A DNA stretch of 34,654 nucleotides from Bacteroidota bacterium (lineage in GTDB: Bacteria; Bacteroidota; Bacteroidia; 2-12-FULL-35-15), in assembly GCA_947380175.1 (NCBI GenBank), contig CANCPZ010000005.1, positions 1 through 34,654 of the forward strand, in the 5' to 3' direction. This document shows positions 1 through 34,654 of this stretch, one piece after another (the stretch's first letter is position 1; every line of letters starts with the position of its first letter). The notes below the pieces were generated by a model. It was given only the letters and a program-made list of their open reading frames with translations. It had not been told where the DNA came from and searched no databases. The position numbers and the translations under genes were made by a program.

Positions 1-939
1 CCACTCTTCCTCGGTATTAGCCAAAAATCCATTTACTCCTTCATCAATTATACCAGGATTAACACCAACCGCCGACATGATGGTTGGCACTTCTAAAGCC
101 ATATAGGATAAACCTTTTAATCCGCATTTGCCTTTAACCCATTGATCATCAGGCAACGGCATTATTCCAATATCAAAGCTTGATAAAATTTCTACTTCGG
201 TTGCACTCGACCAAGGTATTCCTTTTATATCAAGCTCTTCATTTTGGTATGTTTGGTCGCCCATTACCTTGAAAAAAACTTTATCAGGATATTTTTGTTT
301 TATTTTGACTAGAAAAGGAATTGCATTCTCAAAGTGTTTAATTGTTGTTAAGCTACCGCTCCATCCTATGCAAATTTTTTGATTGTCTTTATATTCACTT
401 TTTCGTTGAAATAAATTGGTGTTAATTGTTGTTGGAATAATTTTTACATTTTCATTAAATTGGTTAGCATAATCAGCTAGGTAATTATTACCTGCAAATA
501 TCAGGTCAGAAACAGCAATTATTTTTCTAGTTTTTTTTGCACTTTTCATCCATTGCCATATTTTGTTAGCTTTTGATGTGTCTAAAAGCCAAATGGAATC
601 ATCAAAATCAAAAATTGTTTTGGCTTTGGATTTACTGAATTGTTTTTCGAAAAATACGGAGCCTGTCATAAAAGCTTCGCGCTGAATAAATATGATGTCA
701 AATTGATTAGAACGCCTAACATCTTTAATTCTTATTTTGAAACTTTTTAGTGTTATAAAAAATTTTTGAAAAATACTTCCTGTGCTATAAAATGCTTTGT
801 CGTCCGATTCCGATAAAATAAAGGAAAGCTCACATTGATAGCCATTTTCTTGCAAAAAATTGAAATATTGTTCAAACCGATATCGCTGACTTGGTGAACG
901 GTCGGGACGGTGAGCTGCTATGAATAATATTTTTGCCAT
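1..939 (-). CDS. Glycosyltransferase family 1/4-like protein, 3' end cut off by window edge
   Basis: This reading frame is not in the ORF track because its stop lies outside the window. It reads 313 codons leftward from the ATG at 939 without a stop. The protein starts MAKILFIAAHRPDRSPSQRY, and has the acidic DFDDSIW motif at about residues 115-121. The C-terminal donor-binding half contains KCGLKGLSYMALEVP followed by a DEGVNGFLA-like stretch, the usual EX7E-type region of GT-B glycosyltransferases. It probably adds a sugar to a surface polysaccharide or lipid carrier in the cytosol. It is divergent from the nucleotide-sugar dehydratase at 1011, which fits a polysaccharide locus extending to the left. 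Fold and class are well supported; acceptor and donor cannot be read. Confidence 0.85.
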   Translation of the reverse strand, partial: MAKILFIAAHRPDRSPSQRYRFEQYFNFLQENGYQCELSFILSESDDKAFYSTGSIFQKFFITLKSFKIRIKDVRRSNQFDIIFIQREAFMTGSVFFEKQFSKSKAKTIFDFDDSIWLLDTSKANKIWQWMKSAKKTRKIIAVSDLIFAGNNYLADYANQFNENVKIIPTTINTNLFQRKSEYKDNQKICIGWSGSLTTIKHFENAIPFLVKIKQKYPDKVFFKVMGDQTYQNEELDIKGIPWSSATEVEILSSFDIGIMPLPDDQWVKGKCGLKGLSYMALEVPTIMSAVGVNPGIIDEGVNGFLANTEEEW

Positions 940-952
940 TGTTTATAAAACA

Positions 953-999
953 CAAAGATAAAAAGTAAGAGGTTACGGCAATCATTTTTTATATCTTTG
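953..999. promoter_or_regulatory. Divergent Bacteroidota promoters for the glycosyltransferase and dehydratase genes
   Basis: Two copies of the box TATCTTTG (TAnnTTTG consensus) face opposite ways. One is on the minus strand at 953-960, 13 bases from the glycosyltransferase ATG. The other is on the plus strand at 992-999, 11 bases from the dehydratase ATG. No convincing -33 box is seen for either. Confidence 0.5.
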
Positions 1000-1010
1000 G
1001 CATCAAACTT

Positions 1011-2888
1011 ATGAAAACAATTGATTTATTGTTCAAACGCAATATGCCTCGGTGGATTATTTTTTTCATCGACTTGTTTATTTCTTTATTTTCATTGGTA
1101 TTGGCCTATTTGGTCCGTTTTAATTTTTCAGTTCCCCTTGTCGAAATAACCGCTTTCCCTTTGGTTTTTAGTTTAGTTCTTGCAATTAGGGCAGTTAGCT
1201 TTTATTTTTCCAAGACTTATCAAGGTATTGTAAAGTACACAAGTTCAAAAGATGCTCAGCGAATTTTTATTGTTATAAGTTTAGGGAGTTTACTTTTTGT
1301 TTTCATGAATCTTGTTTCATATAGATTTATCAATCAGAAATTTTTCATTCCATTTTCTATTCTTATAATTGATTATATGGCAACTACATTTTTAATGATT
1401 AGTTTGCGTGTAATGTTTAAAGCGCTTTACGTTGAACTTACTAATCCAGCTAAAGAAAAGCGCAGTGTAATAATTTTTGGTGCCGGAGAATCAGGTATTA
1501 TTACTAAAAAAACACTTGATCGTGATGCAGGAACAAAATACAAGGTTCTTGGTTTTATTGATGACAATAAAAAGAAACAAGGTAAGAAATTAGAAGGTGT
1601 GACCATTTATGGGATCGAAAATTTAGATTTTTTGTTGCAAAATAATGATGTATCGAATTTAATTATTTCAGTGCAAAATCTTTCACCTGCTAAAAAACAA
1701 CAAATAGTTGAAATTTGTTTAAATTATAGTGCCAAAGTGCTTACAGTACCTCCTGTTACCAATTGGATAAATGGTGAATTAAGTTTTAAGCAAATTAAAA
1801 AAGTTCAGATCGAGGAATTGCTTGAACGTGATCCTATTCAGCTTGATAAAGATGATATTAAAAAACAAGTTTCAAGCAAAATAATATTGGTTACAGGTGC
1901 AGCAGGAAGTATTGGAAGCGAAATTGTTCGTCAAGTAATTCGATTTAATCCTGAAAAAATTATTTTATTGGATCAGGCTGAATCGCCTTTGTATGAAATG
2001 GAAATGGAGTTGCAGGATAAATACAAGCAACAATCATACGAAATTGTGATGGGCGATATACGTAATAAAGAACGTATGGAAAATGTTTTTAAAACATTTA
2101 AACCGCAAATTGTTTTTCATGCAGCAGCATATAAGCATGTACCTATGATGGAAAATAATCCATCGGAATCAATTTTGACAAATGTGTTAGGAACAAAAAT
2201 TATTGCCGATTTGTCCGTTGAATTTCAAGTTGAAAAATTTGTAATGATTTCAACGGATAAAGCTGTAAATCCAACAAACGTTATGGGGGCAAGTAAACGC
2301 ATTGCCGAAATTTATACACAATCACTAAATAAAAATTCATCAACAAAGTTTATTACAACGCGTTTTGGAAATGTATTAGGATCAAATGGATCTGTAATTC
2401 CACGTTTTCGTCATCAGATTGAAAGTGGTGGACCTGTTACAATAACTCATCCCGATATTACACGTTTTTTTATGACCATTCCTGAAGCCTGTCAATTGGT
2501 ATTAGAAGCTGGTTCGATGGGTAATGGTGGAGAGATTTTTATTTTTGATATGGGTAAATCTGTTAGAATTGTTGATCTAGCTAAGAAGATGATTAAGCTT
2601 TCGGGGTTAATTCTAGATAAAGATATCAGAATCACTTTTACTGGATTGAGGCCAGGAGAAAAATTGTATGAAGAATTACTTGCTAACCATGAAAATACAT
2701 TGCCAACGCATCACAATCAAATTATGATTGCCAAGGTTAAAGAGTATGATTTTGTTTTGATTTCGTTAGCAATTTCAGAGCTTATAAGTCTCTTTGATAA
2801 ACAAAATAACAAATCAATCGTTAAAAAAATGAAGGAGCTTGTTCCTGAATTTAAAAGTAATAATTCAATTTATGAAGAGCTAGATTAA
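1011..2888 (+). CDS. Membrane-anchored nucleoside-diphosphate-sugar 4,6-dehydratase/epimerase (WbpM/CapD/PglF family)
   Basis: The 625-residue protein has four hydrophobic segments in about the first 135 residues. A first Rossmann-like domain has GAGESG at about 157-162, and a second, catalytic short-chain dehydrogenase domain has VTGAAGSIG at about 294-302. In the STDKAVNPTNVMGASKR block (about 414-430) the usual catalytic tyrosine is methionine, as in the Ser-Met-Lys triad of WbpM-type enzymes. These enzymes convert UDP-GlcNAc to a 4-keto-6-deoxy sugar for O-antigen, capsule or protein glycans at the cytoplasmic face of the inner membrane. Length and domain order match the large membrane-bound subfamily. 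The thioesterase gene starts 6 bases after the stop, so the two are probably co-transcribed. Exact product sugar is inferred only. Confidence 0.93.
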   Translation: MKTIDLLFKRNMPRWIIFFIDLFISLFSLVLAYLVRFNFSVPLVEITAFPLVFSLVLAIRAVSFYFSKTYQGIVKYTSSKDAQRIFIVISLGSLLFVFMNLVSYRFINQKFFIPFSILIIDYMATTFLMISLRVMFKALYVELTNPAKEKRSVIIFGAGESGIITKKTLDRDAGTKYKVLGFIDDNKKKQGKKLEGVTIYGIENLDFLLQNNDVSNLIISVQNLSPAKKQQIVEICLNYSAKVLTVPPVTNWINGELSFKQIKKVQIEELLERDPIQLDKDDIKKQVSSKIILVTGAAGSIGSEIVRQVIRFNPEKIILLDQAESPLYEMEMELQDKYKQQSYEIVMGDIRNKERMENVFKTFKPQIVFHAAAYKHVPMMENNPSESILTNVLGTKIIADLSVEFQVEKFVMISTDKAVNPTNVMGASKRIAEIYTQSLNKNSSTKFITTRFGNVLGSNGSVIPRFRHQIESGGPVTITHPDITRFFMTIPEACQLVLEAGSMGNGGEIFIFDMGKSVRIVDLAKKMIKLSGLILDKDIRITFTGLRPGEKLYEELLANHENTLPTHHNQIMIAKVKEYDFVLISLAISELISLFDKQNNKSIVKKMKELVPEFKSNNSIYEELD

Positions 2889-2894
2889 TATTAA

Positions 2895-3311
2895 ATGAAT
2901 CCTTTCAAACATAAAACACAAATACAAATTCGCTTTAAAGATATTGATAAGTTAGGGCATGTAAACAATGCCAATCATGTTACTTATTTTGAATTAGCAC
3001 GTGTTGATTATTTTAATGCATTGGCTGATGAAGGGGTTAAAATTGATTGGGTAAACCAAGGTGTTATTCTTGCAAAAATAGAAATGGAATACAAGCAGCC
3101 TATTTTTTTGGAAGATAAAGTATTTGTATATACTTGGGTTTCAAGGGTGGGGTCAAAAAGTTTTGATATGAGTTGTACAATTGTTAGAGTTGTTGATGGA
3201 GTAGAAGTTGAGGCTGCAAAAGGTTTGGCAATTATTGTTTGCTTTGATTATAACAAAAACGAAAGTATTACTATTCCTGAATTATGGAAGGAAAAGATGT
3301 TGGGTGTGTGA
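2895..3311 (+). CDS. Hotdog-fold acyl-CoA thioesterase (4HBT/YbgC-like)
   Basis: The 138-residue protein has the 4-hydroxybenzoyl-CoA thioesterase signature DIDKLGHVNNANHVTYFE at about residues 16-33, including the catalytic aspartate of the DxxGHVNN motif. It should hydrolyse an acyl-CoA thioester in the cytosol as a small oligomer. Length is normal for single-hotdog YbgC/FadM-like enzymes. The gene begins 6 bases after the dehydratase stop, with no promoter between, so it is the second gene of that operon. A bidirectional terminator follows. Natural substrate cannot be deduced. Confidence 0.88.
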   Translation: MNPFKHKTQIQIRFKDIDKLGHVNNANHVTYFELARVDYFNALADEGVKIDWVNQGVILAKIEMEYKQPIFLEDKVFVYTWVSRVGSKSFDMSCTIVRVVDGVEVEAAKGLAIIVCFDYNKNESITIPELWKEKMLGV

Positions 3312-3315
3312 TTTT

Positions 3316-3357
3316 AAAAAGCTATCCATCTCCTCTAAAAAAGAGCTGTAGCTTTTC
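3316..3357. terminator. Bidirectional terminator between thioesterase gene and miaE
   Basis: The hairpin AAAAAGCTA...TAGCTTTTC has A-rich and T-rich flanks on the two sides, and an inner CTCT/AGAG pairing. It sits between two converging genes, so it can serve both. Confidence 0.6.
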
Positions 3358-3368
3358 TTGTTAATTTA

Positions 3369-3950
3369 TTATCCGTGCACTGTACTTTCTTTACCGTATT
3401 TTGCAATAAGCAATGCCTCAAATTCAATCCATTGTTTCCAACGTTTATCTACATCGATTCCTTCACCGTATTGACGTGCAAAGCCTATAAATGTGGTGTA
3501 ATGCCCAGCTTCTGAAATCATTAAATCGCGGTAAAATTTTGCTAAGTCAGGGTCTTGTATGTTTTCTGAAAGTACTCTGAAGCGTTCACAGCTTCGGGCT
3601 TCAATCATTGCAGAAAATAAAAGTCTATCAACTAATGATTGTAATCTACTCCCGCCTTTATTCATAAATTTATAAAGTTCATTAACATAATGATCTTTAC
3701 GTTCTGCACCTAATATTTTCCCTTTCGCTTTAATTATTTCGTGTACTTGTTCGAAATGTTCTAATTCTTCTTTTGCTATGGCAATAAGTGCTGTAACCAA
3801 TTCGGTATAATTAGGATTATTTATAACCATTGATAAAGCATTTGTAGCCGCCTTTTGCTCACACCAAGCATGGTCGGTAAGTATTTCTTCAATGTTGCTT
3901 TCTACAATATTTACCCAACGCGGGTCGGTAGCTAATTTTAATCCTAACAT
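3369..3950 (-). CDS. miaE: tRNA-(ms2io6A)-hydroxylase
   Basis: The 193-residue protein has a four-helix ferritin-like arrangement. Candidate diiron ligands are the glutamate in DHAWCEQKAA, the pair in EELEHFEQVH, the glutamate in IEARSCERF, and Glu/His in SEAGHYTTF. This spacing is diagnostic for MiaE, which hydroxylates the isopentenyl side chain of 2-methylthio-N6-isopentenyladenosine at tRNA position 37. Length is close to the usual 190-200. It is the last gene of a leftward operon, starting 3 bases after the antiporter stop. The link to transport and stress genes has no obvious functional reason. Confidence 0.92.
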   Translation of the reverse strand: MLGLKLATDPRWVNIVESNIEEILTDHAWCEQKAATNALSMVINNPNYTELVTALIAIAKEELEHFEQVHEIIKAKGKILGAERKDHYVNELYKFMNKGGSRLQSLVDRLLFSAMIEARSCERFRVLSENIQDPDLAKFYRDLMISEAGHYTTFIGFARQYGEGIDVDKRWKQWIEFEALLIAKYGKESTVHG

Positions 3951-3953
3951 AAA

Positions 3954-5189
3954 TTAATCAATAAATTTTTTCATCAATGGGCCACTTGTCAAGCTTGTAA
4001 CTAATGCCATTATAACGAGTGCAACAAATATTGGTTTTGAAATTAAACCGGCATTTAACGCAAGTGTTCCTAAAATAATTTCCATAGCACCCCGCGCATT
4101 CATACCAAAGCCAACTGCTATAGAATTGTTTTTGCTCATTCCACCCAAGCGAGCACCGATTGTGGCACCTATCACTTTTCCTAAAAAGGCAAGTATTAAC
4201 ACAATTGCAACAATTAATGGGTCAAAGTTTTCAATAAAGTTTACTTTTAATCCAATTGAAACAAAAAACAATGGGGCAAAAAAATTGGTTACAAATTGGT
4301 GGATAATTTCACGAGCTTGTTCTCGTAAATGAACACTGTCGCCAAATGCAATACCTGCAATAAATGCTCCTAAAATAGCATGGATGTTAATTGCTTCTGT
4401 GAATGCTGCCGAAAGTAAACAGATTCCCAAAGAAATAGATAATACTCCACCAGGCCAAGATAATTTTGTTTGCATCCAAGGCAATGTTTTGTCAATTATT
4501 TTTTTACCAATAGTAAGCATAAATAACCCGAACCCAATTATATACATAATGGTGTAACCCAAACTTAAATGGTCGGTTTGTGAGTGGTTTGTCATACTTA
4601 GTATTACTGAAAAGATCAACCATCCAATTAAATCATTAAACATTGCAGAAGCAATAATTACCATTCCAATATTTGTTTTAAATAGATTCATATCCATCAA
4701 AATTCTTGCAATTACAGGTAATGCAGATATCGATAGTGCTGTTCCAAAAAATAATGCAAATAATAATTTTGGTCCATGCTCATTACTAATCGAAAATATT
4801 TCAGGAAAGAACCAAGCAACAGCAAAACCTGTAAAAAATGGTATTATCATGCTAAACATGCTTGTATAAACAGCAACTTTACCTTGCTTTAATACTAGCG
4901 ATAGTTGTACTTCCATTCCAGCAACAAAAAGTAACATGATAACTGATAAACTAAAAATACCATCTAACGCAATAGGGATATTTCCTGTTCGTGGAAATAA
5001 AAAATTAAAAAGTTCGGGATTAATCATTCCTAAAATTGTTGGACCTAAAATAATTCCAACAATCAATTCCCCCATAACAATAGGTAGTTTAAATTTTTTA
5101 CCCAATTCGGCAAAAATTCGCGATATTATCAACATTGCACTTATTGATAAAAGCAAAACTATTAATTCGTTATGAGCAAGTTTAATCAT
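3954..5189 (-). CDS. Cation:proton antiporter, CPA2 family (Kef/NapA-like membrane domain)
   Basis: The 411-residue integral membrane protein has about 11-13 hydrophobic helices. It shows GELIVGIILGPTILG in an early helix, the ion-binding FNDLIGW stretch, and GMNARGAMEIILG with the conserved arginine near the end. These are CPA2 features for exchange of Na+ or K+ against protons across the inner membrane. No RCK/TrkA-N regulatory domain is present, so it is a membrane-only version. The gene begins directly after the stop of the universal stress protein gene (no gap), so the pair is translationally linked. In other organisms such pairs are linked to pH and salt homeostasis. Confidence 0.9.
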   Translation of the reverse strand: MIKLAHNELIVLLLSISAMLIISRIFAELGKKFKLPIVMGELIVGIILGPTILGMINPELFNFLFPRTGNIPIALDGIFSLSVIMLLFVAGMEVQLSLVLKQGKVAVYTSMFSMIIPFFTGFAVAWFFPEIFSISNEHGPKLLFALFFGTALSISALPVIARILMDMNLFKTNIGMVIIASAMFNDLIGWLIFSVILSMTNHSQTDHLSLGYTIMYIIGFGLFMLTIGKKIIDKTLPWMQTKLSWPGGVLSISLGICLLSAAFTEAINIHAILGAFIAGIAFGDSVHLREQAREIIHQFVTNFFAPLFFVSIGLKVNFIENFDPLIVAIVLILAFLGKVIGATIGARLGGMSKNNSIAVGFGMNARGAMEIILGTLALNAGLISKPIFVALVIMALVTSLTSGPLMKKFID

Positions 5190-6065
5190 CTATAAGCGAG
5201 AGTGAACAATTAATAAATTACATGGTAATTTTGCTAATATGTATTCGATATCATGTGTGAAAATCCTGTCAAAAACGTTCAAATGTGTATCAGGCGAATT
5301 TATTACCAATAGGTCAGCTTTTTTATCTTTTGCAAATTTACTGATTGCGTATCCAGGCTTACCTTTAATAATCTTGTCGGATACTTTAACTTCTCCATTA
5401 TCTAGTTTATTTAAAATGCTTTGTAATGTTTCTTCCGATTCGTCCGTAATGTTTTTCTTTATTTCTTTTGTTTGAGGGGCTGTGCTACTGTCGGATAAAG
5501 CCATTGCTAGTCCGATAATATTTATTTCATTTACAACTATTAATTCTTTTGCTTTTATTTTTTTTGCAAGATAAAGTGATGTGTTAATGGTGTGAATAGT
5601 CTTTGGATTTTCAACTCCATTCACTACAATTTTTTTGAATTTTTGTGGTTGTTCGGATGGGTTGGTTAATAAAAGTACTGAGCATTTGGCTTTTCTACTT
5701 ATATTCCTAGCTATAGAGCCCATATAAAATTTTAAAATATTTTCTTTTTCTAGCGCTCCAAGTATCAATAAATCAACAATGTTTAACTTGCATAATTTTA
5801 GAATGGTGTCAACTGGTTCCCCATCCATCCATATTACTCTTGATTGATTTGGATCTATGCCAACGTTTGCCATCTGCTCATCCAGCTCTTTTTCTTTTGC
5901 TGTTGTTTTATCACCAATATGTAGTAATAGTAACGATGCCTCTAAGGCATCTGTAAGCCGTTTCGCTTCTGTTAAAATAAACTGGCAATTAGGAGAAAAA
6001 GAAACAGCAACAGCTATTGTTTCAATAGGAAAAGAAGGGCGTTTTTTTAATTTATTTAAATCCAT
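5190..6065 (-). CDS. Universal stress protein with two Usp domains
   Basis: The 291-residue protein has two tandem UspA-like domains, about residues 13-140 and 147-289. The first contains VDLLILGALEKENILKFYMGSIARNI, and the second ends KADLLVINSP...LPCNLLIVHSRL. The G-2x-G-9x-G(S/T) ATP signature is incomplete in both halves, so nucleotide binding is doubtful. It is the first gene of the usp-antiporter-miaE operon and abuts the antiporter. A regulatory role for the antiporter, or a general stress role, is inference from context. Confidence 0.88.
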   Translation of the reverse strand: MDLNKLKKRPSFPIETIAVAVSFSPNCQFILTEAKRLTDALEASLLLLHIGDKTTAKEKELDEQMANVGIDPNQSRVIWMDGEPVDTILKLCKLNIVDLLILGALEKENILKFYMGSIARNISRKAKCSVLLLTNPSEQPQKFKKIVVNGVENPKTIHTINTSLYLAKKIKAKELIVVNEINIIGLAMALSDSSTAPQTKEIKKNITDESEETLQSILNKLDNGEVKVSDKIIKGKPGYAISKFAKDKKADLLVINSPDTHLNVFDRIFTHDIEYILAKLPCNLLIVHSRL

Positions 6066-6246
6066 TTTGTAAAAATAATATTTAAGAATGTAAATATACT
6101 AATTATCGTATAGTGGTTTTTCGATTAAAAAAAGTATGGTTTTTAAAAACGTAATAAATTTAATTTTTTATAATAACAATTTAATTTCTTATTATTGGTA
6201 AAAATTGTCTAAGATATTTTAAATTTTATTTAGGCTAAAACAATTT
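6066..6246. other. Divergent intergenic region, AT-rich
   Basis: These 181 bases separate the usp operon (minus) from the SiaB-like gene (plus). A minus-strand TATATTTA lies about 25-35 bases upstream of usp and is a weak match to TAnnTTTG. No other structure was found. Confidence 0.4.
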
Positions 6247-6825
6247 ATGGATTTAAATAATCTCGGTTCTAAAGAGGAAACCATCTTTACTAACAAAGTA
6301 AAGAATATAATTGCGGCATTTAATATTTCTGATAAAAAAATTATTGTTTCCCATGTCGGTGAACTTAACCAGGATAAGGTAAATACCATATCCACTATGG
6401 TTGAAACGCAAATGGAAAATTTGGGTGTAAGTAAAAGTGCTACAAAAAAAATATTTAATATCGTTATAGAAACTCTTCAAAACATTTTTATTCATGGAGA
6501 AAAAGATAAGAATGGCTGCCAAATGACTTATTTTATTATTGCTAATCAGCATAATGAGTTTATTGTTTATTCTGGAAATGTTGTAACCAACAAGTCTGTC
6601 GAAACGCTTAACAAGCGAATTAACTCCATTAAATCTTTGAATAATACAGATTTAAAAAATCTGTATATTCAGGTTCTTTCAAATGGCGAATTGTCTGCGA
6701 AAGGTGGTGCAGGTTTAGGGTTTTTAACCATTGCTCTAAAATCAGAAAATAAAATTGATTTCGATTTTGAAATGTTAAATAAAGACTATTCGTTGTTTTC
6801 ACTGCAATCAAAAGTATTAGGTTAA
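6247..6825 (+). CDS. SiaB-like kinase / DUF6272 family protein
   Basis: The 192-residue soluble protein resembles the SiaB family, small GHKL-type kinases of anti-sigma-antagonist switches. The stretch FNIVIETLQNIFIHGEK at about 75-91 resembles the N-box (E..QN...H). GGAGLGFLTIALKS near residue 157 corresponds to the glycine-rich ATP lid. In characterised systems SiaB phosphorylates a STAS-domain partner. No STAS or phosphatase partner gene is adjacent here, so the gene stands alone and its partner is unknown. Start follows an AT-rich leader without a Shine-Dalgarno site, usual for this phylum. Confidence 0.75.
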   Translation: MDLNNLGSKEETIFTNKVKNIIAAFNISDKKIIVSHVGELNQDKVNTISTMVETQMENLGVSKSATKKIFNIVIETLQNIFIHGEKDKNGCQMTYFIIANQHNEFIVYSGNVVTNKSVETLNKRINSIKSLNNTDLKNLYIQVLSNGELSAKGGAGLGFLTIALKSENKIDFDFEMLNKDYSLFSLQSKVLG

Positions 6826-7219
6826 AATTAAAAGATTGAAAAAAGCAGAAGTGCTTTGAATAAATTTTTATCATCGTTAACATTTTTTGTCATACGATGA
6901 TGGGATCTGCGTAAAGTTGAATTTCTAATTTAAATTGAACAACCAAGTTTTTTCTGATTTCATGACCTATCATTCAGGGAAATCGTTTTTTAAGTTTTTT
7001 TACTAATAAAATAACCCGCTTGTATATTTGCTATTAATCCTGTTACTGGTACTTTAAATTAATTATCTATCTTTACCAAATAGGATTTTGTCTATAATTA
7101 AATGTTTTCCCTCCTTATTCCACTGAGCTGAGTTGTGAATATTTTAAAATCCAATTTCCAATCATTCTAATTAAAAAATCAAGCAAAAGATATTTGCACA
7201 ATAAATTATAAAATTTAAT
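6826..7219. other. 394-base intergenic region with a possible helicase promoter and long leader
   Basis: No ORF is convincing here. A perfect TATATTTG box is at 7023-7030 on the plus strand, without a clear -33 partner. If it is used, the helicase mRNA has a leader of about 180 bases. A second, weaker box TATCTTTA is near 7065-7072. No terminator for the upstream gene was recognised. Confidence 0.35.
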
Positions 7220-8455
7220 ATGACATTTGAAAATTTAAATATAATAGAACCAATTTGTTTGGCTCTTAAGGATAAAGGGTATACAGTACCTAGTCCTATT
7301 CAAGAAAAATCAATACCTTTTATTTTAGAAGGCAAAGATGTTTTTGGATGTGCGCAAACAGGTACAGGTAAAACGGCTTCGTTTGCTGTTCCTATTTTAC
7401 AGATGTTTCATGCAAATCAACTAATAAAAAAAACATTTGGTATAAAAGCATTAGTTTTAGCACCTACCCGTGAGTTGGCTATTCAAATTGGCGAGAGTTT
7501 TTCGGACTACGGAAAAAATTTGAATATTAAACATACAGTAATTTTTGGTGGGGTATCTCAATTTCATCAAGTGAAGGCATTAGATAGAGGAGTAGATATA
7601 GTTATTGCAACTCCCGGAAGATTAATTGATTTGATGAATCAGGGGATTATTAAACTTCATGCTGTCAATTTTTTTGTTCTAGATGAAGTAGATAGAATGT
7701 TGGATATGGGATTTATAAGAGACATTCAACGGATTATTACTAAGCTTCCATTTAAACGACAAACCATTTTTTTTTCAGCAACAGTTCCTCCTGAAATTAA
7801 AAAATTAGCAGATAGTCTTTTAAATAATCCTGTTTCTGTTCAGGTAGCTGCTATTTCAGCTCCTGCCGAAACAGTTAAGCAGTCTGTTTATTATGTTGAA
7901 AAACAAGATAAAAAAGACATGTTGAAATTTGTTTTGGAAAAAGAAAATATAAATCACGCGCTTGTATTTACACGGACAAAACATGGTGCCGATAAATTAG
8001 TAAAAGATCTTGTAAAGGCTGGAATTACTGCTGAGGCAATTCATGGTAATAAATCTCAAAACGCTAGACAAAGAGCGCTTGAGTGTTTTAAAAACAGGAC
8101 TATTCGCTTGTTAGTTGCAACCGATATAGCATCTAGAGGTATTGATGTGGATAAACTAACTCACGTTATTAATTATGAGCTTCCTGAAGTTGCAGAAACA
8201 TACATACATCGAATAGGAAGAACCGGAAGAGCTGGTGCAGGAGGTATGGCAATTTCTTTTTGTGCAAGTGATGAAAAGGCTTATTTTAAGGATATTTTAA
8301 AACTTTTAGGAAAAAACATGGATGTGATGGAAGGCCCTGTTTTTGGAAACTCTAGGAAGCTGGATTTAGATTCTTCTTCAAGAAGGACGCCCCGTGTTCC
8401 TCGTACATCGAATAATAATCCTAAAAAGAGATTTTCTACAAGAAAAAGGACCTAA
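7220..8455 (+). CDS. DEAD-box ATP-dependent RNA helicase, RhlE-like
   Basis: The 411-residue protein carries all core motifs. These are the Q-motif region SPIQEKSIP, motif I AQTGTGKT (45-52), Ia PTRELA (82-87), Ib TPGR (131-134), III SAT, IV LVFTRT, V ATDIASRGIDV and VI HRIGRTGRAG. Motif II is DEVD (155-158) instead of DEAD. A basic, low-complexity tail of about 40 residues ends with SRRTPRVPRTSNNN and KKRFSTRKRT, typical of RhlE-type helicases that unwind structured RNA in cold adaptation or ribosome assembly. The gene stands alone upstream of tRNA-Gly. Confidence 0.93.
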   Translation: MTFENLNIIEPICLALKDKGYTVPSPIQEKSIPFILEGKDVFGCAQTGTGKTASFAVPILQMFHANQLIKKTFGIKALVLAPTRELAIQIGESFSDYGKNLNIKHTVIFGGVSQFHQVKALDRGVDIVIATPGRLIDLMNQGIIKLHAVNFFVLDEVDRMLDMGFIRDIQRIITKLPFKRQTIFFSATVPPEIKKLADSLLNNPVSVQVAAISAPAETVKQSVYYVEKQDKKDMLKFVLEKENINHALVFTRTKHGADKLVKDLVKAGITAEAIHGNKSQNARQRALECFKNRTIRLLVATDIASRGIDVDKLTHVINYELPEVAETYIHRIGRTGRAGAGGMAISFCASDEKAYFKDILKLLGKNMDVMEGPVFGNSRKLDLDSSSRRTPRVPRTSNNNPKKRFSTRKRT

Positions 8456-8509
8456 AAATTTTTTTTATTGGCCGAAAAAATAAAATCCGAACGATTTTCG
8501 TTAAAATGT

Positions 8510-8539
8510 TTTGCAGAATTAAAATAATAGTTACTTTTG
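8510..8539 (+). promoter_or_regulatory. tRNA promoter (TTTG-N18-TACTTTTG)
   Basis: A TTTG at 8510-8513 and a perfect TAnnTTTG box (TACTTTTG, 8532-8539) are separated by 18 bases, 31 bases before tRNA-Gly. This is one of the best promoter matches in the window and should drive tRNA-Gly and tRNA-Leu together. Confidence 0.65.
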
Positions 8540-8570
8540 CAAACCTAAAATATATAAAGTTATATTTAAT

Positions 8571-8646
8571 GCGAAAGTAGCTCAGTTGGTAGAGCGCGAC
8601 CTTGCCAAGGTCGAGGTCGCGGGTTCGAACCCCGTCTTTCGCTCCA
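8571..8646 (+). tRNA. tRNA-Gly (anticodon GCC)
   Basis: A full cloverleaf folds. The acceptor is GCGAAAG/CTTTCGC, the anticodon stem CGACC/GGTCG with loop TTGCCAA (anticodon at 8604-8606), and the T-arm GCGGG-TTCGAAC-CCCGT. Discriminator T and CCA are encoded. ORFs over it in the track are spurious. Confidence 0.97.
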
Positions 8647-8653
8647 AGAGAAT

Positions 8654-10342
8654 TCATCTCTTATTTTTGAGAGTTTTTTTTGATTGCCGAGATGCCCAGG
8701 TGGTGGAATTGGTAGACACGCAGGACTTAAAATCCTGTGTCCATTGCGGACGTATCGGTTCAAGTCCGATCCCGGGTACACAACCGGACTTCTCTGACAA
8801 ATTCAGAGAGTCCGGTTTTTTTATTCCTTCTAAAATCTTTGATGCGTGGGCAACACAGCCAATCACATCGTTTACAATCGGGGTTCGATAATGCTCTATT
8901 TTTGAATCATAGACCAAGCCTTTAGGAAATACTGTATTTTGAAAAATTTGCTTTTGATAATAATCGCTCAAAGCCCAAACAGGTGCGAGATTGGCGGATA
9001 GTTGGCAGGTAAATTGGATCAATTCTTTTGGGTTCGATAATTTTTGGTTTAGCTTTTCAAGGTCACCCAAAAGCTTCTCTTTTCGAACTTTCATTTCAGT
9101 CGAAAACTCCTCATAAATATCCAAACTTACTGCCCCAATTGCATGTCTTTTGCGGAGATTATAGAACTCTTCTTCTACCTCGTTTAATTTCAACGAAAGG
9201 GCTTTTTTCTCCCCTGTGTTGGTTTCTGTTAGGTTTTCCCAAGTATAGCGCAGTTGGATCGCCAAAGGCTCGATTTGGGCAGAATCTACCGTATAAGTTG
9301 CCAATAGCTCTTTGAACTTATCGTGCATAATATTGGTGCTTCGGTTTATCCGAATTCCGATTTTATTTACCTTGTAATAATACAGCCCTTTCTTTTTTAC
9401 CAAATAGCCTGTAAATGGCGCACCACTTTCGGCATCTTTTACAAATACCTTTAATGGCAGGTTATCATTGGCTTTGTTACTTGTGAAGCCATCCGTCTTC
9501 TTTATCTCGTTTGCTCGTAAAAATAAATCCTCATCAATTAATGCCGGATGCCTTCCTTTTATTACTTCGCCATTCAATAAATTATGCGACATAAATCCGC
9601 AATAAAAAGGATTCTTAAAAATTCCGCCAAGCGTTTGTTTTGGCATGTTTAAACCTAAGTGTTTCAATTTTTCTATAATCTGTTCGTAGGTCATTGCATT
9701 GGCTCTCCATATAAACGCTTGTTTAATTAACTCTCCTTTTTCGTTTATCACAATGGTTTGCGATTCCATTCCTTTTACAAATGAATAACCTGTTGGCGCA
9801 TTTCCAATCCAATCGCCACGCAGTAATTTCTCACGCATTCCATCAATTGTTTTTTGTCTTCGTAAATCGTTATCGTACTTACTAAAAATAAATTGAATGT
9901 TTTGTTGCAATGCTCCAGCGTGTGAGTTGGTATCAATGGGCTGTGTAACAGCCATAATATTAACTCCAGTTTTCTTTAATTCTCCTGCGATATAAATTGC
10001 ACTATCTCCTGTTCGGCTGAAACGGTCTAAGCTATAAACTAAAATGAATGAAATTTTTTCTTTACTCGCTTTTACAAATTTGAGCATCCGACTAAATTCT
10101 TTTCGTTCATCGCTCTTCGCACTTTCATACGTTCCTCCAAAAAAGCCTTTTACATCGAGTTTGTTTTTTACAGCATAGTCAACACAGTATTTTTTCTGCC
10201 ATTCCAAACTTTGATTGGTATCCATTTGTTCTTTAGAACTCACCCTTGTGTAGATCACACAATTTTGTATGCCTAAATCTTTTACTTCGTTGCTTTTGCC
10301 TTTGGCAAATTGTTTAAGCAACATCTCGTTCTCCTTCTTCAT
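8654..10342 (-). CDS. Large serine recombinase (site-specific integrase) of the island
   Basis: The N-terminal resolvase domain has YTRVSSKEQ with the nucleophilic serine and LVYSLDRFSRTG. A PF07508-type Recombinase domain follows (about 180-280, GNAPTGYSF onward). A ribbon-like region, GAPFTGYLVKKKGLYYYK, keeps the zinc beta-ribbon pattern but lacks its cysteines, and a coiled coil and C-terminal helices complete it. The ORF track start is GTG at 10351. The ATG at 10342 is better because AAAGGAGGTGA lies 5 bases upstream of it. The last ~45 residues are translated from the opposite strand of the tRNA-Leu terminator and tRNA, so the true end probably depends on the integration state. The start overlaps the partner gene by 29 bases. 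Confidence 0.92.
   Translation of the reverse strand: MKKENEMLLKQFAKGKSNEVKDLGIQNCVIYTRVSSKEQMDTNQSLEWQKKYCVDYAVKNKLDVKGFFGGTYESAKSDERKEFSRMLKFVKASKEKISFILVYSLDRFSRTGDSAIYIAGELKKTGVNIMAVTQPIDTNSHAGALQQNIQFIFSKYDNDLRRQKTIDGMREKLLRGDWIGNAPTGYSFVKGMESQTIVINEKGELIKQAFIWRANAMTYEQIIEKLKHLGLNMPKQTLGGIFKNPFYCGFMSHNLLNGEVIKGRHPALIDEDLFLRANEIKKTDGFTSNKANDNLPLKVFVKDAESGAPFTGYLVKKKGLYYYKVNKIGIRINRSTNIMHDKFKELLATYTVDSAQIEPLAIQLRYTWENLTETNTGEKKALSLKLNEVEEEFYNLRKRHAIGAVSLDIYEEFSTEMKVRKEKLLGDLEKLNQKLSNPKELIQFTCQLSANLAPVWALSDYYQKQIFQNTVFPKGLVYDSKIEHYRTPIVNDVIGCVAHASKILEGIKKPDSLNLSEKSGCVPGIGLEPIRPQWTQDFKSCVSTNSTTWASRQSKKTLKNKR
8694..8778 (+). tRNA. tRNA-Leu (anticodon UAA), island integration site
   Basis: This 85-base class II tRNA has anticodon stem CAGGA/TCCTG with loop CTTAAAA (anticodon 8728-8730), a long variable arm, and T-arm ATCGG-TTCAAGT-CCGAT. 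The acceptor stem GCCCAGG/CCCGGGT contains an A-C mismatch at the fifth pair (8698 against 8773). A 3' arm of CCTGGGT would pair fully. CCA is not fully encoded. The accessory island starts right after it. Confidence 0.93.
8782..8824 (+). terminator. Rho-independent terminator of the tRNA pair
   Basis: The stem AACCGGACT/AGTCCGGTT is extended by a second stem CTCTGA/TCAGAG with one bulge and a small loop, followed by a run of T. It lies inside the recombinase reading frame on the opposite strand. Confidence 0.85.
8807..8817 (+). other. Candidate left attachment repeat (attL core)
   Basis: AGAGTCCGGTT occurs here and again at 34326-34336 in direct orientation. It is the 3' arm of the tRNA-Leu terminator and lies at the recombinase 3' end. 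An 11-base GC-rich direct repeat in this AT-rich sequence is suggestive only. Confidence 0.3.
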
Positions 10343-10544
10343 ATATTTCACCTCCTTTAATTTGTTTTACTTTTTGTTGTTGTAGTTTCTGTTTCATATA
10401 AAGTTCATAAAACAGAATTGATAATTTTTCTAACGATTTAATTGTTTCTTCAGCGTGTTCGTCTGTATAGTTTTCAAAACCTTTGCAGTTCTTCAATTCG
10501 GCAATGGTCAATCGCTTGTGTACTTTCTCCTTCTTCTCAGCCAT
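10314..10544 (-). CDS. Small recombinase-associated protein, unknown function
   Basis: This 76-residue protein is rich in charge and helix, with core LTIAELKNCKGFENYTDEHA and SLEKLSILFYELY. I cannot give it a named function. It lies between the MerR-type gene (9-base gap) and the recombinase (29-base overlap), so a role in recombination control, such as a directionality or accessory factor, is plausible but inferred. A clear paralogue is encoded at 34360-34557 at the other end of the island, in outward orientation. A strong ribosome site AGGGAGG lies 4 bases before the ATG, with a second AAGGAG just upstream. Confidence 0.75.
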   Translation of the reverse strand: MAEKKEKVHKRLTIAELKNCKGFENYTDEHAEETIKSLEKLSILFYELYMKQKLQQQKVKQIKGGEIYEEGERDVA

Positions 10545-10553
10545 TGTGCCTCC

Positions 10554-11540
10554 CTACTCCTTAACAGTTATTACTTTGTATTTACGTTTGCTTCTTGGAT
10601 CAGTATTTTCTACCAAGATTTTCTTCTCAACAGGTTCTTTGGGTTCATCTTCCTTATCTGTAATTCGGAACTCATTATTTTTTTTGTCAATTAAAATAAA
10701 CTCTCGGTATTCCTTTTCACGCAGGATTCTGATGATAGCTTCCTGAGCAGTTTTACTTTTTGTTATTTCAAGTGGCTCATGTTTTTTAGATTTAAAAAGA
10801 ACAAATACTTTTTTGTATTCACCTTCTTTAATATAATACAACAGCTTTCTTTCCTTTACAGTAAATAGGTGTAAGCCATTTAAATATTCAATTAAATAAT
10901 CCTCAATTATAAATTTGAAAATCAAATCGGTTATGTTTACTCTTACTTGAGAATGAAATTCTTTTTTATAAAGTAGCTCTTGCGGATAATGATGTTCGTT
11001 CTCTTTAATAAAAGGGAACCACTCGCCATCGCTAAATACAATAAGCGATACCGATTTACGAGTTGCAATTGCTTCTGTAATTAAAATTTGCAGGTAATTA
11101 AAGTTGAACGGTAGTGTATCGTAGTCGGCAGTTTTATACTCCCCTGATTTAAAGAAATTCAAAAACTCTTCTTTTTCTTCACCTTCGTAGTTTTTTAATA
11201 CATCCATGTGGTTAACGAAGTTTTCAAATAACTCCTTTAATGGCAATGCTTCATAAACATCATCCGTTATTTTTTTAATAACCGGAAGTTGAATGCCAAA
11301 GGATCGTAATTCATTCACTACCTTAATCCATATAAAATCTACAAAACTAAATTTGCGATTGCTTTCTTTTTTTTCTCTTGAAAAACGGATGATTCCCTTT
11401 TCATCCCAATGATTAAGCACACGGTAATTTACTCCGGTATCTTTTGCGCTTAATTTTTCTTCGCAAAGCAATTCATATAACTCTGCGAGTTTATCAATGC
11501 TTTTGGTGTCTATAAACTCTTCTAATTTTACTGAAATCAT
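10554..11540 (-). CDS. MerR-type HTH regulator with long C-terminal domain
   Basis: The 328-residue protein has a MerR-like winged helix at about residues 35-105: TGVNYRVLNHWDEKGII, then NRKFSFVDFIWIKVVNEL and the hinge FGIQLPVIKKI. The C-terminal two thirds have no recognised ligand domain; it ends with a lysine-rich tail. As the first gene of the recombinase operon it probably controls excision or expression of the island. It has its own TACATTTG box at 11588-11581 and an AAAGGAGG ribosome site 4 bases from the ATG. It is much longer than the common 120-150-residue MerR proteins, so the C-terminal domain may sense or bind something specific. Confidence 0.8.
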   Translation of the reverse strand: MISVKLEEFIDTKSIDKLAELYELLCEEKLSAKDTGVNYRVLNHWDEKGIIRFSREKKESNRKFSFVDFIWIKVVNELRSFGIQLPVIKKITDDVYEALPLKELFENFVNHMDVLKNYEGEEKEEFLNFFKSGEYKTADYDTLPFNFNYLQILITEAIATRKSVSLIVFSDGEWFPFIKENEHHYPQELLYKKEFHSQVRVNITDLIFKFIIEDYLIEYLNGLHLFTVKERKLLYYIKEGEYKKVFVLFKSKKHEPLEITKSKTAQEAIIRILREKEYREFILIDKKNNEFRITDKEDEPKEPVEKKILVENTDPRSKRKYKVITVKE

Positions 11541-11580
11541 GCTTCCTCCTTTATTAAATGGTTTTTCGTTTTATTATACA

Positions 11581-11612
11581 CAAATGTAAGACAATACAAA
11601 CGATAATTCCAA
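11581..11612 (-). promoter_or_regulatory. Promoter of the MerR-partner-recombinase operon
   Basis: On the minus strand a perfect TACATTTG box (11588-11581) is preceded, 20 bases upstream, by TTGG (11612-11609). This matches Bacteroidota spacing. The predicted leader is about 40 bases. Confidence 0.5.
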
Positions 11613-11749
11613 GCAAATGTTTCGGCATTTTTATCAAAATCAGTAAATAATTGCTAAAAATCGGTAAATCATAGAGTTAAATATTTATATTGATAATCAA
11701 GTATGTAAGTCAATAATAATCAAAATTTGATGCCGGAACGATCAAAACT

Positions 11750-11893
11750 ATTGTGGGATTAATTGGGGATGATTACATTTGCCGTAAGAACTCTATAAGA
11801 CAAGATTAAGAACATTATAAGAGAAGTATTAGAACAGTGTAGTACAACATTAAGAACTCCATAAGAAACATATTGCGGAATAATTGGAAACAC
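11750..11893 (+). repeat. Centromere-like tandem array: eight 11-bp repeats flanked by ATTGGGGA-type units
   Basis: From 11785 to 11872, 88 bases divide exactly into eight 11-base units. They begin TAAGAACTCTA, TAAGACAAGAT, TAAGAACATTA and TAAGAGAAGTA, then two weaker units, then TAAGAACTCCA and TAAGAAACATA. They are flanked by ATTGTGGGATTA/ATTGGGGATGA (11750-11772) and ATTGCGGAATA/ATTGGAAACAC (11872-11893). The last flank has the same 11+11 form as the downstream array at 12682. The array ends 39 bases before the coiled-coil/winged-helix gene. The rest of 11613-11749 is plain AT-rich sequence. Confidence 0.8.
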
Positions 11894-11932
11894 ATTGGTT
11901 TAAGCACAAAACAACGATAAACTGATAGTAAA

Positions 11933-12478
11933 ATGAAAGATTTAGCGATTAAATACTTAGAAAAACTGGTACTTCAACAGCAAAGTAAAGATGAATTGAT
12001 TAATAAAATACTGCAATTACAGGAGCGTGATAAAGATTTAGTAGATAGATACAGCAATTTGTATAAATCCAAGAAAGAAAGCGATAAAAGCTACCAAGAA
12101 CGGATCAAAGAATATGAAGACCGTATTGAAGAAGTATTTAAAATGCACACGCATGGGCAAATTATTACCGAAGAGTATAAGCGTTTGGTTGATTTGAAGC
12201 TTGGCAACACCTACAACATTAATGCTACGTGGATTGATAAAATTGTTTTTGTTTTAAAAGCTGCCGGAAGACCTATGCGATCTGCCGAAATTATTGATGT
12301 GCTTTTAAAAAACGATATGACCTTCCGTACCCTTACCGATCATCAAAAAGGCTTATCTGCTCATTTAACTAAAGCTTTAAAGTATGGAAGGGTAATTGGA
12401 GAAAAACAAGCCGGTCAAAACGGATATTTGTTTTCTTTGCCAACCGATACAATAAAAAATTCTCTCGATAAAAAGTAG
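11933..12478 (+). CDS. Coiled-coil plus winged-helix-like DNA-binding protein, unknown function
   Basis: The 181-residue protein has a highly charged N-terminal helix of about 80 residues predicted to be a coiled coil (ILQLQERDKDLVDRY, KEYEDRIEEVFK). The C-terminal domain, about 100-172, looks like a HARE-HTH or winged helix: WIDKIVFVLKAAGRPMRSAE, then LSAHLTKALKYGRV and GYLFSLP as the wing. I do not recognise a named family. It has no Shine-Dalgarno site, unlike the leftward recombinase operon. It is co-oriented with the cysteine-rich gene 2 bases downstream, and both are enclosed by the 11-bp repeat arrays. It is the natural candidate to bind these repeats, by analogy with TubR/ParR-type centromere binders; that is inference. 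Confidence 0.7.
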   Translation: MKDLAIKYLEKLVLQQQSKDELINKILQLQERDKDLVDRYSNLYKSKKESDKSYQERIKEYEDRIEEVFKMHTHGQIITEEYKRLVDLKLGNTYNINATWIDKIVFVLKAAGRPMRSAEIIDVLLKNDMTFRTLTDHQKGLSAHLTKALKYGRVIGEKQAGQNGYLFSLPTDTIKNSLDKK

Positions 12479-12480
12479 TT

Positions 12481-12675
12481 ATGATTGAGCCATTAAAAAA
12501 CTTAAAACGATGCGAACGTTGTGGAACCTCCTTCAAGTGTAACGCAAACGATATATCTAACTGCTTTTGTAAAAACATTGCTTTATCTGAAAAGGCAATG
12601 GAAACAATCAGTAAAAATTTTAAAGACTGCTTGTGCGAAACGTGTTTACGTTATTTTCAGAACAAAGCACATTAA
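12481..12675 (+). CDS. Small cysteine-rich CWC-like zinc-binding protein
   Basis: The 64-residue protein has seven cysteines: CERCGTSFKC near the start, NCFC in the middle, and CLCETC near the end. The pattern resembles the cysteine-rich CWC family, which is often stand-alone in Bacteroidota and Proteobacteria and has no assigned biochemical role. It probably binds one or two zinc ions. It starts 2 bases after the winged-helix gene and should be co-translated with it. The second repeat array follows the stop directly. Confidence 0.7.
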   Translation: MIEPLKNLKRCERCGTSFKCNANDISNCFCKNIALSEKAMETISKNFKDCLCETCLRYFQNKAH

Positions 12676-12834
12676 AATTGCATTGTGGGGCAATTGAAAA
12701 CATATCTTTTGTTATTGGGGAGCATTTGGAATTGATTGAGAAGCAATTGGGGAGTATTTGACAACACTTATTTATCAATGTGTTTTAATTGGGGAGGAAT
12801 TGGAAAAACGTTGGTTTTATTGAAATGTTTCAAT
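12671..12834 (+). repeat. Helically phased ATTGGGGA repeats and a 16-bp palindrome
   Basis: Four 22-base elements start at 12682, 12714, 12746 and 12788. Each is made of two 11-base halves of the form ATTGGGGAGNA + ATTGGAAAMAC. Start spacings are 32, 32 and 42, so with 10-base spacers the whole stretch keeps a 10-11 base register, about one DNA turn. It ends with the palindrome ATTGAAATGTTTCAAT (12819-12834), 10 bases from the jetD stop. Confidence 0.75.
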
Positions 12835-12843
12835 TTAGACAAG

Positions 12844-13701
12844 TCAAAATGAATTTATAAGATATTCCTGCTCTAATCCTTTTTTATGTTTATGAATAAT
12901 TTTGATTAAAGAAACTAAATTTTCATTATTTATCTTACTAAGATCAGGTTCTCTATAAATTTGAGTATTATAATTATTTGAATTGCCATTTTCTTTAATC
13001 ATTTTTTCAATTTCATCAGGGATAAAGAAGTCTGCTTTAGTGCCAATATGTTTTTGGTATTCATTTAAAAAAATATTAATTCCTTCAAAATCAAAATCTC
13101 CAAAATGTAAATAATTGTTGGAAGTATTTTTTATCCATTTAACCAAATCCTTATTTTGAGGATATCGAGAAACAAAAAGTGGGGTAATGTTTTTAAAAAA
13201 TCTATCCTGTTTATTTATGTATCTGAAGTTCTCGGGATTTTCTATTCCGATAATAGTTATATTCTTTGGAATAGTAAAAGTCTCGAAATCGTATATAAAT
13301 GTAAATGTCCCTTCAATTGGATTTATTACTGTAGGAATATTGTTTATTGTTGCATTTACCGGCTGATAACAATTTACCAAAAAGCCTTTGAATGTTCTAA
13401 TGTTTTTAACTTTTGAATTTGATGAAATTTCTATTGCCTCGCTACGGGTTAGTTTAGGGTTGTTTATTTGGTCGATGTATTGATTTAGATTATTTATGCC
13501 AAATTCGGTACGCAAATAATTATTCAAGTTTTCAGCATTCTTTATAAAATACATTCGCTTTGACTTACTAATGTTTCTATATTGAATAGCCCCATCCTCA
13601 ACCATTTTTAAAGCTATTGATTGCTTTAATTTACTTGACTGGACTTCTTCCCCATCAAGCATTTGTTTCACTTTCTGCGCTATGCCTATTGGAAGTTTCA
13701 C
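12844..13701 (-). CDS. jetD: Wadjet JetD, TOPRIM (topoisomerase VI-like) DNA-cleaving subunit
   Basis: The 285-residue protein has an N-terminal winged-helix-like region and a C-terminal TOPRIM fold. TIIGIENPENF carries the conserved glutamate (154), HFGDFDFEGINI the acidic pair (D202, D204), and GLEQEYL (277-279) is the conserved JetD end motif. In Wadjet systems JetD cleaves plasmid DNA that the SMC complex has extruded. Many JetD proteins are about 350-400 residues, so this one is compact and seems to have a reduced N-terminal arm. It overlaps jetC by 4 bases (ATGA) and is the last gene of the operon. All metal-binding acidic residues I would expect are present, so it looks active. Confidence 0.9.
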   Translation of the reverse strand: MKLPIGIAQKVKQMLDGEEVQSSKLKQSIALKMVEDGAIQYRNISKSKRMYFIKNAENLNNYLRTEFGINNLNQYIDQINNPKLTRSEAIEISSNSKVKNIRTFKGFLVNCYQPVNATINNIPTVINPIEGTFTFIYDFETFTIPKNITIIGIENPENFRYINKQDRFFKNITPLFVSRYPQNKDLVKWIKNTSNNYLHFGDFDFEGINIFLNEYQKHIGTKADFFIPDEIEKMIKENGNSNNYNTQIYREPDLSKINNENLVSLIKIIHKHKKGLEQEYLINSF

Positions 13702-16700
13702 TCTTGATTGAAGTTTGTTATTAATCGTTTTACTTTCGTGAAATTTTTATCGTCTTTATACAATTGATAAATATGTTTATAACCTAATGCATTATTTTCT
13801 TCTGGAGAACCGTTAATCAAAAATATGTTTCTCTCATTGGCAAATTTCAATAAGCCTTTCATATTATTTGAATGAAGTTTACCAATTTCGTCCATCATAC
13901 AATGTAAATTAAAGTCTTTAAATTGTTTGGACGATTCTCCTTTAGACACATTCAAAAGCATAATGTTTATCATCGCTTTTACCAAAATACCTGTTCCTTC
14001 ACTACCAACACGGTCAAGTTTTTCTTGCCAACCTGTATCGTTTTGGTTTTCAATAATTCTAAATTGCAATTCAAACGAATCTGATAAAGTTATTTTGTCT
14101 TTTTTGGACTCAGTAATTGTTTTTAAAAGAGCCTTCAACAACTCAATGGCTTGTTTATTTTTTTTATCAATGTCTTGAGTTGCAAAAAGATTGTTTGCGC
14201 CTAAAAACTGGTTTTCATTATTGAATTTATCTATGTTTATTAAATAAGATACAATTTTGTTGCTGCTTTCTACCCAACGCAATTCTATTTTTTTGATTGC
14301 TGTAACAAACGCTCCTTTATCAACAAAATCATTATTTATTTTCGTGATGGTTTTCTGAATCGCTCCACCTTTTGACATTAAATTACCAGTCTCTTTACCA
14401 ATAGTATGAATTATGTAAGCAAATCTTTCGTTTACATCCTTTTCAAAGCGTTCAATTTTATTTTCTTCTATAAACTCATTCAGTTCGTCAGCGAATTGTA
14501 AGTATTCTTCTGATTTAACAAAACTTGTTTTGAATTTAAAAATATTGTCAACCGAGAAACTACCTGTGAATTGAATTACTTCGTCACGTAATTCAGCTAA
14601 TCTTTTGGTATATGAGTTGTCAGAAATATTAATTGACTTAATAATTTCCGTGCAATTTTTATCGGTTTTGTTTACCTCTTTTGCTTCTTTAAAAGCAAAA
14701 GGAATATTTTGATAAATTTCAGTTTTAATAAAAGACTCGTACTCTTTTAAATCGGAAATATATTCTGCGTTTTTTAGGTTGAATTTTTTTAATAGTTCTT
14801 CAATAGTTTCAATATCTATTTTTTGCTTTTCTTTTTGCTGCTGATGCTTATCTTCCTCTACTTTTAAGTTCTTCTCAAAAGAATCTTTTTGATTATTAAA
14901 ATCTCCTACCTTATCAAACAATTCTCTTTTATCTTTTTCATATTCAATTAAAAGTCTATTGTTGTTTTCAATAAATTTTAATTCTGTTTCAACAGCTTCA
15001 AGGTTACTATCAATTTCTTTAATTTTTTTCGTGTCGGCCCCCTTATTTGCTAATTCTGAGTGTTGACTTTCTTTTATTTCTTTTTGTTTTTGAGCATAAT
15101 CAAGAATTGATTTTTTAAGTTCTTCATCAATTTTGATTTGTAATACTTCGACCTTTAGTTTTTCTTCATCAATTTTTTTGTCTTTTTCCTTTTCTTTTTC
15201 CTTTTCTATCTTAATTATTTCCTTCTCAATTATTTCAAGAGCGTCCTTTGCATTTAATTCTAATGTTGTCGCTTCGCCAATTTCACTATCAATTTTGGCT
15301 AAATCTTTTTCTTTTTCGGCTTTTGCCGATTTTTCAAAATCAATCAAAGCTAATTTTGCAGCATCTTGTTTTGATGCGTTTTGTTCGCTGTGATAAGTAT
15401 GTTCCTTTACTTCCTCTTTATATTCTTTGATTTTAGGAAGATATTTGCTTTTTAATTTTTCTAAATCATTTTCTAAAATTATTGTTTGTTCAGCGATATT
15501 ATTTTTAACAACCTCTATTTCTTTTGTTAAATCTGCCTTATCTTTTTGATAGTCTGCAATCGTTTTAATATTGTTGTTTATTTCATTAAGGTTTAACTCA
15601 ATTCCATAAAATGTAGCCGATTTAGCTAATAATTTTGGCGATAAAGATGAGTTAAACAATACGTTTTTATCATTATTAATTACTTTCCCTATTGTTTTTT
15701 CCCATCCTGAGTAATTATCGTTTAACCAGCCGAATAATGAATCTTTGCTATTAGCTATATTGAAATTTATCTCGTCAATTTTTGCTTGAAAGACTTGAAT
15801 TTTGTCATTCAATTTTTCAATTAGCCTTGAATAAATATCTCGTTTGCTTTGCTCTTCTAATTCAAATTGCTTTTGTATTGACTCTATCTGAGTTTTAAAA
15901 TGTTTAATTTGATTCTCATTTGTTAATTTAGAATTTATCAAGTCTGTTATTTCAGACTTTTTGCTTTCTATTTCTATGTCTAAATAACGCTTATGTTTTA
16001 TTTCAGTTTTTTTGTTGTATAATAATGAGATTGTTTTCCTTTTCTCTTCCAAAAATATTTTTGCTGTTTCAAGTCTTTCTTTATGTTCTTCTTTTATTTG
16101 CTTGATTATTTTATGATGCAATGTATTTGCCTCATCTTTAAAAGAGAGGAATTTAGATTGAATATTATTTTTTTCTTCCTTTTTTATGTTTTCAAATCCT
16201 TGCTTTTGATTTTCAATTTCCTTTAATAAGGCATCAAATCGCTGGGTTAGTTCTGTGAACTGTGCGGAAAGAATTTGTTTTTCGTTTAATAAACTTCCCT
16301 GATTAGAAAGCAAAACGGGTTTCTTTGATGCTCTCTGTATAATTTCTTCAATGTTTTTTTGCTTGTAATCATCCTCCTTCTCTTTAGCTTTATCAATATT
16401 GCTTTTTAAAACTTTTATGTCCCCAAGTATTTTATCTCTTTTCTTTTGAAAAACTTCGTTTAGCTCTGTAATCTTTTTTAAAAGTGTGGTCTTTTTACCT
16501 TCCTGTAATTCTAATTTTTCTTCGAGTTTTGGTTTTTGAACTTCAATATTATTTATTGCCCAAGCTAATTCCTTTGATAGTTGATATTTTTCTCGTTCTA
16601 AATGTTTTAATGTCGTGTGTAATTTTGCAATCTGTTCGGCTTGCTTCTTTACTATTTCCTCACCATTCTTATTTTTTTCTGTCCATTTTTTTATATCGGT

Positions 16701-17369
16701 AAGCTGTGCATCAAAGCTTTTAAGCTCGTGGATGTATATTTTCAAATCTATTTCTATATCATCATCGCTTAACGATTTTATAATTGTTTGTTTTATAAAT
16801 TCAGCTTTTAATTCCGCATTTAACAAGACATTCTGAATCGTTCTTGGAATATTTTGATACTGTTTACTTTCAAGTAAGGCATATTTTCTATATTCTTTTT
16901 TACCATCATTGTTGCCATATAAGATGTCTCTGTAATCTTCGTATCTATCAATTTTGTTGGAAGATGCAATTTGATTTATATTGAGTTGTTCCTTTATTTG
17001 CTCCCAATTTTCGTAAGCTTTATTTTGCTCATTAATAAACAAACTCTGTTTGTATTCGCTGTCAAAAAAGCGGAAACAAATTTTACCCAAATGTTTATAG
17101 CACAATGCCGAGTATGTGCCAGTTTCTTTTGCTATTTCATAAATAATGTATGAATCGGCAGTAGGGAAATAATATTCACTAAATGATTTTTTATCATTTT
17201 CAATCCCTAATTTTTGTGTATCAGCATTATAAAAAAATAAAATTGCTCTTAACAAAGTGCTTTTCCCAACGCCTTGCGTACCAATAAAATGCACATTGCC
17301 GCCAACTTGCACTTCGGCATACTTTACAGATGCACTGTTTATTAATATTACTTTATTCAGGTATCTCAT
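13698..17369 (-). CDS. jetC: Wadjet JetC, SMC-like ATPase
   Basis: The 1223-residue protein has Walker A GTQGVGKST at residues 30-38 and two very long Lys/Glu-rich coiled-coil arms with a central hinge-like part. Near the C-terminus are the signature-like GSEGTGILVKAMIN (from about 1122) and Walker B CMMDEIGKL with D1160-E1161. This head-coil-hinge-coil-head layout is that of MukB/SMC loop-extruding motors. With JetA and JetB it forms the complex that recognises and extrudes circular plasmids. The start overlaps jetB by 17 bases. Base composition is very A-rich on the coding strand, which fits the coiled coils. Confidence 0.93.
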   Translation of the reverse strand: MRYLNKVILINSASVKYAEVQVGGNVHFIGTQGVGKSTLLRAILFFYNADTQKLGIENDKKSFSEYYFPTADSYIIYEIAKETGTYSALCYKHLGKICFRFFDSEYKQSLFINEQNKAYENWEQIKEQLNINQIASSNKIDRYEDYRDILYGNNDGKKEYRKYALLESKQYQNIPRTIQNVLLNAELKAEFIKQTIIKSLSDDDIEIDLKIYIHELKSFDAQLTDIKKWTEKNKNGEEIVKKQAEQIAKLHTTLKHLEREKYQLSKELAWAINNIEVQKPKLEEKLELQEGKKTTLLKKITELNEVFQKKRDKILGDIKVLKSNIDKAKEKEDDYKQKNIEEIIQRASKKPVLLSNQGSLLNEKQILSAQFTELTQRFDALLKEIENQKQGFENIKKEEKNNIQSKFLSFKDEANTLHHKIIKQIKEEHKERLETAKIFLEEKRKTISLLYNKKTEIKHKRYLDIEIESKKSEITDLINSKLTNENQIKHFKTQIESIQKQFELEEQSKRDIYSRLIEKLNDKIQVFQAKIDEINFNIANSKDSLFGWLNDNYSGWEKTIGKVINNDKNVLFNSSLSPKLLAKSATFYGIELNLNEINNNIKTIADYQKDKADLTKEIEVVKNNIAEQTIILENDLEKLKSKYLPKIKEYKEEVKEHTYHSEQNASKQDAAKLALIDFEKSAKAEKEKDLAKIDSEIGEATTLELNAKDALEIIEKEIIKIEKEKEKEKDKKIDEEKLKVEVLQIKIDEELKKSILDYAQKQKEIKESQHSELANKGADTKKIKEIDSNLEAVETELKFIENNNRLLIEYEKDKRELFDKVGDFNNQKDSFEKNLKVEEDKHQQQKEKQKIDIETIEELLKKFNLKNAEYISDLKEYESFIKTEIYQNIPFAFKEAKEVNKTDKNCTEIIKSINISDNSYTKRLAELRDEVIQFTGSFSVDNIFKFKTSFVKSEEYLQFADELNEFIEENKIERFEKDVNERFAYIIHTIGKETGNLMSKGGAIQKTITKINNDFVDKGAFVTAIKKIELRWVESSNKIVSYLINIDKFNNENQFLGANNLFATQDIDKKNKQAIELLKALLKTITESKKDKITLSDSFELQFRIIENQNDTGWQEKLDRVGSEGTGILVKAMINIMLLNVSKGESSKQFKDFNLHCMMDEIGKLHSNNMKGLLKFANERNIFLINGSPEENNALGYKHIYQLYKDDKNFTKVKRLITNFNQE

Positions 17370-17922
17370 TCTGTATTTCTTCAGGGATATTAATACTTAA
17401 AATTAATTGTTCAACATACTTGAAAGCAGCAACGACCTTATATTGATTACCAATTTCATTTTCTAATTCTACGAACCCTTCCTTTTCTAATATTTTTATA
17501 AGCGAATTTATTTTTTCGTCATAACTCTTTGCATCTCCAATATGCCTTTTTAAGTTATCTAACTTATCTCTGAGGCTAATATCAACCCTAATTTTAACTT
17601 CTATATCGTTTGGATAAAAGCGATAACCATTCGTGAATGAATTATCATACGATTTAAGAAAGTCAATTAAATCAATCCATTTTTCAGCTCTAAGGATTTT
17701 ATTTTCTATATCTATTTTACCTTCTCGTTTTGAAAAATAAAAGTGGTCTTCGCCTTTTTCTAAAACAAAATTAATGGCTAAAAAATAGTCGTATAAAACA
17801 TCCTCATTCTCTTTAATAATATCATACAACCTACAAATATGTTCATCTGTACTGTTGGAACAAACAAATTGCCCCTTGCTTAGTCGTTCAAATATATCGT
17901 TGGTTTTCTCAGGTATATTCAT
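17353..17922 (-). CDS. jetB: Wadjet JetB, KITE-like subunit
   Basis: The 189-residue protein is small, acidic and helical, and its position and size match JetB (DUF4194-like), the MukE/KITE-type subunit that joins kleisin and SMC. Sequence motifs alone are weak. The call rests mainly on gene order, 3 bases after jetA and overlapping jetC by 17 bases. The C-terminal part (about 115-170) looks like a winged helix, LIKILEKEGFVELENEIGNQ. Confidence 0.82.
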   Translation of the reverse strand: MNIPEKTNDIFERLSKGQFVCSNSTDEHICRLYDIIKENEDVLYDYFLAINFVLEKGEDHFYFSKREGKIDIENKILRAEKWIDLIDFLKSYDNSFTNGYRFYPNDIEVKIRVDISLRDKLDNLKRHIGDAKSYDEKINSLIKILEKEGFVELENEIGNQYKVVAAFKYVEQLILSINIPEEIQNEIPE

Positions 17923-17925
17923 ATT

Positions 17926-19116
17926 TTATTTCGGGTAAATCATTGCAAATTCTATATCTTCTTTTCTTGTATAATTGTCGCTATTATTAAACTCATTCTC
18001 ATAAACAGAAGCTAATCTGCAAAAAAGAGTAACCCTTTCACCAAAATCAACTTCTCTTGGAAATTTATAACTCATAATGAAATCAAACAAATGATTACCT
18101 GATGCAATAAATCCTCTTTTAACTTCTTCAATATTTATAAAATACTCTTGTTCTACTTCCGTTTGAAGATAGTTATCTGAAATGATTTCAGATAGTTGAA
18201 TAACTGGTTTGTTTTCAGTTTTAAACTTCCTAATGGCTTTATCTATAATATCCCGTCCCTCATCTGTTTGCAGATAGTCGATTGACAATTTGGTTGAGAA
18301 TTGCAATTTATTTGAAAAGAGCAAGGCGTTATTATTTATTAGAGTAGCTTCAAAATTTGTTTTAGATTTTAATTCAAACATATCTCTCAAATACTTTACC
18401 TGCTTTACCTTCTCAAGTAATTGAGTTTTATGTTTTGTTTGATTGATGTATTCAATAATTTGATTGTGGGTTTCACTGATATTATGTCGTGCATCCGCCA
18501 ACTGTAATCTAAGTTTATTTACAATTTGATTTAATTCAATATCTGAAGCAGTTTTAAAAAACGTTAATTCGTCATTAGTAATTAAATCGTCTGTTTGCTC
18601 AATTAAATCTTTGATTTGCGTTCTCTTTAGATCAAAATTTTCAAGTCTGTCTATTTTGATTTTATAATTTGATTCATATTTAAACGTGTTGTCAATATTT
18701 CTATTAAGGTCAATAATACTTCTGTTGATTATTCTCCCAATTTTTTGTAAAGCTGATTTTGTTTGTTTTAGATATGAAAATTGTTTGTCTGCATTGTTTT
18801 CCTTTAAGTAGAAGTTTATACTGTCTTTTACAAGCTGAATGCTCTCTTGAATAAACGCGGTGCTTATTTGTTCGTTTACCTCAAGTACAAGTTCAAAAAA
18901 ATCTAAATATTGCTCATCAATTTCAAGATAAGCACCATTTTTCCTAATAACTTCAGTTTCTATAAGCTTTTCAACTCTCTCAACATCTCCCAAAACTTGA
19001 ACTGCCATATCATACTTATAGGAAAAGCTATTTCGCTTCTCAAACATTTCTGATAGCAATTCTTTAGACCAGTCAAGAGTCTTAATAAGTTCCTTTATGT
19101 TCTTAAAAACGGTCAT
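17926..19116 (-). CDS. jetA: Wadjet JetA, kleisin-like subunit
   Basis: The 396-residue protein has an N-terminal winged-helix-like region, MAVQVLGDVERVEKLIETEV to EIDEQYLDFFEL. A long helical middle follows (about 100-270), then a C-terminal domain ending EDIEFAMIYPK. This matches the MukF-like kleisin JetA (DUF3375-like), although it is shorter than the 470-500 residues common in type I. It begins 65 bases after the AbiEii stop, on the same strand. No strong promoter is visible in the gap, only a weak TAAATTTC box, so the Wadjet genes may be read from the abiE promoter. Wadjet type (I, II or III) cannot be settled by eye. Confidence 0.85.
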   Translation of the reverse strand: MTVFKNIKELIKTLDWSKELLSEMFEKRNSFSYKYDMAVQVLGDVERVEKLIETEVIRKNGAYLEIDEQYLDFFELVLEVNEQISTAFIQESIQLVKDSINFYLKENNADKQFSYLKQTKSALQKIGRIINRSIIDLNRNIDNTFKYESNYKIKIDRLENFDLKRTQIKDLIEQTDDLITNDELTFFKTASDIELNQIVNKLRLQLADARHNISETHNQIIEYINQTKHKTQLLEKVKQVKYLRDMFELKSKTNFEATLINNNALLFSNKLQFSTKLSIDYLQTDEGRDIIDKAIRKFKTENKPVIQLSEIISDNYLQTEVEQEYFINIEEVKRGFIASGNHLFDFIMSYKFPREVDFGERVTLFCRLASVYENEFNNSDNYTRKEDIEFAMIYPK

Positions 19117-19181
19117 TTATAAGTATGAAATTTAGTTAAAAAAATGGTCTCTTTGACAGCTTCATTTTAAAATAATATGGT

Positions 19182-20009
19182 TTAATCGTTCAGTCCTTTT
19201 ATTACTTCAACAACTAATTTAAATCGCTCCACCAAAGTATCGCCATTATCTCTTACTTCGTACATTGAATCAATTTCTTTTTCAGAAAATCCTTTTAAAC
19301 GACTCACTAAAATTTCGTTCAATTTAGTTGATAATTCTGGACTTCCCAAAGTGATATTTTTAATTTGTCTGCCAAGCAAACGTGCCGATGCAAGTGTAAG
19401 TTCAAAGTCATCTTTTATCAAGTCCTCGTGTTCAACGCCTTCAAATAATTGGTCTCCGGCTATATCTCCATAATTTTCTAACAGGAAATAAAAATCCTCT
19501 AAATCTTTTGATCGTCTATCGGGCTTTTCGTGAAACGCTATTAGTTTTAAAACGCATAAACCGGGCAGGGTAACAACTTTAAATTCGCCATCTACAATTT
19601 TGGCATGAGCCACCGCTTCCTTAGTACCATAAACAGAAAGTTCGGTAGGCGGATTTTCTAACAAAACTTCTCCATCTTTTTCGATACCACCAAAAGGAAT
19701 TAAATCAATTGTTCCGTTAAAATAAAAGCGGTAGGGTTCTTCCTCATCTCTTTTAAAGCCATAGGTTTCAACTAAATCTTTAACAAGGGTTTTGTATTGC
19801 TCGTGTTCGTTTATGTAAATGCAAAAATCAACATCTTCCGTAGTTCGCTTTTCGCCAAGCGCAATATGATCCGTCCACAAATCTCTTGCACGTGCGCCAA
19901 TTAAATAATAGTCGATACCGTACTTTTTAAAAGCCAGTTCTAATACTTCAAAAGTCTCTTTAAGACCTTCATTTTTTAATCGTTCAAAATTTTTCTTTAA
20001 AAAGCTCAT
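19182..20009 (-). CDS. AbiEii-type nucleotidyltransferase toxin (type IV TA)
   Basis: The first ATG is at 20009; the ORF-track start at 20033 is TTG and lies further inside the antitoxin gene. The protein (about 275 residues) has the minimal nucleotidyltransferase core: YYLIGARARDLW, then TTEDVDFCIYI with the metal-binding DxD, and TIDLIPFGGIE with the third carboxylate. AbiEii proteins transfer nucleotides to tRNA acceptor ends or related RNAs and stop growth. The gene overlaps the antitoxin gene by 26 bases, so they are translationally coupled. All catalytic acidic residues are present, so it seems active. Confidence 0.86.
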   Translation of the reverse strand: MSFLKKNFERLKNEGLKETFEVLELAFKKYGIDYYLIGARARDLWTDHIALGEKRTTEDVDFCIYINEHEQYKTLVKDLVETYGFKRDEEEPYRFYFNGTIDLIPFGGIEKDGEVLLENPPTELSVYGTKEAVAHAKIVDGEFKVVTLPGLCVLKLIAFHEKPDRRSKDLEDFYFLLENYGDIAGDQLFEGVEHEDLIKDDFELTLASARLLGRQIKNITLGSPELSTKLNEILVSRLKGFSEKEIDSMYEVRDNGDTLVERFKLVVEVIKGLND

Positions 20010-21000
20010 TGTATATTTTTTGTGCTGTTTCAATACAGCGGTGGTCGCCTGTATTCATTAAATCTGTATAAATCAATAAAGGCGGAACAGTATTATCGTT
20101 TACTTCATCGTGCTTCCAAAACTTTTTGTACACCTTAACATTTCCTTTGGGATCAGGGATTAATCGGTAATGCTTTACCAAATCGTTTCTTGTTTCCAGC
20201 GTATAAAGTGTAAGCACGGCAGGTTTTAAATAATCAGTAAATAAATTTCCGGCAGGTTCGCCACCCCACCAGGTTTTACCTTGTTTTATTGGGAGCCTTT
20301 TCCAATTTACAAAATCTTCCTCTTTTAAAAATCGGAAGGTTCCTATTTCCAATTCGGGCTTTAATTTTTCTGCATACTTTATCATCCAAGTATTCAGCAA
20401 TTCTTTTTTATCGGTTAGTTTATACTCACCTTTATTCATTTTTAAAATGAAGCCTTTTTCTTTTAAGCCATTTAAAATATAATTAACGTTGCCTAAAGCT
20501 ATTTCTGCTTGTTGTGCAATTTCACGGTAGGGGGCATTTATTAAAGTTTCGTCACGTAAAAAATCAAACAACACTTTTAATCCTGTTTTTGTAAATGCAC
20601 GATTAATTTTTTCCTTCTCTTCGGGTAGTGTTTTATTCGCATCAATCCATAAGAAGGTTTTACCAAACTTCAACCATATATTTCCGTTGGTTTCCAAATA
20701 GGCGATGTTGTGATTTCGCAGCTCTTCTTTTATTTTCGGAAAAATTTGATCTGCAATAATGATGAGTGGAGCATGATCTTTTGCTAATTTATAAATCAGA
20801 GGAAGGTTGATTGTGCGCAGGTTGTTTTTAACCTCTGCGTTTAGTTTTATGAGAGTTTCGTCAAGCGTAAACTCAATTTGCCCATCCACTCCGTTGTCGG
20901 CTCTATTTAAGGCAATTGGCTTCCACTTGCCCTTTATTTGGGCAGTTCTTTGGAGGTTTTCCAAAGCCATAATTGCAGTGTTGTGTTCTTTCATGTTCAC
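19984..21000 (-). CDS. AbiEi-type antitoxin / autorepressor (type IV TA)
   Basis: The 338-residue protein has a central winged helix at about residues 150-195 (APYREIAQQAEIALGNVNYILNGLKEKGFILK). A C-terminal domain follows that in the AbiEi family gives antitoxicity. The N-terminal part looks like an added domain, since many AbiEi proteins are about 200-280 residues. AbiEi proteins both neutralise the nucleotidyltransferase and repress their own operon by binding inverted repeats. Two such palindromes flank the promoter here. It has an unusually good ribosome site, AAAGAGGTGAAC, just before the ATG. Confidence 0.82.
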   Translation of the reverse strand: MNMKEHNTAIMALENLQRTAQIKGKWKPIALNRADNGVDGQIEFTLDETLIKLNAEVKNNLRTINLPLIYKLAKDHAPLIIIADQIFPKIKEELRNHNIAYLETNGNIWLKFGKTFLWIDANKTLPEEKEKINRAFTKTGLKVLFDFLRDETLINAPYREIAQQAEIALGNVNYILNGLKEKGFILKMNKGEYKLTDKKELLNTWMIKYAEKLKPELEIGTFRFLKEEDFVNWKRLPIKQGKTWWGGEPAGNLFTDYLKPAVLTLYTLETRNDLVKHYRLIPDPKGNVKVYKKFWKHDEVNDNTVPPLLIYTDLMNTGDHRCIETAQKIYNELFKEKF

Positions 21001-21012
21001 CTCTTTAAATTA

Positions 21013-21102
21013 GTTCACGCATTCGTGAACAAACAAATATAGTGAACATTTTTGAGATGACCAAATTGTTCATGTTTTGCCCATGTTCACGCATTCGTGG
21101 AC
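21013..21102 (-). promoter_or_regulatory. abiE promoter bracketed by two palindromic operators
   Basis: The palindrome GTTCACGCATTCGTGAAC at 21013-21030 has perfect 7-base arms. The copy at 21085-21102, GTTCACGCATTCGTGGAC, differs by one base. Between them, on the minus strand, lies TATATTTG (21041-21034) with TTTG 20 bases upstream (21065-21062). A divergent pair of half-sites GTGAACA (21042-21048) and TGTTCAT (21067-21073) lies between the palindromes. This is the expected layout for AbiEi autorepression. Confidence 0.75.
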
Positions 21103-21159
21103 TGGTTATTTATAAGTGGGAAGATGTGAATTCAAGCATAAAGGAGAAGATGTGAACGA

Positions 21160-21194
21160 GTATAGAATTCCTTTAGAATTATTGTCGAGATTTG
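21160..21194 (+). promoter_or_regulatory. Regulon box A and promoter of the two-component operon
   Basis: The direct repeat GTATAGAATTC + CTTTAGAATTA (11 bases each, 21160-21181) is followed after 5 bases by GAGATTTG (21187-21194), a near match to TAnnTTTG. Transcription would start within a few bases of the ATG at 21199, so the mRNA may be leaderless. Confidence 0.65.
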
Positions 21195-21198
21195 AGGG

Positions 21199-21876
21199 AT
21201 GAAAATTCTCCTAATAGAAGACGATCCCGATTTACGAAAGTCAATTAAACAATATTTACACCAAGAAGGGTATATAGTTGAATCAGCATCAGATTTTGTA
21301 AAAGCATCGGAAAAGGCAGGGGTTTACGATTACGATTGTGTTTTGGTTGATATAACACTACCTAAAGGGAACGGTTTAGATATTGTAAAACTGTTGAAAG
21401 AAAACAATTCGAAAGCCGGAATTATAATAATTTCAGCTAAAAATTCATCTGACGATAAAATTAACGGGCTTGATTTAGGGGCAGACGACTATTTGGCTAA
21501 GCCCTTCAATTTAGCAGAACTGAATTCACGAATTAAGGCACTTATTAGGAGACGAAATTTTGATGGCAACAAAGCCATTGTTGTAAATGAAATAACAATT
21601 ATCACCGATGAGCGAATTGTTAAAGTAAATAATGAACAAGTTGCTTTGACTGCAAAAGAATACGATTTACTTCTATTCTTTATCTCAAATAAAAACCGAG
21701 TAGTATCAAAAAATTCAATTGCCGAGCATTTGTGGGGTGACGACAGCGACCAAATGGATAGCCACGATTTTATCTATGTGCATTTGAGAAATCTTAGAAA
21801 GAAAATGGCAGAAAAAGGATGTGCTGATTATGTGCAAACAATATATGGAATAGGATACAATTTTAAAATAAGCTAA
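21199..21876 (+). CDS. OmpR/PhoB-family response regulator
   Basis: The 225-residue protein has a receiver domain with acidic pocket EDD (7-9), phosphoacceptor D51 in VLVDITLP and conserved K101 in AKPF. Its C-terminal OmpR-type winged helix includes LTAKEYDLLLFFISN and VYVHLRNLRKK-like HDFIYVHLRNLRKK, then YGIGYNF. It should dimerise on direct repeats when phosphorylated. Its stop codon shares one base with the kinase start (TAATG), so the pair is translationally coupled. The four CTTWAGAWTTN double boxes in this module, one in its own promoter, are its likely targets (inference). Confidence 0.95.
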   Translation: MKILLIEDDPDLRKSIKQYLHQEGYIVESASDFVKASEKAGVYDYDCVLVDITLPKGNGLDIVKLLKENNSKAGIIIISAKNSSDDKINGLDLGADDYLAKPFNLAELNSRIKALIRRRNFDGNKAIVVNEITIITDERIVKVNNEQVALTAKEYDLLLFFISNKNRVVSKNSIAEHLWGDDSDQMDSHDFIYVHLRNLRKKMAEKGCADYVQTIYGIGYNFKIS

Positions 21877-23135
21877 TGAAATTAATAAGTAAAACGATTT
21901 TATATTATCTACTGATAAGTCTTCCACTACTAATAATAGCGGGCTTGCTATCTTACGTTTTGATTAGAAATGAGGTTAGAGATGGGACAGATGAAACGCT
22001 GTTAAGAGAAAAAAACAATGTTGAAAATGTATTAAAATCAATTCAAAAGAATCAAATAATTTATCTAAGTGCAGATAGCCTTTCATTCACAACGCCAATT
22101 AATAAATCAAATACTGGTGTTTCTTTTTCCGATTCGCTTATTTTTGATAAAGCAGAAATGGAAGAGGTAAATTATCGGTTTCTAAAGAGTTATTACAAAT
22201 TAGATAATCAAAATTATTTAATTAAAATAGCTAAGCCAACTTTTGAAGAGGATGAATTAATTGAAGGACTATTGTCGGCATTCGCTTTAATAATTGGCTT
22301 TTTAGTAGTTGCCTTTTTTATTGTTAATTGGTTGTTATCGAAAACACTTTGGAAACCATTTTACAAAACGCTTGCAGGACTGAATAACTATGATGTAAAA
22401 AAACATGAGCCGTATATTTTTGAACCAGCTTCAACTGCTGAGTTTGACCAACTGAACAATGCTTTAAATAAAATGACCGAAAAAATATATTCGGATTTTA
22501 AATTGCAAAAAGAATTTACTGAAAACGCATCTCACGAAATGCAAACACCTTTAGCAGTTGTAAAAGCAACTGTTTCATTAATGATGCAGTCGCCCAATTT
22601 GAAAGAGGAGGAGATGAATCAACTACAAACTATTGAGAATACCTTAAGAAAATTAAGCGCACTTAACAAAACGCTTATTCTATTGACTAAAATAGAAAAT
22701 AATCAATTTCAAAAATATGAAACTGTAAATTTGAAAGATGTAATCACAAAAACTTTAAATAATTATGCAGATTTAATTGAGGCAAAAAACATTGAACTTA
22801 AATCTGATTTATCGAAGGAACTAAAGATTGAAATTAACCCAATACTGGCTGATGTTTTAGTTTCAAATCTGCTTCAAAACGCAATACGACACAATAAAGA
22901 AGGAGGGAAAATAAGCGTAACTATAAAAGGAAAAACTTTGCTTATATCGAATAGTGGTGAACCATTGACAATAAATCAGGAGGATTTATATGTGCGTTTT
23001 AAGAAAAACGATTCCTCTAAGGATTCTTTAGGACTCGGTCTGTCTATAGTTAAAAGTATTATTGACAGCCACGGCTATTCTATTTCCTATGGTTACAATG
23101 ATTTACTTCACATATTTAGTATTCAATTTATCTAA
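21876..23135 (+). CDS. Membrane sensor histidine kinase
   Basis: The 419-residue protein has two membrane helices (about 7-30 and 131-153) around a periplasmic sensor domain of about 100 residues without a recognised fold. The dimerisation helix carries the phosphorylated H220 in ASHEMQTPLAVVK. The ATPase domain has N-box LVSNLLQNAIRHN and G2 box LGLGLSIVKSI. No clear HAMP is seen, and the linker is short. It is the partner of the preceding response regulator. The signal is unknown; the efflux and TonB genes downstream suggest an envelope or toxic-compound stimulus. Confidence 0.93.
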   Translation: MKLISKTILYYLLISLPLLIIAGLLSYVLIRNEVRDGTDETLLREKNNVENVLKSIQKNQIIYLSADSLSFTTPINKSNTGVSFSDSLIFDKAEMEEVNYRFLKSYYKLDNQNYLIKIAKPTFEEDELIEGLLSAFALIIGFLVVAFFIVNWLLSKTLWKPFYKTLAGLNNYDVKKHEPYIFEPASTAEFDQLNNALNKMTEKIYSDFKLQKEFTENASHEMQTPLAVVKATVSLMMQSPNLKEEEMNQLQTIENTLRKLSALNKTLILLTKIENNQFQKYETVNLKDVITKTLNNYADLIEAKNIELKSDLSKELKIEINPILADVLVSNLLQNAIRHNKEGGKISVTIKGKTLLISNSGEPLTINQEDLYVRFKKNDSSKDSLGLGLSIVKSIIDSHGYSISYGYNDLLHIFSIQFI

Positions 23136-23166
23136 AGATTTCCTTTAGAATTGCTACATATCTTTA
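23132..23166 (+). promoter_or_regulatory. Regulon box B and promoter of the efflux operon
   Basis: CTAAAGATTTC + CTTTAGAATTG (23132-23153) is followed after 5 bases by TATCTTTA (23159-23166). Its first bases overlap the kinase stop codon. The efflux ATG is at 23180. Confidence 0.65.
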
Positions 23167-23179
23167 TATTACAAAAAGA

Positions 23180-24463
23180 ATGAAAAAATTAATCTTATTT
23201 ATATTACTAGTTACTTTTGGAAGTAATTTTCTCTATTCTCAAACGGATCTGAATTATTATATTAATGCAGCTAAGCAAAATAGCCCGTTAATAAACGACA
23301 ATCAAAATCAAACAAAGGTAAATCAATTAGAGGCTGAAAGATTAAGGGCGTTTTATACCAAACCACAAGTTGGTGTAACAGCGAATTACATATTCTCCCC
23401 AATCATTAATTTGGATAATAATCAAGCCAAATTTGAAACTAACTCATCGGGGGCAGATAAATATCTAGGATATGATTTTGCAGCTGCGAATGGCGGGCAA
23501 TACCAAGCACTTCTAAATGTAACACAACCCCTTTTTAATAGCCAAAAGCTTAAGACAGCCACTAATCAAATAGATGTAATTTCTCAGATAAATCAAAACA
23601 ATGTGAAACTTTCTAGCCACGATATTGAAAAGATTGTAACGGATCAATATATTCTTTGTTTGCAGGGGCTAAGACAAACTGATTACACAAATTCAATGTT
23701 GAATATTCTTTCTGAACAAAAGGAAATAATTAAAAAACTAGTTGAAGCAAGCGTATATAAACAATCTGATTTAAGTTTATTAAATATTGAGTATCAAAAT
23801 TTCCTCTTTCAACAAACATCATTTCAAGCCAATTACAAAAGAGATTTAATGGATTTGAAAATAATATGTGGGATTAAGGATACCACATTTGTTATTTTAA
23901 GTGAATTAGATCTTAAACTAACGTCAAACACAGATAATTCATTATTTAATGAAAAATATCGTCTTGACAGTATGAATTTAGTTACTTCAAAAAATATTTT
24001 AGAACTAAAATATAAACCGCAAGTAAATTTAATTGCCAATACAGGGCTTAATGCAGTTTACGCACCTACCATTCCAAATCGTTTTGGTTTTAATGCAGGC
24101 TTAAGTTTTGCGTATAATTTTTTCGATGGAAAGCAAAAAAATATTAATCGCAACAAAACAGATATTTTACTCAAATCCGTTTCCTTTTACAAGGAAAATT
24201 TTGTTACTCAAAATAATATGCGCAAAACAAAGATACTAAACGAATTGCAGTCATATACAAGCCGCATTAATATAGCGGAGCAACAGTTAAAGGAATATGG
24301 CACACTATTAAATTTATATAAAAAAGAAATCCTAACTGGACAGCTGTCTATTATTAATTATGTAATGGTTCTTAAAAACATGGCTACTATGCAAAGGGAC
24401 AATACTATTCTATCTTCTCAAAAACAATCATTAATCAACGCATATAATTATTGGAATTGGTAA
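23180..24463 (+). CDS. TolC-family outer membrane efflux protein
   Basis: The 427-residue protein has a signal peptide (MKKLILFILLVTFGSNFLYS, cleavage before Q). The rest shows the long amphipathic helices and short strands of TolC channels, as two repeats: one around residues 30-215 and one from about 245, with NRFGFNAGLSFAYNFFDGKQ as an outer membrane strand region. It should form the trimeric exit duct for the adjacent RND pump. First gene of the operon, with its own regulon box. The adaptor starts 10 bases after the stop. Confidence 0.88.
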   Translation: MKKLILFILLVTFGSNFLYSQTDLNYYINAAKQNSPLINDNQNQTKVNQLEAERLRAFYTKPQVGVTANYIFSPIINLDNNQAKFETNSSGADKYLGYDFAAANGGQYQALLNVTQPLFNSQKLKTATNQIDVISQINQNNVKLSSHDIEKIVTDQYILCLQGLRQTDYTNSMLNILSEQKEIIKKLVEASVYKQSDLSLLNIEYQNFLFQQTSFQANYKRDLMDLKIICGIKDTTFVILSELDLKLTSNTDNSLFNEKYRLDSMNLVTSKNILELKYKPQVNLIANTGLNAVYAPTIPNRFGFNAGLSFAYNFFDGKQKNINRNKTDILLKSVSFYKENFVTQNNMRKTKILNELQSYTSRINIAEQQLKEYGTLLNLYKKEILTGQLSIINYVMVLKNMATMQRDNTILSSQKQSLINAYNYWNW

Positions 24464-24473
24464 AACGCCTATT

Positions 24474-25409
24474 ATGAAAAAATTAATATATATACCTATA
24501 CTGTTTAGTGTTGTCTTTTTAATTAGCTGTAAAACAGCTCCAAAAGAGTTAGACGAGACGGAAATTCTAAATCCAAAATCAATTATCGAAGTTGTTGCAA
24601 TTAAATATGGAACAGTTGATGATGAACTCGTTTTGTCGGCTACGACAGTTTATCTTAAAAGAAATGTTGTTACAGCCTCTATACCAGCTTTTATAACGAA
24701 TGTAAGAGTGAAGCTGGGTGATGCAATTAATAAAGGAGATGTTTTATTCGAACTCGAATCAAAAGAAAGAAGAGCATTGGGTAGTAACATGTCTAAACTG
24801 GATACTTCTTTAGTCAACTTTGGTTTAATTAAAATTAGAGCATCAGCAAGTGGCATTATTAGCACTTTGGATAAGCAACAACCTGGCGATTATGTGTTGG
24901 AAGGCACGCAGCTATGCACCATTGCGGAAAGTAGCGATTTAGCATTTCAAGTAAATGTTCCTTACGAATTCACGTCATTCGCAAAACCCGGAAAGACATG
25001 TGTTATTCAGTTACCTGATAATACTACTCATAGCGCAGAGTTCATAAAATCTTTAACTGCAATGAATGCATTGGCTCAAACACAAACTATATTGGCAAAG
25101 GTCAAAGAAAATTTATTTCTTCCTGAAAACATGATCGTTAAAGTAAGTATAGTTAAAGGATCTACAAGTAATAAACAGATTCTTCCAAAAACTTGCATCC
25201 TGAGTGATGAAATGATGAAAGAGTTTTGGGTGATGAAATTAATTAATGATAGTACAGCTATAAAGATTCCTATAATAATAGGAAATAAAAATACAATTAG
25301 TAGTGAAGTAATTTCTCCTCAATTTGAGCCAAATGATAGAATAATTAGTAGCGGTAATTATGGCTTGGCTGATACCGCATTAGTTAAAATTGTAGTTGGA
25401 AAACAATAA
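24474..25409 (+). CDS. Periplasmic adaptor lipoprotein of the RND system (HlyD/AcrA-like), short hairpin
   Basis: The 311-residue protein has a lipoprotein signal with lipobox LISC at residues 16-19. A biotinyl-lipoyl-like domain follows, split into VVTASIPAFITNVRVKLGDA and IRASASGIISTLDKQQPGDY, then a beta-barrel domain and a membrane-proximal domain. Only about 25 residues (ELESKERRALGSNMSKLDTS) separate the lipoyl halves, so the usual long helical hairpin that reaches TolC is nearly absent. It links pump and channel in the periplasm, tethered to the inner membrane by lipid. It lies between the TolC gene (10 bases) and the pump gene (5 bases). Confidence 0.87.
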   Translation: MKKLIYIPILFSVVFLISCKTAPKELDETEILNPKSIIEVVAIKYGTVDDELVLSATTVYLKRNVVTASIPAFITNVRVKLGDAINKGDVLFELESKERRALGSNMSKLDTSLVNFGLIKIRASASGIISTLDKQQPGDYVLEGTQLCTIAESSDLAFQVNVPYEFTSFAKPGKTCVIQLPDNTTHSAEFIKSLTAMNALAQTQTILAKVKENLFLPENMIVKVSIVKGSTSNKQILPKTCILSDEMMKEFWVMKLINDSTAIKIPIIIGNKNTISSEVISPQFEPNDRIISSGNYGLADTALVKIVVGKQ

Positions 25410-25414
25410 GCGAT

Positions 25415-28400
25415 ATGAACCAAGAGAATAATTATTTTAAAATATTTTCAAAACCAATTTTATTTATTGGCTTACTGTTGCTTATGGCAGGTATATTTTC
25501 ATATACTCGAATGCAAACCAATTTATTTCCTGAAGTTCTGTTTCCTCGTATTACAGTAATTGCCGATGCAGGTCAATTGCCCATCGATAAAATGATGATT
25601 ACTGTTACTAAACCATTAGAAAGTGCTGTAAAGAAAGTAAAGGGAGTAACAATAGTAAAAACAAATACAAGCAGAGGAGCAACAACAATTGATGTGTTTT
25701 TTGAATGGGGTGTAGATATATATAATTCAAAAGCACAGTTAGAAAGTAGAATCAATGAAATTAAAAACTTTTTGCCTCCGGGTGTAAACGTTACCTCAGA
25801 AGCGATGAACCAGTCTGTATTTCCCGTTTATGGATTAACTTTAGAAAGCAAAACCCACAGTCAAGTTGCATTGCGCGATGAGGCAAATTTGATGTTGCGC
25901 CCTTTATTATCACAAATAAATGGAATATCAAATGTTATTGTTAGAGGAGGTAAAGCAAAAGAATATGTTGTTATTCCTGATGCTATAAAATTATCTTCTT
26001 TAGGCTTATCACCAAATACTTTAATAAATGTTTTTAATAATAACAATTTCGTATTATCAAACGGTTATATGTCCGATTATAAACGATTGTATTTAAATCT
26101 TACCGATACTCGTGTAAATGATATTGACGAATTAGAAAATGTTATTTTAAAAAATGACGGTAACAGAATTATTAGACTAAAAGATGTTGCAAAGGTTGAA
26201 ATACAAGAGCAACAAGAGTTCATTAAAATAAATTCAAATGGCGGAAGTGCAGTTTTAATTGATTTGGTGAAACAATCAGGAGTTAACCTACTTGATTTTT
26301 CTAAAGACGCAGAGAGCAAAGCTGATGAAATCAGAAAATTACTACCAAAAGGTTATGTTCTAAAATCTTATTATAATCAAAGTGCTTTTGTTGGTGATAG
26401 TATTAGTAGTGTGATTGAAACGATTTATGAAGGTTTGTTCTTAGCCATAATAGTAATGATTCTTTTCCTTCGTTCATGGAGGGCAAGTTTAGTAGTAATG
26501 CTGACTATTCCGGTAACACTTGCGTTCACCATGTTGATCTTGAACATTGTTGGCATAACGATTAATATAATGTCGTTAGGAGCTATTGCTGCATCAATAG
26601 GCTTGATAATTGACGATGCCATTGTTATTATAGAACAAATTTATCGTGGGCATGAAGATCACCCAGAAAAAAATAAGTATACCATTGTCAAAGAATCAAT
26701 AAAAGGTTTGTTTCCAGCTATGGTCGGATCATCATTAGCCACAATAGTTATTCATTTTCCTTTCCGATTAATGAGTGGTTTAGCGGGCTCTTTTTTTAAA
26801 GAACTATCTGACACCATGCAAATAACAATGATTACTTCATTTTTAGTTACTTGGTTATTGTTACCTGTATTCCATTTAATTATTGGCTACAAGGCATCAC
26901 TTAAACCACATCATCATGATGCTGACCTAGCGGTGAAAAAATTACGCTGGCTCACTTGGTTCTTTAAAAAACCAGCGATTGCTTTTCTATTTGTTATCGT
27001 GCTTGCTATTTCGGCTTGGACGGCTTCAGGGAAATTGGAAACAGGCTTCTTACCAGATTTAGATGAAGGTTCAATTGTATTAGATTACTTTTCACCACCG
27101 GGAACATCATTAGAAGAAACGGATAGGCTGTGCAGAGAGATGGAAAAAATAATTTTGAAACATCCTGATATTGAAACTTACTCGAGGCGAACAGGAACAG
27201 CGATGTCCTTTAGATCTGTTCAGCCGACAGAAGGTGATTATTTAATTCAATTAAAAAAAGATAGAAAGAAAAATACCTTTGAAGTTATTTCAGATTTAAG
27301 GAACGAAATTGGGGCTTCGGTTCCTGTTATGGATATTTCATTTGGGCAACGAATTTCAGATTTATTAGGTGATTTAATGAGTACCTCGAAACCCATCGAA
27401 ATTAAAATATTTGGCGATGATTATGCAGTATTACGTGAGCTATCCTCAAAAGCAGAGCCAATTCTGCAACAAATTAAAGGCATTGCCGATGTAAACAATG
27501 GAATGGTAACCGCTGGTCCATCATTAATATTTATTCCTAATCAGGAAAAATTAAATCAATATAAAATAGCATTAACCGATTTTCAAACTCAATTGTCAGC
27601 ATATACAGGTGGCGTTCCGTTAGGAATGAATTCTAACATGCCAATGCCTTCTCCTGCTCAAGCTGCAATGACTGGAGGAATTCAAGTAGGACAGCTGCAA
27701 GATGGTGAGCAAATGAGAAGAATATTAATGCGTTTTACAAATTATGAAGATAATGATTTAGAAAATTTAAAACGTAAACTCATATTTCTTCCTGACGGAA
27801 CCACACGACCATTGTCATTTTTCTGCGACGTAAAAATTATCCCCGGAGAAGTTGAGCAAAGAAGAGAAGATTTAAAATCAGTTATTGCAGTTACTGCTCG
27901 CTTAGATAATAGAGATTTAGGAAGTGCCATTCAAGAAATAAAAGCAAAACTAAAAGTTGAGTTGCCGCTCCCTCACGGTTACACTATTGTTTATGGAGGA
28001 GCTTATTCTGAGCAGCAAAAATCTTTTGCAGAATTATTATTAATTCTAGCAATGGCAACCTTGCTAGTTTTTGCAGTATTAATGTTTCTATTTAGGGAGT
28101 GGTTAATCTCAATATTAATTCTATTTATCTCCATAATGGGTATTAGCGGTTGTATTATCGCATTATACTTAGTTGGCATTCCTTTAAACGTGAGTAGTTA
28201 TACAGGAATAATAATGATAGTCGGCATTATTGCAGAGAATGCTATTTTTACTGTAAATCAGTTTAAAGCTAATTTTAAAATTAGTGGTGATGTAGATCAG
28301 TCCATTAATTATGCAATAGCATTAAGGATTCGCCCTAAATTAATGACCGCCATCGGAGCAATATTGGCACTTATGCCTTTAGCTATGGGGATTGGATTAG

Positions 28401-28522
28401 GGGCGCAAATGCAACAGCCTTTAGCAGTTGCAGTAATTGGTGGATTTATGGCGGGCTTACCAATGTTATTATTAGTCTTCCCAAGTTTAATGCGAGTAAT
28501 TTATAAAAACGTAAAACAATAA
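25415..28522 (+). CDS. RND-family inner membrane efflux pump
   Basis: The 1035-residue protein has the RND plan of 12 helices and two large periplasmic loops, with normal length. Helix 4 contains IGLIIDDAIVIIEQI with the paired aspartates D400-D401 of the proton relay, as in HAE (hydrophobe/drug) pumps. The heavy-metal (CzcA/CusA) subgroup would usually have Asp-Gly there. Other conserved pieces are FPEVLFPRITV near the start and IIMIVGIIAENAIFTVNQF in helix 10. It exports a substrate from periplasm or membrane through the TolC channel. Substrate unknown. Third gene of the operon; the YncE-like gene starts 5 bases after it. Confidence 0.92.
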   Translation: MNQENNYFKIFSKPILFIGLLLLMAGIFSYTRMQTNLFPEVLFPRITVIADAGQLPIDKMMITVTKPLESAVKKVKGVTIVKTNTSRGATTIDVFFEWGVDIYNSKAQLESRINEIKNFLPPGVNVTSEAMNQSVFPVYGLTLESKTHSQVALRDEANLMLRPLLSQINGISNVIVRGGKAKEYVVIPDAIKLSSLGLSPNTLINVFNNNNFVLSNGYMSDYKRLYLNLTDTRVNDIDELENVILKNDGNRIIRLKDVAKVEIQEQQEFIKINSNGGSAVLIDLVKQSGVNLLDFSKDAESKADEIRKLLPKGYVLKSYYNQSAFVGDSISSVIETIYEGLFLAIIVMILFLRSWRASLVVMLTIPVTLAFTMLILNIVGITINIMSLGAIAASIGLIIDDAIVIIEQIYRGHEDHPEKNKYTIVKESIKGLFPAMVGSSLATIVIHFPFRLMSGLAGSFFKELSDTMQITMITSFLVTWLLLPVFHLIIGYKASLKPHHHDADLAVKKLRWLTWFFKKPAIAFLFVIVLAISAWTASGKLETGFLPDLDEGSIVLDYFSPPGTSLEETDRLCREMEKIILKHPDIETYSRRTGTAMSFRSVQPTEGDYLIQLKKDRKKNTFEVISDLRNEIGASVPVMDISFGQRISDLLGDLMSTSKPIEIKIFGDDYAVLRELSSKAEPILQQIKGIADVNNGMVTAGPSLIFIPNQEKLNQYKIALTDFQTQLSAYTGGVPLGMNSNMPMPSPAQAAMTGGIQVGQLQDGEQMRRILMRFTNYEDNDLENLKRKLIFLPDGTTRPLSFFCDVKIIPGEVEQRREDLKSVIAVTARLDNRDLGSAIQEIKAKLKVELPLPHGYTIVYGGAYSEQQKSFAELLLILAMATLLVFAVLMFLFREWLISILILFISIMGISGCIIALYLVGIPLNVSSYTGIIMIVGIIAENAIFTVNQFKANFKISGDVDQSINYAIALRIRPKLMTAIGAILALMPLAMGIGLGAQMQQPLAVAVIGGFMAGLPMLLLVFPSLMRVIYKNVKQ

Positions 28523-28527
28523 ATAAA

Positions 28528-29552
28528 ATGAAAAAAATAATCTTATTGGTTGCAATAGTATTTACTACAACTAATTTTTTTTGCTCAAACAACTACTTCA
28601 GAATATAAAATATCTAAAAGAATCAATACCGGAGTTGAGGGTGGTTGGGATTATTTAATTGTTGATGAACCAACTCAGCGATTATTTATTTCTCATGGAA
28701 CGGCAACACAGGTCTTGGATATAAAAAGTGGAACATTACTATCTACAATTGCTGACACTAAGGGAGTACATGGAATCACAATAGCCAATGATTTGAATAA
28801 AGGATTTATTAGTAATGGAAAAGACACTTCAGTTACAGTATTTAATTTAAAAACGTTGGAAGTAATCACAAAAATAAAAGTAACAGGAGTTAATCCCGAT
28901 GCAATTTTATATGATGAATTTTCTCATAAAGTTTTTGTTTACAACGGCAGAACTGATAATGCAACAGTTATAGATGCGAATACGAACAAAGTTGTTGAAA
29001 CTATTAAACTGGAAGGGAAACCGGAATTTTCGGTTACTGATGGTAAAGGTAATATTTATGTAAATATTGAGGACAAAAACAGTATCACGCTTGTAAATGC
29101 AACGACATTAAAAGTTGAAAAGAATTGGTCAATTGCCCCAGGCGAGGAACCAACAGGACTCGCGCTTGACAATAAAAATAATCGCTTGTTTTCAGTTTGC
29201 GGAAATAATATGATGGTAGTGATAAATACCGAGGACGGAAAAGTTGTTGCGACAGTTCCAATTGGTGAAGGATGTGATGGCGTTGCTTTTGATGAAGTTA
29301 AAAAGCGAATTTTTACTTCAAATGGCGAAGGTACTATTACGGTTATAAAACAAGAAAATGAAAATAAATATAGTGTATTGGAAACAATAACTACTCAAAA
29401 AGGGGCTAGGACAATTGCACTTAGTAAAACAACCCACCAACTTTTTCTTCCAACTGCTGAGTATGGAGAAACACCTCCTGTAACAAAAAGAAAATCCAAG
29501 ACCTCGACCTTTAATTAAGCCTAATTCATTTGTTATACTAGTAGTAGAATAG
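28528..29552 (+). pseudogene. YncE/YVTN-type beta-propeller protein, broken by two homopolymer frameshifts
   Basis: A signal peptide starts at 28528 (MKKIILLVAIVFTTTN), but an eight-T run at 28575-28582 shifts the frame and gives a stop after 26 codons. With seven T it would read NFFAQTTTSEYKI, a normal cleavage site joined to the propeller. The ORF track starts only at 28715, but the propeller frame is open from 28583. Near the end, the A5 run at 29485-29489 shifts again: with four A the protein would continue TKENPRPRPLIKP and end FVILVVE at 29552, as YncE-like proteins do. The repaired protein is about 340 residues with YVTN-like blades. It is the last gene of the efflux operon. Real decay, phase variation or sequencing error are all possible. 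Confidence 0.8.
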
Positions 29553-29561
29553 TCTCAAATT

Positions 29562-30140
29562 TTATTTCGCTGAATTTTCAAGGAAATAATTCACTTTAAA
29601 TACTTTGTGAATTGAATCGTAGTCTGCGATATTTTCATTTTTGAACTTAATATCCAAATTTGAATTTATTTTGGGGCTATTTGAAAAAGACAACTTTAAA
29701 TTTTCAATGGTTAGTGCAATTAACTTTCCGTCACCTACTAATGAGTAATAATATTCCTTTGCGGTATAATAATGATAAGGGTTCTCTGGTTTATACTCCT
29801 TTTTCGGAAACGCATCCACTATCTTATAAAAGATCCACAACTTACCCTTTTCTGCAAGATAAAAATGTGTTTTTTCCTGAAATCTAATAAGAGGGTCATT
29901 ACAGGATACGAAACCGTAAATACTATCCTTACAAAGTTTTACTCTTTGTTTATTATGTATAACAGTAATATGATTCTCATTTAGAAATTCATTCAAACTA
30001 AAAGTTTCCTTATCAGTTTTACAATTAATTTCATAAGTGAGTTTATTGCTTAAATAATCATTGAAGGTTATATAAACACCACTCTTTCCATTTTGTGCAA
30101 CAGCAAGAGAAGATATAAAAATTAATAATATAGTTTTCAT
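29562..30140 (-). CDS. Exported protein of unknown function
   Basis: The ORF track starts at 30185, but the internal ATG at 30140 gives a clear signal peptide (MKTILLIFISSLAVAQNGKS, cut near AVAQ), so I prefer that start, for a protein of 192 residues. The mature part is mostly beta-strand and charged, with no domain I recognise. A stretch HFYLAEKGKLWIFYKIVDAF is the most hydrophobic piece. It converges on the broken propeller gene, 10 bases from its restored stop. It could be a periplasmic or outer-membrane-associated protein. No regulon box is seen upstream. Confidence 0.6.
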   Translation of the reverse strand: MKTILLIFISSLAVAQNGKSGVYITFNDYLSNKLTYEINCKTDKETFSLNEFLNENHITVIHNKQRVKLCKDSIYGFVSCNDPLIRFQEKTHFYLAEKGKLWIFYKIVDAFPKKEYKPENPYHYYTAKEYYYSLVGDGKLIALTIENLKLSFSNSPKINSNLDIKFKNENIADYDSIHKVFKVNYFLENSAK

Positions 30141-30607
30141 TTTGTGTTTATTAATATCAGAACAAATTTCTTCTAATATGCTCATTGAAAAGATGACAAA
30201 GGTCAGAACAACACTTGATTCAAATCAGGTTAAAATGCTTAACAAAAAAGAATCTATTTGAAAGATTAATCTAACCGCAATTTAATTGTTAATTCAATTT
30301 AATGTTACAAAATTAAGCCACATTGTAAATACTTGTTTTATGTAAATCATATAATAAGTTACATAATTCACATAAGAGAAATTTTGAGTTCTAAGGCAGG
30401 TTTGTTCTAAAAGTTAAACTATAAACTACTTTCAACTTTAGAATTAAATCTCGTTCGCTACGTTAATTAGAAGGGGGCAAGACCTTCGACTAATTAATAG
30501 AATAACGTTCAATATAGAAGCTATTAAAAGGTAAACACATTATTTAAAGCACATGTAATTGTCGATAACTGCCCAAATTAATAATAATAATTCAAAATAG
30601 ACAACTA
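30141..30607. other. Intergenic region with an inverted repeat and a solitary regulon half-site
   Basis: The inverted repeat TTAATTAG (30463-30470) / CTAATTAA (30490-30497), with an inner AAGG/CCTT, can form a hairpin of about 35 bases. One CTTTAGAATTA unit is present at 30436-30446 without a clear partner or -7 box. No gene is seen. Confidence 0.4.
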
Positions 30608-30642
30608 CTTAAGATTTGCTTTAGATTCTTGTTTTAGTTTTG
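30608..30642 (+). promoter_or_regulatory. Regulon box C and promoter of the PepSY-like gene
   Basis: CTTAAGATTTG + CTTTAGATTCT (30608-30629) is followed after 5 bases by the perfect -7 box TAGTTTTG (30635-30642). The ATG is 35 bases further on. Confidence 0.7.
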
Positions 30643-30677
30643 CAATAGAAAATATAAACAAATAAAAAACAAATAAA

Positions 30678-31133
30678 ATGAAAACAACAATCGCAACAAT
30701 CGCATTATGCTTCGGGTTTATTTACGCAAATGCACAACACTTAAAAGAGGCAGAAGTTCCTGCAAATGTTAAAGACGGCTTTGCTAAAAAGTATCCCGGA
30801 TCAAAAGTGAAGGTATGGGAAAAAGAAGGAGCTGATTTTGAAGCTGAATTTGATTTAAACAAAGTTGAGTCTTCTGCTGTATTTGGCGCAAATGGAACTT
30901 TTAAAGAATTAGAGCAAGAAATTAAATCAACTGAATTACCAAAAACAGCAGTTGATTATTGCACTAAAACCTTTGTGGGATATAAATTATCCGAAGCGGC
31001 TAAAATTACAGACGCAACAGGAAAAGTTATGTTTGAAGCGGAAATGACGAAAGGAAAGGAACATTTTGATGTTATATTCGATGATAAAGGCAACTTTGTA
31101 AAAAAATCAGAGCCTACCACAGCTAAGGATTAA
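30678..31133 (+). CDS. Periplasmic PepSY-like (PF11396-type) protein
   Basis: The 151-residue protein has a signal peptide (MKTTIATIALCFGFIYANA, then Q). Two PepSY-like repeats follow, each with the pattern of a helix, a basic link and paired strands: VKDGFAKKYPGSKVKVWEKEGADFEAEF, and the second ending EHFDVIFDDKGNFVKK. Such proteins are common in Bacteroidota next to two-component systems and often respond to envelope signals; their ligand is unknown. It has its own box C promoter and a strong terminator after the stop, so it is a single-gene unit. A decayed paralogue is present at 33776. Confidence 0.85.
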   Translation: MKTTIATIALCFGFIYANAQHLKEAEVPANVKDGFAKKYPGSKVKVWEKEGADFEAEFDLNKVESSAVFGANGTFKELEQEIKSTELPKTAVDYCTKTFVGYKLSEAAKITDATGKVMFEAEMTKGKEHFDVIFDDKGNFVKKSEPTTAKD

Positions 31134-31161
31134 TTTTTTTTCAAAGTTTGTTAGTTTAGTT

Positions 31162-31190
31162 AAAGCCTCCCTAAAAGGGGGCTTTTTTAT
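31162..31190 (+). terminator. Terminator after the PepSY-like gene
   Basis: The stem AAGCCTCC/GGGGGCTT (31163-31184, one G-T pair) with loop CTAAAA is followed by a T run. It separates the PepSY gene from box D. Confidence 0.8.
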
Positions 31191-31217
31191 TTCGTTTCGT
31201 TCCCTTTTAGTCCTTAA

Positions 31218-31252
31218 CTTAAGAATATCTTTAGATTTATATTTTACATTTG
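31218..31252 (+). promoter_or_regulatory. Regulon box D and promoter of the TonB-type receptor
   Basis: CTTAAGAATAT + CTTTAGATTTA (31218-31239) is followed after 5 bases by the perfect -7 box TACATTTG (31245-31252), 17 bases before the ATG. Confidence 0.7.
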
Positions 31253-31269
31253 TTTGTAGTCATTGATTT

Positions 31270-33762
31270 ATGCAAAAAATAATAAGCACTTTATATTCTT
31301 TCAAATTATACCCGAAACATCATTTAATCTTGTTATTTGTAATTTTAACATTGCAATCTAATGCACAAGGACTTATATCAGGGCGAGTGGTTGATTCCCT
31401 TTCTGGCAAACCTATTGATTATGCTAGTATTGGGCTAATTTTAGAGGAGAATAATAAAGAAGTTAATGGAACAACCAGCAATGATAAAGGTCTTTTTTCA
31501 ATGGATAATATCCCATATGGTACATACAAAATTGTTGTTTATTACATAGGTTACAAAAATGGTACAAAAAGCAGCATTGAAGTTAGCAAAGCAAATTCTT
31601 CTGCTTACTTAGGAGATATATTACTTATTAATAATCAAATAAATTTACAGGAAGTTATTGTCGTTTCTAAAACCCCTGTTATTGAAAACAAAATTGATAA
31701 GGTTGTTTACAACGTTGTGAATGATGTAACATCGCAAGGTGGGGCGGCAATTGATGTACTGAAAAAAGTACCTCAAGTATCAGTTGATGTGGACGGAAAT
31801 GTTGAATTGCAGGGAAATGGCAATATTCGGTTCTTAATAAACGGTAAGCCATCCAGTATGTTTGGTAATAGTTTAGCAGATGCTTTAGCTTCTATTCCTG
31901 CCAGTCAGATCAAAAGTATTGAAGCTATTACAAGCCCAGGTGCGAAATACGATGCACAAGGTACAGGCGGCATCATAAATATTATTTTGAAACAAAACAA
32001 AGTAAAAGGCATCAATGGCAATATCAATCTATCTGCCGGAACACGATTTGAAACTGGGGCATTCAATCTTAATTTTCGCAATAATAATTTTGGAGCTAAT
32101 GTGTTTTTTAGTGGGAATGCCCAACTAAATTCACATACGCCTAATTCACAAAGAAGATTTTCAAACGATACCGCCGGTCAAACTATCAGCCAATTATTAC
32201 AGGATGGATACACAGACGTTCGAAGACAAGGGTTTATATCTGGAGCGGGTTTTGAGTGGAACCTTAATAAAAGAAATAGCATTACAGGTTCTGTGGCTTA
32301 CAATCAGTTTGTGAACCAAAATAAAAGTCTGATCAACCAAGAACAAATTTTGCGAGATAATTCATCGGTTATTATACAAGATATTTCTAGCTACCGGAAG
32401 TCGGACAATAATGCATTTATGGAATCTATTGATTGGAACTTGAATTACAAAAAGAGCTTTAAAAAAGAAGGACAGGAATTGGAAGTATCTTATTCATCGA
32501 GTTACGGAAAGCCTAAAAATAATTATATACAAACTCAAACAATTAATGGAAGCAATGAACCATTTGTAGGATTATCAGGCAATAATCCCGGTACAGATAA
32601 TCAAACCAATCTTTCTCTCGATTATATACATCCCATTAAGAATGATGTTGTGATTGAGTTAGGAGCAAAAACAATTCGACAGCATATTCAGGCTGCTTCG
32701 GATGTGAGTTTTTTAAATACAACTAGCAATGATTATGTACAAGATCCTTTACAATCCTATCATTTAAATTATGACATGGCTATTTATGCAGGGTATATTT
32801 CTTCTACTTTCAAATTATTTAAATGGCTCAATGTAAGAGCCGGAATCAGGGCAGAGCGTACGGACATAAAAATAGATTTCCCTAATACGCATATCCCCTC
32901 TTATGATATTGTAGTTCCTTCTTTGATTTTATCACATAAATTTAAAAAGGATCAGACACTTAAAATTGCTTATTCAAGACGTATTGAAAGGCCTGAATAC
33001 ACTGAATTGAATCCTTTTATGAATTTAAGCGATCCGAGAAATATAACAACTGGTAATCCGACCTTAAAGCCAGAGATTGGCGATAATACCGAATTAGGCT
33101 ATAGTAAAAATTTTGAAAACGGTGGTAATATTTATATAGCACTTGTTGAAAGAATCAATAGTCAGGATCTTAAACAAATTACCACTTTCTACCCAGCATT
33201 CACCATTAATGATTCAGTATATACCAATGTTTCTATAAGTACAAGACGGAATATCGGGAAAGAGTATAATTCAGGAGGAATAATTACTGGCTCTTTTCCG
33301 GTAACAAAAAAACTGACGGTCCGAGGAAACTTCATGGCAACAAACAGGTATATAGTCAGCACACTGTATGTTGGCAATTTAAACATGGGGATGCGTTACA
33401 GATTTAATCTTAACCTTACTTATCAATTACCTAAAGATCTTGTTGTAGAAGCATTTGGAAACTATAACTCTGCTGCTATGAATATCCAAGGTAAAAACCC
33501 TAAATCGATCACTTATACTTTTGCTTTCAGAAAACAATTCCTGAATAAAAAAGCCAGCCTTGGTTTAACAGCAACAAATCCGTTTAATAAATACATTAAA
33601 CAGGAAACAACGACAATAACAAGTAACTATACATCCTATTATCTTCGTTCATTACCTTATCGTTCTTTTGGCATAAGTTTTACATATAAATTTGGTAAAA
33701 TGGAATTTAAAAAAGGTAAGGATGATAACGAATACCTAAATGTACCGGCTCCTACAAACTAA
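31270..33762 (+). CDS. TonB-dependent receptor-like outer membrane beta-barrel protein
   Basis: The 830-residue protein has a signal peptide ending SNAQ (about residue 33). A carboxypeptidase-regulatory-like beta-sandwich follows (about 35-118, ISGRVVDSLSGKPIDYASIG). The plug domain is at about 135-240 (GGAAIDVLKKVPQVSVD, GAKYDAQGTGGIINI), and the rest is a barrel of the OMP_b-brl family with alternating strands. It has the SRRIERPEY-type motif typical of this family. Such receptors take up or move ligands across the outer membrane; the ligand cannot be read. It is expressed from box D. Length is normal (780-830). A likely role is envelope remodelling under control of the local two-component system. 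Confidence 0.9.
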   Translation: MQKIISTLYSFKLYPKHHLILLFVILTLQSNAQGLISGRVVDSLSGKPIDYASIGLILEENNKEVNGTTSNDKGLFSMDNIPYGTYKIVVYYIGYKNGTKSSIEVSKANSSAYLGDILLINNQINLQEVIVVSKTPVIENKIDKVVYNVVNDVTSQGGAAIDVLKKVPQVSVDVDGNVELQGNGNIRFLINGKPSSMFGNSLADALASIPASQIKSIEAITSPGAKYDAQGTGGIINIILKQNKVKGINGNINLSAGTRFETGAFNLNFRNNNFGANVFFSGNAQLNSHTPNSQRRFSNDTAGQTISQLLQDGYTDVRRQGFISGAGFEWNLNKRNSITGSVAYNQFVNQNKSLINQEQILRDNSSVIIQDISSYRKSDNNAFMESIDWNLNYKKSFKKEGQELEVSYSSSYGKPKNNYIQTQTINGSNEPFVGLSGNNPGTDNQTNLSLDYIHPIKNDVVIELGAKTIRQHIQAASDVSFLNTTSNDYVQDPLQSYHLNYDMAIYAGYISSTFKLFKWLNVRAGIRAERTDIKIDFPNTHIPSYDIVVPSLILSHKFKKDQTLKIAYSRRIERPEYTELNPFMNLSDPRNITTGNPTLKPEIGDNTELGYSKNFENGGNIYIALVERINSQDLKQITTFYPAFTINDSVYTNVSISTRRNIGKEYNSGGIITGSFPVTKKLTVRGNFMATNRYIVSTLYVGNLNMGMRYRFNLNLTYQLPKDLVVEAFGNYNSAAMNIQGKNPKSITYTFAFRKQFLNKKASLGLTATNPFNKYIKQETTTITSNYTSYYLRSLPYRSFGISFTYKFGKMEFKKGKDDNEYLNVPAPTN

Positions 33763-33775
33763 AAAACATGTTAAA

Positions 33776-33938
33776 ATGAATTCAAATTACTCATAATTCT
33801 TCGGAGGTTATAAGTGATCTGAAGCTTCAAAAATCAGGGATGTCGCAGGCAAAGGAAGGAATAAAGATGAAATGGAAAAAATAAAAAAAACAGTTTAATG
33901 CTGTTTTTGATGACAATAGAAATTACATTAAGAATTAA
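33776..33938 (+). pseudogene. Decayed PepSY-like gene (paralogue of 30678-31133)
   Basis: In one frame the sequence reads FFGGYK-stop-SEASKIRDVAGK, which matches GYKLSEAAKITDATGK of the intact gene except for a TGA replacing its leucine codon. After a +1 shift it reads QFNAVFDDNRNYIKN-stop, matching the intact FDVIFDDKGNFVKK. Two in-frame stops, a frameshift and the missing first two thirds show it is dead. It starts 13 bases after the receptor stop. Confidence 0.75.
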
Positions 33939-33984
33939 ATGTATCATCAAAAGAAGAATATAAAGATTCATTTTATATAGTTCG

Positions 33985-34050
33985 CTAGTTTATTTAAAAC
34001 CTCCCAAAAGAAGCGAGGCTATTTCGGCTTAAAATAACATCTTTGAATCG
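33985..34050 (+). repeat. Degenerate copy of the PepSY terminator and following promoter region
   Basis: CTAGTTTATTTAAAACCTCC (33985-34004) matches the bases before and in the intact PepSY terminator (31151-31171) at about 18 of 21 positions. It is followed by a GGCT..TTTCGGCTTAAAATA stretch that recalls the sequence leading into box D. The terminator stem is broken here. Confidence 0.55.
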
Positions 34051-34127
34051 AAATTAAAGGATGAGTATTCCATAGATTATTGAGTTCTAAAAAACCGATT
34101 TCCAGTTACGAGAATTCATTAGGGTTC

Positions 34128-34180
34128 TAAGTGATTGAAAATCATTAATTAGGTTCGATAATTCAAATCCGTAGGGTACT
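34128..34180 (+). other. tRNA-like remnant, possible old attachment site
   Basis: AGTGA-TTGAAAA-TCATT (34130-34146) forms a 5-base stem with a 7-base loop like a Phe (GAA) anticodon arm. It is followed by GGTTC and AAATCC, as in a T-arm but split by eight extra bases, then GGGTACT. No acceptor or D-arm is found. This could be a decayed tRNA 3' part or chance. Confidence 0.25.
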
Positions 34181-34182
34181 GA

Positions 34183-34214
34183 AGCAGACTATTTTTTAAT
34201 AGTCTGCTTTTTTG
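34183..34214 (+). terminator. Strong rho-independent terminator
   Basis: The 11-base perfect stem AGCAGACTATT/AATAGTCTGCT with loop TTTT is followed by six or more T. It directly follows the tRNA-like remnant. Confidence 0.85.
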
Positions 34215-34325
34215 TTTCTAAACGTCAGCAGAATCAAGGTGTTTCAAATAAAAAATCATTTCGATATTTTAGTAGTTAAATAATCCGAATTTCTATTTGC
34301 ATTGATAATGAAGCAATTGCGAGTT

Positions 34326-34336
34326 AGAGTCCGGTT
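34326..34336 (+). other. Candidate right attachment repeat (attR core)
   Basis: This is the second copy of AGAGTCCGGTT, in direct orientation to 8807-8817, 23 bases before the small gene at 34360. The enclosed segment would be about 25.5 kb. Confidence 0.3.
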
Positions 34337-34359
34337 CACCCAAAACCTAACTAAAAATC

Positions 34360-34557
34360 ATGAACTCAAAACCTAAAAAACGTTTAAGTATTGAAGAATT
34401 AAAATCATATCCTGGATTGGAAAATTATACCGACGAGATGGCTGAAGAAGTAATAGCTAGTCTTGAAACTTTATCAATTTTGTTTTACGAACACTATCAA
34501 AAAACAATTCAGGACAAGGAGAGATTAAAATTGCTTTCAGTAAAAGAAGCTAAGTAA
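34360..34557 (+). CDS. Second copy of the small recombinase-associated protein
   Basis: The 65-residue protein has core RLSIEELKSYPGLENYTDEM and SLETLSILFYEHYQK, clearly homologous to the 76-residue protein at 10314-10544 (RLTIAELKNCKGFENYTDEH, SLEKLSILFYELYMK). Here no recombinase overlaps its end; a long palindrome follows instead. It may be a leftover of another integrated element, or a regulator of the same element placed at its other end. Function unknown. Confidence 0.75.
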   Translation: MNSKPKKRLSIEELKSYPGLENYTDEMAEEVIASLETLSILFYEHYQKTIQDKERLKLLSVKEAK

Positions 34558-34604
34558 TCCTTCACTTTTGGTGGTTCTTTGATTTATTGAAATATTCTAA
34601 CAAA

Positions 34605-34646
34605 AAACATAGGATTAATAAATTGTAATTTATTAATCCTATGTTT
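34605..34646. terminator. 20-bp perfect inverted repeat, probable bidirectional terminator
   Basis: Arms AAACATAGGATTAATAAATT and its exact reverse complement are separated by GT only. It lies 48 bases after the small gene and has A/T-rich flanks on both sides. It may end transcription in both directions; its length and perfect match are beyond what that needs. Confidence 0.6.
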
Positions 34647-34654
34647 AATTAAAA

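Follow-up and report, generated by a model that had tools for sequence, protein, structure and literature searches.

An 11-bp direct-repeat array upstream of a winged-helix gene in the integration region of a Bacteroidota island

The island and its conserved module

The window, the whole stretch of 34,654 nucleotides analysed here, is part of a Bacteroidota MAG and contains an island inserted at the 3' end of a tRNA-Leu gene (Table 1). Beside the tRNA lies an operon encoding a MerR-like regulator, a small ORF and a serine integrase, the last also matching the PHROG integrase family (3.2e-61). Facing away from this operon is the gene of a 181-residue protein with a predicted coiled coil and a winged helix (hereafter wHTH). 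Homologous loci share the integrase, the small ORF, the MerR-like gene, the repeat region described below and the wHTH gene wherever the contig extends that far. The small ORF has no family match in Pfam or PHROG and is present in nearly all homologous islands; it was not detected in L047, the most distant homologous locus. The serine integrase adjoins a tRNA in the homologous islands too, either tRNA-Leu of several isoacceptors or tRNA-Met, and MerR-like homologues mostly adjoin a serine integrase. Integrase homologues end in tRNA-encoded VAGTGLEPMTFGL-type tails, and the window integrase ORF likewise enters tRNA-Leu (8654–8779).

Genes after wHTH diverge almost immediately among homologous loci and often look like defence genes; L037, for example, has an AbiE-like pair, with translations judged by eye. 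In the window the first of these genes encodes a cysteine-rich CWC protein. The original prediction had taken the wHTH and CWC genes as a unit, which they are not, because among homologous loci the CWC gene is confined to the window and to an identical island in another MAG (L030). The CWC gene is cargo, outside the conserved module. Further cargo comprises AbiE genes and a Wadjet-like operon (12844–19116) of a divergent type. The first gene of this operon (17926–19116, in the JetA position) and JetD give weak PADLOC matches or none.

The right end of the island was placed where host homology resumes, with right-flank homology to four relatives beginning at 21158–21199. This end could not be reconstructed from an empty site: in the genus, tRNA-Leu is a hotspot, and its other loci have different neighbours. 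Two MAGs share an identical 11.8-kb Wadjet/AbiE island (window 8774–20610; L030 1–18678), with zero mismatches over 9100–20610. The L030 copy is inserted in a different tRNA-Leu gene (CAA), and the identity begins at the tRNA 3' end, GGGTAC; its contig stops inside AbiEi, and its right end lies outside the contig. The identity reflects either a recent transfer or an assembly or binning effect. Two further assembly observations concern the homologous loci: the L046 contig, labelled Candidatus Saccharibacteria, has the Bacteroidota island module and is probably misbinned, and two contigs of one MAG (L035 and L036, G233) each begin at wHTH residue 23, which suggests two near-identical island copies collapsed in assembly.

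Table 1. Features of the island, with coordinates in the window
Feature	Position	Strand	Basis
tRNA-Leu (UAA); its 3' end serves as the island's left attachment site	8694–8779	+	ARAGORN; identity with L030 from GGGTAC, 8774
Serine integrase; ORF end runs into the tRNA gene	8654–10351	-	Pfam Resolvase 7.9e-25, Recombinase 1.9e-10
Small conserved ORF, 76 aa, integrase operon	10314–10544	-	
MerR-like regulator, first gene of the integrase operon	10554–11540	-	Pfam MerR_1 5.4e-10
Palindrome TTGATAATCAA	11690–11700	no strand	alignment of 15 intergenic regions
wHTH promoter, Bacteroidota-type, TTG-N20-TACATTTG	11751–11781	+	PMC7366714 consensus match
Extended array: 13 units in a single 11-bp register, from the promoter to near the start codon	11763–11905	+	
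Core array: eight 11-bp units (four 22-bp repeats, AAGAAC core)	11785–11872	+	
Predicted coiled-coil/winged-helix protein (wHTH), 181 aa	11933–12478	+	
CWC protein, cysteine-rich, 64 aa	12481–12675	+	Pfam PF14375 8.3e-11
Downstream cluster of ATTGGGGAGNATTTG-type sites, whole-helical-turn spacing	12682–12820	+	
Wadjet-like JetD, JetC, JetB (MksE) and a gene in the JetA position	12844–19116	-	Pfam, PADLOC; JetA by position only
AbiEii/AbiEi	19182–21000	-	Pfam, PADLOC
Right end of the island, approximate	21150–21164	no strand	host synteny back at about 21158

The repeat array lies at the likely wHTH promoter

The array occupies a divergent promoter region, with the MerR-like/integrase operon on one side and wHTH on the other. 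Its core consists of the units TAAGAACTCTA, TAAGACAAGAT, TAAGAACATTA, TAAGAGAAGTA, TTAGAACAGTG, TAGTACAACAT, TAAGAACTCCA and TAAGAAACATA, which follow one another in register over 11785–11872. The units share a mean pairwise identity of 0.588. Dinucleotide shuffles average 0.371 and peak at 0.455, and none of 1000 equals the observed value, in agreement with the eight exact 11-bp units of the original prediction. The same stretch is the highest-scoring 11x8 array in the whole 34.7-kb window. When periods of 8 to 25 are compared, only 22 rivals 11; TRF calls the stretch as a 22-bp repeat, and the autocorrelation upstream of wHTH peaks at lags 11, 22, 44 and 33. Further upstream, the ATTGTGGG/ATTGGGGA pair (ATTG; 11750 and 11762), described earlier as having 11+11 spacing, is in fact 12 bp apart and overlaps the likely wHTH promoter. 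The upstream array pattern is present at this one place only in a scan of the host genome, which fits a local rather than a global regulator.

The motif TTG-N20-TAnnTTTG, a published Bacteroides promoter consensus (PMC7366714), is found just upstream of the array in 13 of 15 main-family loci; a match occurs in 0.95% of shuffles of the region. With the promoter directly before it, the array starts near the expected transcription start and fills the wHTH leader. The wHTH gene thus has a repeat array that overlaps and follows its own promoter, as the genes of direct-repeat autorepressors do. The palindrome TTGATAATCAA lies between the two promoters, is conserved or nearly so in most of the 15 aligned intergenic regions, and is a possible site of the MerR-like protein. 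Across the same alignment the 22-bp AAGAAC repeats stay in register, and every main-family locus tested has 11 as its best period. In L047, whose protein shows 54% identity, the sequence has changed at most other positions, and little is left apart from the 22-bp AAGAAC register.

Four 22-bp repeats in an AT-rich sequence could alternatively be replication iterons, the region serving as an origin after excision. A perfect DnaA-box string, TTATACACA, does occur in most main-family regions (TTATCCACA in L066 and L067), but it lies where the likely promoter of the MerR gene starts, and L037, L038, L046 and L047 lack an intact copy. The 11-bp sub-period and the roughly 20 irregular units of L180 are unlike iterons, and a Rep protein is absent, with no Rep family found among the window proteins in Pfam or PHROG. 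We therefore consider an origin highly improbable. With direct repeats of 10–12 bp next to a small wHTH gene, the locus also resembles the ParR/parC and TubR/tubC centromeres. Unlike in those systems, there is no filament-forming NTPase here—no ParA, ParM or TubZ was found by Pfam among the larger ORFs of the window—and the element is not a plasmid but, with its serine integrase, is inserted at tRNA-Leu. A motor-driven centromere is unlikely. The segregation or replication module that had first been suggested accordingly finds neither a partition NTPase nor a Rep protein in the window. The conserved serine integrase, small ORF and MerR-like gene beside the tRNA instead identify the control region of an integration module, rather than an autonomous replicon or a centromere cassette.

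The array accompanies the wHTH gene

The AlphaFold2 model of the wHTH protein (mean pLDDT 78, pTM 0.46) has a long N-terminal helix (19–89), a probable coiled coil, and a C-terminal winged helix (about 100–168). A Foldseek search with this model returned generic winged helices (MarR, PadR, FoxO, the pNOB8 centromere-binding protein), none with E<0.001. HARE-HTH (PF05066) matches 9 of 17 members weakly, with a best E of 0.037, below the Pfam gathering threshold. No informative family match was found in PHROG or in profile searches of the members, and sequence searches of the PDB gave chance coiled-coil matches and no relative. Relatives of wHTH were likewise found in none of 72,556 plasmid records, none of 50,697 phage records and none of the viral contigs. 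A limited search of the open literature found no description of this family, and we know of none.

One uniform array test was applied to 23 wHTH loci and to 29 MerR-like loci without wHTH. An 11-bp array is present within 400 bp upstream of 20 of the 23 wHTH homologues and at 2 of the 29 control loci (Fisher p = 2.7e-9, for loci that are related and not independent); with the main family collapsed, 6 of 8 wHTH loci have an array. The original prediction, which was to fall if homologues had no repeats around them, passes on this point for the upstream array. The arrays also stay with wHTH when the neighbours change. L066 and L067 (G142), islands at tRNA-Ser with an integrase and wHTH and without the MerR-like gene, have a clear 11-bp TTAGAA array. 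L180, with a serine integrase, a MerR-like gene and a wHTH relative, has about 20 irregular units; L181, a tyrosine-integrase island at tRNA-Ser, has a wHTH relative and GTAGAAACAAG units; and in L182 and L184 a wHTH relative with an array is divergent from an XRE/ImmA-type regulator. Unit sequences vary between loci (TAAGAAC, TTAGAA, GTAGAAAC, TATAGAA), with a recurring WRGAA core. Because arrays stay with wHTH as its neighbours change, and because of the co-occurrence above, the wHTH protein appears to be the likeliest binder of the array. The earlier claim that the 181-residue protein binds these repeats thereby gains support from the association of arrays with its homologues, rather than from binding itself.

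Several loci depart from this pattern. L005, where a type I R-M gene adjoins the wHTH relative, has no array, the wHTH locus L183 fails the statistical array test, and L158 passes it without wHTH. L139 also passes, but its repeats lie inside a coding region, and this apparent array was discounted. In the tyrosine-integrase islands at tRNA-Ser and tRNA-Glu (L181 6577–8699; L183 6611–8755), the wHTH relative comes straight after the integrase, with a AAGGTAGAAAC-type 11-bp array between the two genes.

The array might be occupied not by wHTH but by the MerR-like protein, as a BldC-like filament between the divergent genes. BldC, itself MerR-like, binds direct repeats as cooperative multimers (PMC5859096), the MerR-like gene is the first of the integrase operon, and L147 has an array and a MerR-like gene without wHTH. 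Arrays nevertheless persist without the MerR-like gene in L066, L067, L181, L182 and L184, 27 of the 29 MerR-like loci without wHTH have no 11-bp array in the uniform test, and the conserved palindrome TTGATAATCAA is a more usual MerR-type target. We regard such a filament as unlikely, and the MerR-like protein is unsupported as a general array partner in the 29-locus control. BldC resembles what is predicted for wHTH in that it is a winged-helix protein bound head-to-tail on direct repeats; being MerR-like, it is a candidate analogue of the MerR-like neighbour rather than of wHTH.

A looser cluster downstream

Sites of ATTGGGGAGNATTTG type also occur behind the CWC gene, at 12682, 12714, 12735, 12746 and 12788, with spacings of 32, 21, 11 and 42 bp and autocorrelation peaks at 42, 32, 11, 31 and 21 bp. 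Five ATTGYGGAGCAATTG-like matches (at most 3 mismatches) fall within 165 bp, where shuffles have a mean of 0.035 and a maximum of 2; the remainder of the window has 6. The set is a sparse, helically phased cluster, looser than the upstream repeats, and not a tandem array. The positions 12682, 12714, 12746 and 12788 were correct in the original prediction, to which 12735 is added, but their reading as a tandem array does not hold. Neither does the layout with repeats on both sides generalize: among homologous loci, clear copies of the cluster are found only in the window, its L030 counterpart and L027, and most other homologous islands are without it. L032 has a G-rich 11-bp variant downstream, and L035 perhaps a remnant of the cluster. 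With so few loci having copies, a downstream array was rejected as a general feature.

The element in L027 looks minimal: the cluster comes after wHTH, and no more than about 160 bp separate it from host-type phaB sequence. In the window, cargo separates the cluster from the right end by ~8.3 kb. The window cluster is not at a promoter, and simple autoregulation does not account for it; it may be an old site near the end of the element, or an operator on the cargo side.

The wHTH protein might, in addition to regulating a promoter through the array, act as an Apl- or Cox-like recombination directionality factor that favours excision at the att sites. Winged-helix directionality factors typically have direct repeats phased at one turn (PMC7498355, PMC11963761), the wHTH gene sits in the integration module, and the array and wHTH directly follow the tyrosine integrase gene in L181 and L183. 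The closeness of the second cluster in L027 to host sequence at the right end of the island also points this way. By inspection, however, neither end of the window island has an array, the downstream cluster being far from the right end, and the cluster is missing from most other islands. Serine-integrase directionality factors generally work by binding the integrase. Serine and tyrosine integrases differ in their directionality mechanisms, making it unlikely that one wHTH family would serve both in this role. As to a relation with known directionality factors, the structure search gives matches to the generic winged-helix fold only, and the PDB has no sequence relative. We give this additional function a rather small chance.

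A candidate autoregulatory operator

The array is probably an operator of wHTH in the integration control region of the island. The analysis establishes the register of the repeats, the match to a promoter, the neighbouring genes, the joint occurrence of array and wHTH, and that the island is mobile; we infer that the wHTH protein binds the array cooperatively, represses its own gene and influences the integrase operon. The protein would probably dimerise through the long N-terminal helix and bind head-to-tail to a low-specificity core (about WRGAA or TTGGGGA), with one subunit per helical turn. Binding is expected to be weak at each site and cooperative over 8–13 sites. The resulting filament would extend over the wHTH promoter and the beginning of the transcribed region, and wHTH would thereby repress itself. 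From the shared divergent region, wHTH may also affect the MerR-like/small-ORF/integrase operon, and through it the excision and integration of the island.

Direct-repeat operators of mobile-element regulators are already known as a kind. The closest models for the working of wHTH are Apl of coliphage 186 (PMC7498355), BldC, KfrA and StbA, which bind a single site weakly but act cooperatively on direct repeats spaced by one turn. Like the array, the Apl repeats recur every 10–11 bp, seven of them in the promoter switch region. Apl and P2 Cox are small DNA-binding proteins of integrative elements with a repressor role, as predicted for wHTH. Unlike wHTH, Apl is a small protein lacking a coiled coil, and works beside a tyrosine integrase, whereas the main family has a serine recombinase; Apl also has further repeats at attP, where the ends of the window island have none. 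KfrA (RA3/RK2), a coiled-coil autorepressor that also serves in maintenance, acts on 9-bp direct repeats at its own promoter (PMC7783346) and corresponds to the coiled-coil autorepressor with repeated sites over its own promoter that we predict for wHTH. The architecture differs: the HTH of KfrA is N-terminal with a long C-terminal tail, whereas wHTH has its coiled coil at the N-terminus and its winged helix at the C-terminus. StbA of R388 has around its own promoter two groups (stbDRs) of five 9-bp repeats each, with 2 nt between repeats and thus an 11-bp period, and provides plasmid stability without a motor (PMC3098194). It resembles wHTH as a DNA-binding protein with such arrays, and its role in the upkeep of its element may have a counterpart in wHTH, but it is plasmid-borne and lies in an operon with stbB and stbC, whereas the wHTH element is an integrated island; the likeness is one of workings, not of homology.

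StbA and KfrA are also the models for a different main function, in which the array, like those of StbA, KfrA or pSK1 Par, is a motor-less stabilisation site that helps to retain the excised circle, autoregulation being a by-product. Both precedents combine direct repeats at their own promoter with maintenance, and a StbA-like stabilisation role for wHTH and the array is possible. As the primary function of the array it is improbable: the element is integrated and has no recognisable replicon, the island is without a partition NTPase, and wHTH relatives are absent from the plasmid, phage and viral sequences searched. Relatives of wHTH in other bacteria have similar rows of repeats, which makes a self-regulating switch more likely than a plasmid-type centromere.

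If the array is the autoregulatory operator proposed here, it would likely be the control element, and wHTH the regulator, of widespread tRNA-inserted Bacteroidota defence islands with a serine integrase, a MerR-like gene and wHTH. Integrase regulation in islands carrying Wadjet, AbiE or restriction genes appears undescribed in the open literature searched. For an uncharacterised wHTH family, the array sequence provides a predicted DNA target, and the idea is therefore directly testable. A more far-reaching version, which we hold to be speculative and rather unlikely, is that wHTH and its 11-bp array form a portable module of an undescribed family that works with unrelated recombinases of the serine and tyrosine types, its filament not only repressing the wHTH gene but also controlling excision or stabilising the excised island without a motor. 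Such a module would be a recombinase-independent maintenance switch in Bacteroidota islands with varied cargo.

Islands without wHTH show arrangements of their own. A MerR-like/serine integrase pair without wHTH is found in L139, L146, L147, L149, L162 and L166–L169, often with a small divergent protein instead that has a CxxC..YCSxxCR-like zinc motif. The 11-bp array of L147 (6706–6790; unit TCCGTAAAATA, alternating at 22 bp) lies just before such a small zinc-type gene, divergent from the MerR-like/serine integrase pair and next to a tmRNA.
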